Of a stretch of 64,000 nt of DNA, positions 1 through 64,000 are shown piece by piece. This stretch comes from Flavihumibacter rivuli (lineage in GTDB: Bacteria; Bacteroidota; Bacteroidia; Chitinophagales; Chitinophagaceae). The notes below the pieces were generated by a model that was not told the DNA's origin, searched no databases, and was given only the letters and a program-made list of their open reading frames with translations. The stretch is from contig NZ_CP092334.1 in NCBI RefSeq assembly GCF_018595685.2, positions 3,748,001 through 3,812,000 on the forward strand, written 5' to 3'. The translations under genes and the position numbers were made by a program. Each line of letters starts with the position of its first letter. The first letter of the stretch is position 1.

Positions 1-212
1 CATCTTGTTTTGGAAGCTGGTACAGGGTTGGCCTTCAACCAGGCGCCATTGGCATACTGATAGAAATTGTCGCCGGGCTTTACCGACATGTCCATATTGG
101 CCGGATCAATGTACTTGCGCTTCCTGGCTGGCTTTTCACCACCGGGAGGGGTGAAGCCCATGGTGCCAGCAGCTGCAAGGGCCAAAACCAAAAGTTTTCC
201 AGAGTGTTTCAT
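1..212 (-). CDS. M13 family metallopeptidase, N-terminal fragment (cut by window edge)
   Basis: Reading the minus strand from the ATG at 212 gives about 70 residues: a signal peptide (KHSGKLLVLALAAAG), then DMSVKPGDNFYQYANGAWL. The pattern VKPGDxFYxYxNGxWL is the N-terminal hallmark of M13 (neprilysin/PepO-type) zinc endopeptidases, which are exported and cleave short peptides. The HExxH zinc site lies outside the window, so activity cannot be judged. A TATATTCG box (234-241) sits 21 bases upstream of the start and is a one-mismatch form of the Bacteroidota -7 element. Divergent from dacB at 333. The family call is firm for a fragment; the role is only general (extracytoplasmic peptide turnover). 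Confidence 0.8.
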   Translation of the reverse strand, partial: MKHSGKLLVLALAAAGTMGFTPPGGEKPARKRKYIDPANMDMSVKPGDNFYQYANGAWLKANPVPASKTR

Positions 213-233
213 GGTGTTACGTGTTTAGCGTCA

Positions 234-241
234 CGAATATA
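234..241 (-). promoter_or_regulatory. -7 element (TATATTCG) for the M13 peptidase
   Basis: On the minus strand TATATTCG lies 21 bases before the ATG at 212. It matches TAnnTTTG except for one T to C change, the same variant seen before korA. No convincing -33 TTG was found at the right spacing. Confidence 0.4.
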
Positions 242-320
242 CAAGGGGGGTAAGGCTATTGTTCAGTCAATTGGATAAGCGGTTCGGGTCATGTTTCGCT
301 GAAAAACTGGGCTTAATCCC

Positions 321-328
321 TACATTTG
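321..328 (+). promoter_or_regulatory. -7 element TACATTTG for dacB, four bases from the start codon
   Basis: TACATTTG is an exact match to the Bacteroidota TAnnTTTG element. Only four bases (gcca) separate it from the ATG at 333. Because transcription in this phylum starts a few bases after the box, the mRNA probably begins at or next to the A of the ATG, making it leaderless. No clear -33 TTG; CTG is present 19 bases upstream. Confidence 0.6.
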
Positions 329-332
329 GCCA

Positions 333-1676
333 ATGCGCAACCTATTTGTTACCCTTACAAAAGTGATCGTCCCGGCCTTCTTGCTGGGTGCCTGTTCCAC
401 GCAAAAGCAACTGGCCAAAGTGGCCGATCGACAGGTGATCGGGAAGGAAGGAATGTCGAACGCCCATATAGGCATAGCCATTTATGACCCGGCCAGTGGC
501 CAATTCCTTTACCAGCACAATGCCGGCAAGTATTTTGTGCCTGCTTCCAATACCAAACTCTTTAGCCTCTATGCAGGCTTGAAATATATCGGGGATTCCC
601 TGCCTGCCATCCGCTATCATGAAACTGCTGATTCTATCTACCTGGAGCCAACAGGGGATCCCAGCTTCCTGCATAGCGATTACCCGAAGCAGCCCCTGGT
701 TGCCTGGTTGAAAGCCCAACAGAAACCACTGGTATTGAGCGATGCGAACTGGCAGTCCAAACAATGGGGGATGGGGTGGAGCTGGGATGATTACAACAGC
801 AGCTATATGGCGGAAAGGAGCCCCCTTCCGGTTTACGGCAATGTGATCAAATGGACCCAGACCATCGACAAAATGGAGAATGCCCTGGGGGAGCCGGTTG
901 AGGATGTTTTCGTCTATTCCGATCCGGAAGTAAACTGGAAGGTTCGGCTGCTGCCGGAACGTGGAAAGAGTTTTTCGGTTGTCCGGGATCGTGATAATAA
1001 TATTTTCACCATAACGGAGGGCAAGGAGCCGGTAAGGACCGTTGAAGTTCCCTTTGTGACCAATGGGGTGCTTTCTGCACTCGACCTCCTCCGGGACACG
1101 ATCGGCAAGTCGATCACCTATATCCCGGCTTCAGTGGCAAAGAAAGGCACCAAGGTCATCTGGTCGCAGCCAACGGATTCCATGCTGGCGCCCATGATGC
1201 ACCGCAGTGATAACCTTTTTGCTGAACAGACCCTGTTAGTGGCCTCCCAACAGTTGCTGGGGGTAATGGATACGGAAAGGATCATTGATACCCTGCTCCG
1301 GTCGGACCTGAAGGGGCTGCCACATGCCCCCCGCTGGGCCGATGGCAGCGGACTGAGCAGGTATAACCTTTTCACCCCGGCTGATTTTATCTGGCTGTTG
1401 GAGAAAATGGAACGCGAGTTTGGAGCCAAAAGGTTGGAGTGGATACTGCCCGCCGGAGATGAAGGCACCCTTACCAATTATTACAAGGATATCAAAGGGA
1501 AGATCCATGCCAAGACCGGTACACTCAGCGGTGTGGTAGGACTTAGCGGCTACCTGCAGACCAGTAAAGGGAAGCGCCTGCTTTTTTCGGTATTGGTCAA
1601 TAACCACAATACCAGTGCATCTACTGTCAGGAGGAGCGTGGAGCAATTCCTTATGCACCTTTATAAGACCTACTGA
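333..1676 (+). CDS. dacB: D-alanyl-D-alanine carboxypeptidase/endopeptidase, PBP4 (S13) type lipoprotein
   Basis: 447 residues. A lipoprotein signal ends in LLGAC with the lipid-accepting Cys at 21, so the enzyme should be anchored to a membrane facing the periplasm. The three penicillin-binding motifs are present: SNTK with nucleophile Ser72, SDN at 292-294 and KTG at 394-396. Family S13 enzymes trim the terminal D-Ala from peptidoglycan stem peptides and cut D-Ala-meso-DAP cross-links. Length fits PBP4. The ATG at 333 is chosen because it gives the lipobox and sits four bases after a -7 box. It is followed by mutL with its own promoter, so no operon is implied. Lipidation differs from soluble E. 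coli DacB. Confidence 0.92.
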   Translation: MRNLFVTLTKVIVPAFLLGACSTQKQLAKVADRQVIGKEGMSNAHIGIAIYDPASGQFLYQHNAGKYFVPASNTKLFSLYAGLKYIGDSLPAIRYHETADSIYLEPTGDPSFLHSDYPKQPLVAWLKAQQKPLVLSDANWQSKQWGMGWSWDDYNSSYMAERSPLPVYGNVIKWTQTIDKMENALGEPVEDVFVYSDPEVNWKVRLLPERGKSFSVVRDRDNNIFTITEGKEPVRTVEVPFVTNGVLSALDLLRDTIGKSITYIPASVAKKGTKVIWSQPTDSMLAPMMHRSDNLFAEQTLLVASQQLLGVMDTERIIDTLLRSDLKGLPHAPRWADGSGLSRYNLFTPADFIWLLEKMEREFGAKRLEWILPAGDEGTLTNYYKDIKGKIHAKTGTLSGVVGLSGYLQTSKGKRLLFSVLVNNHNTSASTVRRSVEQFLMHLYKTY

Positions 1677-1769
1677 TAAGGAATGACTTCCTATGTATTC
1701 ATTATTCCATATGTATTTTATTTGGGGGCAATGGGTGGTGCGATCACGTGACCATCCGCCCGCTTTTCC

Positions 1770-1777
1770 TACCTTTG
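1770..1777 (+). promoter_or_regulatory. -7 element TACCTTTG for mutL
   Basis: Exact TAnnTTTG match. It lies downstream of the GTG at 1748 that would give the longest reading frame, so that GTG would be upstream of the transcription start. This supports the TTG at 1799 as the real mutL start, with AAAGGAG at 1784-1790 as ribosome binding site. Confidence 0.6.
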
Positions 1778-1798
1778 GGTTTGAAAGGAGAGTGCATT

Positions 1799-3652
1799 TT
1801 GGCTGATATCATACAATTATTACCCGATCATATTGCGAACCAGATTGCTGCAGGTGAGGTTATCCAACGTCCTGCCAGCGCGGTTAAGGAGTTACTGGAA
1901 AATGCTGTTGATGCTGGTGCAACAGAGATCAAGCTCATCATCAATGATGCCGGCAAGTCTTTGGTGCAGGTCATCGATAACGGTAAGGGCATGAGTGAGA
2001 CCGATGCCCGGCTTTGTTTTGAACGGCATGCCACTTCCAAGATCAGGCAGATCGAAGACCTGTTCCATATCCAGACCATGGGTTTCCGGGGTGAAGCCCT
2101 TGCCTCCATCGCGGCTGTTGCCCAGGTGGAAATGAAGACCCGCAGGGCCGATGATGAAGTGGGTACCTATATTGAGATCGAAAACAGTATGGTGGTTCGC
2201 CAGGAACCCTGCGCTGCGGCGGTAGGGACCAGCATTTCCATGAAGAACCTCTTCTTCAATGTGCCTGCCAGGCGGAATTTCCTGAAAAGTAATGCTGCGG
2301 AGATGCGGCATATCATTGATGAGTTCATCCGGGTGGCCATGTCCTTCCCACATGTTTTCTTTTCGCTTACCCATAATGGACAGCAGGTCTTCCATCTCGA
2401 TAAAGGCTCCCTGAAGCAAAGAATCGTGCAGGTGTTGGGCAGCCAGTACAATTCGAAACTGGTCCCGGTACAGGAAAAAACGGATTACCTCAATATCCAG
2501 GGATTTGTGGGGAAGCCCGATGCGGCCAGGAAAACAAGGGGTGACCAGTATTTCTTCGTCAACAACCGCTTTATCCGCAGTGCCTACCTGAACCATGCCA
2601 TCATGCAGGCTTACCAGGACCTGATCGCTGCAGATAGTTTTCCCTTGTATGTATTATTCATCGACCTCAACCCCGAGCAGATCGATGTGAATGTCCATCC
2701 CACCAAGCAGGAGATCAAGTTTGAGGATGAGAAGATCGTTTATGCTTTTGTACAGGCCGCTGTAAAGCATGCCCTGGCGCAGTTCAGTATCACCCCTACG
2801 CTGGAGTTTGATATCGATGCCAGCATCCAGCAACTGGATGCGGTATCCAAACCCTTCACGGAAGAAAAGAAGGCTGCCGCCAGTTCTTCCGGATTGTTCA
2901 AAAGCTTCACCCAGCAGCACCAGGCCCATTTCATTGACAGCGGGAAACCGGCGGCTTCAGGCTTGAAGAACTGGTCCGATTTTTTTGAACCAGCGCAAAA
3001 AGAAACCGGCGGCCAAACTGATCGACTCGAATATGAACAGCCTTCCGGCTTTGATTGGGAGATTCCCAAAAAGAAGTGGCAGTTGCTGGAGAATGCCGAG
3101 TTTTTGCAAATCCAACAACAGTATATCATTGCTCCCATTACCCAGGGATTTCTCCTGATCCACCAGCAATATGCACACGAACGGGTCCTCTATGAACGCT
3201 ATGCCGCTGCATTGGTAGGAAGGGCTGTGTCCACCCAACGCAGCTTATTCCCGGTCACCATGGACCTTCCGCCTGCAGATGCTGCCTTGCTGAATGAATT
3301 GTTGCCTGACCTTGCGCAACTTGGTTACCTGGTGGAGCCTTTTGGCCAGAACAGTTTTGTTATCCAGGGAACTCCTGCGGATGTGTTGCAGGGAAATGAA
3401 AGGGTTGCCATCGAGCATTTACTGGATCAATACAAACACTTCAGCAGTGATGTGAAATTCTCCAAGCGGGAGCGCCTGATTCGTTCTCTTGCGGCCCAGC
3501 ATGCCATAAGGACCGGAACCAACCTGACCAACCGCGAAATGCTGCAACTGGCGGAAGACCTGCTGGTTTGCGCGCAACCCAATACCACACCGACTGGACA
3601 GGCAACTTTCATTGAATTCAACAAGGATTATTTGTTAAGGTTGTTTGCATGA
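1799..3652 (+). CDS. mutL: DNA mismatch repair protein MutL
   Basis: 617 residues from a TTG start giving (M)ADIIQLLPDHIANQIAAGEV, the usual MutL N-terminus; an AAAGGAG motif lies eight bases upstream. The N-terminal GHKL ATPase has KELLENAVDAG (Mg-binding Asn), DNGKGM and GFRGEALASI, followed by the transducer domain and, after a variable linker at about 330-420, a C-terminal dimerisation domain. MutL links MutS mismatch recognition to strand removal. Oddity: the metal-binding endonuclease motif DQHAx2Ex4E reads HQQYAHERVLYE, and the usual ACR and C-terminal HGRP-type motifs are also altered (AAQHA, TPTGQ). The protein may therefore lack the latent nicking activity; Bacteroidota MutL proteins vary here, so this is a hypothesis. 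Confidence 0.93.
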   Translation: MADIIQLLPDHIANQIAAGEVIQRPASAVKELLENAVDAGATEIKLIINDAGKSLVQVIDNGKGMSETDARLCFERHATSKIRQIEDLFHIQTMGFRGEALASIAAVAQVEMKTRRADDEVGTYIEIENSMVVRQEPCAAAVGTSISMKNLFFNVPARRNFLKSNAAEMRHIIDEFIRVAMSFPHVFFSLTHNGQQVFHLDKGSLKQRIVQVLGSQYNSKLVPVQEKTDYLNIQGFVGKPDAARKTRGDQYFFVNNRFIRSAYLNHAIMQAYQDLIAADSFPLYVLFIDLNPEQIDVNVHPTKQEIKFEDEKIVYAFVQAAVKHALAQFSITPTLEFDIDASIQQLDAVSKPFTEEKKAAASSSGLFKSFTQQHQAHFIDSGKPAASGLKNWSDFFEPAQKETGGQTDRLEYEQPSGFDWEIPKKKWQLLENAEFLQIQQQYIIAPITQGFLLIHQQYAHERVLYERYAAALVGRAVSTQRSLFPVTMDLPPADAALLNELLPDLAQLGYLVEPFGQNSFVIQGTPADVLQGNERVAIEHLLDQYKHFSSDVKFSKRERLIRSLAAQHAIRTGTNLTNREMLQLAEDLLVCAQPNTTPTGQATFIEFNKDYLLRLFA

Positions 3653-3714
3653 TGCCAGGCTGCTGAGTTTGCTTGGGCATCTTCCTTAACTTCGGTCAAT
3701 ATCTTTTTTGCTTT

Positions 3715-6636
3715 ATGAAAAAAATATTGATCGGGTTATCCTGTATCCTGTTTGCCATGGATCTTGCTGCGCAAAGGTCATCTGCCTTGAATGCCAGTCA
3801 GTGGGTGGACAGTGTGTTCAATACGTTGAAACCAGAGGAGAAGATCGCCCAGTTGATGGTAGTGCGTAGTTCCACTTTAAAAGATGGCAGGCCTGTTTTA
3901 TTGGATAAGGAAGTTGAAGAGGCTATCCGTAAATATAATATTGGTGGTATCTGCATTTTCCAGGGTGGACCCATCCAGCATGCGCAAAGGATCAATGCCT
4001 ATCAACAAGCAGCGAAAACGCCTATCCTGGTTACGGTTGACGGGGAATGGGGTTTGGGCATGCGCCTCGATAGCGTAATGCCATTGCCCAGGCAAATGAT
4101 ACTGGGCGCAACCAGTCAACCTGGCTTGCTGTATGAATACGGGCACCTCGTTGGTGAACAATGCAAGCGCCTGGGGGTGCAGGTGAATTTTGCCCCTGTT
4201 GTGGATATCAATAATAATCCCCGAAATCCCGTTATCAATGACCGCTCTTTCGGCGAGGATAAGTACAAGGTAAGCAGCTATGCCATCGATTACATGAAGG
4301 GCATGCAGGATGCCGGTGTAATGGGTTGTGCCAAGCATTTCCCCGGTCATGGGGATGTGGCTGTTGATTCACATTACGATCTCCCTGTTATCAATAAGAC
4401 AAGGGCGGAACTCGATTCCCTTGAGCTCTATCCCTTCCGTGAAATATTCAAGGCGGGAGTAGGCAGCGTAATGATCGCCCACCTGGCCATACCGGCCATT
4501 GACAATACTGCCAACAGGCCTACTTCCATTTCCAGGAAGAATGTGACCGACCTGCTGCGCAACGAGCTGGGCTTTCAGGGCCTAAGTTTTACAGATGCCC
4601 TGGAAATGCAGGGCGTAGCGAAGTATTATCCTGATGGTGAAGCTTCCCTGCAATCGCTGATCGCAGGAAATGACATGCTTTGTTTGCCCGGTGATATACC
4701 TGGCAGTATTGCCAAGATCAAAAAGGCCATCCGCCGGAAAAAGCTTAGCTGGAAAGATATCGATGCCAGGGTGAAGAAAGTGCTGATGGCCAAATACCAA
4801 TATGGCCTTGCCAACTGGAAGCCAGTTGAGTTGACCAACCTCACTGCTGACCTTAACAAGGGGCTCGCTGCCATGAGGAGAAGGGTGGCGGAGCAGGCGA
4901 TCACCTTGTTGCACAATAACAACAGTGCCGTGTATCCCCTGATGCCCGGTTCAGGCAAAAGAGTGGCCTATGTTGGCATGGGCCTCAGCAGTGATAATAT
5001 GTTCGCGTCCCGGATGCGCAAGGATTACAATGCCCATGTCTATTATTTTGACTATTCGCTGGATAGTACAAAGGCGGATGCGTTATTAGCGCTTATGCGC
5101 CATCGTTATGATGTGGTGGTGATCGGTTACCATGCCTATAAAAGGAACCCGGCTAACAATTTCGGGATCAGCCCTTCGGCTTTTCACCTGGCAAATGGGT
5201 TGATAGGGGAGACCAATGTTGTTTCCCTGTTTTTCGGCAACCCCTATGCAGTTGCCAATCAATGTAGCAACAAAACCCTGTTGGCCTGTTATGATGATGA
5301 TCCCATTACCCAGGAGACAGCTGCCGACCTGCTGAACGGGAAATTCACTGCCAAAGGCAGGCTGCCCGTTTCGGTTTGTGCGGAACTGCCGGCTGGTACG
5401 GGCATCACACAGCACCGTCTCCTGCCCGATACCTATGCAGACAATGTTGGCCTCGATTTCCAGAAGCTGCAGGCCATTGACTCGGTTTGCCTGGACGCCA
5501 TTGATAAGAAGGCCATTCCCGGTTGTGTGGTGCTGGTAGCCAGGGACGGCAAGATCGCCTACGAAAAATCCTTTGGCACCTATGCCTATACTGACCCTTC
5601 ACCGGTGTATTGCGAAACCATCTATGACCTGGCTTCCGTGACCAAGATCATGGCTACTACCTTGTCTGTCATGAAACTGGTGGATGAAGGACGCCTGGAT
5701 ATCGACAAGACCCTGGGTGATTACCTGCCCTGGACCAAGGGGTCCGACAAGGCTAATCTGGTTGTCCGTGATGTATTGTTGCACCAGGCTGGATTGAAGG
5801 CCTTCATTCCCTTTTTCAGGGAGACCATAACCGCTGCTGATGGCAGCCCGGATGCGAGGTTCTACGCCTTCCGCGCCGATTCTGTCTTCCAGGTAAGGGT
5901 TGCGGATAACCTGTATATGCGGAAAGACTGGACCGATACGCTCTACAAAAGGATCCTGCAAAGTGAATTGGGGCCCAGGGGGAAATACATCTACAGCGAT
6001 AATGATTTTATTTTCCTTGGAAAGATCGTTGAAGCCATCTCCGGCCAGTCGCTCGACCAGTTTGTACAGCAGCAGTTTTATGGCCCCCTTAACCTGCGTA
6101 CTACCGGCTTTACCCCCAGGAAGCGTTTTGATAAGCAATATGTTGCCCCGACCGAGGACGAACCCCTTTTCCGTAAGCAACTGATCCAGGGCGATGTGCA
6201 TGACCCGTGTGCTGCCATGTTCGGGGGCGTTGCCGGCCATGCGGGGTTATTTAGCGATGCCGCTGACCTGGCGGTCCTTGCCCAACTGCTGTTGAACAAA
6301 GGCACCCTGAACGGGATCCGCTTCTTCCAGCCTGCTACTGTAGACCAGTTCACGGCCTATGGCAGTGACAGCAGCCGACGGGCCCTGGGTTTCGACAAGC
6401 CTGAAAAGGATAATGCCAGCAGGAAAGAGCCCTATCCTTGTGCATCGGCCTCGCCGGAGACCTTCGGCCATACCGGCTTTACCGGCACCTGCGTCTGGAT
6501 CGACCCCCGCTATAACCTAACTTATATCTTCCTGAGCAATAGGGTGAACAATAACGGGGACCCCAACCGCTTCCTGAAGATGAATGTAAGGCCTGCCGTT
6601 CATGATATCATCTATGGGGCCATTAAGTCCCGCTAA
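3715..6636 (+). CDS. GH3 beta-N-acetylglucosaminidase (NagZ-like) fused to a class C beta-lactamase/serine hydrolase domain
   Basis: 973 residues from ATG 3715, chosen because it opens a signal peptide (KKILIGLSCILFAMDLAAQ); the longer TTG-initiated frame at 3673 would bury it. Residues about 30-380 form a glycoside hydrolase family 3 domain with the NagZ signature KHFPGHGDVAVDSH and the loop FTDALEMQG. A GH3 C-terminal sandwich follows (about 390-570). Residues about 590-970 form a beta-lactamase-fold hydrolase with SVTK (nucleophile Ser), YSDN and HTGFTGT. The fusion suggests periplasmic turnover of muropeptides, with GlcNAc-MurNAc cleavage and an esterase or D-peptidase step in one chain. 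Such fusions are known in Bacteroidota; the substrate of the second domain is unproven. Confidence 0.87.
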   Translation: MKKILIGLSCILFAMDLAAQRSSALNASQWVDSVFNTLKPEEKIAQLMVVRSSTLKDGRPVLLDKEVEEAIRKYNIGGICIFQGGPIQHAQRINAYQQAAKTPILVTVDGEWGLGMRLDSVMPLPRQMILGATSQPGLLYEYGHLVGEQCKRLGVQVNFAPVVDINNNPRNPVINDRSFGEDKYKVSSYAIDYMKGMQDAGVMGCAKHFPGHGDVAVDSHYDLPVINKTRAELDSLELYPFREIFKAGVGSVMIAHLAIPAIDNTANRPTSISRKNVTDLLRNELGFQGLSFTDALEMQGVAKYYPDGEASLQSLIAGNDMLCLPGDIPGSIAKIKKAIRRKKLSWKDIDARVKKVLMAKYQYGLANWKPVELTNLTADLNKGLAAMRRRVAEQAITLLHNNNSAVYPLMPGSGKRVAYVGMGLSSDNMFASRMRKDYNAHVYYFDYSLDSTKADALLALMRHRYDVVVIGYHAYKRNPANNFGISPSAFHLANGLIGETNVVSLFFGNPYAVANQCSNKTLLACYDDDPITQETAADLLNGKFTAKGRLPVSVCAELPAGTGITQHRLLPDTYADNVGLDFQKLQAIDSVCLDAIDKKAIPGCVVLVARDGKIAYEKSFGTYAYTDPSPVYCETIYDLASVTKIMATTLSVMKLVDEGRLDIDKTLGDYLPWTKGSDKANLVVRDVLLHQAGLKAFIPFFRETITAADGSPDARFYAFRADSVFQVRVADNLYMRKDWTDTLYKRILQSELGPRGKYIYSDNDFIFLGKIVEAISGQSLDQFVQQQFYGPLNLRTTGFTPRKRFDKQYVAPTEDEPLFRKQLIQGDVHDPCAAMFGGVAGHAGLFSDAADLAVLAQLLLNKGTLNGIRFFQPATVDQFTAYGSDSSRRALGFDKPEKDNASRKEPYPCASASPETFGHTGFTGTCVWIDPRYNLTYIFLSNRVNNNGDPNRFLKMNVRPAVHDIIYGAIKSR

Positions 6637-6670
6637 GCGTTCTAAATTTTATTACTCTGTTCCACTGTCC

Positions 6671-6678
6671 TAACTTCG
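6671..6678 (+). promoter_or_regulatory. -7-like element TAACTTCG for korA, four bases from the start codon
   Basis: One mismatch to TAnnTTTG. Four bases (cgcc) separate it from the ATG at 6683, the same geometry as dacB, ridA and the 55758 gene, suggesting a leaderless mRNA. Confidence 0.45.
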
Positions 6679-6682
6679 CGCC

Positions 6683-8539
6683 ATGGATCGGAAAGAAGAA
6701 ATTTTGCAGGATGTGGTGATTAAGTTCGCCGGTGATAGTGGTGACGGTATGCAGTTGACAGGCACCCAGTTTACCACCAATACAGCTTTGCTTGGTATTG
6801 ACCTGGCGACTTTCCCCGACTTCCCGGCTGAAATCCGTGCCCCGCAAGGAACCGTTCCGGGGGTGAGTGGTTACCAGCTGAGGTTTTCCAGCGACCGGGT
6901 ATTTACCCCCGGTGATGAATGCGATGTACTGGTGGCTATGAATGCTGCCGCGTTGAAGACCAACCTGAAAAGCCTTAAGAAAGGCGGGAAGATCATCGTC
7001 AATACCGATGGTTTCGATGCCAAGAACCTGAGGCTGGCAAATTACCCCGATGGCGTCAACCCCCTCGAAGATGGCAGCCTGGATAACTATGAGGTCATCA
7101 GGATGGATGTGACCAAGATGACCCGTGAGGCCTTGAAGGACTTCACCCTTGGAACCAAGGAGAAGGACCGCGCCAAGAATATGTTCGTCCTTGGCTTCCT
7201 TTATTGGATGTATAACCGTGACATGAAGAGCAGTTCCGATTTCCTTACCGAGAAATTCGGGAAAAAGCCTGAACTGCTGGAAAGTAACCTGAAAGTCCTG
7301 CAGGCCGGGTTCAACTACGGGGATACCACCGAGACCTTTACTACCCGTTACAAGGTGGAGAAGGCGAAAATGGCCCCGGGAAATTACCGCAGCATTATGG
7401 GTAACCAGTCGCTCGCCCTCGGTTTGGTAGCGGCTTCCCAAAAAAGCGGCTTGCCCCTTTTCCTTGGAACTTATCCCATCACCCCGGCTTCGGATATACT
7501 TCATGAGCTTAGCCGCCACAAGACCTTTGGTGTGCGCACCTTCCAGGCTGAAGATGAGATTGCCGGTATTACGGCGGCCATTGGTGCCGCTTATGGAGGA
7601 AGCCTGGGTGTAACTACTACATCAGGTCCGGGAATGGCACTGAAGACAGAAGCCATGGGCCTGGCTGTGATGCTGGAGATCCCGCTTCTGATCGTTAATA
7701 TCCAACGTGGTGGTCCATCAACGGGCCTGCCTACCAAGACAGAACAAAGTGACCTGTTGCAGGCCTACTATGGCCGTAACGGCGAATGCCCCATGCCGGT
7801 AGTAGCTGCCTCTACCCCAAGCGACTGCTTCGATGCGGTATACGACGCGGTGAGGATCGCTATTGAACATATGACCCCCGTGATCTTCTTAAGTGATGGC
7901 TATATTGCCAATGGTGCCGAACCCTGGAGGTTTCCCCAGGCTGCTGACCTTCCCGCCATCTCTGTGAAATTCAAGACGGGGCTCGATGAAGGGGAGGAGA
8001 AATTCCAACCCTACCAACGTGATGAGAAATTGGTCCGTCCCTGGGCCGTGCCCGGTACACCCGGACTGGAACACCGGATCGGTGGTTTGGAGAAGCAAAA
8101 CATTACCGGTAATATCAGCTATGATCCCGACAACCACCAGTTGATGGTGAAGTTGCGTCAGGAGAAGGTGGATAGGATCGCCCAGTATATCCCGGAACAA
8201 CAACTCGATAGCGGCCCTGAAAAAGGAAAGCTGCTGGTACTGGGCTGGGGCTCAACTTATGGCGCCATCAAGAGTGCCGTGTACGAACTGCAGGCTGAAG
8301 GCTATTCGGTTAGTCACGCCCACCTGCGCCACCTGCGTCCCTTCCCGAGGAACCTGGGCCAGATCATCAGCAATTTTGACCATGTACTGATCCCGGAGAT
8401 CAACAATGGCCAGCTCATCAAGATCATTCGTGACCAATACCTGGTAGATGCCAAAGGCTATAACAAGATCATGGGTGTGCCCATCACCAAAACTGAACTG
8501 GTGTTGGCTATCAAGGAAATGCTGGGTGGCATGAATTGA
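6683..8539 (+). CDS. korA: 2-oxoacid:ferredoxin oxidoreductase, fused gamma-alpha subunit (KorA)
   Basis: 618 residues. Residues about 10-195 are the gamma (POR/KOR gamma) domain (VIKFAGDSGDGMQLTG), 210-450 the pyrimidine-binding alpha N-domain (GTYPITPASDILHEL, AEDEIAGITAAIGAAYGG, TTSGPGMALKTEA), and 470-618 the alpha C-domain. KorA pairs with the TPP- and Fe-S-binding KorB to oxidise 2-oxoglutarate (or another 2-oxoacid) to acyl-CoA, reducing ferredoxin. korB is not next to it here: a terminator and a convergent FUSC gene follow. The substrate (2-oxoglutarate versus pyruvate or branched-chain oxoacids) is inferred from the fused-subunit type. Confidence 0.88.
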   Translation: MDRKEEILQDVVIKFAGDSGDGMQLTGTQFTTNTALLGIDLATFPDFPAEIRAPQGTVPGVSGYQLRFSSDRVFTPGDECDVLVAMNAAALKTNLKSLKKGGKIIVNTDGFDAKNLRLANYPDGVNPLEDGSLDNYEVIRMDVTKMTREALKDFTLGTKEKDRAKNMFVLGFLYWMYNRDMKSSSDFLTEKFGKKPELLESNLKVLQAGFNYGDTTETFTTRYKVEKAKMAPGNYRSIMGNQSLALGLVAASQKSGLPLFLGTYPITPASDILHELSRHKTFGVRTFQAEDEIAGITAAIGAAYGGSLGVTTTSGPGMALKTEAMGLAVMLEIPLLIVNIQRGGPSTGLPTKTEQSDLLQAYYGRNGECPMPVVAASTPSDCFDAVYDAVRIAIEHMTPVIFLSDGYIANGAEPWRFPQAADLPAISVKFKTGLDEGEEKFQPYQRDEKLVRPWAVPGTPGLEHRIGGLEKQNITGNISYDPDNHQLMVKLRQEKVDRIAQYIPEQQLDSGPEKGKLLVLGWGSTYGAIKSAVYELQAEGYSVSHAHLRHLRPFPRNLGQIISNFDHVLIPEINNGQLIKIIRDQYLVDAKGYNKIMGVPITKTELVLAIKEMLGGMN

Positions 8540-8556
8540 TATAAGCAAGTAACTTC

Positions 8557-8587
8557 AAAAAAAGGGATGCAATGGCGTCCCTTTTTT
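8557..8587. terminator. Bidirectional rho-independent terminator
   Basis: A7-GGGATGC-aatg-GCGTCCC-T6: seven-base stem with one G-T pair, A-tract on one side and T-tract on the other. It lies between convergent korA and the FUSC gene and can serve both. Confidence 0.85.
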
Positions 8588-8590
8588 ATT

Positions 8591-10813
8591 TCAGTCGATA
8601 TCCAGTTTGGCGGTAAGCTTTTCCAGTTCAATACTCAACAGGTTGATGTATTCGAACTGGTCAGCTATTGTTTTGAGGTCGGAAAGGCGTTGCCGGGTAT
8701 TGGTTTCGAGGGCGCCACTGGCCAGTTCCCTGGAACGTTGTTCCAGTAAGAGTTTCAGCTCTTCGCGGATAACAAAGTTGGCTTCATTGTCTGCAGGGGT
8801 AATCTTGCCCTTTCCCTCGTCCAGGTACTGTGCAGCCGTATCCATATGCAGCAGGGAGGCATTGATGATAGGCCTGAAATTCTCACTCTTGTATGCCTCT
8901 GCCAGCTTCCTGTAGGAGGATAGGGTGGCAATATGTGATGCCAGTACATGGTTCGATACCACCAGCTGGTGTAGCACCTGGGCCTTCTTTTGGTAGCGGC
9001 GCGGTTCGTTCAACATGCGTTGGAATGCATCTGAAAGGTTCGCCAGGCTTACCAGTGCTTCCTTCCTGTGCAGCTTATACTCTGTGTTGCTGAGGGTTTC
9101 GCCGAGGAAGGGCCGGGTGATGAAACGAAAATAGGTGGCATTGGCCCTGATGGTGTTTTTCAGAAGGTCCATGATCTGCTCCTGTTCCCATTTCGGCGGG
9201 ATGGCGAAGGTGGCGATAAAAGCGATCGCTGAGCCGGCAAGGGTGTCCAGCAGCCTGTCCCGTAACACTTCAGTAAAGTCGCCGGGTTTTAGGAAATGGA
9301 AGGCGATCAGGATGTATACCGTCATGCCGATCACGCAAAGCAGGTATTGCACCCTGATCAGGCTATAAGCGATGATCATTCCCATGATCATCAGTCCAAC
9401 CAGCACCCTGTCATCCTTGATGAAATAGAGGATGAGCGCGCCTGCCACTGCCCCAATGAAGGTGCCGGACAAACGTTCAATATTGCGCTGTTTGGTGAGG
9501 CTATAGGCAGGTTTAAGGATCACGATGATGGTGAGCAGGATCCAGTAGCCATGGCCAACATTCAATAGCCTTGACAGGAAAAAACCGGCGAGCAGGGATA
9601 GGCTTACCCTGATGGTATGCCTGAAAATATTGGAATCGATACTCAGGTTGGTGATGAATAATTTCAGGTTGAAGTCGGATGGGGAAACAAACTTATTATA
9701 ATCCACCTGCCTGCTGAAGGTGTCACCCACCTGTTTGTCAAAGCTGGTGTACCGGTGAAGGGTGGTGATCCTGCCATGCAGGTCCTGGATACTGTCGAGG
9801 ATATGCCGAAGGCTGATGAAAGCTTCCAGGTTGGTCTCATTCATTACCTTTTCCCTTCTCTCCTGGAATTGCTGGCGCAGGGATTGAATGGCTTCCGTTA
9901 TTCCCGTGTCCGGCCTGGATCGGCGTCCTTCCTGTAATGCCAGGCCGATCTCTTCCGTATCGTTGGCCAGCCGAAGGATCAGGTCCCGGGCGTTTTGCAG
10001 CAGGCCGGATTCGTCAAGTTGCTCATGCAGTACCCTGTAATCCTGTTGGGAGGTCATGATCCTTTCCAGGAGGTCTACGCTATCCAGGAAAACCATGGTT
10101 AGGATCCTTCCGGTATGGGTAGACTCCTTGACGATCGCCCTGGTCTTGAACAACATTTCCCTCACCAGGCTTTGTTTATTATGGACCTGTACCTGCTGCT
10201 CCATCAGGAGGTTGTAGGTCCTGGTATAGTCTACTTCCGTTTCATAAAAGCCAGCGCGCATCCTGAAGTATTCGGCAGTGGAAATAAGGGCATCGCCCAG
10301 GGCCTGTTGTACCAGCTTATAGGGGCGAAGCCGGTAAAGGGTGAGACTTAGGATCATGTACCATATTCCACCTGCACTTATGAACAGCCCATTCCTCAAT
10401 ATTTCTTCCAGTGAAGCCCTTTCATCAATACTCAATACCATTACCAACAAGCCGGCTCCACCCACAGCATTGGCCCTTAAACCATAAACGCCCACCATGG
10501 AAAACAGGAAGCCCGCGGTGGCGATCAGCAGGGCCAGCAAGCCGGGAACGGAAAGGCTGATACCGGTTATGACAGAGGTGAGGAATACAAGGATGATGGC
10601 AGCTGTCATGCCATTGATGCGGTGGTGGATGGGTCCGGCATTATCGGTGAGGCCAACGCAAAGGGCGCCAAGGGCCATGGCAACACCGGTCTGCAACTGG
10701 TCAAAATAATTGGCAATCAGGACAGGTGTCATCACTCCCGCAGTCAGCCTGACCCCTTCATAGAGATAATAGCTGCTGCTGAATTTTTTAAAGGCCTTGA
10801 TATAATCGATCAT
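8591..10813 (-). CDS. FUSC family (YccS/YhfK-like) inner-membrane protein
   Basis: 740 residues from ATG 10813 (MIDYIKAFKKFSSSYYLYEG). This start lies seven bases after a TATTTTTG box; a start seven codons upstream would overlap the promoter. Two repeats of about six transmembrane segments (residues about 25-165 and 385-520), each followed by a long soluble helical region, give the YccS layout; the second set includes the FUSC-like stretch GYWILLTIIVILKPAYSLTK. Members are related to aromatic-acid efflux pumps (AaeB) and fusaric acid resistance proteins, but the function of YccS itself is not established. It stands alone, with its own promoter and a shared terminator. Confidence 0.82.
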   Translation of the reverse strand: MIDYIKAFKKFSSSYYLYEGVRLTAGVMTPVLIANYFDQLQTGVAMALGALCVGLTDNAGPIHHRINGMTAAIILVFLTSVITGISLSVPGLLALLIATAGFLFSMVGVYGLRANAVGGAGLLVMVLSIDERASLEEILRNGLFISAGGIWYMILSLTLYRLRPYKLVQQALGDALISTAEYFRMRAGFYETEVDYTRTYNLLMEQQVQVHNKQSLVREMLFKTRAIVKESTHTGRILTMVFLDSVDLLERIMTSQQDYRVLHEQLDESGLLQNARDLILRLANDTEEIGLALQEGRRSRPDTGITEAIQSLRQQFQERREKVMNETNLEAFISLRHILDSIQDLHGRITTLHRYTSFDKQVGDTFSRQVDYNKFVSPSDFNLKLFITNLSIDSNIFRHTIRVSLSLLAGFFLSRLLNVGHGYWILLTIIVILKPAYSLTKQRNIERLSGTFIGAVAGALILYFIKDDRVLVGLMIMGMIIAYSLIRVQYLLCVIGMTVYILIAFHFLKPGDFTEVLRDRLLDTLAGSAIAFIATFAIPPKWEQEQIMDLLKNTIRANATYFRFITRPFLGETLSNTEYKLHRKEALVSLANLSDAFQRMLNEPRRYQKKAQVLHQLVVSNHVLASHIATLSSYRKLAEAYKSENFRPIINASLLHMDTAAQYLDEGKGKITPADNEANFVIREELKLLLEQRSRELASGALETNTRQRLSDLKTIADQFEYINLLSIELEKLTAKLDID

Positions 10814-10820
10814 CCAGGCC

Positions 10821-10828
10821 CAAAAATA
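10821..10828 (-). promoter_or_regulatory. -7 element TATTTTTG for the FUSC gene
   Basis: Exact TAnnTTTG on the minus strand, seven bases upstream of the ATG at 10813, giving at most a very short 5' leader. Confidence 0.6.
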
Positions 10829-11164
10829 CGGCATACCCTAAACTTGAGGGAGGGTCTTTTCGTGCATACCCAGCCGTTAGGTGTCCCGGCATGGCAGGAT
10901 TTCCCGATCAGGGAACTTGGGTATTTTGCAGGTGACTGGTATGCATTTTTCCTGTCCTTGTTCAGTTGGGATGGCCATACTGCCCGACCGGAAAGGGCTT
11001 TCCAGGCCGGCTTGGCAACAATGATTAAGTTGTTGTTTGTCAATAGGCTATAATTCTTTTACCGGTTGGCCAGAAGCCCCAGGTGCTCCATGGGTTTGTG
11101 AAAGTCGGTTTGCCCGGGCCTTTCTCCCCTGATTTTTCCTCCTGAAAATTTTTTAAGGGGGGTA
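10829..11164. other. Gene-free region upstream of the polysaccharide operon, no gene recognised
   Basis: No reading frame here has a recognisable protein or a start with promoter support. An inverted repeat TGCATACC (10863-10870) / GGTATGCA (10938-10945) encloses about 67 bases. A CCCCT/AGGGG pair around 11117-11155 with T-rich sequence could be weak structure. No known riboswitch was recognised. The rest looks like plain spacer. Confidence 0.4.
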
Positions 11165-11198
11165 TTGCAAGATCAAAAACTGCGATATACTTTTGATC
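11165..11198 (+). promoter_or_regulatory. Consensus Bacteroidota promoter with overlapping inverted repeat, for the exopolysaccharide operon
   Basis: TTG at 11165-11167, then 20 bases, then TACTTTTG at 11188-11195: the best full -33/-7 promoter in the window. A perfect 8-base inverted repeat, GATCAAAA (11171-11178) and TTTTGATC (11191-11198), covers the spacer and the -7 box, so a dimeric regulator bound there would block or direct transcription. Transcription would start near 11199, leaving a leader of about 270 bases before the first gene at 11473. Confidence 0.6.
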
Positions 11199-11266
11199 CA
11201 GATTCCAATCTATCCTACCTCATCCGAGGTTTGAATGCCATCACTTGTTGATCATCTGGTATCCCC

Positions 11267-11466
11267 CCAATCGTTAATCCCTTTAAATCGTACCCAGTGA
11301 TGGAAACTATTACCACACCCCAAAGTGCCGACCGCGCACGAGCTTTTCCCAATCATTACAGTTGCCCAAATCTTAATTCTCCCCTGGCTGCATAACCGCC
11401 AGCAGGACCTGTTGTTTGATCCCCAGAGCCAATGGCTCACTATTACCAATCATTACCCTTTAAATC
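11267..11466 (+). repeat. Repeated motif in the leader of the exopolysaccharide operon
   Basis: Two near-identical copies of about 21-23 bases at 11267-11289 and 11446-11466 share CCAATC(G/A)TTA followed by CCCTTTAAATC, and a half copy CCCAATCATTAC lies at 11348-11359. CTATTACCA also occurs twice (11307-11315 and 11440-11448). The last copy ends six bases before the first start codon. Could be binding sites for a regulator or an mRNA-level element; neither is shown. Confidence 0.5.
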
Positions 11467-11472
11467 TATTGT

Positions 11473-11868
11473 ATGTACTTCGCTAAGAAAGCCCTCCTCA
11501 TCAATGATGATCAGCAGTTGCTGAACGCCATGGCAACTATCCTCCGTAATGAAAACTTTGAAGTTGTTACCGCCCTTGGTGGTAAGCAGGGCCTGATGGC
11601 CATCCGTGAGGCTTCTTTTGACCTTGTGATCACAGATATTACCATGTCCTACTGCAGCGGCTTTGAGCTCATCGCTGAAACCAAGGAAAATGCGGATACT
11701 AAGGATACCTCAATCTTCGTTATATCATCGATAGGGAATGAATCCACTATTGCAGAATGTTTTGAAATGGGGGTGGATGCCTACATCCAGAAGCCCTTTG
11801 TTCCAAAATCATTCCTGTACAATATCAACCGAATCCTATTCGATAAAGCCTATGCACTCGCTAGTTGA
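11473..11868 (+). CDS. Receiver-domain response regulator without output domain
   Basis: 131 residues forming one CheY-like receiver: acidic pair Asp12-Asp13, phosphoacceptor Asp55 in DLVITDITMS, and Lys107 in QKPF. The usual Thr/Ser after beta4 is Ser85 or Ser86 (VISS). There is no DNA-binding or enzymatic domain, so it must act through a partner protein. It is the first gene of a five-gene operon and overlaps the HEAT-repeat gene by 17 bases, which suggests translational coupling. In this setting it may switch polysaccharide synthesis on or off by binding the HEAT protein or the GT2 synthase, in place of the c-di-GMP control used by Proteobacteria. That role is inference; no kinase gene is adjacent. 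Confidence 0.88.
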   Translation: MYFAKKALLINDDQQLLNAMATILRNENFEVVTALGGKQGLMAIREASFDLVITDITMSYCSGFELIAETKENADTKDTSIFVISSIGNESTIAECFEMGVDAYIQKPFVPKSFLYNINRILFDKAYALAS

Positions 11869-12979
11869 GTTTTACCTCGCCCTTCCAATCGTTATCCGGT
11901 TGGTTTTGGCCTTTAGTGTCCTTTTTGTAGCCCTGGCTATATTCCTTTTTATAAGGATGATGGCTTGGAAAAGCAGGACATTGAAAAAGGAACAAAGGGA
12001 AGCCTTGCTTAGCCAGCAAATTGACCAGGTCCTCACCGAGCAAATCATTGCCAGGACCGATTGGTCACAGCACAATGCTGATGTTGGCTTGCTCAGTTGT
12101 GTTCAGCAGCTGAGGTCGCTTCCCCTTCGCCAACCATTGGTCAGGGATGTGCTGGCCAAAAGACTGATCCATAACAAGCACAATTTCTCTGGTGAGATCA
12201 ATGAAATGCTCACCAGGGTTTACCTGATGCTTGGACTCCATAAAGAAAGCCTGGCCGATGTAGTGTCAAAGCATCGCAAGGTTAGGCTGGCAGCCATGCA
12301 TGAACTGTACATGATGGATATTAAAGTGGATGAGTCCATCGTTCAGCCCTTATTGTTCCATAAGGATGAACTTACCCGCAAGTATGCCCGGTGTTTCCTG
12401 ATCAAGCATGCTCCATCTGCTTCTTTCGAGTTCCTGGACCAGGTAAAGGACCAGTTCCTTCCCTGGGAACAATATGAATTGCATGCCATTATGGCTCGGC
12501 GCGATTGCCTGGATGTGCCTTTGTTTGCCCAATGGATCCGTTCCGACCTGAATCCGGGTGTTGTTTCCTTTAGTATTAAGATGGCTGTTCATTTCAAACA
12601 GCATGATGCCATTCCCGTCCTGATCAGGTTGCTGGAAGAAGGATCTCAGGAATTGAGGAAGGAAGCGATCGTTGCATTGGGAAGATTCAAATCATTGGAG
12701 GCTGAGGAAGCATTGGTGTTGAGGTATGCTAGTGAATCCATTCCCGTTAAGCTGGAGATCCTGAAGGCACTTGGCAGGATTGCCTCAGGAAGGTGTATCC
12801 ATTTCCTGGCGAATGTATTTTATGGCGCCACAAGTGTAGACATCAAGAAATCGGCTATGCGTTCCCTCGTGGAGCAAGGACGCCAGGCGGCATCAGTTAT
12901 TGAAGACATGATCGCTGAGGCAAAGGGTATTGACAAGTTAGTGATCCAACAATCCATTCATCCTATAAGTAAACACTAA
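11852..12979 (+). CDS. Membrane-anchored HEAT-repeat protein of the exopolysaccharide operon
   Basis: 375 residues from ATG 11852 (MHSLVEFYLALPIVIRLVLA); upstream in-frame codons lie deep inside the previous gene. A single N-terminal transmembrane helix (about 8-34) is followed by a charged linker and a long all-helical domain. HEAT_2-type repeats are clearest near the C-terminus, for example HDAIPVLIRLLEEGSQELRK followed by EAIVALGRFKS. The topology places the solenoid in the cytoplasm. It overlaps the receiver gene and its stop shares one base with the start of the GT2 gene, so all three are probably made together. Likely a scaffold between receiver and synthase; no enzymatic motif is visible. 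Confidence 0.75.
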   Translation: MHSLVEFYLALPIVIRLVLAFSVLFVALAIFLFIRMMAWKSRTLKKEQREALLSQQIDQVLTEQIIARTDWSQHNADVGLLSCVQQLRSLPLRQPLVRDVLAKRLIHNKHNFSGEINEMLTRVYLMLGLHKESLADVVSKHRKVRLAAMHELYMMDIKVDESIVQPLLFHKDELTRKYARCFLIKHAPSASFEFLDQVKDQFLPWEQYELHAIMARRDCLDVPLFAQWIRSDLNPGVVSFSIKMAVHFKQHDAIPVLIRLLEEGSQELRKEAIVALGRFKSLEAEEALVLRYASESIPVKLEILKALGRIASGRCIHFLANVFYGATSVDIKKSAMRSLVEQGRQAASVIEDMIAEAKGIDKLVIQQSIHPISKH

Positions 12980-14433
12980 TGAATTATTCTTTTTGGGATC
13001 CTGTGATCTGGGCATTTGACCTGGGGATCTTATTTTATTCAGTAGGACTGTTTTCCTTGTACCTGATGCTGGCCTTACTTGCCTATAAAGGTATCCGCCG
13101 CAACAGGGAAAGAAATAAATTGAGACTGGAGACTATCCTGGAGAAGTCGCCCCTTACTCCGGGTATTTCCATTGTTGCCCCTGCCTTCAATGAAGGGCCC
13201 ACTATCATTGCCAATGTGCGGTCTTTGCTTACACTGAACTATCCCAGGTTCGAGGTGATCATTGTAAATGATGGTTCCACAGACGATACTCTTGATAAAC
13301 TGATCAATGAGTTCAAATTGGTCCGCCACGATATTCCTTACGAATCAAAAGTGCCTTCCCAACCCATTCGCTGTTTCTTCAAGTCCACCAGCATGGCGTA
13401 TAGCAATCTCATTGTCGTGGACAAGGTAAACGGCAAGTCGAAAGCAGATGCCGTCAATGCAGGTATCAATATAGCCTCCTATCCTTATCTCCTCAATACT
13501 GATGTGGATTGTATCCTGGACAGGGACACCTTATTGAAGCTGGTCCAGCCTTTTATGGAAGACGGCAAACGGGTGATCGCTGTAGGTGCGGGCCTGAGGA
13601 TCGCTAATTCCTGTGAGGTAGACAGGGGAACCATGATGCAGGTGAAAGTGCCTGAAGGCATGATACCTCGTTTCCAGGAAGTGGAATATATCCGCTCTTT
13701 CGTGCTGGGTAAAGTTGGCTGGTCACAAATGAATGCCGTGCCTAATGTCTCCGGCGGCCTTGGCTTGTTTGATACGGATATCCTGATCAAGGCGGGTGGT
13801 TACGATCCCCGGTCATTTGGTGAGGATATGGACATGATCGTCAGAATGGCAAAGTATATGTGTGACAACAAACAAGACTACGCTATACGCTATGTGCCAC
13901 AGGCATTGTGTTGGACCGAAGCCCCCGACAACCTCAAGGTATTTGGACGCCAGCGTACCCGTTGGGCGCGGGGCTTGTTCCAGATCTTTGCCCAGCATGG
14001 TAAAATGCTGCTCCATCCGCGTTATAAGCGAATGGGCCTGATCACCTTTCCGTATAATTTCTTCTTTGAGTTGCTCGCCCCGATTATTGAGTTCCTGGGC
14101 CTGATCACCTATTTTGTATTGATTGCCACTGGCCAGATCAATTTTGTTCATGCAGGCATCCTGTTGGTGTTCGTGTATTCCTTCTCCGTGTTTATTACCC
14201 TGCTGAGTATTATGTATGACCAGTTCGCCATGAATAATTATTCCAGTCCCCGTGAGCTGGCGAAATTGTGCATGGCTGCTGTATTGGAACCATTCCTTTA
14301 CCATCCGCTGATCATATTCTTCTCCCTGAAAGGATACTTCAACCAACTGTTCGGCAGGCAACATGCCTGGGGGAATATGCAACGGAAGGGATTCAGGCAA
14401 CAGGCAGATCAGCCAAGTGTAATTATCAGATAA
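12979..14433 (+). CDS. Processive family 2 glycosyltransferase (polysaccharide synthase)
   Basis: 484 residues. An N-terminal membrane helix (about 17-37), a cytoplasmic GT-A domain, then several C-terminal membrane helices (about 350-440). Synthase residues are all present: Asp98 in VNDGSTDD, Asp175-Val-Asp177 in NTDVDC, the acid Glu282-Asp283 in FGEDMD, and Gln325-Arg-Thr-Arg-Trp329, the QxxRW motif of processive enzymes such as PgaC/IcaA, BcsA and HasA. It should polymerise a nucleotide-sugar into a beta-linked chain and push it across the inner membrane. The sugar cannot be read from sequence. ATGA overlap with the HEAT gene upstream; the outer-membrane gene starts 11 bases downstream. 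Confidence 0.9.
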   Translation: MNYSFWDPVIWAFDLGILFYSVGLFSLYLMLALLAYKGIRRNRERNKLRLETILEKSPLTPGISIVAPAFNEGPTIIANVRSLLTLNYPRFEVIIVNDGSTDDTLDKLINEFKLVRHDIPYESKVPSQPIRCFFKSTSMAYSNLIVVDKVNGKSKADAVNAGINIASYPYLLNTDVDCILDRDTLLKLVQPFMEDGKRVIAVGAGLRIANSCEVDRGTMMQVKVPEGMIPRFQEVEYIRSFVLGKVGWSQMNAVPNVSGGLGLFDTDILIKAGGYDPRSFGEDMDMIVRMAKYMCDNKQDYAIRYVPQALCWTEAPDNLKVFGRQRTRWARGLFQIFAQHGKMLLHPRYKRMGLITFPYNFFFELLAPIIEFLGLITYFVLIATGQINFVHAGILLVFVYSFSVFITLLSIMYDQFAMNNYSSPRELAKLCMAAVLEPFLYHPLIIFFSLKGYFNQLFGRQHAWGNMQRKGFRQQADQPSVIIR

Positions 14434-14444
14434 ATCCAATTGTG

Positions 14445-16358
14445 ATGAATATCCTGGAAAAAGCTAAGCTTATTGTTATGCTCTCCATACCGGCTGCGGT
14501 TTTACTGAGCCAGCCTTCCAGCGCACAGGACAGGCGCACCAGTTCGGATGATTTGTTGAAAATGGCGCTGCATGAGGCCAATACCTTGGGCAATACAGCC
14601 AAGGCGATCGAATTATGCAAGCGCGCACTAAGGCAGAGCCCCGATTATGCAGATGTGCACCAGTTGCTGGGGAAGCTCTACCGGGTATCAGGTGAAACCG
14701 ATCTTAGCAGGCAGGAGTACCTCCTCTTGCTTAAGAAGAACCCACGTGATACCGACGCTCTCATCAGCCTCTTTAACCTTGAATCTGAAGCGAAGCGCTA
14801 TGATGCTGCACTTGCTTACCTTAACCAGGCCCTGCAGGTTCAGCCGGGCAAAGAGGATTTCCTCTTCAGGAAGGCTTACTTGCTGGAGGAAATGAAGCAA
14901 TTGGATGAAGCTGTTTTGTTGTCCGAAAGTTTATACAAGCAATTTCCCGGCAATAAGAAATATACAACCATGTACTGCGACCAACTGTTTCAGTTGTCCA
15001 GGGAGCAGGCGAGAACGGGGAATACCGAAAATGCGATCCGAGGTTTGCAACGACTGTTGGCAGTTGATCCACAGCACCGGGATGCTTTGGTCGCATTGGT
15101 AAATCATTACTATACGAGCGGGCAGCTTGACCAGGCGATCAGGTATTGTGAACTGGGCCTGGCTGCCAATCCTGTTGATTCTGTCTTCCTGTTGAAGCAG
15201 TCGGCCTTCCTGTTGGAATCCGGCAAGCCTGCACAGGCTATTGATGCATCCGGCCTTTTGGCAAGGTCCTATCCGGACAATGAGCGTTTCGCCCAAATCT
15301 ATTATGACCAGTTGTTGGGTTATGGTGTAGGGTTGATGAAGCAGGATAGTATCAAGCCGGCCTCAGCGGTATGGGCAAGGATGCATACCGATTTTCCAAA
15401 GGATACTGCCGCATTGCAATACCTTTCTGCTAACATGATCCAGGAGAAGCATTACGATTCTGCACTGGGTTATATTGAGAAAGGTCTTTTGCTCATGCCT
15501 GCTTCCTATAAGTTCCAGAGCATGAAAACCGAGGCACTGGAAGCCAAGGGTGAATATGCCAAAGCTTACCAATCTGCCCGGCAAATGCTGCAATCCAATC
15601 CCGGCGATGTGAAGTTGCGCTCCTATGTTAATTACCTGCAGTACAAAAGCAAGCGCAACCAAATTGGGGTCATGCACCTGCAGAGCATTTACGATAATGA
15701 TATCCCTACGGCCAGTATCACCACTTTACAATACCTGCGCTTCCATAAGAAAGGAAGTATTGGGGGAAGGATAAACTTTGCCGATCGTAATAACCAGCAA
15801 GGTGTGCAGTTTGAGCTGGAGAGTTACCTGAAACACAACCAGTACCTGTATTCTTACATGGTGGCAGGATGGGCAACCAATGATGTATTGCCACAATGGC
15901 GAGCAGGTTATTCCCTCTTCAAAAACCTGGGTAAGAATTGGGAAGGTGAATTGGGTGCGCGGTACCTGTATGCCGGCGGTGAGAATGTTTGGTCGGGTGT
16001 TTGGTCAGCCAGCAAGACATGGAAAAAGAACTGGACCAACTTCCGTGGGTTTATCATTAATGATGCAGGGGAGTGGTATCATGCCTATACCCTGACCAGC
16101 AGGTTCTTCCTCAAAAAACCTAATGAATATGTCTCCTTTATTGGAGGATTGGGAACCAGCCCCGATGACAGGAGCCGTAACTACCAGATCAATAATCTCC
16201 TTGGGTTCCTTGCCCATTCGGCGGGTATGGGTATCCAGAAGACCATCAAAACCAACACAATTGTAAACCTAACCGGGGTTTGGACCAACCAGCGGATTGC
16301 GGAAAAGCAGAGCTATAACCAGTATGATATTACTTTCACCCTCTTGCAAATGTTCTAA
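14445..16358 (+). CDS. TPR protein with C-terminal YaiO-type outer-membrane beta-barrel
   Basis: 637 residues from ATG 14445; the frame is open far upstream but only this ATG opens a signal peptide (ending PSSAQ). Residues about 35-430 hold tandem tetratricopeptide repeats (for instance AKAIELCKRALRQSPDYADV and YDAALAYLNQALQVQPGKED). The last 210 residues alternate as beta strands and end in aromatic Phe, as barrel proteins do, resembling the YaiO family. TPR plus barrel is the architecture of PgaA, which guides and exports poly-GlcNAc through the outer membrane. It follows the GT2 synthase by 11 bases. Export role is inferred from architecture and position. Confidence 0.82.
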   Translation: MNILEKAKLIVMLSIPAAVLLSQPSSAQDRRTSSDDLLKMALHEANTLGNTAKAIELCKRALRQSPDYADVHQLLGKLYRVSGETDLSRQEYLLLLKKNPRDTDALISLFNLESEAKRYDAALAYLNQALQVQPGKEDFLFRKAYLLEEMKQLDEAVLLSESLYKQFPGNKKYTTMYCDQLFQLSREQARTGNTENAIRGLQRLLAVDPQHRDALVALVNHYYTSGQLDQAIRYCELGLAANPVDSVFLLKQSAFLLESGKPAQAIDASGLLARSYPDNERFAQIYYDQLLGYGVGLMKQDSIKPASAVWARMHTDFPKDTAALQYLSANMIQEKHYDSALGYIEKGLLLMPASYKFQSMKTEALEAKGEYAKAYQSARQMLQSNPGDVKLRSYVNYLQYKSKRNQIGVMHLQSIYDNDIPTASITTLQYLRFHKKGSIGGRINFADRNNQQGVQFELESYLKHNQYLYSYMVAGWATNDVLPQWRAGYSLFKNLGKNWEGELGARYLYAGGENVWSGVWSASKTWKKNWTNFRGFIINDAGEWYHAYTLTSRFFLKKPNEYVSFIGGLGTSPDDRSRNYQINNLLGFLAHSAGMGIQKTIKTNTIVNLTGVWTNQRIAEKQSYNQYDITFTLLQMF

Positions 16359-16381
16359 TTTGCCGGGTATCCAAGTTGGTT

Positions 16382-18625
16382 ATGTATCTAAAGTTCCTCG
16401 CGCTGATCATGGTAATGATGACTGCTGGTTATGCCTACTCCCAAAACCTCCTTCTCGCAGAAGGGAAAAAAACTGGTTTCGGGTTGGTGTTGCCGGAGCG
16501 CCCAACTGCATATGAAGAAAAGGCTGCTAAGGTTTTTGCTGACTATTTCCAAAAGGTGACCGGGGCTTCCATTCCAATGGTCCCCAAAAAGCAGCACCAT
16601 CAGGCCATGGTCATCAGTATTGGCCATACCAAATACCTGGATAATCCCAGCACTTTCTCAACTCCAGAGTCTTTTCGCATCAGGACAAAGCCTGGAAGGT
16701 TATTGATCGAAGGCGAAGGAAGGGGAGTGGTGTTTGCGGTCTATCATTTTATTGAACAATACCTCGGATGCCGGAAGTATGACCAGGGACCTGCGTTGGT
16801 AATGCCCAAGGATAAGCTTGAATTAACAGCCGGCCTGGATATACGAGAATCACCTGCATTTATCTACCGGGAAGCCTATTTCCCGATCATGGCAGATGAG
16901 GAATACCGCGATTGGCATCGCCTCCATCGCCTTGATGACCATTGGGGCTTATGGGGCCATAGTTTTGAACAACTTCTCCCTGCAGCAGACTATTTCAGGG
17001 ATCATCCGGAATATTTTGCCCTGACAGGTAAGGGACGCAATCCCGCACAACTTTGCTTGTCTAACGAAGCTGTTTTCAGGATTATTAAGAAAGTACTCGC
17101 CGAAAGAATCGCTGCCTGGCCTGATGCCAGGTATTGGTCTATCAGTCCCAATGATTCACCGATCTATTGCGAGTGTGAACAATGTAGTAAAACCGATGCA
17201 AAAGAGGGAGGCCCGCAGGGGTCATTAGTGAACTTTGTGAATCGTCTGGCGGCTGCCTTTCCCGGGCATCAGTTCTCCACACTGGCCTATACGTATAGCG
17301 CCCATCCCACCCGGCAACTCAAACCGGCAAGGAATGTTTCCATCATGCTAAGCAGCATTGACGCTTTGAGGACCTATCCCTTTTACCAGGAACCAACTGC
17401 CCGGCCTTTCTGCAAGGACCTGGAAGGTTGGAAGGAAAAGACACCTAATATTTTTGTCTGGGATTACTGCACCCAGTTCACCAACTACCTCTCACCATTT
17501 CCGAACCTTTACTGTTTGCAACCCAATTATAAGTACCTGCAGGAGAAAGGTGTGAAAGGCGTTTTCGCACAGGGCAGCGGGGCCGATCATAGTGACCTGG
17601 CCGAATTAAAGGCCTATTTGATCGCGAGGCTGTTATGGCAGCCCAGTGTCCTGGTTGATTCCATCGTACATGATTTCCTGGAGGGCTACTATGGCAAGGC
17701 TGGTTTATTCATCCAGCAATACCTCGAGCAAATGGATAATGCCCTCATTGAGACGAAGGCCGCGCTTGATATCTACGGTAACCCGGTGAATGAGGTCGGC
17801 AGGTTCCTCTCCCCGGCCAGAATGGAAGACTATAGTCATATCCTTGATAAGGCAGAGGCAGCAGTAGAACAGGAGCCCCAGCATTTGGAAAGGGTATTGA
17901 GACTGAGGCTGTCTCTGGATTACGCTTCCTTCCAGCAGGCGCGTTTCTATGGGCGGGAAAAGCATGGCATCTTCCAAAAGGCAACTGGCGGTGAGTGGCA
18001 GGTAAGGGAAGGATTCAGGGACAGGTATGATAAGTTCATCAAAAGATGTGGGGCAGAAGGAGTGAGTATGATGAATGAGGACGGCAAGGATTTGCAAGCC
18101 TACCAAAGGGAATGGTCTTCCATTTTCAATGGTGGGGTCAGGCCCAACCTTGCCTACCGGGCAGGAGTGCAACTGGAGCGTCCCCATATTCCGGATTATG
18201 CAGCTGCCAGTGCCGGGATATTGGTAGATGGCAATAATGGTTTTGATGATTTCAGTTACAACTGGCTTTGCTTCAATAATGAACCACTCCAGGCGACCCT
18301 CGATATGGGTGAAGTGAAAACAGTGGATCGTATTGCCCTTGGTTTTCTCGAAGATCCCAGGCATTGGTTCTTCCTTCCTTCAACCATCTCGGTTTGGGTT
18401 TCGGTCAATGGAAAGGACTTCGAACCGGCAGGTGAAATGAAGCATGGACTTCCCGAGCAGGAGGGCTATGCAATAAGGCGGAAGGAAGTACAGTTCTCCT
18501 TAAAGGAAAGCGTGCCAGCCAGGTACGTAAAAGTGATCGCCCTGCCCCAGCCTGAACTGCCCATTTGGCGCCAGCACAAAAAACGCAAGGCGATGCTGGC
18601 TTGCGATGAGGTATGGGTTAATTAA
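16382..18625 (+). CDS. Exported DUF4838 glycosidase-like protein with C-terminal discoidin-like domain
   Basis: 747 residues from ATG 16382, which opens a signal peptide (ending AYAYSQ). Residues about 30-140 resemble the alpha-glucuronidase/GH20 N-terminal alpha-beta domain (VVFAVYHFIEQYLGCRKY). Residues about 180-460 form the DUF4838 domain with its typical SPNDSPIYCECEQC segment and VWDYC. The last 150 residues look like an F5/8 type C (discoidin) carbohydrate-binding sandwich (ARYVKVIALP). DUF4838 is a TIM-barrel family linked to polysaccharide breakdown but without an assigned reaction. As fifth gene of the operon it occupies the place that a processing hydrolase or deacetylase takes in Pga/Pel/Alg systems, so it may trim the exported polymer. 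Confidence 0.8.
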   Translation: MYLKFLALIMVMMTAGYAYSQNLLLAEGKKTGFGLVLPERPTAYEEKAAKVFADYFQKVTGASIPMVPKKQHHQAMVISIGHTKYLDNPSTFSTPESFRIRTKPGRLLIEGEGRGVVFAVYHFIEQYLGCRKYDQGPALVMPKDKLELTAGLDIRESPAFIYREAYFPIMADEEYRDWHRLHRLDDHWGLWGHSFEQLLPAADYFRDHPEYFALTGKGRNPAQLCLSNEAVFRIIKKVLAERIAAWPDARYWSISPNDSPIYCECEQCSKTDAKEGGPQGSLVNFVNRLAAAFPGHQFSTLAYTYSAHPTRQLKPARNVSIMLSSIDALRTYPFYQEPTARPFCKDLEGWKEKTPNIFVWDYCTQFTNYLSPFPNLYCLQPNYKYLQEKGVKGVFAQGSGADHSDLAELKAYLIARLLWQPSVLVDSIVHDFLEGYYGKAGLFIQQYLEQMDNALIETKAALDIYGNPVNEVGRFLSPARMEDYSHILDKAEAAVEQEPQHLERVLRLRLSLDYASFQQARFYGREKHGIFQKATGGEWQVREGFRDRYDKFIKRCGAEGVSMMNEDGKDLQAYQREWSSIFNGGVRPNLAYRAGVQLERPHIPDYAAASAGILVDGNNGFDDFSYNWLCFNNEPLQATLDMGEVKTVDRIALGFLEDPRHWFFLPSTISVWVSVNGKDFEPAGEMKHGLPEQEGYAIRRKEVQFSLKESVPARYVKVIALPQPELPIWRQHKKRKAMLACDEVWVN

Positions 18626-18645
18626 CTGCCCTGCCCTTTACCTGA

Positions 18646-19893
18646 TTATAAGGTGCCGATGACGGTTGCAATGGCAAATGCCAATACCGAGACGATCAGT
18701 CCATACATGAAGATATTGTATGAGATCCTGAGGTAGTGGTATTTTTTGGCCAACACCTTTCCCAGGTAATAGATATCCTTGATCATGCTGCCATAGAGAT
18801 AATCTGAGTCGTTCATCATCTCCTTCATGGCCCATTCATAATCCGGTAATTCCATTTTGAAGAAGTTTCCAAAGAACAAAAGGTTGATCTTCTTCATCCG
18901 GATATCTTCCTGTGTAAAATATCCTTTGTTGACATTGGGCCTTGTCGCCCTAATGGCAAAGATCACTGCACTCAGGCAGACGGTAGCCAGGAGACTGGTG
19001 GGTATGATGAACTGGGGATAATATTGCAGTTTTCCCAGCAGTACGGAAACCAGGATGGACAATACAATGGTGTTTACTGATATCATGATATTGGCCTTTG
19101 AATCTGCCATCTGGCTAAGGCTTACATGATTGTCACTCATGATCCTGAACATGGTGGCGATACCCCTTTCTGTCCTCGATTCTTTCTTTTGCTTGGGTTT
19201 ATTGTCCGGGCCATTGCTATCGGGGCTCTTTCCCAGTGCCTCAATGACCTCTGCTGTTTTCTCGGGATTGTATTCAGGCAACTTCCCGGCTGTTACTGCT
19301 TCATTCTTTTCAACCAATCGCTTCAGGTGTTCCTGCTTCACCGGCTCCAGGTGGGTGCGTGCATATTCCGTGAAGTAGGAGTGTTTTTGCAGGAAGGCAA
19401 TATTGTTTTTTCGCCAGTCCTTTTTACTGATATCCTTACCAAAGACCAGTATCCACTCCTTCCTTAATAGTTTGTGTTCTGTAGAAAATTCAGTAGTGCC
19501 CAGGTGATAGAGGTCGGCGTCGCAAATGATCTCCTCGATGGTTGATTTTGGCGACTGCGGCATTTGGGTGGCCAGGATGCAGGCGCTAACCTTGTCGATC
19601 AGCGGATCAGGAATATTCCTGGCATGCAGGAATGCCCTCGCGATTTCCACGCTTGCCTGTTCATGGCCTTCATATTGGCGGCTATAGCCGGTATCATGGA
19701 ACCAGGCGGCCAACATCAATGCGGTCCTGTCTTCCTCTGTCAAAGTGTAATGGGATGCAATGGTACGGGCAGCCTCTACCACCCCTACAGTGTGGTGGAG
19801 GTCATGGAATTGATAGGCTGATGGTACCTGGTCATTGAACAATTGCTTTACGTACTGCTCAGCCAATGCAATTAAGGAGTGATTTGCTTCCAT
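18646..19893 (-). CDS. HD phosphohydrolase domain fused to a Pycsar-effector-like (DUF5706) membrane domain
   Basis: 415 residues. The N-terminal 200 residues form an HD domain with metal ligands His34, His66-Asp67, His77 and Asp125/Asp127 (AAWFHDTGYSRQYEGHEQA). After a charged linker (about 215-240), residues 243-415 match the Pycsar effector family: MSDNHVSLSQMADSKANIM then helices 269-287, 295-315 and 392-412. Known Pycsar effectors of this type (PycTM) damage the membrane when a phage-triggered cyclase makes cCMP or cUMP. Here no cyclase gene is adjacent; the HD domain could degrade the signal nucleotide in cis. HD-DUF5706 fusions occur in Bacteroidota, often alone, so defence is only a possibility. 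Convergent with the DUF4838 gene (20-base gap). Confidence 0.8.
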   Translation of the reverse strand: MEANHSLIALAEQYVKQLFNDQVPSAYQFHDLHHTVGVVEAARTIASHYTLTEEDRTALMLAAWFHDTGYSRQYEGHEQASVEIARAFLHARNIPDPLIDKVSACILATQMPQSPKSTIEEIICDADLYHLGTTEFSTEHKLLRKEWILVFGKDISKKDWRKNNIAFLQKHSYFTEYARTHLEPVKQEHLKRLVEKNEAVTAGKLPEYNPEKTAEVIEALGKSPDSNGPDNKPKQKKESRTERGIATMFRIMSDNHVSLSQMADSKANIMISVNTIVLSILVSVLLGKLQYYPQFIIPTSLLATVCLSAVIFAIRATRPNVNKGYFTQEDIRMKKINLLFFGNFFKMELPDYEWAMKEMMNDSDYLYGSMIKDIYYLGKVLAKKYHYLRISYNIFMYGLIVSVLAFAIATVIGTL

Positions 19894-19953
19894 TCTGCCG
19901 TATTATCGGCTAAATTTACACAATAAAGGATTGTTTCAAAGTCCCTGTATAAA

Positions 19954-20796
19954 ATGCTTATAAAACCAAGAATGCTATTCTTCCACCTGCTGGGCATATT
20001 GGGTCTTTCGTTTACTTCCTGTAACCGACTGGATTCTTTGGCCTTTGTGCCAGCTATTCCTGGTTATGGGGAGAAGCCGTTAAGGACTGTATTGCTCAAG
20101 AAGCCGCTTCGTGAGATCTCAGGGATCACCTATGCGAGTCCCGGAAAGTTGGTGGGCATCAATGATGAGGATGGGGTGCTTTTTACTATTGATGCCAATA
20201 CCGGTCAGTTCACTGAACAGGAGTTTGGTAAGGAAGGTGATTATGAAGATATCGTAGCAGTAGGGGAACACTATTATGTGCTGAAGAGCAATGGTAATAT
20301 CCACAAGATCGATTCCCGATCAGGAAAAGAGGTGAAGGTAATAAAGGGTGACTTCGATAAGTTCACAGAGTTTGAGAGTCTATGTTATGACAGCAGGAGC
20401 CGGCAACTTTTAATGATCTGCAAGACCTGCGGTGCCAATGCGCCTTATGTTAATATATGGCGGGTGGATCTTACTGCTGATGCCATCATCAGCCAACCCA
20501 TTGCCACTATTGCATGGAAGGAGATCAGGAGAATTGCCAAGAATGATGCACTGGAATGCCAGCCTTCTGCCGCAGCCTTCCATCCTGTTACCAATGAACT
20601 GTATATCATCGCATCAATAGGTAAAGTACTATTGAGATGCAACGCGGCAGGTGAACCACTGGCTGTATATGGCATCAACCCTGATATCTTTCCCCAGCCT
20701 GAAGGGATCGCATTCGGCCCTGATGGCGAAATGTACATCACCAACGAAGGAAGGCAATCAAAGGCCAGTCTCCTGGTATTTCCATACAGAAAATGA
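19954..20796 (+). CDS. SdiA-regulated-like beta-propeller lipoprotein
   Basis: 280 residues. A lipobox (LSFTSC, Cys near residue 23) marks an exported lipoprotein. The body is a beta-propeller of the SdiA-regulated family: REISGITYASPGKLVGINDEDG, FTEFESLCYD, ECQPSAAAFHPVTNELYI and PQPEGIAFGPDGEMYITNEG are blade-like repeats that mark each turn. The function of the family is unknown; a binding or phosphoesterase-like role has been guessed from its phytase-like fold. The metallophosphoesterase gene starts ten bases after its stop, so the two are probably one operon, which is compatible with a shared part in phosphate or phospholipid handling at the cell surface. That link is inference. Confidence 0.78.
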   Translation: MLIKPRMLFFHLLGILGLSFTSCNRLDSLAFVPAIPGYGEKPLRTVLLKKPLREISGITYASPGKLVGINDEDGVLFTIDANTGQFTEQEFGKEGDYEDIVAVGEHYYVLKSNGNIHKIDSRSGKEVKVIKGDFDKFTEFESLCYDSRSRQLLMICKTCGANAPYVNIWRVDLTADAIISQPIATIAWKEIRRIAKNDALECQPSAAAFHPVTNELYIIASIGKVLLRCNAAGEPLAVYGINPDIFPQPEGIAFGPDGEMYITNEGRQSKASLLVFPYRK

Positions 20797-20806
20797 CAAT
20801 TGATCT

Positions 20807-23800
20807 ATGAATGGTAAGGGTCGATGTAATTTATGGTATTGGTTAATAGTTCCCCTGCTATTGCTTTCTCCTTTTCTTTCCTTTGGGCAACAGGATAGTG
20901 TGGTGCAAAGGATCGTATTGGTTGGCGATGCCGGCGCGCTGGTCAAGGATGAACAACCTGTCATTACAGCCCTTGAGCAATCAGGACTTTTGCAACAACC
21001 GAATACTTCACTGATCTACCTGGGTGATAATATTTATCCCCTCGGGCTTCCGCCGATGAGTGATAAATCCTACGGCAGCAAGGAGCAAATATTGATCTGG
21101 CAGGCACTGGTCAGCAAACTTCCTGCTACCCAGGTATTCTTCGTGCCGGGTAACCATGATTGGGCAAAGGGCCGTTCCTATGGCGCACAGCAAGTCAACC
21201 GCCAGGCCAACCTCATCCGGTCCCTCCGGGATAGCTCCATTCGTTTCTTTCCTTCACCGGGTTGCCCCGGACCCGAAGTGGTGGAATTGTCTTCACAGGT
21301 TGCAGTGGTTTTCATGGATAGCCAATGGTGGCTGCAACAGGAAAATCGTCCGGGTTCCGAAAGCGATTGTGATTGCCAGTCGGAGGATGATGTTGCCTTG
21401 CGTTTGCAGGAGCTGGTATATCACTACCGTAATAAACTCTTGTTGTTCGTTACCCACCACCCCTTTCAATCCTATGGCATCCATGGGGGCTATTACAGGT
21501 TCAAGCAACATTTGTTTCCCCTCACCGACGCTTCCCCTAACGCTTATCTTCCGCTTCCATTGATTGGCTCCTTGTACCCTTTGGTAAGGGGTGGCTTCGG
21601 AAACATCCAGGACCTCAAGCATCCTTTGTATAAAGAGATGGTCCAAAGGATGGATACTATATTATCCACCCATCCTAATTGTCTCCGGCTGGCAGGCCAT
21701 GAACATAGCCTTCAGCATATCGAGAAGAATGGCCAGCATTATATTGTTAGCGGGGCAGGCATCCACCAGACCAGGGTCAGGAAGGGTGAGCATGCCCTTT
21801 TTGTAGATGAAGGACTTGGTTTTGGCGTGATCGAAGTGAGGAGCAATGGGAAGGTTGATCTTTCCTTTTATCGTCCCGGCATCCGGGAGCCATTGTACCA
21901 TGCAGGTCTTGCTGACCTGCCCCTCTATGTAAAAGATACCGTTCAGCAGGAAACTGTTCTCTTTCCCGATTCGATCGTAACAGTACCTGCGCCTTATTAT
22001 TCTGCGGGCAAGTTCAAGTCCCGCCTGCTGGGTGCCAATTACCGCAGCGAATGGTCGACACCCGTGAAGGTCCCGGTTTTGGATATAGGTCGTGAGAAAG
22101 GCGGGTTGGTCACCGGCCAGCGCGGCGGGGGCTTTCAATCCCGTTCCCTCCGGTTGATGGATAGTGCCGGTCGGGAGTATGTTATCCGCAGCATTGAAAA
22201 GTATCCCGATAAAACCCTGCCTGAAGAGTTCCGCCGCACTTTTGTAAAGGATGTGGTTACGGATGGAATCTCTGCGTCTTATCCGTTTGCGGCCCTTTCT
22301 GTTCCGGACTTTGCCAGGGCATTAGGCATACCCTATCTTCCGCCCCGGCTGGTTTATGTTCCGGACGACCCGCGTCTTGGTCCCAACAGAAAGGATTTTG
22401 CCGGTCATCTCTACCTTTTTGAGCCCCGTGAGCCGGAAGGTATGAAGAAGACCTATAGTTCCAGCAAGGTTATCGCTTCCATCGAAGAAGACAATGATAA
22501 CCTGGTTGACCAGCAGGCTGTATTGAAGGCCCGCTTATTGGATATGTTCCTCATGGATTTTGACCGGCATGAGGACCAATGGCGCTGGGGTGTACGGGGG
22601 GAGAAGGGAATGAAGGTCTATTTTCCGATCCCCAGGGACCGGGACCAGGTATTCTTTACCAACCAGGGAATTTTCCCAAGGATGTTCAGCCGGGATTGGG
22701 TGCAGCCCAAATTCCAGGGCTTCAGGGCCAGGGCAAGGAATATCAATACCTTTAATTTCAACGCCCGGTTCTTTGATCGCTCCTTCCTGAATGCGGTTGG
22801 CGAAAAGGATTGGAGAAAGGCTGTTGCCGACTTCCTGCCTGTTATAACAGATAGCCTTATTGACCAGGCTTTACTCCGCCAACCCAAAGAGATCAGCAGC
22901 CAGGCTGCTCCGGGCATTGCTGCAACCTTAAGGGAAAGGCGCCAATACTTTGAACAGGAAATGCTGGACTATTACCGCTTTCTCTCGAGGTCAGTCAGCA
23001 TTGCCGGCTCCGACAAACGGGAATGGTTTGAATTGGTTCGTAACGCCGATGGCAAGTTGCGGGTCAGGGTCTATCCGATCAGTAAATCCGGAAAGAAGAA
23101 GGATGCCATTTATGACCGGGAATTTGACCCTTCTGTCACCAGGGAAGTGAGGCTCTACGGCCTGGCTGGTGCAGACCATTTCCATCTCAGCGGCGATTTG
23201 TCTGCCGGGCCACTGGTACGCATTATCGGTGGCGGCGGCAGGGATACGGTAATAACAGCATTGGAGGGTAGTGGCCCAACCAAGGCCATTGCCTATATCA
23301 ACAAAAAGGACTCTGCGGTGGTAGATGGCGACAAAGGCCTGAGGGTAAAGCGCGTTGGGGCCTGGTTTCCCATGGACTTTGATCGTCGCACCTTTAAATA
23401 CAATGTTACTGCGCCACTGGTTTCCGTGGCCATTAACCCTGATGATGGCCTGTTCCTTGGTCTTGGCTTTAAGGCTACCCGGCATGCTTTCGCCAAGGAA
23501 CCCTTTAGTGCCCAGCACCAATTGCGCGGCAGCTATGCTGTTGCCACCGGGGCCTATAATTTTAACTACCGGCTGGACCTGGTGGACCTTATCGGCCGCC
23601 TCGACCTACGATTGCTGGCCAATTTCAGGGCGCCCAATAACACCCAGAACTTTTTTGGCTTTGGCAATGGTACCCAGTTCCCCAATAAGGGCAGCCAGAA
23701 AATTGACTATTACCGAAGCCGCTTTAATATCGTGGAAGGCGGCGCTTTGCTAAAGGCTGATCCCAGCCCTTCATTTTCCCTGCTGACCGGGCCTGTCTTC

Positions 23801-24457
23801 CAGCATTACTGGATCGATAGTACAGATAACAGGGGAAGGTTCATTACCAGTCCCGAAAGCGGCCTGGACCAGGTATCCCTGTACCGGCCCAAGACCTATA
23901 TGGGTTGGCAATTTCAGGCGGTGGTGGACAACCGGAACAATAAGGTGATACCGACGCGGGGGCTTTATTGGAATACCTTTATGAGATGGCTGGGAGGCTT
24001 GAACAAGGAAGCCTATGCTTTTGCCTATGGCCGTACGGACCTGAGCTGTTACACCAGTTTCAATGCAAAAGGGAACCTGGTCATAGCCGTGAGGTTAGGA
24101 GGCGGGTTCAATGCCGGGACTTATGAGTTTTTCAATGCCCAATACCTTGGAGGGCATGACAACCTGCGGGGTTTCAGGAAGTTTCGCTTTGCCGGGGAAA
24201 ACCAGTTTTACAATAATATAGACCTTCGCCTTAGGCTGGCGGACCTCAGGGGCTATATCCTTCCCCTGGCTACCGGCCTGGTATTATTCCATGATATCGG
24301 CCGTGTATGGTATCCCGGTGAATCATCCGGTATCTGGCACCGTGGGTATGGAGCAGGCTTGTGGTTTGCCCCTGCAGGCAGGTATGTTTTCACGGTCAGC
24401 TATGCGCTTTCAGATGACGGTGGCTTGCCTTTCCTATCCGCGGGTTTCCAGTTTTGA
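20807..24457 (+). CDS. Metallophosphoesterase fused to an Omp85/TamA-like outer-membrane beta-barrel
   Basis: 1216 residues with a signal peptide (ending FLSFG). Residues about 33-310 form a calcineurin-type metallophosphatase with every metal motif: Gly40-Asp41, Gly73-Asp74-Asn75, Gly115-Asn116-His117-Asp118, His217-His218 and Gly297-His298-Glu-His300. Residues about 370-800 are a mixed region with a kinase-like patch (LLDMFLMDFDRHEDQWRWG). The last 390 residues are a bacterial surface antigen (D15) barrel with the typical segment YLGGHDNLRGFRKFRFAG and terminal Phe. The enzyme is therefore probably held at the outer membrane facing the periplasm or outside. Substrate unknown; acid-phosphatase-like activity is a guess. 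Similar fusions exist in Bacteroidota but I know of no assigned role. Confidence 0.85.
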   Translation: MNGKGRCNLWYWLIVPLLLLSPFLSFGQQDSVVQRIVLVGDAGALVKDEQPVITALEQSGLLQQPNTSLIYLGDNIYPLGLPPMSDKSYGSKEQILIWQALVSKLPATQVFFVPGNHDWAKGRSYGAQQVNRQANLIRSLRDSSIRFFPSPGCPGPEVVELSSQVAVVFMDSQWWLQQENRPGSESDCDCQSEDDVALRLQELVYHYRNKLLLFVTHHPFQSYGIHGGYYRFKQHLFPLTDASPNAYLPLPLIGSLYPLVRGGFGNIQDLKHPLYKEMVQRMDTILSTHPNCLRLAGHEHSLQHIEKNGQHYIVSGAGIHQTRVRKGEHALFVDEGLGFGVIEVRSNGKVDLSFYRPGIREPLYHAGLADLPLYVKDTVQQETVLFPDSIVTVPAPYYSAGKFKSRLLGANYRSEWSTPVKVPVLDIGREKGGLVTGQRGGGFQSRSLRLMDSAGREYVIRSIEKYPDKTLPEEFRRTFVKDVVTDGISASYPFAALSVPDFARALGIPYLPPRLVYVPDDPRLGPNRKDFAGHLYLFEPREPEGMKKTYSSSKVIASIEEDNDNLVDQQAVLKARLLDMFLMDFDRHEDQWRWGVRGEKGMKVYFPIPRDRDQVFFTNQGIFPRMFSRDWVQPKFQGFRARARNINTFNFNARFFDRSFLNAVGEKDWRKAVADFLPVITDSLIDQALLRQPKEISSQAAPGIAATLRERRQYFEQEMLDYYRFLSRSVSIAGSDKREWFELVRNADGKLRVRVYPISKSGKKKDAIYDREFDPSVTREVRLYGLAGADHFHLSGDLSAGPLVRIIGGGGRDTVITALEGSGPTKAIAYINKKDSAVVDGDKGLRVKRVGAWFPMDFDRRTFKYNVTAPLVSVAINPDDGLFLGLGFKATRHAFAKEPFSAQHQLRGSYAVATGAYNFNYRLDLVDLIGRLDLRLLANFRAPNNTQNFFGFGNGTQFPNKGSQKIDYYRSRFNIVEGGALLKADPSPSFSLLTGPVFQHYWIDSTDNRGRFITSPESGLDQVSLYRPKTYMGWQFQAVVDNRNNKVIPTRGLYWNTFMRWLGGLNKEAYAFAYGRTDLSCYTSFNAKGNLVIAVRLGGGFNAGTYEFFNAQYLGGHDNLRGFRKFRFAGENQFYNNIDLRLRLADLRGYILPLATGLVLFHDIGRVWYPGESSGIWHRGYGAGLWFAPAGRYVFTVSYALSDDGGLPFLSAGFQF

Positions 24458-24480
24458 CATCGGGCCGGCAGGGCTCCCAG

Positions 24481-26859
24481 TTATGCCGAGGCAGTGACTT
24501 TGGGCAACCCTTCCTCATTTTCCGATACAGCTGGTACCATATTGATGCCTACCCTAAGGGCTTTTAAGCCCACCACCCCTTGCAGTTCTTCCAGTTCCAG
24601 TTCCTCGAGGTCGTCCTTGAGTAATTTCTTGTTCTGGAGGAATTCAATGTAATCGAGGTATTCCGATGCTTCCTTGGGCTGGGAATAGACGATAGCAATC
24701 TTTCCCGGTTGGGTCAGGCGTTCATTGGAGTTCTTAAGGTGTACTTTGTCAATCCGTTTTTTGATGATCTCATACCGAATATTATAGGCGCCATCCACAT
24801 CAAATTTCCTTTCCGCATTCCTGAAACTGATGGAAAGTGGGGTGCTATGGGCCAGGATCAGCTGGGTGGTTTGTAATGGAATGGGCAGTTTCTCCTGAAG
24901 TTGGTCAACCAAAATGGCAGCATTGGCCATGGTGGTCAGTTGCCACATTTTTAGGTTCTTCAGGAAGAAGTTGTCGAAGGGCCGGCCCGGTGTTATGGAC
25001 TGGCCGATATACATGTTGAATTCAATGCCGTCCGTAACAAAGCGTTCAAAATAATGGGGGTATATCTTCTGGGCGGTTTCTTGTTCCTGGTCAATGAACC
25101 TCGATAGCTCCTGATTGACCAGCGTAATGCTCTCCTCAAAATGATGGCGATGGTGGACCATCAGCTTGGCCTTCTCATCAATTTGCTGGAAATACTGTTC
25201 GATCCTGTCCTTCATTTCCGGCAGGATCAATTTCAGGTGCTCCAGCAACTCCACCATTTCCTCCTTCAGGAAGGCGTCAATGGTCACCTCATCCCCAGTG
25301 AACAGGATGTTGGAAGCGCTGTAACGGTATTTTTCAATGCGATAGGCCACTTCCTGCAGGATCGGCAGGCTACTTAATTGCTGGGCCTGCCGGATGATCT
25401 CCCCGGTAGCTTCCAGTTGTTCCAGCAAGTCCTTTTGGGTCGCATTGTTGCGTTCAATCGAGGAATTGCGGATATCAATAGCGCCGAATAGCGGGTACAC
25501 CTGGTCGAAAACGATCTGCTCGATCTTCGCCTTCTTTCCCATTCTTTTGTTGAGCAGGTAATGCAGGGCAGCCTCGGTAAACTTCCATTCAACAGAAGAC
25601 TGTACAGCGGTAAAGTGCCGCTTTACCACCTTATCCACTTCATTCGCCAGGATCTCGGCGGACTTCTCTAATGCCAGTACGAATAGGGGAAGGGAACTGG
25701 TTACCGGTTCCAGGTGCTGGGCCTGCAGTTTGCAGGGTTCATGGTGTACCGCAGATAGTACTCCTAATAATTCGCCGTCGTCCTTCAATGGGAAAAATGC
25801 GGCGCTTCTGTATCCCTGCTCCAAAATCCTTTCCAGGAATTGATATTCCTTAATGGTTGATTCATTGATCTCGGAAAAAAGGATGGGACGGTCGCTGGTT
25901 TTAAACAGGTCAATGAAGGCCTTGCAAAGGTCCTGCCTGGTGGCCATGCCGTTCACCGGGTGCAGCAAAAGGCTGTGTTTGGTGAACTCTTCGGAGATGA
26001 CATACTGGTTATTAACCCTGAAGAAGGGCGTGATGCCCATCTTGGCGTCACTGATGCCGATCAATGCCTGGATATCCCTTTCCAACCGGGCAAATACTGT
26101 ATTGTCCTGGATGGAATTTAGTTCCAGCAGGGTTGTTTTGATCTTGTTCAATACCTCCCGGTGGGTTACATCCTTGAGCCGGACAATGGTGAAACCCTCA
26201 AACCTGAAGTTTTCCAGGGGCAAGTATTCTTCCAGCTTGTCTATCTTGGATAATTCACTGATGTTACAGCAATGGATCTTTTGTGCCCCCAGCTCAGGGA
26301 GTTCTGTTAAGGCTATAACATCAATAAAGGTTGGGTCCAGCTCCAATTCTACATAGTTGATCAGCCCGGTTTCCTCATTGATGAAATGATGGATGGTGGA
26401 GATGTTGCCATCGATCTTCTGGTTATAGAACTTAGAGAGGATCAGTTTATAGGCAATGGAGTGCTCAAAATTGACCGGGTGTTCCGGCAGGTTGTATTCG
26501 GGTTTGTATTTCAGGTTACCCGCCTCGTCCAGGAAATGTTCCCTGAACAACTGCGAAGCATAGACCACTTTATAGGAGAAAGGCACACCGACAGCATACA
26601 GGTCCTTTTCATCAGAAACCGAAACAGGGAAGAGGGTGGTCATGAGCATATCTACCCATTCCGCCTGTTGGGCCAGGATATCTTCATTATCAATGGTGGC
26701 AAGCAGTTCAGGATAGCGGCGGATACGGGCAAATAAACGGGCATAGAGTTTACTGGCTCCCTTGCTTCCGGAAACAGCCTTTTTCTCGATCGCATTCACC
26801 AGGGGCCTGAAAGATAGACTTGTCCTGATCTTCGGGTCTTTGGGTAAAAATGGTTCCAT
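24481..26859 (-). CDS. GAF-domain-containing cytoplasmic protein of unknown function
   Basis: 792 residues, no signal peptide and no membrane helix. A GAF-like segment lies at about 290-400, ending in SAAFFPLKDDGELLGVLSAV, and the rest is helical, with a likely coiled-coil around 470-600 and a C-terminal alpha-beta part. No kinase, cyclase or DNA-binding domain is visible. GAF domains bind small molecules or serve as dimer interfaces; large proteins of this kind are common in Bacteroidota without a known job. It has its own promoter (TAATTTTG at 26886-26893) and is convergent with the phosphoesterase fusion (23-base gap). Confidence 0.65.
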   Translation of the reverse strand: MEPFLPKDPKIRTSLSFRPLVNAIEKKAVSGSKGASKLYARLFARIRRYPELLATIDNEDILAQQAEWVDMLMTTLFPVSVSDEKDLYAVGVPFSYKVVYASQLFREHFLDEAGNLKYKPEYNLPEHPVNFEHSIAYKLILSKFYNQKIDGNISTIHHFINEETGLINYVELELDPTFIDVIALTELPELGAQKIHCCNISELSKIDKLEEYLPLENFRFEGFTIVRLKDVTHREVLNKIKTTLLELNSIQDNTVFARLERDIQALIGISDAKMGITPFFRVNNQYVISEEFTKHSLLLHPVNGMATRQDLCKAFIDLFKTSDRPILFSEINESTIKEYQFLERILEQGYRSAAFFPLKDDGELLGVLSAVHHEPCKLQAQHLEPVTSSLPLFVLALEKSAEILANEVDKVVKRHFTAVQSSVEWKFTEAALHYLLNKRMGKKAKIEQIVFDQVYPLFGAIDIRNSSIERNNATQKDLLEQLEATGEIIRQAQQLSSLPILQEVAYRIEKYRYSASNILFTGDEVTIDAFLKEEMVELLEHLKLILPEMKDRIEQYFQQIDEKAKLMVHHRHHFEESITLVNQELSRFIDQEQETAQKIYPHYFERFVTDGIEFNMYIGQSITPGRPFDNFFLKNLKMWQLTTMANAAILVDQLQEKLPIPLQTTQLILAHSTPLSISFRNAERKFDVDGAYNIRYEIIKKRIDKVHLKNSNERLTQPGKIAIVYSQPKEASEYLDYIEFLQNKKLLKDDLEELELEELQGVVGLKALRVGINMVPAVSENEEGLPKVTASA

Positions 26860-26885
26860 CGCTTGCCTTTAGGTAGTTAATAGTA

Positions 26886-26893
26886 CAAAATTA
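26886..26893 (-). promoter_or_regulatory. -7 element TAATTTTG for the GAF protein gene
   Basis: Exact TAnnTTTG on the minus strand, 26 bases before the ATG at 26859. Confidence 0.55.
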
Positions 26894-26973
26894 GTCTTTT
26901 GTCCAGCGATACCGGAAATCAGGGCCTTTCCGCCCGGCATTTATTATGAAAATTTTACAGTTGTCCGGCCATT

Positions 26974-27004
26974 AAAAAAGCCTGTCGGGCTGACAGGCTT
27001 TTTT
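26974..27004 (-). terminator. Rho-independent terminator of the L,D-transpeptidase gene
   Basis: A6-GCCTGTC-gggct-GACAGGC-T6. Strong stem with T-tract on the minus strand, 53 bases after the stop at 27057. Symmetric A/T tails allow it to work from both sides. Confidence 0.88.
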
Positions 27005-27056
27005 AATCTATTCTCTGGTCTTGCTATTCTATCTATCTAATCTTATGGTTTTCAGT

Positions 27057-28331
27057 TTATTGACCTGCGTCGCCAGTATTGGTGGCCTCATCCGGCAGGT
27101 AGTTGTCATCAAAGATCCACATGAGGATGGGCTTTTTGTTTTTTTCCATTACGCCCTTGAGGGATTCCAGGAAGTCGGGGGAAACGGAGGGACAACCTTC
27201 ACTTTGCCAGATGGGGAAGTTGGTTTCCTCATTGGGTATTACGCCCATGGCATGCAATACGATGGCCCTTTTCTCCGCATTCTTGTTGGTGGGGTCAAGG
27301 CCATGCATCTTGTAGGACATCCCGAAATCACCTTCATATTGCCTGCCCATTTTATAGATGCCGAGTGAGGTACACCTGCTGCCGGATTGGTCTGAATAGT
27401 CCTTATCGATAGAGAATTTTTCCTTGCCTTTACCATGCGCTACCATGCCTGACATTTCTATGCTCATGGTCTTCAGGTTGATCACGAAAAAGCGCTTCTT
27501 GCTCGATTTCATTCCCATGTCGATCAGGAAGGCATATTCGGTATTGTATCCCCTCTGCTTAGCCATATTGGCCAGTTTGTTGGCTTTCCGGGTAAGTTCC
27601 TGTGCATCATAGCGGTTGGTTCCGATCTCTTCAGAGAAGCCATCATATTGGGGTGGAATGTATTTCAGTAAGTGGTATTTCACATTCAGTTTGCCGCGGT
27701 ACTTCACCGTTTTGGATTCTGTTTCCTCGGCCGCGTCAATGGCGGAATTATCAACCAGTGTAAGGTTACGGGTGGTTACTGTTTCGTTATTCACCTTCAC
27801 CTTCATGGTCTCATTTGCCTTGGCCGGATAGGCTACATTTGTCACAATTGTCCTGGTATTGGCGGCAGGCTGCTTTTTTTCCTGCCTGGCCACGGGTTCA
27901 CCTGACAGTTCCTGGGTGGGAACTTCCCTGGCAGCTGATATCAGTTCCGGGTTGATGGAATTCTTCGGTTGAAGGGGTACGATCTTGGCCGCCATCACCG
28001 TATTGATCCTGGGTTTCAGGTTCACCAGTTTAGCTGGGGCTTTTACCGCATTCTTGTTACTGGCGGCAATGGCTGATTTGCCATAGGATTCGTTCACCAT
28101 CCTGATCTTTTTGTTGGCCTTCTTTTGCAGGTAGGTGGAATTACTCGCCAGCAAGGCTTTCTTGCCATTGGGTGTTTTGGCAGCCAGTGCCACTTTCGCC
28201 TCCGTGGGCATTATTTTGGTTTCCCTTATCGGCAACTCATTGGTTGCGGGGGATGATTTGTCCTCGAAAAGTATGGAGCCCAGGAATAGGCTGGCCAATA
28301 CCAGTTCTGCGAGGTAGAACTTTGTTTTCAT
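27057..28331 (-). CDS. Exported murein L,D-transpeptidase catalytic-domain protein (YkuD_2 family)
   Basis: 424 residues with an N-terminal signal/anchor (KFYLAELVLASLFLG). Residues about 25-200 are a low-complexity Ala/Lys/Pro-rich stretch, likely a spacer that binds or crosses the wall. The last 190 residues are a YkuD_2-type catalytic domain: AHGKGKEKFS, SRCTSLGIYKMG, SYKMHGLD, IVLHAM and the catalytic Cys in WQSEGCPSVSPDF. Such enzymes make 3-3 cross-links or anchor proteins to peptidoglycan, or may hydrolyse; which one is unknown. Single gene with its own terminator. A second, shorter L,D-transpeptidase lies at 48838-49404. Confidence 0.82.
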   Translation of the reverse strand: MKTKFYLAELVLASLFLGSILFEDKSSPATNELPIRETKIMPTEAKVALAAKTPNGKKALLASNSTYLQKKANKKIRMVNESYGKSAIAASNKNAVKAPAKLVNLKPRINTVMAAKIVPLQPKNSINPELISAAREVPTQELSGEPVARQEKKQPAANTRTIVTNVAYPAKANETMKVKVNNETVTTRNLTLVDNSAIDAAEETESKTVKYRGKLNVKYHLLKYIPPQYDGFSEEIGTNRYDAQELTRKANKLANMAKQRGYNTEYAFLIDMGMKSSKKRFFVINLKTMSIEMSGMVAHGKGKEKFSIDKDYSDQSGSRCTSLGIYKMGRQYEGDFGMSYKMHGLDPTNKNAEKRAIVLHAMGVIPNEETNFPIWQSEGCPSVSPDFLESLKGVMEKNKKPILMWIFDDNYLPDEATNTGDAGQ

Positions 28332-28437
28332 AGACCAGATTTTGATAGAATTCGGATTACTGTCTATTAAACGAGTTTTCCACCTTTTTTGTATGCGGGA
28401 CGGCCTCTTTTTAGCGTAAAAACTGGCCAGGCAATCG

Positions 28438-28460
28438 TAAAATTCCCCAGTGAAGGGGAA
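28438..28460 (-). terminator. Weak terminator after nth
   Basis: Minus strand TTCCCC-ttcact-GGGGAA followed by TTTT, 45 bases beyond the nth stop. Short six-base stem, so efficiency is uncertain. Confidence 0.4.
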
Positions 28461-28504
28461 GGAAGGGAGATAAATATTTGAAAACCAGGGAATTTACAAG
28501 CGGG

Positions 28505-29170
28505 TTACTGTGCTTTCGAAGGCCTGTTCTTTTTTCTTGATGCGCTATAAAATTTACAGATTCCACTCAGGCCGCAGGCTTCACATTTGGGATTACGGGC
28601 GGTACAGACATAACGGCCATGAAGGATAAGCCAATGATGGGCCTTATGGATCAGGTCCTTGGGCAGGTGGGAGATCAGTTGCTTTTCCGCGGCCAGGGGA
28701 GTAGTGGCCTTCCTGGTCAGTCCCAGCCGGGCTGACACCCTGAAAACATGGGTATCAACGGCCATATTGGGTTGGGCATCGATCACAGAGGTAATGACAT
28801 TAGCAGTTTTACGGCCAACCCCGGGGAGTTTTACCAGTTCCTCTACGGTCATCGGTATTTCGCCACCGAACTCTTCCACCAGTTTTTTCCCCAGGCCCAG
28901 CAGGTGTTTTGTCTTGTTGTTGGGATAGGAAATGCTCCTGATCAGCGGGAAGAGGTCATCGTAGCTGGCATTGGCCAGTGATTCCGGATCCGGATAGCGC
29001 TCAAACAGGGCAGGAGTGGTCAGGTTCACCCTTTTATCGGTGCATTGGGCAGATAAAACAACAGCCACCAAAAGCTGGAAAGGATTGTCGTACAACAATT
29101 CCGTTTCAGCATTGGGGGCATGCTGTTGGAAATAATCTATTACGTGCTGGTAACGTTCCCTGGTTGTCAT
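28505..29170 (-). CDS. nth: Endonuclease III (DNA glycosylase/AP lyase)
   Basis: 221 residues. Helix-hairpin-helix LPGVGRKTANV with catalytic Lys121, catalytic Asp139 in AVDTHVFRV, and a C-terminal [4Fe-4S] site with Cys189, 196, 199 and 205 (spacing C-x6-C-x2-C-x5-C). The enzyme removes oxidised pyrimidines and cuts the abasic strand in base-excision repair. It lies 42 bases downstream of the 77-residue helical gene (29213-29446) on the same strand, probably one transcript. Length and motifs are standard for the family. Confidence 0.95.
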   Translation of the reverse strand: MTTRERYQHVIDYFQQHAPNAETELLYDNPFQLLVAVVLSAQCTDKRVNLTTPALFERYPDPESLANASYDDLFPLIRSISYPNNKTKHLLGLGKKLVEEFGGEIPMTVEELVKLPGVGRKTANVITSVIDAQPNMAVDTHVFRVSARLGLTRKATTPLAAEKQLISHLPKDLIHKAHHWLILHGRYVCTARNPKCEACGLSGICKFYSASRKKNRPSKAQ

Positions 29171-29212
29171 GTGTGGAAAAAACCGGCCACGAATTTAATG
29201 CAAATCAATGCA

Positions 29213-29446
29213 TTAATGAGTCGTTTCCACGGTTGTTTCGCGGGCATAGGCCAAAACATTCAGGATGGATTCCATCCTGGGCGATTGCAGTGGCTGTTCT
29301 AATTCCTTGATAGATTCCTGCAGGATGGTCAGTTTCTCACGAAGTGACCAGTCTTGTTTGAGGGCTGCTTCAATAGCAGCAGTTTGTTCGGGGGAAGTTT
29401 CTTTGTACAAATACAGCAGTAAATCTTCCTGAGTAAAGATTGACAT
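29213..29446 (-). CDS. Small helical protein resembling a free anti-sigma N-terminal domain
   Basis: 77 residues from ATG 29446; a TTG two codons earlier is less likely. All-helical with no Cys or His zinc ligands and no membrane helix. The segment YLYKETSPEQTAAIEAALKQ followed by DWSLREKL closely parallels each half of the duplicated N-terminal domain of the anti-sigma protein at 51918-52997 (LYIDNELSDEQKAAVEAFVE and NPDLRQEL). It may thus bind a sigma factor or act as an assembly domain, but it has no membrane anchor and sits upstream of nth rather than a sigma gene. Function unknown. Confidence 0.6.
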   Translation of the reverse strand: MSIFTQEDLLLYLYKETSPEQTAAIEAALKQDWSLREKLTILQESIKELEQPLQSPRMESILNVLAYARETTVETTH

Positions 29447-29594
29447 ACGCAAACCATTTTTTTTGTCCAGTTATAAATACCCGAGGTCCAGTCGGGTTCG
29501 TCCGATACTAAAAACGGGGTGAGGGTGATATTATTGCCTTAACCAAAAAATAATTTAGAAAGTTTGGCGATAATGTCGGTCAACAACAGGTAGA

Positions 29595-29945
29595 TTATTC
29601 TTCAGGGTATTGATTATCAGTAGATGGCACAACGAAGAGGTCTTCGTTATCCCTTTTCATCCGGTATTTTTCACGGGCATATTTTTCCAGCAGGGCGGGA
29701 TCTGTTTGCAGTTTATCCAGTTCTGCACGCGTCGCGGTCAGCTGGCCCTGGTAATATTCCTTGCTTTCTTCCAGTTGCCGTAGTTCCTTTTTGTACCGGA
29801 AATGGGTGGTGATCACATCCCGGTCATCAAAGAAGACCATCCAAATACAGAAACCCGCCAGCGTGAGCAGGTATTTGTTCTTGAGGAAGGAAGGCAACTT
29901 TTTCAATGTCAATTCATTAGAAAAGGAAGGGTAGCCTGGCCTCAA
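29595..29945 (-). CDS. Septum formation initiator family protein (FtsB/DivIC-like)
   Basis: 116 residues from the TTG at 29945, or 103 from TTG 29906 (LKKLPSFLKNKYLL); no ATG start is available, and the shorter form fits the family better because the longer one begins inside a hairpin loop. One membrane helix (KYLLTLAGFCIWMVFF), a coiled coil (ELRQLEESKEYYQGQLTATR) and the family-typical YAREKYRMKRDNEDLFVV. FtsB/DivIC proteins sit in the divisome with FtsL and FtsQ/DivIB and link wall synthesis to division. It follows enolase closely, a gene order seen in other bacteria (eno-ftsB), which supports the call. Confidence 0.85.
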   Translation of the reverse strand: MRPGYPSFSNELTLKKLPSFLKNKYLLTLAGFCIWMVFFDDRDVITTHFRYKKELRQLEESKEYYQGQLTATRAELDKLQTDPALLEKYAREKYRMKRDNEDLFVVPSTDNQYPEE

Positions 29946-29972
29946 TGTAGCTCGCTGCCGAACTACCCTTCC
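29925..29972 (-). terminator. Inverted repeat after enolase, possible terminator or intercistronic hairpin
   Basis: Perfect 10-base arms GGAAGGGTAG (29925-29934) and CTACCCTTCC (29963-29972) around a 28-base loop; on the minus strand the second arm is followed by TTTTCT. It begins eight bases after the enolase stop and covers the longest possible start of the divIC-like gene. It could terminate enolase mRNA or cut expression of the division gene relative to enolase. Confidence 0.5.
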
Positions 29973-29980
29973 CTTATGGG

Positions 29981-31342
<1,362 letters not shown>

Positions 31343-32251
31343 TTAGGCCTTCGTCAGTTCCCGGAATACCTCTTCCAATCCCTTGCTCCCTGTTTGCAGG
31401 GAGATGATGTTCAGGTTATTGGCCACGGCCATTTCCAGGACCTGCTTCTTGGTTTCATTTAGGTCGGATGAGCTGATCTCCCATTCCTGCGGGCTGATCC
31501 GGGTAAGGTTCGCCATATTGCTGACGTTCCTCTCCAGCCATTGGCTTTCAAGGGGTTCTGCAAATTGAACCCTAAGGATGGGTTGGTTATTGTGTTGCCT
31601 CAGGTTGGCCAGTGAATCATCAGCGATCAGCTTTCCCTTGTTGATGATGACCACCCTGTCGCATATGGCTTCTACTTCCTGCAGGATATGGGAAGAGAAA
31701 AGTACGGTTTTGCTGGCGCCCAATTGGCGGATCAATTCCCTGATCTCAATTATCTGGTTGGGGTCCAGACCTGTAGTGGGTTCGTCAAGGATCAGGACTT
31801 CAGGGTCATGGATGAGTGCTGCGGCCAACCCAACCCTTTGCTTGTATCCCTTCGAGAGCTGTCCGATCTTCTTGTTGCTTTCCGGTCCGAGTCCTACCAT
31901 GGTGATCACCTCTTCAACCCTTTTTGCCTTGTCGGGAAGGGTATGCACATCGGCCATGAAATGAAGGTATTCCCGCACAAACATGTCAAAATAGAGGGGA
32001 TTGGCTTCCGGCAGGTAGCCGATCTTGCCCTTGGCTTCCAGGGGCTGGTCCTGCACGTTGATGCCACACACAACGGTCCGTCCTCCGGTAGGGAGCAAAT
32101 AACCGGTCAGGATCTTCATGGTGGTAGATTTCCCGGCGCCGTTAGGGCCAAGGAAGCCTACGATCTCGCCTTTGCGTACCTCAAAGGAAACGTTGTTGAC
32201 TGCAGTTTGTTGGTCATAGACCTTCACTAAAGACTGAACCGAAATGGACAT
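31343..32251 (-). CDS. gldA: ABC transporter ATP-binding protein, GldA-type
   Basis: 302 residues: Walker A GPNGAGKS at 35-42, signature LSKGYKQR, Walker B LILDEPTTGLDP and the H-loop SSHIL. The C-terminal extension (about 225-302) and overall sequence fit GldA, the ATPase of the GldAFG ABC transporter needed for gliding in flavobacteria and conserved in many non-gliding Bacteroidota. GldF/GldG membrane subunits are not in the window, so the gene is separated from its expected partners. It could instead be another ABC-2 type drug or polymer exporter ATPase; the GldA name is likely but not certain. Confidence 0.8.
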   Translation of the reverse strand: MSISVQSLVKVYDQQTAVNNVSFEVRKGEIVGFLGPNGAGKSTTMKILTGYLLPTGGRTVVCGINVQDQPLEAKGKIGYLPEANPLYFDMFVREYLHFMADVHTLPDKAKRVEEVITMVGLGPESNKKIGQLSKGYKQRVGLAAALIHDPEVLILDEPTTGLDPNQIIEIRELIRQLGASKTVLFSSHILQEVEAICDRVVIINKGKLIADDSLANLRQHNNQPILRVQFAEPLESQWLERNVSNMANLTRISPQEWEISSSDLNETKKQVLEMAVANNLNIISLQTGSKGLEEVFRELTKA

Positions 32252-32258
32252 AGTGCAA

Positions 32259-32266
32259 CAAACCTA
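32259..32266 (-). promoter_or_regulatory. -7 element TAGGTTTG for the gldA-like gene
   Basis: Exact TAnnTTTG on the minus strand, seven bases before the ATG at 32251, so the leader is almost absent. Confidence 0.6.
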
Positions 32267-32319
32267 CTGAAAAATGACATGAGAAAAACAGGATGGGACG
32301 CTGCCCGGAAGGTATTCAT

Positions 32320-32350
32320 AAAAAAAGGGCACCACCATTGGGTGCCCTTC
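32320..32350 (-). terminator. Rho-independent terminator of the sulP-carbonic anhydrase operon
   Basis: Minus strand AAGGGCACC-loop-GGTGCCCTT followed by a run of T (genomic A-tract at 32320-32326), starting 16 bases after the carbonic anhydrase stop. Confidence 0.88.
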
Positions 32351-32365
32351 TTATCCTTAGCTCGG

Positions 32366-32998
32366 TTAAAGGTCGTCAAACTCGTAAATTTCATCGATAT
32401 GCGTTCCGGGTGGCATGTCGAAAACCGGCTTGATCAAGCCGTCTTTCAGGCCGTAGACCCAGCCATGCAGGTGGGGACGCTGGAATTCCTTCCAGGCCTT
32501 CTGGATGATACTGGTCTTGGCCAGGTTGATCACCTGCTCCTGAACATTCAGTTCAACCAGCCTGTTGGTCCTCTCTTCCATATCAGGGATGCTATCCACT
32601 TCTTCCCGATGGAAACGGTACACATCCTTGATATTGCGCAGCCATTTATTGATGATGCCGAAGTTGTGCTGGGTCATAGCGGCCTTCACCCCGCCACAGC
32701 CGTAATGACCACAAACGATCACATGCTTCACCTTAAGGTGTTCAACGGCATAGTCAAGTACGCTGAGCAGGTTGAGGTCGGTATGGACCACCATATTGGC
32801 GATATTCCGGTGTACGAAGATCTCGCCGGGTTGGGTTCCGGTGATCTCATTGGCCGGTACCCGGCTATCGCTGCAGCCGATCCAGAGGAACTCGGGTGTT
32901 TGCAGGTGAGCCAGCCTGCTGAAATATTCGGGGTCATCCGCTACCTTTTCAACGGCCCAGGCTTTATTCTCCAGTAATAATCTTTCGTATGCATTCAT
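32366..32998 (-). CDS. Beta-class carbonic anhydrase
   Basis: 210 residues. Zinc ligands Cys42, His98 and Cys101 with the catalytic dyad Asp44-Arg46 ([11 protein letters not shown] and VCGHYGCGG). It interconverts CO2 and bicarbonate in the cytoplasm. Its ATG overlaps the stop of the SulP transporter gene by four bases (ATGA), a strong sign of translational coupling and joint function: the transporter brings in an anion, most simply bicarbonate, and the anhydrase equilibrates it with CO2. Single-chain, normal length. Confidence 0.95.
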
Positions 32999-34572
32999 GC
33001 TGGTATATTTTGTTGGTTATGGTATTTGCTGAATCCCTGTTCTTTATACAGGCTTTTCTTCAATTCTGTGTTGATGTTCTTGAGATGGGCGTGTTTCATG
33101 AAATCTTCGATCACTTCTATCACATCCTTGTCGATAAAGTCGGCCCTTGTTGCATCGATCAGCACGTAGGCGTTTTCCGGCACTTTTTCCAATTTCCTTT
33201 TGATGATCGGCTTGTTCAGGAAGGATACGTCTTTGCGCAAGCGGAACAGGTAACGGTTCTCATCGTTTACCACAAATACAGCTGATTTGAAATTGCTTCG
33301 CATTACAAAGAAAAGCCCTGCCAGGCATCCGATCATGATTCCCATCAATAAATCGGTAAATAAAATGGCCAGGATGGTGATAAGGAAGGGGGCGAACTGG
33401 TCGAATCCCTTGGTGTAAAATTCCCTGAAAATGGAGGGTTTGGCCAGTTTGAAGCCCGTGTAGATCAAAACGGCCGCAAGGGCGGGTAAAGGAATAAGGT
33501 TCAGTATTTTAGGGATGAAGGCCACACAAAGCAGCAGGAGGATGCCATGCAGGATGGCGGACATCTTTGACTTGGCGCCTGAATTGACATTGGCCGAGGT
33601 CCTTACGATCACCGAGGTAACCGGTAAGCCACCCAGCAAGCCCGATAGCATATTGCCGATCCCCTGGGCTTTCAACTCCCTGTTGGTAGGCGTAACGCGT
33701 TGGTAGGGGTCTAGTTCATCTGCTGCCTCAATGTTGAGCAGGGTTTCCAGGCTGGCCACGATGGCCAGGGTTAGGGCGCTGGCCCAGACCTGGATATTGG
33801 TCAATTGCTTCCAGTCAGGGAAAGTGAAGAAGGAAAGGAAACCCTGGAAGGACTCTGCCACTGGTATCTTCACCAGGTTCTTGCTTTGCAGGGCATATTC
33901 GGGCATGTTTTGAAGGAACCAGGCATTGATCCCAACCCCTGCCAAAACGACGATCAGTGGTGCCGGTACCAACTGGAAAAACTTGCTTTTGGCCGCCAGG
34001 AACTTTTCCCAAAAGACCATGATCCCCAGGGAAACAAGCCCGATCGCTGCCGCCAGGGGCATAAAATAATTGAGGGCGGTAAAGATTCCGGTGAAAGTGT
34101 TTTCGCCATCAGGCTGGCGGAAGCTTTCGTCCCCTTCAAAATCCGCATCATAACCTACCAGGTGGGGAAGCTGTTTGAGGATCAGGATCAGGCCTATGGC
34201 TGCCAGCATTGCCTTGATCACGGAGGAAGGGACGTAATCGCCAAGGACACCTGCTTTCAGGTAGCCCAGGGCCAATTGAAAAGCGCCGGCAATGACCACT
34301 GCCAGCAGGAAGGCTTCAAAATGGGGAAGTTTGGCGATGGCTGCGGCTACAATTGCGGTTAGTCCGGCGGCCGGTCCACTCACGCTCAAATGGGAACCGC
34401 TGAAAATCCCAATGACTATACCGCCAACGATCCCTGCAATGATACCGGAGAAAAGCGGGGCGTTGGAGCCAAGGGCAATGCCCAGGCAAAGGGGAAGGGC
34501 AACGAGGAATACTACTACGGATGCAGGAAAGTCAGACGACAGGTTGCTAACATAATGTTGCAGTCGACGCAT
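32995..34572 (-). CDS. SulP family anion transporter (probable bicarbonate transporter) with STAS domain
   Basis: 525 residues. About 12 membrane segments in residues 10-420 with SulP features ([53 protein letters not shown]). The C-terminal ~90 residues form a short STAS domain ([20 protein letters not shown]). SulP carriers move sulfate, bicarbonate, dicarboxylates or other anions. The four-base overlap with carbonic anhydrase points to bicarbonate. A 118-residue membrane protein of unknown function lies 94 bases upstream. Confidence 0.9.
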
Positions 34573-34666
34573 ACAAAGAAATTTGTCATGTTAGAAATAG
34601 GGTGGCACGCTGGGCAGTAACAAAGCCCGATTGTTGCCAGGGTCAATAAAAGGAAAGAAGGGTTGG

Positions 34667-35023
34667 TCAGGCTTCGGGAGGAGGGGAGAAGCGCTGTGCG
34701 TGCTTGGAGGATATGAACCCAATGGAGTGGGGGACGATGAATTGCTTTTCAGCTACTTTCAGTATTTCCATCATGGCCGCATAATCCATGAACTGGTGGT
34801 GGATGGGCTTGCCACTGTGATGCTCTTCATTGATGCCACTGCCGCCACCGCTTTTTGCCTCTTCTTCAACCGTATTCAGGACAATGCTCCTGTTCTGCTT
34901 GGTCGTAAAGGGAAGGGATACCAGGCTTAGGCCGAGGATGAAAGTAAAAAGGATGGCCGCCGCCGCGATCAGCCATTTGATCTTAAATAGCCTGGGGTTA
35001 TATATATGGCGTTTGGCAACCAT
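34667..35023 (-). CDS. Small single-pass membrane protein of unknown function with its own operator
   Basis: 118 residues. One membrane helix at about 17-38 (IKWLIAAAAILFTFILGLSL), followed by a likely extracytoplasmic tail with a Gly/Ser-rich, His-containing stretch (SGGGSGINEEHHSGKPIHHQ). No known domain recognised. The gene has a TAGCTTTG box ten bases before the start and a perfect palindrome just upstream (35045-35067), so it looks specifically regulated. It lies upstream of sulP-carbonic anhydrase on the same strand with a 94-base gap; co-transcription is possible. Confidence 0.6.
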   Translation of the reverse strand: MVAKRHIYNPRLFKIKWLIAAAAILFTFILGLSLVSLPFTTKQNRSIVLNTVEEEAKSGGGSGINEEHHSGKPIHHQFMDYAAMMEILKVAEKQFIVPHSIGFISSKHAQRFSPPPEA

Positions 35024-35033
35024 GGGTATTCAG

Positions 35034-35067
35034 CAAAGCTATAGTTCTACAACCAATTGTTGTAGAA
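35034..35067 (-). promoter_or_regulatory. -7 element plus perfect palindromic operator upstream of the 118-residue membrane protein gene
   Basis: TAGCTTTG (minus strand, 35041-35034) is an exact -7 element. Immediately upstream, TTCTACAAC-N5-GTTGTAGAA (35045-35067) is a perfect palindrome with 9-base arms. It fills the spacer and -33 region, the position expected for a repressor, or for an activator replacing a poor -33 element. Confidence 0.6.
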
Positions 35068-35304
35068 TATTCAATGATTTAACAAAAAAAGAGTAGCGGA
35101 ATGTTTTGCAGGGCGGTCTTTTGGGGAACTATTGACTGTTTTGCCACAACAGGATGGATGGGGTGAGTTGCCCCGTCAACTTTGCACAGCTTTCCATCCA
35201 CCTCTATTGTACTTATCTTCTTTCCAAGGATAATTTACTTGAATTTGGCGAGAATGCCAATGCTGTCTTCTTTCAGGGAAGATCCTGGTAGGTGGAGTTG
35301 GGGG

Positions 35305-35679
35305 TCATGCTGCTTCCAGCAATTCCTTTACCTTTTTCATCAGGTCGCGGGTGGAGAATGGTTTGCTGATATAGAGGGACGCGCCGAGGTCATAACCTTT
35401 CCTGATATCGGCTTCCTTGGTCTTGGCACTGAGGAAGACCACAATGATATCCTTCAGTTCCGGGGTCGATTTGATGTGCTTGCAGATGGCATAGCCGTCG
35501 ACATCCGGCATCATGATATCCAATAAAACCAATGCGGGTCCTTGTTCCAGTAATTCCATCGCTTCCTTTCCATTGCGGGCCACCATTACGTCGTAGCCGT
35601 TCTTCTGCATCAGGAATTCCAGCGACATCAGAATGTAGGGATCATCATCAACAACCAGGATCTTCTGTTTATTATCCAT
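35305..35679 (-). CDS. Receiver-only response regulator paired with the symporter-kinase
   Basis: 124 residues: acidic cluster Asp11-Asp13, phosphoacceptor Asp54 in LVLLDIMMP, Ser/Thr-equivalent in LSA and Lys in SKPF. No output domain follows. It overlaps the 3' end of the symporter-histidine kinase gene by eight bases, so it is its cognate partner. In the related CbrA-CbrB and CrbS-CrbR systems the regulator carries a DNA-binding domain; its absence here means the signal must pass to another protein by contact or phosphorelay. The IS1-derived HTH protein at 42019 is one candidate. Confidence 0.88.
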   Translation of the reverse strand: MDNKQKILVVDDDPYILMSLEFLMQKNGYDVMVARNGKEAMELLEQGPALVLLDIMMPDVDGYAICKHIKSTPELKDIIVVFLSAKTKEADIRKGYDLGASLYISKPFSTRDLMKKVKELLEAA

Positions 35680-38383
35680 TCAGGAAAAAGGTTTTTGTGG
35701 ATGGTAATGTAAAGATAAAGGTTGAACCTAGTCCCGGTTTACTTTCCACCCATATTTTGCCCTGGTGTAATTCCACGATCTTTTTGCAGATGGCCAGCCC
35801 CAGCCCGCTTCCTTGCGGTTTGGTAAGGGTCTGGTTCCTGGCCTGGAAGAATTTGTCAAAGATGAGCTCATGCAGGTCTTCCGGGATCCCCTTCCCGGTA
35901 TCTGCCACCCATACCTGCACCTCATCATAATTATGGCGGGTGGTGATGCTGATGCTTCCTTCTTCGGGAGTGAACTTGATGGCATTGGACAGCAGGTTAT
36001 AGATCACCTGGCTGACGAGGTCCTTGTCGCATTCCACCAGCAGCATACTGTCGGGAAGGTGTAGTTTCAGTTCAACCTGTTTTTCCTTTATCAGGGGCAG
36101 GGTTGCATCCGCCACGTCCCTGATGAGTTGGGTGAGGTTAACTGAACTCATGTGCAATTTTTGCCTGCCCGATTCATAGCGCTCCAGGTTAAGTACCTGC
36201 GTGATCAGGTGGCTCAACCTTTCGGTTTCTTTCACGATCGCCCCCAGGTAGTGTTGTTGTTGTTCATCGGGCAGGTCGGGGTTATCGTGCACTATCTCAG
36301 CCAACGCACGGATGGAGGTGAGCGGTGTGCGCAACTCATGGGTCACGGTATAGAGGAATTCATCTTTCATGGCATCCATTTCCCTGAGCTGGCTATTGGC
36401 CGCCTGCAGTTGTTCCCCGGCTTTTGCCAGCTCGCTGGATTTTTTCCGCAGTTCCTTATTGAGTTCAATGATCTGCTGGGATTCCCTCAGCATGTTCACC
36501 ACTTCCTCAATGCCCAGCTCTTCCGCCTTGGCCACACTGGTGACCATGATATGCGCCGAGGCCGAACCAATTACCCCTGAAAGTATCTTTTCCGTGAAGT
36601 TGGTGAGCCTGGGATCTGCCCGCTTCACGGCGAGGTCGATCTTGTGGCGGTTGGCATAGTTGACGAGGATCTTCTCCGCCCGTTCTTCCCCCAGGAAAGT
36701 CTGTAACAGTCCTTTCAGGTCGCGTACACTGGCATTGCCTTTCCAGACCACCTTGTTATCGGCATACCTGGATTGCTCGAAGATGTCGGTAAAAATCTCC
36801 GCCTGGTAGGTTTCCTGTACTGATCTTCGGGTGTACATGGAGGTGAGGGTAAAGACCAGGGTGTTGAGGGACAGGCTCCAGAAAAGGGAATGGGTTATAG
36901 GATCAAGGCCTTTGAGGCCCATCAATGAATAGGGCCTGAGCCAGCCTTGCCCAAATATCCCTTCTTGCATGATGGCATCAGGTAGTAGGCCTGCATTCAC
37001 CATGGAAGGAATGACAAGGGTAATGGTCCAGATGAGGAAGCCTGTAACCAAACCGGCTATGGCGCCAGCCTTGGATGCTTCTTTCCAGTAGATCCCTCCC
37101 AGCAGGGCCGGTACTAACTGGGCAACGGCTGCAAAAGATACCAGGCCAATGGATACCAGGGAGAACTGTTCTGCAACTGCCTTGTCGTAGGCATAAGCGA
37201 TCAAAAGGATCAACAGTATGGAGATCCTTCTTACCCAGAGAATGGTGGTCTGCAGGGAACCCTGGCTGCCCACGCTCAGCGAGCGGGATAATAGCAGCGG
37301 GATCACCAGGTTATTGGAAACCATGGTGGAAAGGGCTATGGTTTCCACGATGATCATACCTGTTGCTGCGGAGAATCCCCCGATGAAAATAAAGAGGCTC
37401 AGCCATTGCTGGCCATGTGCGAGGGGGATGCTCAGGACATACATGTCTGCATCTGAACCGGTGCCCAGTAGCATGCCGCCAATGGCAATGGGCAGCACAA
37501 AAATATTGATGGCAAAGAGGTATAAGGGAAACAGCCAGATGGCTTTTTTCAGGTGGACCTCCCGCAGGTTTTCCACCACCCCTACCTGGAATTGCCTGGG
37601 GAGAAAGATGATGGCAAACATGGAAAGGACCAGGGTGGATAACCAGCTTGATGGTCCTGCACCTTCACCTCCCAGGGTGAACAGGTGCTGTAACTCTTTT
37701 CTTTCCATTGCCCGGCTGAATATGTCCCCTGCACCATTGAAGATGCCATAGGTAATAAAAATGCCAGCAGCGATAAAAGCCAGGAATTTCACCACTGATT
37801 CTGCTGCAATAGCAGCTACCAATCCTTCATGTTTTTCAGATGCGTCTACTGATCGGGTCCCGAAAAAGATGATGAAGAGGGTAAGGGCGATCGTTACATA
37901 GAAGGTGGTGTCATTTACCGGGCTGGCCTGCGGGTTGTTGCCCGCGCTGAGGAGTTCAAAACTGGCGGATATCGCCTTCAGCTGAATGGCGATATAGGGG
38001 ATAATGCCCACCACGCAGCTGATGGTGACGAGGCTGGCGATGGAGAAGTTCTTGCCATACCTGGTGGAAATGAAATCCGCAATGCTGTTGATGCGTTGTG
38101 TTTTACAGATCCTGATGATCTTCCGCAGGACGGGCCAGAAGGCAGCGCACATGATGGTTGGCCCCAGGTAGATGGTCAGGAATTCCAGTCCATGTGTTGA
38201 AGCCCTTCCCACACTGCCATAATAGGTCCAGGCAGTACAATAAACAGCTAATGAAAGCGCGTAAACATAGCCGTTATTGATCAGGCTCCTTCCGCTCTTT
38301 TGCCGTTTTTCTGCATACCAGGCGATCAGGAATAGCAGTATGAGGTAAGCCAGCGCAGCTGCTATGATGATCCAATTATTCAT
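35672..38383 (-). CDS. Sodium:solute symporter-histidine kinase (CbrA/CrbS-like)
   Basis: 903 residues from ATG 38383 (MNNWIIIAAALAYLI). Residues 1-~500 are a sodium:solute symporter (SLC5) domain of about 13 membrane helices (AWTYYGSVGRASTHGLEFLT, GTRSVDASEKHEG). A short linker and coiled coil (about 600-670) lead to the kinase: H-box FLYTVTHELRTPLTSIRA with His near 683, and an ATPase with N box NLLSNAIKF, DTGKGIPE and GSGLGLAI. In gamma-proteobacteria such proteins (CrbS, CbrA) control acs and carboxylate or amino-acid use. Here acs lies 4 kb away in the same gene island. Overlaps both neighbours by eight bases. Whether it truly transports is not known. Confidence 0.9.
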   Translation of the reverse strand: MNNWIIIAAALAYLILLFLIAWYAEKRQKSGRSLINNGYVYALSLAVYCTAWTYYGSVGRASTHGLEFLTIYLGPTIMCAAFWPVLRKIIRICKTQRINSIADFISTRYGKNFSIASLVTISCVVGIIPYIAIQLKAISASFELLSAGNNPQASPVNDTTFYVTIALTLFIIFFGTRSVDASEKHEGLVAAIAAESVVKFLAFIAAGIFITYGIFNGAGDIFSRAMERKELQHLFTLGGEGAGPSSWLSTLVLSMFAIIFLPRQFQVGVVENLREVHLKKAIWLFPLYLFAINIFVLPIAIGGMLLGTGSDADMYVLSIPLAHGQQWLSLFIFIGGFSAATGMIIVETIALSTMVSNNLVIPLLLSRSLSVGSQGSLQTTILWVRRISILLILLIAYAYDKAVAEQFSLVSIGLVSFAAVAQLVPALLGGIYWKEASKAGAIAGLVTGFLIWTITLVIPSMVNAGLLPDAIMQEGIFGQGWLRPYSLMGLKGLDPITHSLFWSLSLNTLVFTLTSMYTRRSVQETYQAEIFTDIFEQSRYADNKVVWKGNASVRDLKGLLQTFLGEERAEKILVNYANRHKIDLAVKRADPRLTNFTEKILSGVIGSASAHIMVTSVAKAEELGIEEVVNMLRESQQIIELNKELRKKSSELAKAGEQLQAANSQLREMDAMKDEFLYTVTHELRTPLTSIRALAEIVHDNPDLPDEQQQHYLGAIVKETERLSHLITQVLNLERYESGRQKLHMSSVNLTQLIRDVADATLPLIKEKQVELKLHLPDSMLLVECDKDLVSQVIYNLLSNAIKFTPEEGSISITTRHNYDEVQVWVADTGKGIPEDLHELIFDKFFQARNQTLTKPQGSGLGLAICKKIVELHQGKIWVESKPGLGSTFIFTLPSTKTFFLNG

Positions 38384-38591
38384 CACGCCTCTCTTTTTCC
38401 TTCCTGGTTTCGGTGATGGCAAACAATAACAGTATCGAGGCCAGCCATGCTAAAAAGACATACCGGTACAAGAGTGGGACCTTGTTAACCAGGGAGGCCT
38501 TGTTGTAAATGGACAGCAGGGGGAAATTGAACAGCAGCAACAAGGCTACAAAGAGAATGATGTATTGCTGTTGCTTCCTGTTTGGGTTCAT
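38376..38591 (-). CDS. Small two-helix membrane protein coupled to the symporter-kinase (CbrX-like position)
   Basis: 71 residues from ATG 38591 (MNPNRKQQQYIILFV). Two membrane helices (about 10-25 and 42-60) with charged ends, resembling small accessory subunits that precede SSS-family transporters or CbrA. The stop overlaps the symporter-kinase start by eight bases, so kinase translation is probably coupled to this gene, as reported for CbrX-CbrA. The start codon abuts the T-tract of a strong terminator without any gap, leaving no room for a ribosome site. Family not certain; the two-TM architecture and coupling are what can be seen. Confidence 0.65.
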   Translation of the reverse strand: MNPNRKQQQYIILFVALLLLFNFPLLSIYNKASLVNKVPLLYRYVFLAWLASILLLFAITETRKEKERRDE

Positions 38592-38640
38592 AAAAAAATA
38601 GCATAGTTGGCGCAATGGAAGTTAGCCAAACTATGCTATT
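38592..38640 (-). terminator. Strong terminator ending flush with the next start codon
   Basis: Minus strand AATAGCATAGTTTGGC, 13-base loop, then GCCAACTATGCTATT and T7 (38598-38592): about 15 paired bases with one bulged base. It lies 15 bases after the DUF6814-like stop and ends exactly where the ATG of the next gene (38591) begins. It should end the porin-MFS-small protein transcript, or allow limited read-through into the sensor genes. Confidence 0.85.
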
Positions 38641-38655
38641 TGTCCAAAGTTGTCA

Positions 38656-38901
38656 TCAGTCATTGATCTCGGAAGAACTTTCCGGCAGGTGGTCATATTC
38701 TCCCTGCAGGGCATAATACCCGAATATCATCATTCCGATGGCGATTGGGATGAAGATGATCACGAATACGCCCCACTGGATCTTCGTATCGATCACCGGG
38801 TTCTTGCTGACCTCGGCGGCAGCTGTCTTTACCAGGTAGTAAATGGCTGCCGGACCCAACAATATCCAAACTATTCCCAGGTATTTTTTTAGCTGATTCA
38901 T
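38656..38901 (-). CDS. Small two-helix membrane protein (DUF6814-like) next to the MFS transporter
   Basis: 81 residues with two membrane helices (YLGIVWILLGPAAIYYLV; FVIIFIPIAIGMMIFGYYAL) and a short acidic tail. It follows the MFS gene by 18 bases and precedes a strong terminator, so it is the last gene of the porin-MFS operon. Small proteins of this type accompany MHS-family transporters in Bacteroidota and may stabilise or tune the carrier; the family name is from memory and the role is inferred from position. Confidence 0.65.
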   Translation of the reverse strand: MNQLKKYLGIVWILLGPAAIYYLVKTAAAEVSKNPVIDTKIQWGVFVIIFIPIAIGMMIFGYYALQGEYDHLPESSSEIND

Positions 38902-38919
38902 TTTGTTTGATTTTTACGA

Positions 38920-40467
38920 TTAGTCATTAACGTTAGGGTCTATCTTATTGCTTACATAAAGCGTTCCGATCACCAGGCAGACCGCCGCAATGATGATGGG
39001 ATACCAGAGTCCCACCAACTTGTCACTGGTATGCATAGTGGTCAGCAGGGTTGCGATGAATGGGGTTAGCCCACCGAAAACGCCATTGCCGATATGATAG
39101 GGAAGCGACATGGACGTGTACCTGATCTTGGTGGGGAAGAGTTCTACCAGGAAGGCTGCGATAGGGCCATACACCATCGTTACAAAGATGATCTGAAGGA
39201 AGATCAGCCCAACGAATTTCCAATAGGTGTTGTTGTCCAGTTTCTTTTCCACATAGCTTGTTGTGGCTTTTCCTACCTGGCCAGGGGTGGCGGAATAAAG
39301 GGTGTCTACATTCACTTCCTTGAAGCTGATCCCATTGTTCAGGGTTTTAATGATGCTGGTAGTGACAAGGGAGTCTGATTGGTTAGGGCCGAGGTTGCGC
39401 TTAACCACCGGGGCATCAGCAGAAGCCAGCAGTGTCTTTTGCATTTCGGCCACATTGGTGAGTTCCATGAATTGTTTGTAGATGGGTCGGTAGGAGAAGA
39501 TGGCCAACAACATGCCTGTCATCATGATCCATTTCCTTCCAACTTTATCACTCCATGCGCCAAATACCACGAAGAATGGTGTGGCAAAAACAATGGCCCA
39601 GATGATCATCGTGCGGCTCTGGTCAAAATCCACCTTGCATACATTTTCAATAAAGGATTGCGCATAGAACTGGCCGGTGTACCATACCACGCCTTGTCCC
39701 ATGGTAGCGCCGAACAAGGCCAGTAATACCATCTTCAGGTTGGTCCTGTGGCCAAAACTTTCCTTGAGTGGGTTAACGGAAACCTTTCCTTCCGATTTTA
39801 GTTTGGCAAACAAAGGGGATTCCTTCATTTTCATTCGGATATAGATTGAAACGATCACCAGCAGGATAGATACCAGGAAGGGGATCCGCCAGCCCCAGTC
39901 GTTGAATTTCTTAATGGAGGTTGGGAGATCGGGGTCCAGGCTATGGCGGGTAAGCAGGATCACACCCAGGGAAACAAATAGTCCGAGCGTAGCAGTGGTC
40001 TGGATCCAGGAGGTGAAATAGCCGCGTTTGTTTTCCGGGGCATGTTCTGCCACATAGGTGGCCGCACCACCATATTCCCCACCGAGAGCCAATCCTTGCA
40101 GTAAGCGCAGGATCAACACGATGATCGGTGCGGCAAACCCAATGGTCTCATAGCCCGGCACCAGGCCAATGGCAAAAGTGGAGCCACCCATCAATACCAG
40201 GGTGAGGAGGAAGGTGTACTTGCGGCCGATCAGGTCGCCCAGCCTTCCGAACACAAGGGCGCCGAAGGGCCTTACAATAAAGCCTGCTGCAAAAGTGGCC
40301 AGGGTACTCAATAAGGCTGCAGTAGGGTTGGTCTTGGGAAAGAACTGGTTGGCGATTACCGTTGCAAGACTTCCGAAAATGTAGAAGTCGTACCACTCAA
40401 TGAGGGTGCCGACGGAAGAAGCGCCGATCACCTTCCAGATGCCTTTGGATTGGTTGGGTTGTTTCAT
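38920..40467 (-). CDS. MFS transporter, metabolite:H+ symporter (MHS/KgtP-ProP-like) family
   Basis: 515 residues. Twelve predicted membrane helices with MHS features: SSVGTLIEWYDFYIFGSLA near the start, FGRLGDLIGRKYTF between helices 2 and 3, and LQGLALGGEYGGAATYVAEH. Family members import dicarboxylates, osmolytes, shikimate or short carboxylates with protons. Unusual: about 85 polar residues (roughly 335-420, including KRNLGPNQSDS) are inserted after the seventh-to-ninth helix region, which would protrude from the membrane. It lies between a porin and a small membrane protein and near acs, so a carboxylate such as acetate or pyruvate is a reasonable but unproven substrate. Confidence 0.88.
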   Translation of the reverse strand: MKQPNQSKGIWKVIGASSVGTLIEWYDFYIFGSLATVIANQFFPKTNPTAALLSTLATFAAGFIVRPFGALVFGRLGDLIGRKYTFLLTLVLMGGSTFAIGLVPGYETIGFAAPIIVLILRLLQGLALGGEYGGAATYVAEHAPENKRGYFTSWIQTTATLGLFVSLGVILLTRHSLDPDLPTSIKKFNDWGWRIPFLVSILLVIVSIYIRMKMKESPLFAKLKSEGKVSVNPLKESFGHRTNLKMVLLALFGATMGQGVVWYTGQFYAQSFIENVCKVDFDQSRTMIIWAIVFATPFFVVFGAWSDKVGRKWIMMTGMLLAIFSYRPIYKQFMELTNVAEMQKTLLASADAPVVKRNLGPNQSDSLVTTSIIKTLNNGISFKEVNVDTLYSATPGQVGKATTSYVEKKLDNNTYWKFVGLIFLQIIFVTMVYGPIAAFLVELFPTKIRYTSMSLPYHIGNGVFGGLTPFIATLLTTMHTSDKLVGLWYPIIIAAVCLVIGTLYVSNKIDPNVND

Positions 40468-40514
40468 GATGACAAGTTGTTTATCGTTTTGAAGGGGAAT
40501 TGTTATGATGGTGT

Positions 40515-41915
40515 TTAGAGATAGACCTGGAACTGGATCTGCATTTCCCCCTTACGGTCCATCACCTTGTTGGTGGCAGGGTTGTACAAGGGTCTGCTGG
40601 AATATTGCAGGGTCAGTTTGCTATTGTGTCCATCCAGGAAAAAATTACTGCCGATATCCCAGTAATGACCGGTTGCTTCCAGTGCATCCAGGTTTTTCAT
40701 GGCATAGGCTGCAATGGGCTGGATCCTCAGTTTGCCGGATCGACCTTTTGGCAACAGGAAGCCGGCTTGTGTGTACCAGATATTCCCTGAGCCCAGCAGG
40801 ATCCTGCTATTGCCCGGTCCTTCCTTGGCCAGGGTGCCAGTGAATTTTGGGTCAATGGTGCCGGTATTCATAATGCCCACGGCGCGCAGGTAGTTTGGTC
40901 CGAAATCATATTTGTAAAATACGGAATAGGCGGTAATGGCCATGTTCTTTGCCATGTTGCCCACAGGCAGGTCAGCAAATACGTCGGCAGCAAAGAGGTT
41001 AATGTCGTGGGAGGAAATATTGCCTTCGGTCGATTGGGACTTCGTACCATCGCTATTGTGGTAGAAACCAGCACCGAAGTTCAGCACCTTCCTTGTACCT
41101 ACGTATGTGCCTACCCGGTAGGGAAGCACATTCGACTCCTGGTCAAGGAACTGGTAATCGTAGTAGCCGCCAACGGCAGCCCTTGCATTGCCATTGTTGT
41201 CCACAGCCGGGCCTCCTGCAGTAGGTGTTGTATTGGTCGCAAAAGGTTTGTTCAGGTGCATCTGGTAGTGGAGCTTGCCTAGCACGCCCTTGGTATAGAT
41301 GCCATACTGGCGAGCGAATTGGTCAGAGTTCTCGATCAGGGGCCAGTTGAATACCGGTGCATCGATCATGAGGAAGTTCAGCGTGCTGGCCGATGTCATC
41401 CTGCTCAATCCCCACCAGTAATGCAAGCCGGCCCCCAGGTATAAAGTGTTCCTGTTGGCTTTTTTGGTCTTCGGGTTCACAGAAGGGATCACTGCGTATT
41501 CATTGTATACATCGTGGAAGAAGATCTGCGGTTTCTTCCCCTGGCCATAGCCACCGGTTCCATTGGTGCCCGATCCCCCGCCTGTTGTGAAGGTTTGGTT
41601 GTTGATGCCGGCGTGCACAATGATCAGGTAACGGGGTGAAATTTGCGCATGGGCCAGGAAGCGGATTCTCCTGGCGCCAATGTCCCATGCAGATTGGGAG
41701 GGTTCGCCGTTGATGGCAGTGCCCGGGTTTTGTTCGTTGACCCTGGCCCAGATCTGCGCCCAGAAGATCATCCTGAGGAATTTGGAGCCATCTTCATTGA
41801 ATTTCATTTTGAGGCCGGTGCCGTAGTCATTTGATCCCTGGCCCCTGGCCGCAGAGAAGGCCATCAGGCTGCATATTGCCGCAGCTAGCAATCGTTGGGG
41901 AAGTGTCCGTTTCAT
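40515..41915 (-). CDS. Outer-membrane porin
   Basis: 466 residues with a signal peptide (LLAAAICSLMAFSAARG). The body alternates as amphipathic beta strands from about residue 35 (MKFNEDGSKFLRMIFWAQIW) to the end, where QIQFQVYL gives the aromatic/hydrophobic last strand of outer-membrane barrels. It resembles phosphate/anion-selective or general porins annotated in Bacteroidota. First gene of the porin-MFS-small protein operon (47 bases before the MFS gene), so it should bring the MFS substrate across the outer membrane. The substrate is inferred only from context. Confidence 0.8.
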   Translation of the reverse strand: MKRTLPQRLLAAAICSLMAFSAARGQGSNDYGTGLKMKFNEDGSKFLRMIFWAQIWARVNEQNPGTAINGEPSQSAWDIGARRIRFLAHAQISPRYLIIVHAGINNQTFTTGGGSGTNGTGGYGQGKKPQIFFHDVYNEYAVIPSVNPKTKKANRNTLYLGAGLHYWWGLSRMTSASTLNFLMIDAPVFNWPLIENSDQFARQYGIYTKGVLGKLHYQMHLNKPFATNTTPTAGGPAVDNNGNARAAVGGYYDYQFLDQESNVLPYRVGTYVGTRKVLNFGAGFYHNSDGTKSQSTEGNISSHDINLFAADVFADLPVGNMAKNMAITAYSVFYKYDFGPNYLRAVGIMNTGTIDPKFTGTLAKEGPGNSRILLGSGNIWYTQAGFLLPKGRSGKLRIQPIAAYAMKNLDALEATGHYWDIGSNFFLDGHNSKLTLQYSSRPLYNPATNKVMDRKGEMQIQFQVYL

Positions 41916-42018
41916 GCGGTGGTTTTTTTAGGTGGCTGAAACAAGCGCTTCCCAAATTTTATCAATCGTCAGGGTTCAGCGGTAGTTGCTGGTATACCTT
42001 TGCAAAGCAGTATAGTTT

Positions 42019-42447
42019 TCAAAGGGTATTTTTGCGGAATCTTTCCCATTTGATGACCATGAACTTGTCACCCAGTTCCGTGATCATGCAACCTGCGTTG
42101 CGAAGGGCTTCCCGCTCCCTGAAAAAATCCAGCAATTCCGCATGGGTAAGGACTTTGTAGGTCGGCCGGTATTCATAGTTTTCCGGCGCCTTGATGTGGT
42201 ATTTCCTTACCCAGTTCATTACACTCACGTGGCTGATGCCCATGATGCGCTCGATCTCCCTCAGGGAAACCCCTTCGATATACAGTTGGAGGGCTTTTAT
42301 GACATAGTAAGGATCGATGTTCTTGCCTTCCTTCAGGACCGTAAAATAGTAGTTGCAAGACTTGCAGTGATAGCGCTGTCGGCCTTTAACGACGCCGCTT
42401 TTGGCCGTTGACTCACTTTTGCAGCGCGGGCATTGCAACTGTTTCAT
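42019..42447 (-). CDS. IS1/IS1595-type zinc-ribbon plus HTH protein without transposase catalytic domain
   Basis: 142 residues from ATG 42447. A zinc ribbon with Cys6, Cys9, Cys28 and Cys31 (CPRC ... RYHCKSC) is followed by a helix-turn-helix at about 61-80 (SLREIERIMGISHVSVMNWV) as in the InsA half of IS1 transposases. The remaining 60 residues contain no DDE catalytic core, and no terminal inverted repeats or target duplication were seen around the gene. It therefore looks like a domesticated transposase fragment acting as a DNA-binding regulator. It is divergent from acs, with a palindrome in the shared 114-base gap, and upstream of the porin-MFS genes: a good candidate regulator of the island. 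Confidence 0.78.
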   Translation of the reverse strand: MKQLQCPRCKSESTAKSGVVKGRQRYHCKSCNYYFTVLKEGKNIDPYYVIKALQLYIEGVSLREIERIMGISHVSVMNWVRKYHIKAPENYEYRPTYKVLTHAELLDFFREREALRNAGCMITELGDKFMVIKWERFRKNTL

Positions 42448-42497
42448 GGCGATAAATATTAATATACTATACTTAATTAGCATAAATATACCAAATT

Positions 42498-42516
42498 AGC
42501 AGAATTAGATTCTGCT
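42498..42516. promoter_or_regulatory. Palindrome between the IS1-derived regulator and acs
   Basis: AGCAGAAT-TAG-ATTCTGCT, perfect 8-base arms and 3-base centre, in the 114-base divergent gap. It is 46 bases before the acs start and 51 before the regulator start. AT-rich repeated TATA-like steps lie between it and the regulator gene. A TACTTTTA box (one mismatch to TAnnTTTG) at about 42535-42542 could serve acs. Confidence 0.5.
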
Positions 42517-42561
42517 GCGGGCCCAATCTTTTCTACTTTTAGTGCAGAAAACAATTGCCAT

Positions 42562-44475
42562 ATGTCATACCCCTACCAGGTCAAAGATTATGACCAGTAC
42601 AAAGCAGCCTATAAGAAAAGTGTGGATGACCCGGAAGGTTTCTGGGCCGATATTGCTTCCCATTTTTATTGGCGCAAGCGCTGGGATCGCGTACTTGAAT
42701 GGAATTTCAAGGATCCCGAAGTGAAGTGGTTCATTGGTGGTAAGTTGAACATTACTGAGAACTGCCTTGATCGACATCTGGGATCCCTGGGCAATAAACC
42801 TGCTATTATCTGGGAGCCCAATGACCCGGAAGAGCACCATCGTGTATTGACCTATCGCGAACTGCACAACAAAGTGATCCAGTTTGCGAATGTGCTGCGC
42901 AACAATGGGGTGAAGAAAGGCGACAGGGTTTGTATTTATATGGGTATGGTTCCTGAACTGGCGGTTGCTGTATTGGCCTGTGCGCGGATCGGCGCTATCC
43001 ATTCGGTGATCTTCGGGGGCTTCAGCGCGCAGAGCATAGCCGACCGTATCATGGATGCGAATGCTGAATTCGTGATCACCTGTGATGGGGCGTTCAGGGG
43101 CAATAAGGAGATCCCTTTGAAGAGCGTGATCGATGACGCGCTGATCCAGTGCCGTTTTGTGAAGCGGGTGATCGTATTGACCAGGACCCGCACCCCGGTG
43201 TCCATGATCAAAGGCCGGGATGTATGGTGGGAAGATGAGATCAAGAAGGTAGAGACCATGGGCAATCCGGATTGCCCTGCCGAAGAAATGGATGCGGAAG
43301 ACCCGCTGTTCATCCTCTATACATCCGGATCAACAGGTAAGCCCAAGGGGGTGGTGCATAGTTGTGCCGGCTATATGGTCTATACCAACTACACATTCGT
43401 GAATGTGTTCCAGTACCAGCCTGGTGAAGTGCATTTCTGTACGGCAGATATCGGCTGGATCACGGGACACAGTTATATCGTTTACGGCCCCCTTAGTGCA
43501 GGAGCCACTTCCCTAATGTTTGAAGGTATTCCCACCTGGCCTGATGCGGGGCGTTTCTGGGATATCGTTGATAAGTACAAGGTGAATATCCTGTATACAG
43601 CACCTACGGCGATCCGCTCCCTGATGGGATTTGGCCTCGGCCCCGTACAGGGTAAGGACCTGTCCTCCCTTCGGGTATTGGGCACCGTTGGAGAGCCCAT
43701 CAATGAGGAAGCCTGGCATTGGTATGATGAGAATATTGGTAAAGGTCGTTGCCCGATCGTGGATACCTGGTGGCAGACCGAAACAGGAGGCACCATGATC
43801 AGTAACCTGGCTGGTGTTACGCCTGCCAAGCCTTCCTATGCCACCCTTCCATTACCGGGCATCCAGCCGGTATTGGTGGACGAAAAGGGAGAAGAGATCA
43901 AGGGCAATGATGTTAGCGGCAATCTCTGCATCAGGTTCCCCTGGCCTTCCATCATCAGGACCACCTATGGCGACCATGAGCGCTGCCGGACCAATTATTT
44001 CGCCACCTATGACAATATGTACTTCACAGGCGACGGCTGTTACCGCGATGCGGAAGGATTCTACCGTATCACCGGAAGGGTGGACGATGTATTGAACGTG
44101 AGCGGTCACCGCATTGGTACTGCAGAAGTGGAGAACGCGATCAATATGCATGCCGGCGTGGTGGAAAGTGCCGTGGTTGGCTATCCCCATGATATCAAGG
44201 GACAGGGCATCTACGCTTTCGTTATTTACCAGGGTACACATGGCGATGAAAACCTGAGTCGACAGGATATCACCCAAACGGTGAGCAGGATCATCGGTCC
44301 TATCGCCAAGCCTGATAAGATCCAGTTTGTGAGTGGGTTGCCCAAGACCAGGAGTGGGAAGATCATGCGCAGGATCCTGCGGAAGATCGCCGAAGGTGAA
44401 TTGGATAAACTAGGGGATACTACCACCCTCCTTGACCCGGGTGTGGTGGATGAGATCAAGAATGGCAAGTTATAA
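42562..44475 (+). CDS. acs: Acetyl-CoA synthetase (AMP-forming)
   Basis: 637 residues, full length for Acs. P-loop YTSGSTGKPKGVVH, core motifs DTWWQTETGG and YFTGDGCYRD, and the C-terminal catalytic lysine in LPKTRSGKIMRR, the residue acetylated by Pat-type enzymes in other bacteria. The tryptophan of the acetate pocket is consistent with SDTWWQTE-type Acs rather than longer-chain ligases. It activates acetate to acetyl-CoA via acetyl-AMP. Divergent from the IS1-derived regulator and next to the porin-MFS and symporter-kinase genes, so expression is probably tied to external carboxylate. Ends in a terminator that overlaps the convergent acyltransferase gene. Confidence 0.96.
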   Translation: MSYPYQVKDYDQYKAAYKKSVDDPEGFWADIASHFYWRKRWDRVLEWNFKDPEVKWFIGGKLNITENCLDRHLGSLGNKPAIIWEPNDPEEHHRVLTYRELHNKVIQFANVLRNNGVKKGDRVCIYMGMVPELAVAVLACARIGAIHSVIFGGFSAQSIADRIMDANAEFVITCDGAFRGNKEIPLKSVIDDALIQCRFVKRVIVLTRTRTPVSMIKGRDVWWEDEIKKVETMGNPDCPAEEMDAEDPLFILYTSGSTGKPKGVVHSCAGYMVYTNYTFVNVFQYQPGEVHFCTADIGWITGHSYIVYGPLSAGATSLMFEGIPTWPDAGRFWDIVDKYKVNILYTAPTAIRSLMGFGLGPVQGKDLSSLRVLGTVGEPINEEAWHWYDENIGKGRCPIVDTWWQTETGGTMISNLAGVTPAKPSYATLPLPGIQPVLVDEKGEEIKGNDVSGNLCIRFPWPSIIRTTYGDHERCRTNYFATYDNMYFTGDGCYRDAEGFYRITGRVDDVLNVSGHRIGTAEVENAINMHAGVVESAVVGYPHDIKGQGIYAFVIYQGTHGDENLSRQDITQTVSRIIGPIAKPDKIQFVSGLPKTRSGKIMRRILRKIAEGELDKLGDTTTLLDPGVVDEIKNGKL

Positions 44476-44501
44476 AGGATGGCTGTTATCGGCCGCCAAT
44501 T

Positions 44502-44531
44502 AAAAATCCGGGTCAATGCCCGGATTTTTTT
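44502..44531 (+). terminator. Rho-independent terminator of acs
   Basis: A5-TCCGGG-tcaatg-CCCGGA-T8. The loop contains the stop codon of the convergent acyltransferase gene, so the terminator is shared with the 3' end of that coding region. Confidence 0.88.
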
Positions 44532-45784
44532 TGGATACCCGTGACTTGGTAAATGCGTTCCATCAAGGCTTTGCGTTGTTCTTTCAGTGAGGCCAGCAGG
44601 GGGCTATTGACCTTAAGTGCCCTTCTTTGTTCCCGCCATAAGGTATAATAGCGGTAGTATTGCCAGCTGTACCAGCCACAGATCCAGGTGATCAATAAGA
44701 TGATCCCTGTGGTTTTGATGCCGACCAGGGCTATGCCCACCAAAAAGATGAGGAGATACCAGACCAGGCTCAGCAAGGCAGCAGCTGCTACTAATACCCA
44801 TGTATAAAAGTCGACGCGGTACACTTTCTTATCCGCTATCGCCCTTGCCGTAAGTAAGGGAAGGCCATGCAAGAGCCAACCCAGCACAGCACTCGGCAAT
44901 CCCAACCATAAGGTTGAGGTAGGCAATTGTTGATGGGAGGCCAATGCCAGTGCATGGTCACTGAGCCTGGTGGATTGCAATGATTGATGATAGGCATCCA
45001 ATTCGGTTTGTAGTACGTTTAGTCCAGGGCTTTGTTGCTCTACGGTTTTTTCTGTTTCGATCTGTGCGGCTGCAGGAAGCAGGCCCATTTCATTCCTTAC
45101 CAGGTGCAGGGTTTCTGCAAAGCCTTTTGCTTCCTCCGGCTGGGTATGTAATACCAGTTGCCTCACTGCGGCATAGCTGGCTTCTGTTAATTGTTTGATG
45201 GCTGAGGCTGGTTGGGATGCATATATCCCTGTATAGGCTGCGGCATCAATTGGATGACCGGCCTGGACCCATACAGTACTGAAGAGCCTGGTGGGGTGAC
45301 TGTAATTGATGCCTATGGGTATTATTGGTAAGGATGGCAACTGATGCCTGGATACAGCTTGCATGGCGATCCTGAAAGCGCCTTTCCTGAATGGCCGCAG
45401 GAAATAATCAACATGGCTGACCCCTTCCGGGAAGAACAATACCACTTCCCCTTTAGCCAATAGGTTGATGGCTATTTCTATGGACTCGTCATTCTTATTC
45501 AAAGTACTTCTCCCGCCTTCATGGTGGTGCACGGGATGCATGTGCAGACTTTTCAGGATGCGGTTAACGATGGGGTTGACAAATATGTCGCCACGCGCGA
45601 AAAAATGAATGGGACGTTTCATCAATATGCCCAATAATGCGGCATCCATCAGGGAAGAAGGGTGGTTGGCAACGAGCAGGACAGGGCCCCTGGAAGGTAC
45701 CAGGTCCAGGTTATGGTGGAGTATTCTTTGGTAGAATGCCCCCATTGCCCTCTTCATCAGGCGTTTGACTAACGGATAGATCAT
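44513..45784 (-). CDS. PlsC-type acyltransferase (glycerol-3-phosphate/lysophosphatidate family) with C-terminal membrane helices
   Basis: 423 residues. The acyltransferase domain (about 20-210) has NHPSSLMD, where the usual HX4D is HX5D as in glycerol-3-phosphate/DHAP acyltransferases, and the phosphate-binding LFFPEGVSH. A helical middle part follows, then three or four membrane segments (about 290-395) and a charged tail. It should acylate a glycerol-phosphate or lysolipid at the inner membrane. A TACCTTTT box lies upstream of the ATG. Which acceptor it uses cannot be decided here. Confidence 0.85.
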   Translation of the reverse strand: MIYPLVKRLMKRAMGAFYQRILHHNLDLVPSRGPVLLVANHPSSLMDAALLGILMKRPIHFFARGDIFVNPIVNRILKSLHMHPVHHHEGGRSTLNKNDESIEIAINLLAKGEVVLFFPEGVSHVDYFLRPFRKGAFRIAMQAVSRHQLPSLPIIPIGINYSHPTRLFSTVWVQAGHPIDAAAYTGIYASQPASAIKQLTEASYAAVRQLVLHTQPEEAKGFAETLHLVRNEMGLLPAAAQIETEKTVEQQSPGLNVLQTELDAYHQSLQSTRLSDHALALASHQQLPTSTLWLGLPSAVLGWLLHGLPLLTARAIADKKVYRVDFYTWVLVAAAALLSLVWYLLIFLVGIALVGIKTTGIILLITWICGWYSWQYYRYYTLWREQRRALKVNSPLLASLKEQRKALMERIYQVTGIQKKSGH

Positions 45785-45917
45785 GCTTCCCTAAAAGGTA
45801 TAAATATAGGGATAAGGCTATTTAGTTGTTGCTGGTGTTGCGGTTGTTCTTTACAATGATATGGGCTCCTTTTTTACCTGAACTGTTTGTATCGCTAAAT
45901 GTGACTTATGCTGCAAG

Positions 45918-45954
45918 AAAAAAGCCCTGGCACCATGGTGCCGGGGCTTTTTTT
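45918..45954 (-). terminator. Rho-independent terminator of the T9SS surface protein gene
   Basis: Stem A5-GCCCTGGCACC / GGTGCCGGGGC-T7 with one G-T pair and a two-base centre; 18 bases after the stop at 45972. Confidence 0.9.
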
Positions 45955-45971
45955 ATTAGGTGAAGTCCTTC

Positions 45972-48641
45972 TTATTGGATCACAAAAGGCAGGACCTCTT
46001 TTTGGTTGTTGAACTGGGTGCGGATAAAATAGGAACCACCCTGTAGGTTGCTCAGGTCGAGCCTTGCGCGGCTATCCGCTCCGAAAGTTACCTGCTCCTG
46101 GCGAACAATGGCGCCAAGCGCGTTAAACACGGTAACCGTAACCTTCTTGTTGGTCCATGCAGTATTTTCCAGTACCAATTGGGCATTGCCATTCAATGGG
46201 TTCGGGAATACCCTGAAGCCGCCTGCATTACCATTGGAGATGGTTATCTTGATGACATCGCTGTAAGACTCCTTGCCATCCAAATCGGTCTGGCGGATAC
46301 GGTAGTAGCTTACGCCATTCAAGGGTTTCTGGTCCCTGAAAGCATAAGTAGCATTAACGTTGGAGTTGCCGCGACCCTTCACTTCGCCAATAGCGCTGAA
46401 GCTAACACCATCAGCAGAACGCTCAACAGTGAACTTGTCGTTATTCAGTTCTGCAGCAGTGCTCCAGCTCAGGTCAACACCACTGTTGAAATAACGTCCA
46501 TTGAAACTCAACCAACGAACAGGCAGCGGGTTGAGGTCAGGACGAACCGTGCCTAGTGTAAAGACTGGTGCCTGGAAGTTTTCCAGCACATTGAAGGTCC
46601 TTACATTGGAACGAACATAATTGATACCATTTACGGTAGTCAATCCACCATTGGCGAAATTGTTCCAGCGGGCGCTGCCCAGCCAACCCATCACCCCAAT
46701 GAAGGTAGCATCAGTAACCCCACAACTGCGTACATTATCATATGAAAGCCATGTGTAGGGAATAGTGGGGTCTGTAGAAGAAGGAGGGATGATATTATCC
46801 TGTTCATCCAAAAGCCAGTATTCACAAGTGCTGATGGTAATAAGTTGAGGAGGGTTTCCAAATGTGGGTGGCTGGTTGGTATTAGGCCAGTTATCCTGGG
46901 GGTTCTGCCTGATATAGGTGGCCTGATAGGTCCTGGCGGCAATCAGGGGATCATTGAACCCTGTATTTCCACTCATGTGGATGGCGCCAAGGTAGACTCC
47001 GTTGCCCACAGGAAAGGTGAAGGCTGTTGTACCACTCTTACGAACCGGACCGTTAACATGGCTGGTATTGCTGGCCCCCGACCAGGTTGTGTTCTGGCCA
47101 AACTGAAGATAGTTTTGCGTTGTGGAATTGATGATTCCTGAAGCAAAGGTAAAAGTCTGGCCTCCCTGGTCAACTATCATGGGGCTTAACAAGGTAATAT
47201 TGCCTCCTGACTTGGTCACTTCTATTGGGCCATTGAAGTGGCTTTCCGTGCCAGCCGCAAGGGATACTGATTGGTTATTGCCGCCAATGAACAGCAGCCT
47301 GATCGCAGCTGTCGTCGCGGTAGCGGCTGCATTCAAAGTGATATTTCCACCTACCTGAATAGTAGAGTTATTTATAGCGGAACCACCTGGGGTATTAAAT
47401 CTTCCGGCACTTATGGTAAGATTGTTACTTACAACAATTGCATCACCGATCTCAAGATTGACGTTGCCACCTCCTGAGGTATTGTTTACCACCAAATTGG
47501 TGAAATTGAGGGTGCCAGTGGTCAATGGCCCATTGATGGAAATGGTTTGGGCGTTGTTCCTTTCCAAGGTTACTGTTCCGGTCCCGGCATTATATGCACC
47601 GGGGGCGTTAACAGAGAAATTCACAAAATTCAGGAGGAAGTTGTCATTGTCCGGGAAGTTAACAAGCCCGCTATTGATGGTTAGAGCTCCGGCTGTAGTT
47701 GAAGGTCCTAATACAATATTGTTGGAAGGCAGATTGGTTACGAAGGAAACCGTGCTGGCTGCGTTGGCTTTATTTATGGTGATATTCCCGTTTCCAGCCT
47801 GTTTAAATGGAGCGTCAACATTGATGATCGAATTGCCATTTCCGCCAATAATAAGGTCAACGAGTGCTCCTAAAAAGCCTGTTTGAATATCTATGTTTCC
47901 ATTCACCTGCAATATACCAGTACCAGTTCCCAATGTGCCATTGGTAAGTGTAAGATTATTGAGTACAGTGACCTGATCTCCTGCAGCAATATTCATGTTG
48001 TCTCCACCTGGCGAATTCGGCTTGTCCAGTATCACATCATAAAAGGAAATAGTGCCGTTGCCTCCCCCATTGATATTAATGGTTGTATTATTTAGCCCAT
48101 TAAAGGTAACTGAACTAGTGCCAGGATTGAACACGGCAGGAGCACTTAAATTAAAGTTGGCATCTATCTGAATAGATCCTGCAGCATTAATTGTGCCTCC
48201 TGTAATGGTAGAGACACCTAAAAGGCTGTGCGACCCTGATCCCAAGTTTAACACACCAGCGCTCATGGTGAAAGACCCATTAAATATGGAAGATCCTCCT
48301 GTGGCTGTAATCGTTCCCCCATCAATCGCGGTGGCATTATTTACAAACAGTATGCTATTGTTTTGAATGATAGTGCCAGTGTAACCAGCTTGAATAGTTA
48401 GCGCCTGTAGATTAACGAAAGGAATATTTAAGTTACAATTCGCGTCACTGGTGCCGTCAAAAATTGCTGCCCTAGTGACACTTGGAATACCTGCGCCACC
48501 TGCTCCACCAGGAGTATTAGACCAGTTAGCGGGAGCATTAAAGTTTCCGGTAGCACCGGGAGCCACCCAATACAAGGGTTGAGCTTGTGCAACTAGGGTA
48601 GACAAGAAAAATAGGACAAAGAAATGGAGAATTCTTCTCAT
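45972..48641 (-). CDS. T9SS-exported beta-solenoid surface protein
   Basis: 889 residues with signal peptide (LHFFVLFFLSTLVAQA). Residues about 50-560 are Asn/Gly/Thr/Ser-rich imperfect repeats (for instance VTVLNNLTLTNGTLGTGTGI and AIVVSNNLTISAGRFN) that suggest a beta-helix or solenoid. A fibronectin-like module follows at about 720-810 (LPVRWLSFNGRYFNSGVDLS). The last 75 residues are a type A C-terminal sorting domain (FRVFPNPLNGNAQLVL ... GGSYFIRTQFNNQKEVLPFVI), which directs export by the type IX system and cell-surface attachment. Probably an adhesin or surface-layer protein; no enzymatic domain seen. Confidence 0.85.
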   Translation of the reverse strand: MRRILHFFVLFFLSTLVAQAQPLYWVAPGATGNFNAPANWSNTPGGAGGAGIPSVTRAAIFDGTSDANCNLNIPFVNLQALTIQAGYTGTIIQNNSILFVNNATAIDGGTITATGGSSIFNGSFTMSAGVLNLGSGSHSLLGVSTITGGTINAAGSIQIDANFNLSAPAVFNPGTSSVTFNGLNNTTININGGGNGTISFYDVILDKPNSPGGDNMNIAAGDQVTVLNNLTLTNGTLGTGTGILQVNGNIDIQTGFLGALVDLIIGGNGNSIINVDAPFKQAGNGNITINKANAASTVSFVTNLPSNNIVLGPSTTAGALTINSGLVNFPDNDNFLLNFVNFSVNAPGAYNAGTGTVTLERNNAQTISINGPLTTGTLNFTNLVVNNTSGGGNVNLEIGDAIVVSNNLTISAGRFNTPGGSAINNSTIQVGGNITLNAAATATTAAIRLLFIGGNNQSVSLAAGTESHFNGPIEVTKSGGNITLLSPMIVDQGGQTFTFASGIINSTTQNYLQFGQNTTWSGASNTSHVNGPVRKSGTTAFTFPVGNGVYLGAIHMSGNTGFNDPLIAARTYQATYIRQNPQDNWPNTNQPPTFGNPPQLITISTCEYWLLDEQDNIIPPSSTDPTIPYTWLSYDNVRSCGVTDATFIGVMGWLGSARWNNFANGGLTTVNGINYVRSNVRTFNVLENFQAPVFTLGTVRPDLNPLPVRWLSFNGRYFNSGVDLSWSTAAELNNDKFTVERSADGVSFSAIGEVKGRGNSNVNATYAFRDQKPLNGVSYYRIRQTDLDGKESYSDVIKITISNGNAGGFRVFPNPLNGNAQLVLENTAWTNKKVTVTVFNALGAIVRQEQVTFGADSRARLDLSNLQGGSYFIRTQFNNQKEVLPFVIQ

Positions 48642-48837
48642 GGTATCTGGTTTGGTATATATACAAATGAAAAAGCCTGATATACAGGTGGTAATCAGGT
48701 AGGATTGGATAGGCAGTTTTCCAACCAGAATAATGGATAGGCTAAAGGATATCTGTTCCTAAGATACCACAAAAATAGCCATATGCAAGCATATGGCCGG
48801 AAAAATTCGATATAATGTTAATAATTAATGTGATGGG

Positions 48838-49404
48838 TTACTTTCGGATACTCACCCTGGTCCCGATCGGGATCATCTTATAGAGCTCTTCCATCTCACT
48901 TCTTTTGAGGCTGATGCAGCCATTGGTCCAGTTCTGGAAGTAATCCACAGCCATATCATCCCTTTGCCAGGTGCCATGGATGCCAATGCCGTTGCCGATC
49001 CTGGCATTTTTGGGGATCAGCCCTTTCCGCTTCCTTTCATTGAACTTGGCATAATCAGCGGCGGTAGGGTAGTCGATCAGCATGATCTGTCCCCACTTTT
49101 CATGAGGGCGTTTGGACACGATCTTATAGTCCCCCTCCGGGGTCTTCCGGTCGCCTTCTACCATTTTATCGTCCAGGCTTTTGTTGCCAAAGACTACCGG
49201 GTAAGTGGCATACCAGCCATCATCATCAAAAATACTGAGTTCGTAATCGGTTTTGTCGATCTCTATCCTAGGCTTGCCGTTCAGTTCCGAATTGAATCGG
49301 TTCTTCCTGATGGATCGGTAATGGTGGCCGGAAAATGAAAATAGGCCGGCACTGAGTAAAAGCAACAGTGGTAGGGATAAGCGCTTAATTTTCATGGTTT
49401 TCAT
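48838..49404 (-). CDS. L,D-transpeptidase (YkuD family), periplasmic
   Basis: 188 residues from ATG 49404 (a second ATG three codons later is possible) with an N-terminal signal (LSLPLLLLLSAGLFSFSG). The YkuD domain has His143 in GIGIHGTW and the catalytic Cys163 in WTNGCISLKRSE, the usual HxGxx...SxGCxR/S-like pattern. It makes 3-3 cross-links in peptidoglycan or attaches proteins to it. Stands alone between the T9SS gene and the LysM operon; no strong promoter box was found. Confidence 0.9.
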   Translation of the reverse strand: MKTMKIKRLSLPLLLLLSAGLFSFSGHHYRSIRKNRFNSELNGKPRIEIDKTDYELSIFDDDGWYATYPVVFGNKSLDDKMVEGDRKTPEGDYKIVSKRPHEKWGQIMLIDYPTAADYAKFNERKRKGLIPKNARIGNGIGIHGTWQRDDMAVDYFQNWTNGCISLKRSEMEELYKMIPIGTRVSIRK

Positions 49405-49521
49405 TTTTTAAAAGACCTCATCCGGATAATCGGGTTTCATCCAGGTTTAGCTTTTAAGGGGTCGGATACGTCCTCATTAACGCAATCCACAGCCGCTTAT
49501 TTTGTATGTGGATAGAAAATG

Positions 49522-49552
49522 AAAAAGTCCTGCCAAAACTGGCAGGACCTTG
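49522..49552 (-). terminator. Rho-independent terminator of the DUF4332-BON-LysM operon
   Basis: GTCCTGCCA-aaac-TGGCAGGAC; on the minus strand it is followed by TTTTTC, 19 bases after the LysM gene stop. Confidence 0.87.
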
Positions 49553-49570
49553 TTAATAAATTGATAATCA

Positions 49571-49945
49571 TTATTTTCTTGGGATCTTTAATTCCCATCC
49601 GACCTGGATATGGTCAGGATTCTTGATCCTGTCGGTATTGGCTTCATAAATATCCCGCCAGCTGAGGCCGGGGAACTTTTTGGCGATGGTGGTGAGGTTA
49701 TCGCCGGCCTTCACTGTATAGATTTCCTCCGCCCCTTCCGCCAGGGCAATATTCAGTACCATGTCGCTGTCCCTGAAATCGGGGTTGGCTGATTCATAGG
49801 CCTGCCATACCTGTTCTTTTACAGCAGCACTGGGTGCCACTCCGTCCACATAAAGAACACCATCCTGCTCCCTCACTTGAAGGTTGGTCACTCCGCCCGC
49901 ATTGGCTGCATCCATTACTGCCTTGTATTTACCCTGTAGTGCCAT
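49571..49945 (-). CDS. BON-LysM protein (Kbp/YgaU-like)
   Basis: 124 residues. A BON-like domain (about 15-68: LQVREQDGVLYVDGVAPSAA) and a LysM domain at 73-124 (IYTVKAGDNLTTIAKKFPGL). No signal peptide. The order BON then LysM matches E. coli Kbp (YgaU), a cytoplasmic potassium-binding protein, though this one is about 25 residues shorter. Preceded by a BON lipoprotein gene (10-base gap) and a DUF4332 gene on the same strand. Confidence 0.85.
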   Translation of the reverse strand: MALQGKYKAVMDAANAGGVTNLQVREQDGVLYVDGVAPSAAVKEQVWQAYESANPDFRDSDMVLNIALAEGAEEIYTVKAGDNLTTIAKKFPGLSWRDIYEANTDRIKNPDHIQVGWELKIPRK

Positions 49946-49955
49946 AGTGCTGCTT

Positions 49956-50447
49956 TTATTTGATGACTAATTTGTTTTCCACTTTCTTAGGCTTCATTTC
50001 ATTGAGCTTCTGGATCAGGCCGGGCAGGTCTGCCTTTTTGATCTCACCCGTAAGGGTTACCACACCTTCCTTGATGTCGGCCTTCACCTTTGAATAAGTG
50101 CTACCGGTTAACAGGTCGCCTACGGATTTCTGGAGGGCTTCATCGGGGTTGATAACAACTGGTGCGGGAGGGGGCGGTGGGGGTGGAAGGGTCAGGCTAT
50201 TCGATACTGATTTGACTCCTTTTACTGCCTTGGCAGCAGCTTCAATGGCTGCACGGGTGGCCTCATCAGCCGCTTCCCCGGTTAGGGTGGCTACCCCGTC
50301 CTTTACAGTGACACTCACTCCAGGATAGGAGGCAATTGCGGTAGCAATGCTTTTCTCGATGTCGCTGTCCTTGGGCTTACAGCCAAGAAAGCCGACCATA
50401 ATGGCCATGATTAGCCATAGGGCCCATGTCTTGTTGATCCGTCGCAT
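49956..50447 (-). CDS. Double-BON lipoprotein
   Basis: 163 residues. Lipobox GFLGC (Cys near 23). Two BON domains, about 28-88 (VTVKDGVATLTGEAADEATR) and 107-163 (ADIKEGVVTLTGEIKKADLP), joined by a run of seven prolines. BON domains bind membranes or lipids; E. coli OsmY and DolP are relatives with two BON domains that guard envelope integrity. Middle gene of a three-gene operon; likely a stress-related envelope protein. Confidence 0.85.
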   Translation of the reverse strand: MRRINKTWALWLIMAIMVGFLGCKPKDSDIEKSIATAIASYPGVSVTVKDGVATLTGEAADEATRAAIEAAAKAVKGVKSVSNSLTLPPPPPPPAPVVINPDEALQKSVGDLLTGSTYSKVKADIKEGVVTLTGEIKKADLPGLIQKLNEMKPKKVENKLVIK

Positions 50448-50486
50448 ACTTGTTTGTTTTTGGATTTGGTTAATGGTTATGCTGTG

Positions 50487-50894
50487 TTAATGGAAAACTT
50501 TTTGTTCGAGGCCTGCAGCATGCCTGATCATATCCTTTAATGCATCAACAGATGGCACTTTGCCACTCAGGCCAAACTGGTTGTTTACCTCCTGGAGCCT
50601 GGTATGGAGGTTCTCTGCGTTCCTGGTGGCTAATTCCTTCACACTGTCCACCCCGGCCGCCTCCAGCAATTCTGCTGTCTGCCCTGCTACCCCGTTGATG
50701 CGGAACAGGTCGGCATGGTTCACCCAGGTCAGGATCAGGGATTCCGGGATCTTCGTTGATGCTGCCAATACTTCCCTCCCCGCCTTGGTTCCTGCCTTCA
50801 CCAGCAGGTCAGTGGTCGTTTTGATGCCTAATTTTTCCAGTTTGTGGGCATAGGTCTCGCCAATTCCTTCAATGTCGATAACAGGGTAATTCAT
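50487..50894 (-). CDS. DUF4332 (helix-hairpin-helix) protein
   Basis: 135 residues without a signal peptide. Two helix-hairpin-helix-like units, IDIEGIGETYAHKLEKLGIK and FRINGVAGQTAELLEAAGVD, as in DUF4332 and in the topoisomerase/Rad-type (HhH)2 fold, suggesting DNA or protein binding. First gene of the operon with the BON lipoprotein and the BON-LysM protein; why such a protein travels with envelope genes is not known. A TAAAATTT stretch lies upstream but is not a clear promoter. Confidence 0.75.
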   Translation of the reverse strand: MNYPVIDIEGIGETYAHKLEKLGIKTTTDLLVKAGTKAGREVLAASTKIPESLILTWVNHADLFRINGVAGQTAELLEAAGVDSVKELATRNAENLHTRLQEVNNQFGLSGKVPSVDALKDMIRHAAGLEQKVFH

Positions 50895-51005
50895 ATTCAG
50901 GAAAAATTTTATTCAATTTACAATAATGCCTTATGGAAAGCATTATTGAATGAAAATTAATTTTAATATAATGTGGCAACTACGACCGGGGATCAGGGGG
51001 GCAAT

Positions 51006-51033
51006 AAAAAAGGCCACCCTTTCGGGTGACCTT
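51006..51033 (-). terminator. Rho-independent terminator of the ECF sigma operon
   Basis: AAGGCCACCC-tttc-GGGTGACCTT (one mismatch), followed on the minus strand by TTTTTTA; 22 bases after the stop at 51055. Confidence 0.85.
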
Positions 51034-51054
51034 GTTATGGGGATTCATGGCTGC

Positions 51055-51891
51055 TTACCAGTTGCCGATCCTTAACCCCACTGCGTAGGGTGTTTGGTCG
51101 AGGCCGTCCTTGAACATGCTCCTTGTGGCATAGGAGCCATAAAGTTTCACCGGTCCCAGTTGCACTTCGCCGATATAGGCCAGTTTCCAGTCGTTCAGTC
51201 CCAGGTTGCCCTTGGTCTTATCCTTCCCGGTCTCATCACTTACATATTTCTGGCGGGACGAGTAGAGATAGCTTCCGCTCACGCCCACGCTCAGTCCGAA
51301 GGAACGGTCATTGGGTTTGTTGGGGGTGAAATTGAAGTTCAGCATCAAGGGGACAGTCACGTAATCAGTGGCCAGTTTGTTCTTGCTGTATTGGATCTCC
51401 TCGTCCTTGTAAACGGATGGCGGGTTTTTGGTGAACCGGATATTTTCTTCATAGCGGAAGTTATACAGTTCCAGTCCGAGACCATATTTCAGGTTGACCA
51501 CGTGGTTGATCAGGTTCAAGCGCTGCATGAAGAACCAGATGTTCACGTTCACGGATTTGCTGTTGCGAAGGTTGAACCAATTCTCATTACTTCCCGGGGC
51601 AAATGCCTGGGCTGCTGCCGATCCATAATTGGTATTGTCAACATAGTTATTGAAGCCGAAGTCGAACAACAACCAATTGGTGGTAACATTGGAGGACTTC
51701 TGGCTGCCCTTTTTGTAAATGTTGACATTGATATCGCTGCCGCGGTTCGGTCCACCATTCTTCAGGATGATGATATTGCCAATTCGCATGGTATCGCCTG
51801 CTGGGGGTGTTACCTGGGTGGTGTCTGTCTGGGCCCTGCCTATCGTAGCGGCAAAACATACCAGGGCCAAGAGTGTAGTCTTCTTTAGCAT
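51055..51891 (-). CDS. Outer-membrane beta-barrel protein of the ECF sigma operon
   Basis: 278 residues with a signal peptide (LLALVCFAATIGRAQ). An N-terminal polar segment with a possible structured loop (about 35-60) is followed by alternating beta strands from about 70 (NWLLFDFGFNNYVDN) to the last residue Trp278, a typical C-terminal barrel residue. It resembles PorT/OmpA-like eight-strand barrels of Bacteroidota. It lies 26 bases after the anti-sigma gene and is the last gene of the operon, so it is a probable target or effector of the sigma factor. No ligand is known. Confidence 0.78.
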   Translation of the reverse strand: MLKKTTLLALVCFAATIGRAQTDTTQVTPPAGDTMRIGNIIILKNGGPNRGSDINVNIYKKGSQKSSNVTTNWLLFDFGFNNYVDNTNYGSAAAQAFAPGSNENWFNLRNSKSVNVNIWFFMQRLNLINHVVNLKYGLGLELYNFRYEENIRFTKNPPSVYKDEEIQYSKNKLATDYVTVPLMLNFNFTPNKPNDRSFGLSVGVSGSYLYSSRQKYVSDETGKDKTKGNLGLNDWKLAYIGEVQLGPVKLYGSYATRSMFKDGLDQTPYAVGLRIGNW

Positions 51892-51917
51892 AGCCTAATT
51901 TTTCTTATGATAAGTGA

Positions 51918-52997
51918 TTATTCTGCTTCTTTGCTGGCAGTGAACACACCGCCTTTTTTACGCTCAGTGGAAAGTGGGTTATTGTGGTCGATGAACCTGC
52001 CGGCTTTCCGGAATATGCCACGTAATGGGGTCTTCTTACTGATATTGGTGTTAGACACATAGATATAATCGTCGTCCGCTGCATTGTTTACATACACCAC
52101 ATTGGGGGTGTTGTTGGTTTCTACATATACAGGCTGGTCAGGATTCCTGTTTGGCTTCTCGTTAACCGCAACATCTCCAACGATTGGTTCTACTGTGGCG
52201 TCCTTCACTTCCTCCATACCCTTCGCCTGCATTTCCTTTGCGTGATCGTTGTTGGCGAGCAGCTGTTGCTGTGGTGCATATGTTACAATTTCCTTCCTGT
52301 TTTCCTTAGTGTTCGTTTGTTGTGTAACGTTAGTAGGCCCATTTAGGTTACTCTTACCTGCCAAAATATTTTCTTCCTTGTTCACAGTGCCTTCTTCTGT
52401 TGGCTGTTTGGTAACCGGGCTGGTTGTTTGGCCAGGGGTTTCTTCTGTAATGGTTACCAAAGCCCCATCATTGGTTTGGTCATTATTACCGGGCTTCAGC
52501 CAAAGCAGGCCTGCCACCAGGAGTACCACAGCCGCAGCCATATAGCGCACCCAGATACCGATTACCGGTTTGCGTTCATTTTCGGAACGATAAAGCCTGG
52601 CCTTATCCGGGAAAGTGATGCCCATATCCGGGCTTAGCTTTGCCGACTGGATCAGTTCAAATTCCGCCTGGTATTCAGGATGTGCATACACGAACTCTTC
52701 TGTAGCTGCTTTTTGTTCGTTGTTCAATTCGTCATCGGCATATTGAACAAACCATGATTCATAATTGGTCGGGTTGACCAGGCTGTCCTGGTCCTGGGTA
52801 CGGAAAAGAATCTCCTTGTCAAGGAATTCCGCTTCATGGTCGCTGGGCAGGACGGCACCCTTGAACATCTCCAGTTCCTGCCGGAGATCGGGGTTCTGCT
52901 CTACAAAGGCCTCCACTGCTGCTTTTTGCTCATCGGACAACTCATTGTCGATGTACAGCAGGAAAAATTCTTCGTAATTATGGCGGTTAATGTTCAT
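51918..52997 (-). CDS. Membrane-anchored anti-sigma-like protein with a duplicated N-terminal domain
   Basis: 359 residues. Two tandem copies of a ~60-residue helical domain at 8-66 (FFLLYIDNELSDEQKAAVEA) and 79-137 (SWFVQYADDELNNEQKAATE), then one membrane helix at 147-167 (WVRYMAAAVVLLVAGLLWLK), then a long Asn/Thr-rich extracytoplasmic tail. No zinc-binding HxxxCxxC is present. The position directly after an ECF sigma gene (24-base gap) and the cytoplasm-membrane-periplasm layout identify it as the partner anti-sigma protein. The duplication could let it hold two sigma molecules or bind more tightly. Confidence 0.78.
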   Translation of the reverse strand: MNINRHNYEEFFLLYIDNELSDEQKAAVEAFVEQNPDLRQELEMFKGAVLPSDHEAEFLDKEILFRTQDQDSLVNPTNYESWFVQYADDELNNEQKAATEEFVYAHPEYQAEFELIQSAKLSPDMGITFPDKARLYRSENERKPVIGIWVRYMAAAVVLLVAGLLWLKPGNNDQTNDGALVTITEETPGQTTSPVTKQPTEEGTVNKEENILAGKSNLNGPTNVTQQTNTKENRKEIVTYAPQQQLLANNDHAKEMQAKGMEEVKDATVEPIVGDVAVNEKPNRNPDQPVYVETNNTPNVVYVNNAADDDYIYVSNTNISKKTPLRGIFRKAGRFIDHNNPLSTERKKGGVFTASKEAE

Positions 52998-53021
52998 GAT
53001 CTTTCATTTTAGGGTAACTGC

Positions 53022-53507
53022 TCACAGCACATTCTCGGGTTTCACAAGGTAGTTCTTCAATTGGATCCTTGCCCGGTGCAGGTAAACTTTTACCTGGCTT
53101 TCGCTCAGACCGGTGATCTGCCCGATCTCTTTATAGGAATAGCCTTCATAATCCTTCAGCAGCACCAGGCTCCTTTGCGTTTCACTCAATCTCGACAGCG
53201 CTTCTTCCAATACCTTTTTGAGGTTATTGACCGGCTTATGGGAGATCGCCACCTGTTCACTGAATTCGTCCTTCAGGGTGATCCGCTTCACCTTCCTGAG
53301 GTGGTCGATCATCTGGTGATAGGCTACAGTGAACAGGTAGCTTTTGGATTTGTCATAGTCTACCTCTTCCCGGCGTTGCCACATCTTCTCGAATGCGCTC
53401 TGTACCACATCGCGGGCATCCTCTTCATGCCTGAGGTTTTTCAGGATGAAGCGATAAACGTTATCCGCGTATAGTCGCACACATTCATTGTATTCTTTCT
53501 CTGTCAT
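53022..53507 (-). CDS. ECF-type RNA polymerase sigma factor
   Basis: 161 residues. Region 2 at about 8-75 (YRFILKNLRHEEDARDVVQS, then AFEKMWQ) and region 4 at about 105-155 (LSETQRSLVLLKDYEGYSYK, then EIGQITGLSESQVKVYLHRA). It directs RNA polymerase to its own regulon and is expected to be held by the anti-sigma protein encoded next. A candidate auto-regulated promoter lies at 53550-53576. ATG at 53507 gives the normal length. Confidence 0.92.
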   Translation of the reverse strand: MTEKEYNECVRLYADNVYRFILKNLRHEEDARDVVQSAFEKMWQRREEVDYDKSKSYLFTVAYHQMIDHLRKVKRITLKDEFSEQVAISHKPVNNLKKVLEEALSRLSETQRSLVLLKDYEGYSYKEIGQITGLSESQVKVYLHRARIQLKNYLVKPENVL

Positions 53508-53549
53508 AAGCAGTGAATGCTTGAATTTTTATAGGCTGGTTGTAATAGT

Positions 53550-53576
53550 TATACGGTCTGTTCCCGGAAATGTTAC
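53550..53576 (-). promoter_or_regulatory. Candidate ECF-type promoter of the sigma operon
   Basis: On the minus strand GTAACA (53576-53571), 15 bases, then CGTATA (53555-53550), about 43 bases before the sigma gene. An AAC-containing -35 and a CGT-containing -10 are the usual form of ECF promoters, and it differs from the TAnnTTTG promoters elsewhere in the window, so autoregulation is likely. Confidence 0.55.
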
Positions 53577-53585
53577 AAGCTGCCC

Positions 53586-53616
53586 AAAAAAAATACCAGC
53601 CTATAGGGCTGGTATT
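53586..53616 (-). terminator. Rho-independent terminator of the 74-residue exported protein gene
   Basis: AATACCAGCC-tatag-GGCTGGTATT with T8 on the minus strand, 26 bases after the stop at 53642. It shields the ECF promoter region from upstream transcription. Confidence 0.9.
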
Positions 53617-53641
53617 CTGTTTATAAAGGTAAGTATTTGTC

Positions 53642-53866
53642 TTATAACCTGGCAGACAACAAGTTGTCGGACATGGTCTCCCAGATGATCGACTCTTCCA
53701 TAGGGGGAACTGTCCGCTTTTGCTCGGGACAGGCCTTCTGGCGTTCACAGCATTTTTTTTGGGGAACGGTAGTGCTCCCGGTTGTCTGGCGGGAATGGAC
53801 CACTGCTGCACCCAGTAGAAGGAGCGAGGAAAGGGCCAGTCCGCTGAAAATTTGCCTGAACTTCAT
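53642..53866 (-). CDS. Small exported Cys-containing protein of unknown function
   Basis: 74 residues from ATG 53866 (MKFRQIFSGLALSSLLLLGA). A signal peptide or anchor covers about 5-27; the mature part is some 47 residues with KKCCERQKACPEQK and an amphipathic tail. Three Cys close together could form a disulfide or bind metal. Single gene with its own terminator. No family recognised. Confidence 0.55.
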   Translation of the reverse strand: MKFRQIFSGLALSSLLLLGAAVVHSRQTTGSTTVPQKKCCERQKACPEQKRTVPPMEESIIWETMSDNLLSARL

Positions 53867-53996
53867 AAGTCGGTTTTGGAATATGACGCAAAGTACTGCG
53901 CTTTGGTTACAGGGGTTGCCTGCCAAACGTTAAAAATGCTTAAATAAATTAGGGTCAAACGGTTGCCCTGCCAGACTAACAGCTGTTATTCTTCCT

Positions 53997-54004
53997 TATT
54001 TTTG
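53997..54004 (+). promoter_or_regulatory. -7 element TATTTTTG for kbl
   Basis: Exact TAnnTTTG, 19 bases before the ATG at 54024. Confidence 0.58.
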
Positions 54005-54023
54005 CCGACTAAAATTCTTGCCG

Positions 54024-55211
54024 ATGAACGAGAAATTTGTACAACGCATTGCTGCCGAACTGGAAGATATCAAGGCCGGCGGCCTCTTCAAGTCGGAGCG
54101 TGTGATCACCAGTGAGCAGGGGCCTGAAATCATGGTTAATGGGAAGAAAGTGTTGAACTTCTGCGCCAATAACTACCTCGGCCTCTCTTCGCATCCCAGG
54201 GTAATTGAGGCTGCGCATAAAGCCATTGATACCCATGGTTATGGAATGAGTAGTGTCCGCTTTATCTGCGGCACCCAGGATATCCACAAAGAACTGGAGC
54301 AAAAACTGGCGGAGTTCCTGGGAACCGAGGACACCATTCTTTATGCTGCTGCTTTCGATGCCAATGGCGGGGTATTCGAACCCTTGTTCAATGAGCAGGA
54401 CGCCATTATTTCCGATGAGCTGAACCACGCGTCCATCATTGATGGGATAAGGCTTTGCAAAGCCCAGCGTTTCCGTTATAAGCATAATGATATGGCGGAC
54501 CTGGAGCAGAAGCTGAAGGATGCATCCGGTGCCAGGAGCAGGATCATTGTTACCGATGGTTCCTTCAGCATGGACGGAACTATTGCCCAGCTGGACAAGA
54601 TATGTGACCTGGCCGACCAGTACGATGCCATTGTAATGATAGATGAATGCCATTCATCCGGCTTCCTTGGCAAGACCGGCCGCGGCACCCACGAATACAG
54701 GGGGGTAATGGGCCGCATCGATATCATTACCGGTACGCTGGGCAAGGCCCTGGGCGGAGCATCCGGTGGTTTCACCAGTGGCCGCAAGGAGATCATTGAA
54801 ATGTTGCGCCAACGCAGTCGGCCTTACCTTTTCAGTAATACCGTAGCCCCTGCTATTGTGGGGGGGTCTATTGCTGTGCTGGATATGCTGAGCCAGACCA
54901 CCGAGTTGCGTGATAAGCTGGAATTCAATACCCGCTATTTCAGGAAACACATGACCGAGGCTGGTTTTGATATCAAGCCCGGTGACCATCCCATCGTCCC
55001 GATCATGTTGTATGAGGCTACAGTGGCCCAGCAGTTTGCTGCCAGGCTGCTGGAAGAAGGCGTTTATGTGATCGGCTTCTTCTATCCAGTGGTAGCCAAG
55101 GGCCAGGCCCGTATAAGGGTGCAGTTGAGTGCAGCGCATGAGCAGCACCATCTCGACCAGGCCATCGCTGCTTTTGCCAAGGTAGGTAAGGAGCTTGGGG
55201 TGATAAAGTGA
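54024..55211 (+). CDS. kbl: Glycine C-acetyltransferase (2-amino-3-ketobutyrate CoA ligase)
   Basis: 395 residues from ATG 54024; a TTG two codons earlier is unlikely. PLP enzyme of the alpha-oxoamine synthase family with Lys241 in GTLGKALGGA, Asp207 in MIDECHSSG and the family segment LNFCANNYLGLS. It splits 2-amino-3-oxobutyrate with CoA into glycine and acetyl-CoA, the second step of threonine breakdown. Threonine dehydrogenase (tdh) is not in the window. Related enzymes (serine palmitoyltransferase, BioF, HemA) share the fold; the SSVRFICGT and length favour Kbl, although a sphingolipid-type synthase is possible in this phylum. Confidence 0.88.
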   Translation: MNEKFVQRIAAELEDIKAGGLFKSERVITSEQGPEIMVNGKKVLNFCANNYLGLSSHPRVIEAAHKAIDTHGYGMSSVRFICGTQDIHKELEQKLAEFLGTEDTILYAAAFDANGGVFEPLFNEQDAIISDELNHASIIDGIRLCKAQRFRYKHNDMADLEQKLKDASGARSRIIVTDGSFSMDGTIAQLDKICDLADQYDAIVMIDECHSSGFLGKTGRGTHEYRGVMGRIDIITGTLGKALGGASGGFTSGRKEIIEMLRQRSRPYLFSNTVAPAIVGGSIAVLDMLSQTTELRDKLEFNTRYFRKHMTEAGFDIKPGDHPIVPIMLYEATVAQQFAARLLEEGVYVIGFFYPVVAKGQARIRVQLSAAHEQHHLDQAIAAFAKVGKELGVIK

Positions 55212-55243
55212 TGAACAGAACAAAGATCGGTCAAACAGATACT

Positions 55244-55274
55244 AAAAGGGGAGCGCTTGCAGCGTTCCCCTTTT
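55244..55274. terminator. Bidirectional terminator between kbl and ridA
   Basis: AAAAGGGGAGCGC / GCGTTCCCCTTTT, 13-base stem with one G-T pair and a five-base loop, between convergent genes. Confidence 0.9.
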
Positions 55275-55309
55275 GAATTCGAGACAATAATTATTGTTCA
55301 GCCTTTCCC

Positions 55310-55693
55310 TTAGCCTTTTACTGCGATCATGCTGATCTCTACGTTCACATTCCTTGGAAGGCCTTTAACGGCAACGGTTTCACGCGCAGGGTAGTTTCCG
55401 CTGAAATATTTTCCATATACCTCGTTCACGGTTCCAAACAAGCTCATATCAGTAAGGAAAATGGTCGTCTTTACCACATCGGCAAAACCATATCCTGCTT
55501 CGGCCAGGACGGCTTCCAGGTTCTTCATCACCTGTTCCGCTTCCCCTGCCACATCGGTGGCTTCGATGGTACCTGTTGCGGGATTGATGGGCACTTGCCC
55601 GGAAATGAAAAGCATATTGCCGGCCTTCACCGCCTGGCTGTAAGGCCCGATGGGTGCCGGTGCGCCACTAGTCGTAATGATTGTTTTTTCCAT
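55310..55693 (-). CDS. ridA: RidA family reactive intermediate deaminase
   Basis: 127 residues from ATG 55693 (MEKTIITTSGAPAPIGPYSQ). YjgF/RidA features include the PIGPYSQAV start, ISGQVPINP, the carboxylate-binding Arg in the PARETVAV segment, and the family-specific ending VNVEISMIAV. RidA trimers hydrolyse enamine/imine intermediates from PLP enzymes and protect them from damage. It is convergent with kbl, a PLP enzyme, but no operon link exists. A -7 box lies four bases before the ATG; the frame upstream of this ATG crosses the promoter. Confidence 0.95.
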   Translation of the reverse strand: MEKTIITTSGAPAPIGPYSQAVKAGNMLFISGQVPINPATGTIEATDVAGEAEQVMKNLEAVLAEAGYGFADVVKTTIFLTDMSLFGTVNEVYGKYFSGNYPARETVAVKGLPRNVNVEISMIAVKG

Positions 55694-55697
55694 GACC

Positions 55698-55705
55698 CAA
55701 AAATA
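55698..55705 (-). promoter_or_regulatory. -7 element TATTTTTG for ridA, four bases from the start codon
   Basis: Exact TAnnTTTG on the minus strand; the four bases ggtc separate it from the ATG at 55693. Points to a leaderless mRNA. Confidence 0.62.
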
Positions 55706-55745
55706 ATGGATATGCGCGAAGACGGATGTCTTCCCCAACAGTTTG

Positions 55746-55753
55746 TAATTTTG
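55746..55753 (+). promoter_or_regulatory. -7 element TAATTTTG for the 55758 gene, four bases from the start codon
   Basis: Exact TAnnTTTG followed by gcga and the ATG at 55758. It is divergent from, and only 40 bases away from, the ridA box; both genes have the same four-base geometry. Confidence 0.62.
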
Positions 55754-55757
55754 GCGA

Positions 55758-56393
55758 ATGCAGCCAATGCCGATATATGTAGCCATCCTTGGCGATCCTT
55801 CAAAAGGACTATTCTCCCGTACCTACCCGGAAACCATCCATGTGGAGTTTTATGACGATTGGGATTCCTGGCTGCAGTCAGGAGCAGGTCTCTTTATAGA
55901 TACCCGTTTCGAGTATTCTCCCCAACGGATTGAAGCGCTGGAGGGCTTGTTACCCGCGACAGTAATGGTCAATTGTGTGGAATACACCTGTTCGGAACTT
56001 CATGGCTTCGTCCGTTATAATGGCTGGACCGGTTTTGAACAGACCGGTTTGCTGGAGTGCTGTACCGATGAGGATCAGTTACCTGCGGTGGTAAAGGAGT
56101 TTGCCGACCTCGCCGGCCTGAAACTCATGGAAGTGCCGGACCAGCCCGGACTGGTAAGGGCAAGGATCGTTTGCAGCATCATCAACGAAGCCTACCATGC
56201 ACTGGGCGAAGGTGTTAGCTCAGCAGGGGATATCGATATTGCCATGAAATTGGGTACCAATTACCCCTTTGGGCCTTTTGAATGGGCCGGACTCATCGGA
56301 CACGGCCGGGTCATTAGCTTGCTGCATCAGCTAACTGCCATCCATGAGCGCTACCAACCAGCACCCAGTCTCCTAACCCAATCCCATAGTTAA
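55758..56393 (+). CDS. 3-hydroxyacyl-CoA dehydrogenase C-terminal domain protein, NAD domain degenerate
   Basis: 211 residues. Residues about 125-205 are a 3HCDH C-terminal domain: LVRARIVCSIINEAYHALGE and NYPFGPFEWAG, the typical substrate-side helices. The first 110 residues keep a Rossmann-like strand pattern (YVAILGDPSKG) but lack GxGxxG and the catalytic His-Glu pair region, and the usual ~190-residue NAD domain is shortened. It is therefore unlikely to be an active dehydrogenase and may bind acyl-CoA or serve as a structural protein. One base separates its stop from the tsaB start. Confidence 0.72.
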   Translation: MQPMPIYVAILGDPSKGLFSRTYPETIHVEFYDDWDSWLQSGAGLFIDTRFEYSPQRIEALEGLLPATVMVNCVEYTCSELHGFVRYNGWTGFEQTGLLECCTDEDQLPAVVKEFADLAGLKLMEVPDQPGLVRARIVCSIINEAYHALGEGVSSAGDIDIAMKLGTNYPFGPFEWAGLIGHGRVISLLHQLTAIHERYQPAPSLLTQSHS

Positions 56394-56394
56394 G

Positions 56395-57069
56395 ATGGCC
56401 CTTATCCTTTCTATAGATACCTCCCAGGAAAGAGCAATGGTTGCCCTGGCCGAAGGCCCTGTTCTTTTGGCTTCAGCCGAAAATGCGCAACAACAGGACC
56501 ATGCGGTATGGATCCATCGTCAGATCGGGGACTTGTTGGCAGCCAATGGAAAATCTTTTAAGGATATCCATGCTATCAGTACGGTGGCCGGTCCTGGTTC
56601 CTATACCGGGATCAGGGTGGGAATGGCCACTGCTAAAGGGCTTTGTTATGTATTGGGTTGCCCACTGATCAGTTTGGACAGCCTGGAGCTGATGGCCTAT
56701 GATGCCCTCCAACAGGGGGTAGGGCAAACCTATTTGTGCCCCATGATCGATGCCCGCAGGATGGAGGTTTTTACCGCTGTTTTTGACCGCCAACTCAATG
56801 CTTTGATGCCACCTTCAGCCATCATCCTGCAGGAGAATAGCTTCGGGCAGTGGCTGGAAAAGGATTCCGTGGCATTTTTTGGTTCCGGTTCCCGGAAATA
56901 TAAGGACTTGTTAAAAAGTGTACATGCCAGCTTTCTTTATCTAAGTGTAAACCCTCAGAGTCTTGTAGGGCTGTCCGCTGAAATGCACGCCAGGCAAAGG
57001 TTTTCAGATTTGGCCTATGCCGAACCCAATTACCTGAAAGCTTTTTATACCACTGCAAAAGCAAAATGA
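56395..57069 (+). CDS. tsaB: tRNA threonylcarbamoyladenosine biosynthesis protein TsaB
   Basis: 224 residues. ASKHA fold start ALILSIDTSQERAMVALAEG, then VAGPGSYTGIRVGMATAKGL, the TsaB signature, and CPMIDARRMEVFTAVF. TsaB dimerises with TsaD and with TsaE forms t6A37 on ANN-decoding tRNAs. Starts one base after the upstream 3HCDH-like gene, so translation is probably coupled, a neighbourhood shared by several Bacteroidota. Confidence 0.95.
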   Translation: MALILSIDTSQERAMVALAEGPVLLASAENAQQQDHAVWIHRQIGDLLAANGKSFKDIHAISTVAGPGSYTGIRVGMATAKGLCYVLGCPLISLDSLELMAYDALQQGVGQTYLCPMIDARRMEVFTAVFDRQLNALMPPSAIILQENSFGQWLEKDSVAFFGSGSRKYKDLLKSVHASFLYLSVNPQSLVGLSAEMHARQRFSDLAYAEPNYLKAFYTTAKAK

Positions 57070-57092
57070 TAGGTATTTTAATTTTTGAAATG

Positions 57093-57100
57093 TAAATTTG
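57093..57100 (+). promoter_or_regulatory. -7 element TAAATTTG for the ArsR-type regulator
   Basis: Exact TAnnTTTG, 78 bases before the preferred ATG at 57179 and 24 before an alternative ATG at 57125. Confidence 0.5.
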
Positions 57101-57178
57101 CATATTGACTTATTTGCATGTGTTATGCAAGGTCAAGGCTCACTGAATTTAAAGGACTCTAAAATCCAATTTTCAGAC

Positions 57179-57520
57179 ATGAACACAGTAGCAGGAAATT
57201 ACCTCAAGATCAACGAGGTAGAAGGCCCCGAAATGAAAGTTGATTTCTTACATGTAAAGAAGGCAGCATTAACGCTGCGGGCTCTTAATCACAAACTTCG
57301 CCAGCAGATCATGAAGTTGCTGGAAGAGAACGAGAAGCTCACTGTAACCGAAATCTATGTTAGGTTACGCCTCGAGCAATCTGTCGCTTCCCAGCACCTC
57401 GCTATTTTGCGCAGGGCGGGTATTGTGAAGACCGAGCGCGATGGTAAATTCATTTACTATCGCCTGAATGAGCCCCGCATTGCTGAGATCAGTCGTTGCG
57501 TGGAAGACATTATCAGCTAA
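57179..57520 (+). CDS. ArsR-family winged-helix transcription regulator
   Basis: 113 residues from ATG 57179; ATG 57125 would add 18 residues and cannot be excluded. Winged helix at about 35-105 with LRALNHKLRQQIMKLLEENE, a recognition helix in EQSVASQHLAILRRAGIVKT and the wing ERDGKFIYYRL. ArsR proteins repress neighbouring genes until a metal or a reactive sulfur species binds. The only Cys is near the C-terminus (SRCVED), so neither the classic metal site nor the two-Cys BigR/SqrR sulfur switch is evident. The next gene is persulfide-dioxygenase-like, but a terminator and repeats lie between. Confidence 0.85.
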   Translation: MNTVAGNYLKINEVEGPEMKVDFLHVKKAALTLRALNHKLRQQIMKLLEENEKLTVTEIYVRLRLEQSVASQHLAILRRAGIVKTERDGKFIYYRLNEPRIAEISRCVEDIIS

Positions 57521-57538
57521 TTGTTCCCAATGTATTTC

Positions 57539-57567
57539 AAGGCTGTCACCATGGTGGCAGCCTTTTT
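57539..57567 (+). terminator. Rho-independent terminator of the ArsR-type gene
   Basis: AAGGCTGTCACC-at-GGTGGCAGCC-T5 with one G-T pair, 18 bases after the stop. Confidence 0.88.
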
Positions 57568-57569
57568 CA

Positions 57570-57685
57570 TCCGCCAAAGCTTTAGCGCAGGCGGATTTTA
57601 TTTTAAAAAAAGCTTCAGCGCTGGAGTATTGCATTTGCAAAAGCTTCAGCGAAGGAGGATGTATCCGCCGAAGCTTTAGCGTAGG
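57570..57685. repeat. Cluster of four AAGCTT(T/C)AGCG hairpin repeats
   Basis: Four copies of a ~22-base unit with the core AAGCTTTAGCG or AAGCTTCAGCG: 57570-57595 (TCCGCC...GGCGGA arms complete), 57609-57626, 57641-57660 and 57664-57685. Unit 1 is itself a hairpin; units 3 and 4 face each other through GGAGGAT and ATCCGCC. The form CCGCC-GAAGC-TTCAGCG-AAGG-CGG is a hairpin repeat that recurs between genes in many bacteria. No copies were noted elsewhere in the window. Confidence 0.75.
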
Positions 57686-57704
57686 TTGGGCCCTGACTAT
57701 CCAT

Positions 57705-57712
57705 TAATTTTG
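57705..57712 (+). promoter_or_regulatory. -7 element TAATTTTG for the MBL-rhodanese gene
   Basis: Exact TAnnTTTG, 18 bases before the ATG at 57731 and directly after the hairpin repeats, so the repeats are upstream of the transcript. Confidence 0.58.
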
Positions 57713-57730
57713 CCCGGAATCTTACAGACT

Positions 57731-59137
57731 ATGTACATCCAACAGTTATATACCAATTGCCTGAGTGAGGCGGCCTATTATATCGAAAGTGATGGTGAAG
57801 TGGCGATCATCGATCCCCTAAGGGATGTAGAGGCCTACCTGAACCTTGCTGCGGAAAGGAAGGCCAGTATCAAATACATTTTCGAAACCCATTTCCATGC
57901 TGATTTCATCAGTGGTCATCTCGACCTATCGAAGATCACCGGCGCGCCTATCATTTACGGACCGGGAACCCAAACCGCTTTCCCGGTTACGGTAGCCAGG
58001 GATGGTCAGCAGTTTCAACTCGGGAAGCTGACCATAGAAGTGATGCATACTCCCGGCCATACATTGGAGTCATCCTGTTACCTGCTAAGGGACGAAAAGG
58101 GGGCACCCCATGCCGTGTTCACCGGGGATACCTTGTTCGTTGGTGATGTTGGTCGCCCGGACCTTTTCAGCGGGAGCCTCAGCAAGGAAGAGTTGGCTGG
58201 TTTACTGTATGATTCCCTGCACCTGAAACTGGCAACACTGCCTGACCAGGTCCTGGTATATCCTGCTCATGGGCCGGGAAGCAGTTGCGGTAAGAACCTT
58301 GGTCCGCAAACTTTCAGTACCATTGGTGAGCAGAAGGCCAGCAACTACGCTTTAAAGCAGCAAGACAAGGAAGGTTTCATCAAAGCGGTTACTGATGGGT
58401 TATCTGCCCCGCCTCAATATTTTCCCATCAATGCCCGCATCAATAAAGAAGGATATACCGAATTGGATAAGGTAATGGAAAAGGGTATGCAGCCCATTAG
58501 TGTTGCCTCCCTTAAGGAATTATTGGGGAAAGATGGCATTGTCCTACTGGATACAAGGCCATCCCATGTATTTACTGAAGGCTTTATTCCCAGTGCGATC
58601 AGTATAGGGCTGGAGGGCAGGTTTGCGGAATGGGCAGGAAGCCTGCTTCCCTTCAACCAGCCAATAGTGCTGGTAACAGAAGAAGGAAAGGAGAAGGAAT
58701 CATTGATACGATTGACCAGGGTTGGTTTCGAGAATGTGATCGGATATTTGGAAGGAGGCTATGAAGCCTGGCGAAAGGCTGGTGAAGCCTTCGACCTGGT
58801 AATTGATGTTGAGGCGGATGAACTCGCCATGGACCTTCCACATGATGATAAACTCCTGTTACTGGATGTGCGCAAGCCGGCGGAATTTGGTGATGGCCAC
58901 ATTGTTGGTGCTGTCAATATCCCACTGGCGGAAATGAATGACCCTGCGTCCCTCTCCACGATAGATGAAGAGCACAATGTTTATGTGCATTGCGCCGGTG
59001 GCTACCGCAGTGTGATCGCAGCTTCCCTGCTCAAGCGTCAGGGCTTCCATAACCTGCGCAATATTGTGGGTGGTTGGAATGCCATTAAGGAGCAAAAGGG
59101 CATTCCGGTAGAGAAGGAAGGCGCTGTACTCAATTAA
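57731..59137 (+). CDS. MBL-fold persulfide dioxygenase-like protein with two rhodanese domains
   Basis: 468 residues from ATG 57731. Metallo-beta-lactamase domain 1-~240 with His54, His56 and Asp58 (THFHADFISGH, the ETHE1/BLH form), HTPGHTLESS and TGDTLFVGDVGRPD. Rhodanese 1 (about 265-355) has no Cys in its active loop (VLVTEEGKEKES), so it should be inactive. Rhodanese 2 (about 370-460) has Cys421 in VHCAGGYRS. The layout is that of CstB/BLH-like enzymes that oxidise persulfides to sulfite and move the sulfane sulfur to an acceptor. It lies downstream of an ArsR-type gene that may control it. Confidence 0.88.
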   Translation: MYIQQLYTNCLSEAAYYIESDGEVAIIDPLRDVEAYLNLAAERKASIKYIFETHFHADFISGHLDLSKITGAPIIYGPGTQTAFPVTVARDGQQFQLGKLTIEVMHTPGHTLESSCYLLRDEKGAPHAVFTGDTLFVGDVGRPDLFSGSLSKEELAGLLYDSLHLKLATLPDQVLVYPAHGPGSSCGKNLGPQTFSTIGEQKASNYALKQQDKEGFIKAVTDGLSAPPQYFPINARINKEGYTELDKVMEKGMQPISVASLKELLGKDGIVLLDTRPSHVFTEGFIPSAISIGLEGRFAEWAGSLLPFNQPIVLVTEEGKEKESLIRLTRVGFENVIGYLEGGYEAWRKAGEAFDLVIDVEADELAMDLPHDDKLLLLDVRKPAEFGDGHIVGAVNIPLAEMNDPASLSTIDEEHNVYVHCAGGYRSVIAASLLKRQGFHNLRNIVGGWNAIKEQKGIPVEKEGAVLN

Positions 59138-59154
59138 TGATCGAATTGTTCAAT

Positions 59155-59219
59155 TGATCAGGTGGGCAAGCGTATGGATGGAAATCCTATTGCCATCTGT
59201 ACCCCTGGCCGCCTGATCA
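59155..59219. terminator. Inverted repeat between MBL-rhodanese gene and the NarL-type regulator
   Basis: TGATCAGG (59155-59162) and CCTGATCA (59212-59219) flank 49 bases, in the 103-base gap between convergent genes. No strong T-tract; a weak bidirectional terminator or a protein site. Confidence 0.35.
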
Positions 59220-59240
59220 TTATTATTGCACCTCACCTGT

Positions 59241-59906
59241 TCACATCATTACTATGCCATTCCTGATGGCGAAAGTGACAAGGCCTACCCTTGTTTTCAG
59301 TTTCAGTTTTTCAAAAAGCGCATCGCGATAACCGTCAATGGTCCTCGGACTCAGGTACATGGCCGATGCAATTTCCTTATAGGTCATTTCAGTACAGGCA
59401 TATTGCAGGAACTCCATTTCCCGGTCACTCAACTTGTTGAGGGGATTGCTGGGGAAATAACCGGATTCCTCTTCTTCCATATTGATGGTATGGATCAGTT
59501 TGCCCGTTACCACTTCGGAGTAATAATACCCTTTCTGGATAAGGGCATCCATGGCGTGTTTCAGGTCTGTTGGTTCGCAGTATTTCATGATATACCCTTT
59601 CACGCCAGCCTTGAACATGCGAATGATCGCGGCCTCCGTATCATACATGGAAACTGCCAGCAATTTTACATCCGGGAAATGCCTGTTAATCCAGCTTGCA
59701 GTGGCATAGCCATCCATGTTAGGCATGTTGATATCCAGCAAAACCAGGTCGGGTAGGTTATTGGGTGAAAGTTTATTCATGAGTTCCTCCCCATCCCTGG
59801 CATCAAACATGATCTCGTAATCTGAGAAACTTTCCACCAGTGTTACCAATCCCTTTCTCATCAGCGTATGGTCCTCCACAATGACCACCTTGGTTACTTC
59901 TTTCAT
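59241..59906 (-). CDS. NarL/LuxR-type response regulator (orphan)
   Basis: 221 residues. Receiver domain with Glu11-Asp12, phosphoacceptor Asp58 in LVLLDINMP and Lys in IMKY; C-terminal LuxR-type HTH at about 157-215 (LSDREMEFLQYACTEMTYKE, then IASAMYLSPRTIDGYRDALF). No histidine kinase is adjacent, so its partner is elsewhere. The 174-base upstream gap shows no clear -7 box or hairpin. Targets unknown. Confidence 0.92.
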   Translation of the reverse strand: MKEVTKVVIVEDHTLMRKGLVTLVESFSDYEIMFDARDGEELMNKLSPNNLPDLVLLDINMPNMDGYATASWINRHFPDVKLLAVSMYDTEAAIIRMFKAGVKGYIMKYCEPTDLKHAMDALIQKGYYYSEVVTGKLIHTINMEEEESGYFPSNPLNKLSDREMEFLQYACTEMTYKEIASAMYLSPRTIDGYRDALFEKLKLKTRVGLVTFAIRNGIVMM

Positions 59907-60080
59907 GATCCAATGGTTTTTGGATGAATAATAGAGGGCATGGATCGTGGGCTGATAAAATCGTATAATGGTAGGGGTTACCAGTTGACTAGCCTACCAT
60001 TAGGAAAGGTTTGGGAGGAATTAATGGGTAGAACTTTAAAATAACACAAATACCTTATAAAGTCAAGATTGCCGGGTGTT

Positions 60081-61007
60081 TTATACAGGATTTGTCTGCC
60101 CGGTAGCTGCTGCAGGGGCAGGGGATGTATCGATCCAAAGGTGTCGATAGCGGTCTTTCCATTCTTTTTTCCAGCGCCTATGGCTCCAGAGCCACATGTC
60201 GGGATGGCGACGGATCACGGTCTCCAGATAGTCACGGTACCGCCTGGTCAGTTCACCTTCCTCCAATTCGAGTGGGCGTTCTGTTTCAATATGCGCATGG
60301 ACGTAGTAGTGTCCGCGCTTCTTTTTGGTGATATGGACAAAAATTATGGGTAGGTTGTTTTGTCTTGCTCCCCTTTCCGGACCCAACACAAATGGGGCGG
60401 GTTTGCCAAAGAAGTTCAGCCAATAAGCTTTTTCCGGATTACCCGGCACCTGGTCTGCAACGAGTCCCAGCAGGTATTGGGTTTCGCGGTAAGGCAGGAA
60501 TGCCCTTGCCATATCGGTGGCCGGCAGGAGGATCGTGCCCGATCTTGCCCGCATCTTCCGGAACACCCTATCCATTGTTTTGTTGCTCAATGGCATATAC
60601 ACCGCTAACAAAGGGAATGGACTGTACAGGTTAAAGGCAACATTACCCATTTCCCAGTTAAAGTTATGACCAAGGTGTACCTGTGCCTTACTTCCTCTTT
60701 CATAGAGCTGGTTGAATACTTCAAAATCACCCTGGACCCTTTTCTTCAGGAAGGCCTCACTTGCAGAAAAAAGTTTGATGGTCTCAATAAAAGTATCCAC
60801 AAAGTTGCGGTAGAACTTTGCCGCGATCCTATTCTTTTCCTCAGTCGTTTTTTCAGGAAAGGCTACGGACAGGTTTTGGAGCACTACCTTCTTCCTGTAA
60901 CCGAAGATCTTGTACAGTACCAGGTAAACGAAATCCCCCAATAAGTAAAGCGCCCACATGGGGAGCAGGGAAAGCAGGTAAAGGAAGCCGTAAATGAGGT
61001 AGTACAT
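60081..61007 (-). CDS. Lipid A biosynthesis acyltransferase (LpxL/HtrB family)
   Basis: 308 residues from ATG 61007 (MYYLIYGFLYLLSLLPMWAL), one N-terminal membrane helix, then the LpxL-type acyltransferase with the catalytic HX4E motif GHNFNWE and the segment LGLVADQVPGNPEKAYWLNF. It adds a secondary acyl chain to lipid A precursors at the inner-membrane cytoplasmic face. The C-terminus ends in a Pro/Ala-rich tail. Own -7 box at 61025-61032. Separate from nadB by a terminator. Confidence 0.9.
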   Translation of the reverse strand: MYYLIYGFLYLLSLLPMWALYLLGDFVYLVLYKIFGYRKKVVLQNLSVAFPEKTTEEKNRIAAKFYRNFVDTFIETIKLFSASEAFLKKRVQGDFEVFNQLYERGSKAQVHLGHNFNWEMGNVAFNLYSPFPLLAVYMPLSNKTMDRVFRKMRARSGTILLPATDMARAFLPYRETQYLLGLVADQVPGNPEKAYWLNFFGKPAPFVLGPERGARQNNLPIIFVHITKKKRGHYYVHAHIETERPLELEEGELTRRYRDYLETVIRRHPDMWLWSHRRWKKEWKDRYRHLWIDTSPAPAAATGQTNPV

Positions 61008-61024
61008 ATTCTTCGGTTCTTCAG

Positions 61025-61032
61025 CAAATGTA
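61025..61032 (-). promoter_or_regulatory. -7 element TACATTTG for the lpxL-type gene
   Basis: Exact TAnnTTTG on the minus strand, 17 bases before the ATG at 61007. Confidence 0.58.
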
Positions 61033-61057
61033 TGATGGGGACAATGGTATTTCCAAT

Positions 61058-61086
61058 AAAAGGGGTGGGAGAAAAACACCCCTTTT
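61058..61086 (-). terminator. Rho-independent terminator of nadB
   Basis: Minus strand AAAAGGGGTG-N9-CACCCCTTTT followed by TATT; perfect 10-base stem starting nine bases after the nadB stop. Confidence 0.8.
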
Positions 61087-61094
61087 CCCTGGTC

Positions 61095-62696
61095 CTATAA
61101 TACAATGTTTTGTATCAACTCGCTCTTGCCCGGGTAATCCGTGTTAAAATGAAGTCCCCTGCTTTCCTTGCGGAACTGGGCGCCCTTCACTACCAGGTAA
61201 GCTACTGTGATCATATTGCGCAACTCGCAAAGCTGGGGCGATACAGTACTCTTGTGGTAGAGTTCTTCTGTTTCTTCCCAAAGCAGGTCTAGCCTTTTCA
61301 TGGCCCTGCCCAGGCGGACATCCGTGCGGACAATACCTACATAGTCACTCATCAGCAATTGCAGTTCCTTCAGGCTTTGGGTGATCAGGATCATTTCCCT
61401 GGGTTGTGTGGTGCCGGCTGCATTCCAATCCGGGATATTGGCAGGAATGGAGATCCTGTCCACCTTTTCCATGGCATCCTGGTAGGCACGGTGGCCAAAG
61501 ACCATGGCTTCCAGCAATGAATTGGAGGCTAATCGGTTGGCGCCATGTAAACCGGTGGATGCGCATTCGCCCGCGGCATAAAGGTTAAGGATACTGGTCC
61601 TTCCCCATTCATCGGTCTTCACCCCGCCACAGCTGTAGTGGGCCGCTGGTGCCACCGGTATCATGTGCTGGGTAATGTCGATACCTATCGACAGGCATTT
61701 TTCGTAGATGTTAGGGAAATGATGGATGAACTTTTCCTTGCCCATATGCCTGCAGTCGAGGTACACATATTCTGTACCCGTGATCTTCATCTCACTGTCA
61801 ATTGCCCTGGCCACAATATCACGGGGGGCAAGGTCCTTGCGTTCATCATAGCGCTCCATAAAGGCTTCGCCGAACTTGTTCCGGAGGATGCCGCCATCAC
61901 CCCTTACAGCCTCCGTGATCAGGAAGGCCTGGCCACCTGTACCGGGCTCATACAAGGCTGTCGGATGGAACTGGATGAACTCCATGTTCTCGATCCTTCC
62001 CTTTGCCCTGTATACCATGGCCACCCCATCACCTGTAGCAATGGATGGATTGGTGGTGGTGCGATAGATCTGGCCATTGCCCCCTGTAGCCAACAGGGTT
62101 ACTTTGGCAAGGATCTTTTCGATCTGGTTGGTTTCTGTATTCAGGGCATACACCCCATAACACTGGATGTCGGGAGTTGATTTGGTCACCAGGTAACCCA
62201 GGTGGTGCTGGGTGATGAGATCCAGCACAAACCAATGCTTGATGAACTCAATATTGGGAAATTGCTGCACTTTGGCGATGAGCGCTCTTTCGATCTCCTG
62301 GCCGGTTACGTCCTTATGGTGCAGGATGCGGTATTCGCTGTGTCCGCCTTCCTTGCCTAAGGCATATTCACCCTGGCCATCCTTATCGAACTGAGCGCCC
62401 CATTGGATGAGTTCGCTGATCCTGTCCACACCCTCCTTCACTACGATCTCCACCACCTGGTCATTGCAAAGTCCATCACCGGCAATGAGCGTATCGTTGA
62501 TATGCTTTTCGAAACTGTCCGTCTCGAAATTGGTTACACCCGCGATACCACCCTGGGCGTATTTGGTATTGGTTTCATCTGCTGTGGCCTTGGTCACGAC
62601 AATGATCTTCCTGTCAGGGAACCTTTCGGCCATTTTCACGGCATAGGTCAGTCCGGCTACACCCGAACCGATCACCAGAAAGTCGGTTTGTATCAT
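61095..62696 (-). CDS. nadB: L-aspartate oxidase
   Basis: 533 residues from ATG 62696 (MIQTDFLVIGSGVAGLTYAV). FAD-binding GSGVAGL, the loop KYAQGGIAG, catalytic and substrate segments HFPNIYEKC and PAAHYSCGGVKTD, and the ASTGLHGANRLASNSLLEA motif of the NadB/SdhA family. Oxidises aspartate to iminoaspartate, the first step of NAD synthesis, with NadA as next enzyme (not in the window). The -7 box TAATTTTG at 62714-62721 overlaps the stop codon of the upstream YhhN-like gene, so it has an independent promoter. Confidence 0.95.
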   Translation of the reverse strand: MIQTDFLVIGSGVAGLTYAVKMAERFPDRKIIVVTKATADETNTKYAQGGIAGVTNFETDSFEKHINDTLIAGDGLCNDQVVEIVVKEGVDRISELIQWGAQFDKDGQGEYALGKEGGHSEYRILHHKDVTGQEIERALIAKVQQFPNIEFIKHWFVLDLITQHHLGYLVTKSTPDIQCYGVYALNTETNQIEKILAKVTLLATGGNGQIYRTTTNPSIATGDGVAMVYRAKGRIENMEFIQFHPTALYEPGTGGQAFLITEAVRGDGGILRNKFGEAFMERYDERKDLAPRDIVARAIDSEMKITGTEYVYLDCRHMGKEKFIHHFPNIYEKCLSIGIDITQHMIPVAPAAHYSCGGVKTDEWGRTSILNLYAAGECASTGLHGANRLASNSLLEAMVFGHRAYQDAMEKVDRISIPANIPDWNAAGTTQPREMILITQSLKELQLLMSDYVGIVRTDVRLGRAMKRLDLLWEETEELYHKSTVSPQLCELRNMITVAYLVVKGAQFRKESRGLHFNTDYPGKSELIQNIVL

Positions 62697-62713
62697 GTGC
62701 TGCAATAAGTCAG

Positions 62714-62721
62714 CAAAATTA
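62714..62721 (-). promoter_or_regulatory. -7 element TAATTTTG for nadB
   Basis: Exact TAnnTTTG on the minus strand, 17 bases before the ATG at 62696 and overlapping the stop codon of the gene upstream. Confidence 0.55.
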
Positions 62722-63399
62722 GGGCTTATGCCCGGTAGTGAGCCATTGTGTTGTACCTGTGGCGATAAAATACTGGGCCAGGGCATAACTGGCCATGATG
62801 GCCAGGCCGGCACCTTTGAATGGCGTTAGGAATTGGTTGATGGCCAGGACACTGTCTGATAATACGAACAATGCTGCGCCTAGTCCGCAATACAAGGCCG
62901 TTTTGTTCCAGTCCCTGCCAAATGCATGAAGGCTGCAAGCCAGCATGGTGGCTATCGTGAGCGCATAGACGAAGACCGGTACCTTCATGGATTCATTGAG
63001 TCCTTTGGCCAGGAAGAAATAGAAGATGCCTACATAGAGGCTGAGCGCCACCAATACAATGATATTCCATGGCTTCGCAGGACTAACCTGCTTGCGCACC
63101 CGAAGAAAGAAAATGATGTAGAGGATATGAGCGATGAGAAAAGAAGAAAGGCCGGCCAGAAAGAATTTATCCCCTTCGTTCATCAAAAAGATATCGCCCA
63201 GCCAGGAAAAGAAGAGGCCTAAAAGGACCCAGTTCCTCAGCAGGGGAGACTGCTTGTTGGCAGCTATGAAATAAGCCATCAGGAATGCCAGGAGCAGTGG
63301 TTTGGTTATGAACCGAACCAGTGTGCTATCGGTTGCTATGGCTACAAGATGAACGACCAGGGTAATCCCAAAAAGATAGAGCCAGCCTTTTACTTTCAT
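62719..63399 (-). CDS. YhhN/TMEM86 family lysoplasmalogenase-like membrane protein
   Basis: 226 residues from ATG 63399; a TTG three codons upstream would overlap the previous stop. Eight predicted membrane helices with the family motif LGLFFSWLGDIFLM and SDSVLAINQF carrying conserved Asp residues. Eukaryotic TMEM86B splits the vinyl-ether bond of lysoplasmalogens; bacterial members act on related ether or lysolipids. It starts five bases after the stop of the unknown gene upstream, so the two are one operon. Confidence 0.85.
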   Translation of the reverse strand: MKVKGWLYLFGITLVVHLVAIATDSTLVRFITKPLLLAFLMAYFIAANKQSPLLRNWVLLGLFFSWLGDIFLMNEGDKFFLAGLSSFLIAHILYIIFFLRVRKQVSPAKPWNIIVLVALSLYVGIFYFFLAKGLNESMKVPVFVYALTIATMLACSLHAFGRDWNKTALYCGLGAALFVLSDSVLAINQFLTPFKGAGLAIMASYALAQYFIATGTTQWLTTGHKP

Positions 63400-63404
63400 A
63401 TGGA

Positions 63405-64000
63405 TCAATATTCGATAACCAATTCAAGGTTCTGGGGACTGTCAATAGCTTGCATCAATCCCCCTTTCAGCGTTACTGATCTTTTATTGTCGGCAATGAC
63501 AGCCTTAGGGTTGCTGACAGATTTTACCGGCCTGGGGGTTTTCACCGTAAGCGTATACATCATCTCATCCATCATGCCCAGCATACCTTTTACCTCGGCC
63601 AGTTTGGGATCAGCCATCAGGCTATCGTAACGCGCTTTATTGAGGGTACGGCTGTACCTGCTGTCTGTAAGCTTAACATCGTACACGCTTCCAAGTTTGT
63701 CGATCCCGGAGCTTTCCCCTCCACCCTGGCCATTCGCACCGCCACCAAGTCCCTTGAATGCGTTATTCATGAAATTGTTCTGGTTCATGGCCTCCATGAG
63801 CTTATTCACCTGCGCGGCATTTTTAAATGGAACTTTCATGTTCAACTTAAAGATATTCTCCTGCATGTTCATTTTCATGTTCAGTACCCCATCGCGCATC
63901 AGTTCCTTTGTTTCAGGGCTTACATCGCTTGCCGTATCCAGGTAGGACCTCATCATGATGGTAGTGTCCATGGATTTTTCCATTCCTTCTTTTTTCAGGT
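63405..64000 (-). CDS. Unknown exported-type protein, 3' part only (cut by window edge)
   Basis: The frame runs open to the right edge of the window, so the start is outside. About 198 C-terminal residues are seen: Met-rich stretches (MDTTIMMRSYLDTA, NMKMNMQENIFKLNMKVPF), a Gly-rich linker (GGGANGQGGGESSG), and a beta-rich end (KTPRPVKSVSNPKAVI). It resembles uncharacterised periplasmic or lipoproteins of Bacteroidota with no known domain. Its stop lies five bases before the lysoplasmalogenase-like gene, giving an operon. Confidence 0.6.
   Translation of the reverse strand, partial: LKKEGMEKSMDTTIMMRSYLDTASDVSPETKELMRDGVLNMKMNMQENIFKLNMKVPFKNAAQVNKLMEAMNQNNFMNNAFKGLGGGANGQGGGESSGIDKLGSVYDVKLTDSRYSRTLNKARYDSLMADPKLAEVKGMLGMMDEMMYTLTVKTPRPVKSVSNPKAVIADNKRSVTLKGGLMQAIDSPQNLELVIEY

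What the first reader, a model, noticed from the sequence alone, without database searches (positions are those of the whole stretch)
11165..18625. Five-gene receiver-HEAT-GT2-TPR/barrel-DUF4838 operon: probable undescribed synthase-dependent exopolysaccharide system
Seen: genes overlap by 17 bases and 1 base or are 11 and 23 bases apart, all on one strand behind a single full consensus promoter. Known: processive GT2 with QxxRW plus a TPR/beta-barrel exporter is the Pga architecture (PgaC, PgaA), and a secreted carbohydrate-active enzyme usually completes such systems. Inferred: the receiver and membrane HEAT solenoid replace the c-di-GMP/PilZ control and PgaD-type partner, and the DUF4838 protein replaces the deacetylase/hydrolase. 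I do not know a characterised system with this set.
Basis: partly seen in the sequence, partly recalled or inferred. Interest (0 to 1): 0.75.

Follow-up and report, generated by a model that had tools for sequence, protein, structure and literature searches.

The report
Receiver-controlled exopolysaccharide synthesis and export operon
Five neighbouring genes probably form a machine that makes a sugar polymer in the inner membrane, passes it through the outer membrane and trims it; it seems to be switched by a small phosphorylation-responsive protein through a membrane-anchored adaptor, and related gene sets turn up in several bacterial phyla.

Summary
In detail: five same-strand genes (receiver, membrane HEAT, GT2, TPR-YaiO barrel, DUF4838) lie at 11473-18625 with the stated overlaps and gaps. 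The promoter claim is weak: 5 such matches in 64 kb, about 3 expected. The arrangement is not accidental. HEAT precedes this GT2 as the next labelled same-strand gene in 200 of 227 loci, never the reverse. Strong HEAT matches occur in 90 of 98 YaiO genomes, 4 of 294 others. Three loci carry HEAT fused to GT2. Ten Bacillota loci have HEAT-GT2 and no YaiO, as expected of an outer-membrane exporter. DUF4838 is a variant-specific part: it follows 29 of 29 long TPR-YaiO genes in the unnamed-genome set. Its predicted fold is that of GH20/GH84/GH115 enzymes plus a CBM-like domain, with two near-invariant aspartates. The GT2 is not PgaC (131.6 bits; cut-off 422.3). Best reading: a new class of synthase-dependent exopolysaccharide system in which a phosphorylatable receiver acts through HEAT. 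No function, polymer or interaction was shown.

The parts
11165..11195 (+). possible Bacteroidota-type promoter TTG-N20-TACTTTTG; weak
   Evidence: sequence; 5 such matches in the window against 3.0 +/- 1.7 simulated
11473..11868 (+). single-domain response regulator (131 aa): acidic pair D12/D13, phosphoacceptor D55, K107
   Evidence: PF00072 2.1e-20; D55 in 121 of 127 and K107 in 123 of 127 aligned rows, the window being counted twice
11852..12979 (+). membrane-anchored HEAT-repeat protein (375 aa): N-terminal hydrophobic helix, then a HEAT solenoid, cytoplasmic side inferred
   Evidence: HEAT_2 8.1e-11; model pLDDT 90.9 with alphaRep-like solenoid; hydrophobic stretch in the first 90 residues of 190 of 201 HEAT proteins next to GT2
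12979..14433 (+). membrane GT2 polysaccharide synthase (484 aa): D98, D175xD177, E282-D283, Q325-R326-x-R328-W329
   Evidence: PF00535 4.6e-21; best NCBIfam TIGR03937 PgaC_IcaA 131.6 bits, cut-off 422.3; these residues invariant in 20 aligned sequences
14445..16358 (+). TPR + YaiO outer-membrane beta-barrel protein (637 aa), YaiO domain at about 15654-16169; shorter than the ~940-1010 aa relatives
   Evidence: PF19413 5.3e-42, TIGR04390 93.6 bits over cut-off 32, genome position; relatives
16382..18625 (+). DUF4838 protein (747 aa, hydrophobic signal-like N-terminus by eye): N-terminal alpha/beta domain, TIM barrel with D258 after strand 4 and D361 at the end of strand 7 (strand count mine), helical part, C-terminal CBM32/F5-8C-like domain (about 18140-18622)
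   Evidence: PF16126 6e-91; model pLDDT 91.0; PDB matches; conservation

Best explanation
The operon encodes a synthase-dependent exopolysaccharide machine. The GT2 builds and extrudes a polysaccharide through the inner membrane (inferred from its family). The membrane-anchored HEAT solenoid is a regulatory subunit of that GT2 (supported by fixed adjacency and three natural fusions; binding not shown). The single-domain receiver, phosphorylated by a kinase that is not next to it here, docks on the HEAT subunit and switches the synthase after translation (inferred). The TPR part of the YaiO protein guides the polymer to the YaiO outer-membrane barrel (inferred by analogy with PgaA, PMC9384988 abstract). 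The exported DUF4838 protein, a predicted glycoside hydrolase with a carbohydrate-binding-like domain, trims or edits the polymer during export (inferred).
For: HEAT precedes GT2 as the next labelled same-strand gene in 200 of 227 loci (201 pairs, 191 with a gap of at most 50 bases, 133 overlapping, 0 in the opposite order; 96 GT2 clusters at 70% identity). Strong HEAT matches in 90 of 98 YaiO genomes against 4 of 294 others. Of 133 YaiO loci with at least 14 kb, HEAT+GT2 lie near in 121 and a small receiver too in 111. HEAT-GT2 fusions in L270, L273, L294. Control: of 30 PgaC-like GT2 loci, HEAT lies within about 1.5 kb of 3, the same 3 whose GT2 scores E < 1e-200 with the profile of this GT2. 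44 chosen GT2s of this group and 17 controls lie on two sides of one branch, support 91/93. YaiO match in 0 of 10 Bacillota and 47 of 55 Bacteroidota named loci (grouped by record title). Receivers keep the phosphorylation residues; histidine kinases lie beside some loci (L077; L219, L276). DUF4838 directly follows 29 of 29 YaiO ORFs of 900 aa or more; its model has a GH fold with D258 in 160 of 160 and D361 in 159 of 160 rows. In an Elusimicrobia locus the ORF after GT2 holds a polysaccharide-deacetylase match.
Against: Nothing was tested biochemically; no polymer is known. The E threshold for a strong HEAT match (about 2e-18) was set after seeing the list; at E <= 0.001, 232 of 392 genomes have a match, many of them partial. 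In some loci outside Bacteroidota the receiver gene also holds GGDEF, so c-di-GMP may still act. 12 of 133 full YaiO loci lack the HEAT+GT2 pair, 7 of them lack every tested partner, and 12 of 159 stretches have no YaiO by my profile. The three same-genus genomes listed lack YaiO. Only 8 of 15 named loci outside Bacteroidota and Bacillota have a YaiO match, one on the other strand. Of 67 family genomes with DUF4838, 29 have it in this operon and 38 were not seen with it there (read). Genomes are related, so counts are not independent.
Confidence: 0.62

Rival explanations
1. It is a divergent Pga (poly-GlcNAc) system in which HEAT, YaiO and DUF4838 merely stand in for PgaD, PgaA and PgaB.
For: The best NCBIfam model for the GT2 is PgaC_IcaA (131.6 bits). 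TPR-barrel exporter. DUF4838 resembles hexosaminidase structures.
Against: GT2 and barrel miss the PgaC (422.3) and PgaA (366.65) cut-offs. The GT2 group separates from E. coli PgaC in the tree, though PgaC is on a long branch. No polysaccharide-deacetylase match in the five proteins.
Confidence: 0.15
2. The GT2 makes a glycolipid or glycoprotein precursor, and YaiO and DUF4838 have other roles, for example use of external glycans.
For: Membrane GT2s with similar motifs can be non-processive (recalled). DUF4838 also occurs away from the operon.
Against: QxxRW and the other synthase motifs; separation from other GT2s; YaiO tied to the same locus in Bacteroidota and absent from the 10 Bacillota loci; DUF4838 directly downstream in 29 of 29 long-YaiO loci.
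Confidence: 0.15
3. Receiver and HEAT do not control the synthase; they are a separate signalling or scaffold pair that is only co-transcribed.
For: No interaction was shown; HEAT proteins are generic scaffolds (recalled). 10 of 133 full loci have HEAT+GT2 without a small receiver nearby.
Against: HEAT-GT2 fusions and fixed order HEAT then GT2 in 96 sequence clusters. The link of the receiver to HEAT rests on adjacency alone.
Confidence: 0.15

Closest known systems
Pga/PNAG system of E. coli (pgaABCD, locus L297)
   Same: GT2 synthase, TPR-porin exporter and a periplasmic sugar-active enzyme in one operon; PgaA TPRs bind polymer and the processing enzyme (PMC9384988, abstract and outline seen).
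   Different: HEAT and a receiver gene in the operon, YaiO barrel, DUF4838 instead of PgaB; PgaC and PgaA cut-offs missed.
NfrA/NfrB N4-receptor glycan pathway (PMC8669472, passages seen; locus L298)
   Same: Glycosyltransferase plus TPR/beta-barrel outer-membrane protein proposed to make a surface glycan.
   Different: NfrB carries a C-terminal MshEN-like c-di-GMP domain; the GT2 here has only GT2 matches above cut-off and comes with receiver and HEAT.
E. coli yaiS-yaiP-yaiX-yaiO cluster (locus L296)
   Same: YaiO beside a putative glucosyltransferase.
   Different: No HEAT match in the 12-kb stretch and no receiver annotated there; has a putative deacetylase and an IS-interrupted acyltransferase gene; YaiP falls with the control GT2s, on a long branch.
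GH115, GH84 and GH20 glycoside hydrolases (family name of 6q63 recalled; PDB calls it beta-hexosaminidase)
   Different: The window protein has no Pfam match to those families at E <= 0.1; after strand 4 it has (N/E)-D followed by CxCxxC.

Membership tests
Pga/PNAG system | PgaC equivalog score (TIGR03937, 422.3 bits) | tested here: not met
   131.6 bits
Pga/PNAG system | PgaA equivalog score (TIGR03939, 366.65 bits) | tested here: not met
   47.4 bits, TPR part only
Pga/PNAG system | PgaB-type polysaccharide deacetylase in the locus | tested here: not met
   none among the Pfam matches of the five proteins and four neighbours
Cellulose synthase (Bcs) | BcsA-type synthase score (TIGR03030, 699.1 bits) | tested here: not met
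   42.7 bits
Cellulose synthase (Bcs) | PilZ domain on the synthase (recalled) | tested here: not met
   no PilZ match at E <= 0.1
Nfr pathway | c-di-GMP-binding domain on the synthase (PMC8669472 passages) | tested here: not met
   484-aa GT2 has only GT2 and chitin-synthase matches above cut-off
YaiO outer-membrane barrel family | PF19413 and TIGR04390 over cut-off | tested here: met
   144.2 bits over 23.9; 93.6 over 32
DUF4838 family | PF16126 over cut-off | tested here: met
   305.4 bits over 26.6
GH20, GH84 or GH115 | shared fold | tested here: met
   predicted model against PDB; fold only
GH20, GH84 or GH115 | catalytic residues of the family (recalled) | tested here: inconclusive
   D258 invariant after strand 4 but preceded by N (144), E (15) or Q (1) of 160; D361 at strand 7
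Single-domain response regulator | receiver with phosphoacceptor Asp and no output domain | tested here: met
   131 aa, PF00072 the only match over cut-off; D55 and K107 conserved
HEAT-linked GT2 synthase module (proposed here) | HEAT gene directly upstream of, or fused to, a GT2 of one group | tested here: met
HEAT-linked GT2 synthase module (proposed here) | receiver binds HEAT and HEAT binds GT2 | not testable with these tools
   needs complex prediction or biochemistry

The most novel reading that the evidence does not exclude
A cross-phylum class of polysaccharide synthases whose activity is gated by a phosphorylated receiver acting through a membrane HEAT-solenoid subunit, that is, direct phosphorelay control of polymer synthesis in place of, or layered on, c-di-GMP; diderms add the YaiO exporter and lineage-specific envelope enzymes (DUF4838, or a PF00884 domain fused to the synthase).
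Probability: 0.5. Interest if true: 0.8.

Novelty: new variant of a known kind. Interest (0 to 1): 0.62.

Why it matters
Many characterised synthase-dependent systems are controlled by c-di-GMP (recalled). A receiver-HEAT-synthase module seen in records titled Bacteroidota, Bacillota, Pseudomonadota, Gemmatimonadota, Myxococcota, Bdellovibrionota, Acidobacteriota, Elusimicrobiota and Spirochaetota would be a second general way to switch polymer synthesis, would give YaiO and DUF4838 a plausible role, and could explain how Bacteroidota regulate such synthases. It is directly testable by gene removal in laboratory Chitinophaga or Flavobacterium.

Tried and rejected

Papers: nine searches. Judged from listings and from passages of the opened ones, none describes this operon; lists were capped (40 of 41 shown; 15 of 44; 15 of 33; 15 of 38). 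Passages seen: PMC12419801, PMC3826837, PMC8594841 (yaiO only in a strain list), PMC10434189, PMC8669472; PMC7112194 holds none of the four terms asked; PMC9384988 abstract and outline. The one paper with DUF4838 (PMC9870897) was seen in the listing only. Most subscription papers and bioRxiv preprints are not in that library.

Rows dropped or doubled: 12 of 159 stretches (158 fetched plus the window) had no YaiO ORF by my profile and were left out of the 147-locus counts. The window is counted twice in the receiver alignment and in the DUF4838 alignment. Some named loci seem to be the same contigs as unnamed ones, judged by equal contig length (L216 and G507, L247 and G489, L251 and G142); the 96 clusters at 70% are the safer count.

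Full report
What is there. Domains: receiver, HEAT, GT2, TPR+YaiO barrel, DUF4838 with sub-threshold F5/8C matches at its end. The neighbours (FUSC-like 8591-10834, HD-PycTM 18646-19893) are on the other strand, which bounds the unit. The claimed promoter fits a Bacteroidota-type motif (recalled), but such matches number 5 in the window against 3.0 +/- 1.7 simulated.

Co-occurrence. YaiO (PF19413) occurs once in the own genome, in 98 of 392 genomes drawn from the phylum and in 61 of 194 of the family, 60 over the cut-off. The three same-genus genomes listed lack it, so the locus is patchy. I fetched 158 stretches around these hits and searched their ORFs, with the window, with profiles seeded from the window's proteins. 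147 of 159 have a YaiO ORF by my profile; the other 12 were dropped. Of 133 with at least 14 kb, HEAT and GT2 lie within 7 kb in 121, with a small receiver in 111; 7 have none of the tested partners; DUF4838 (E < 1e-30) is present in 40 of 147. The order receiver-HEAT-GT2(+GT2)-YaiO-DUF4838 among labelled genes of one strand is found in 25 of 147 including the window; a YaiO ORF of 900 aa or more is followed directly by DUF4838 in 29 of 29. In the named set 14 of 15 long YaiO ORFs pass a similar test; the fifteenth (L222) has DUF4838 in the same order but outside my distance limit. The window's YaiO protein is shorter (637 aa), and it has one GT2 where many relatives have two.

Specificity. 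A profile of 21 HEAT proteins (A1) was searched over the 392 genomes. 232 have some match at E <= 0.001, many of them partial. Strong matches (E up to about 2e-18, a line I drew after seeing the list) occur in 90 of 98 YaiO genomes and 4 of 294 others, Fisher p 1.7e-73. Genomes are related and A1 was built from YaiO-linked loci, so p is only a guide. As a control I took the 30 loci returned for PgaC-like GT2s in 60 genomes of the class, none of whose matches passes the PgaC cut-off: a HEAT match lies in 3 of these stretches (about 1.5 kb on each side), and these 3 are the ones whose GT2 scores E < 1e-200 with the profile of this GT2; the other 27 score 3e-64 or weaker. Of the own genome's 8 fetched GT2 loci only the window's has HEAT. 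In a tree of 44 chosen GT2s of this group and 17 control rows, the two sets lie on two sides of one branch, support 91/93, below the tree tool's stricter threshold.

Beyond Bacteroidota. A scan of named genomes with the GT2 alignment kept 80 loci out of 377 relatives, itself a capped list. HEAT is the preceding labelled gene in 73. Of the other 7, L275 has a HEAT ORF that my profile missed (P0163); L270, L273 and L294 carry an N-terminal TM+HEAT part fused to the GT2 (Pfam HEAT_2 above cut-off only in L273; profile of other HEAT partners E 1e-11 to 1e-14); L243, L264 and L265 have their GT2 within 450 bases of a contig end. Over both sets there are 201 HEAT-GT2 pairs in 200 of 227 loci, none reversed, 191 within 50 bases, 133 overlapping, 96 clusters at 70% identity. 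A YaiO match is found in 0 of 10 Bacillota, 47 of 55 Bacteroidota and 8 of 15 other loci, one of the 8 on the other strand (grouped by record title; L216 counted as Bacteroidota against its title). 9 of the 10 Bacillota loci have a receiver gene near; L288 has none by my profile. Of the receiver genes scanned outside Bacteroidota, GGDEF is present in 2 of 4 from Bacillota (L274, L281; not L284, L292), and in L277 (Gemmatimonadota) and L291 (Myxococcota), not in L282 (Acidobacteriota).

Parts. Receivers keep D55 (121 of 127 rows) and K107 (123 of 127); histidine kinases lie near some loci, for example L077, L219 (Chitinophaga sp. YR627) and L276. The HEAT model is confident (pLDDT 90.9): a long N-terminal helix with the hydrophobic stretch, then a solenoid like designed alphaRep proteins. 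The GT2 motifs are invariant in 20 sequences. DUF4838: model pLDDT 91.0; fold of GH20/GH115/GH84 enzymes with a CBM32-like C-terminus; W191, G192, H193, D258, C265, C268, Y303, W360, Y362 are 160 of 160, R163, C263 and D361 159 of 160, among 160 rows (120 database hits plus 40 locus ORFs, the window twice). In six proteins from other loci a PF00884 domain is fused to the GT2 (L103, L116, L183) or encoded beside YaiO (L100, L120, L205), another enzyme class that can decorate envelope polymers (recalled).

How it most likely works. Shown: gene order, domain families, predicted folds, conservation, fusions. Inferred: the GT2 polymerises and extrudes; HEAT is its subunit; the phosphorylated receiver acts on HEAT; YaiO exports; DUF4838 edits. 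The HEAT-GT2 fusions and the missing YaiO in Bacillota are the two observations that best separate this from chance neighbourhood. The receiver's action on HEAT is the least supported step.

Known or new. GT2 and barrel miss the Pga and Bcs equivalog cut-offs. The synthase lacks the NfrB-type c-di-GMP domain (NfrB from passages of PMC8669472). E. coli yaiO sits beside yaiP without HEAT. DUF4838 is mentioned in one paper of the library, seen in the listing only. I rate it a new variant of synthase-dependent exopolysaccharide systems, of possibly broad reach, with no function yet shown.

Noticed in passing
18646-19893 (-): HD-domain protein with a C-terminal Pycsar effector TM domain (PycTM, 1.7e-35), directly downstream on the other strand.
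   Followed up: no
20807-24457 (+): 1216-aa protein with a sub-threshold calcineurin-like phosphoesterase match and a C-terminal Omp85-type barrel.
   Followed up: no
11852-12979: A database gene model (P0122, 332 aa) starts after the TM helix of the HEAT protein; homologues with an N-terminal hydrophobic stretch support the upstream ATG, so automatic annotation may hide the membrane anchor.
   Followed up: partly
L103:9437-12874, L116:3903-7715, L183:9326-12862: GT2 fused to a PF00884 sulfatase/alkaline-phosphatase-superfamily domain; in L100, L120, L205 the domain is in a separate gene beside YaiO.
   Followed up: partly
L274:6127-7866, L281:6297-7925, L277:5881-7866, L291:5824-7758: Receiver gene upstream of HEAT also holds a GGDEF domain and two receivers, in some an HPt, hinting at c-di-GMP outside Bacteroidota.
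   Followed up: partly
L080:11227-11769, L094:11090-11614: DUF1573 gene follows DUF4838 in these loci; BLAST-similar ORFs sit in the same place in L085, L088, L092, L093.
   Followed up: no
DUF4838 residues 263-268 (17168-17185): CxCxxC motif conserved in nearly all of 160 rows, just after the putative catalytic Asp; metal site or disulfides unknown.
   Followed up: no
L216, L280: Records titled Beijerinckiaceae and Klebsiella pneumoniae (MAGs) carry loci whose content makes the names or binning doubtful.
   Followed up: no
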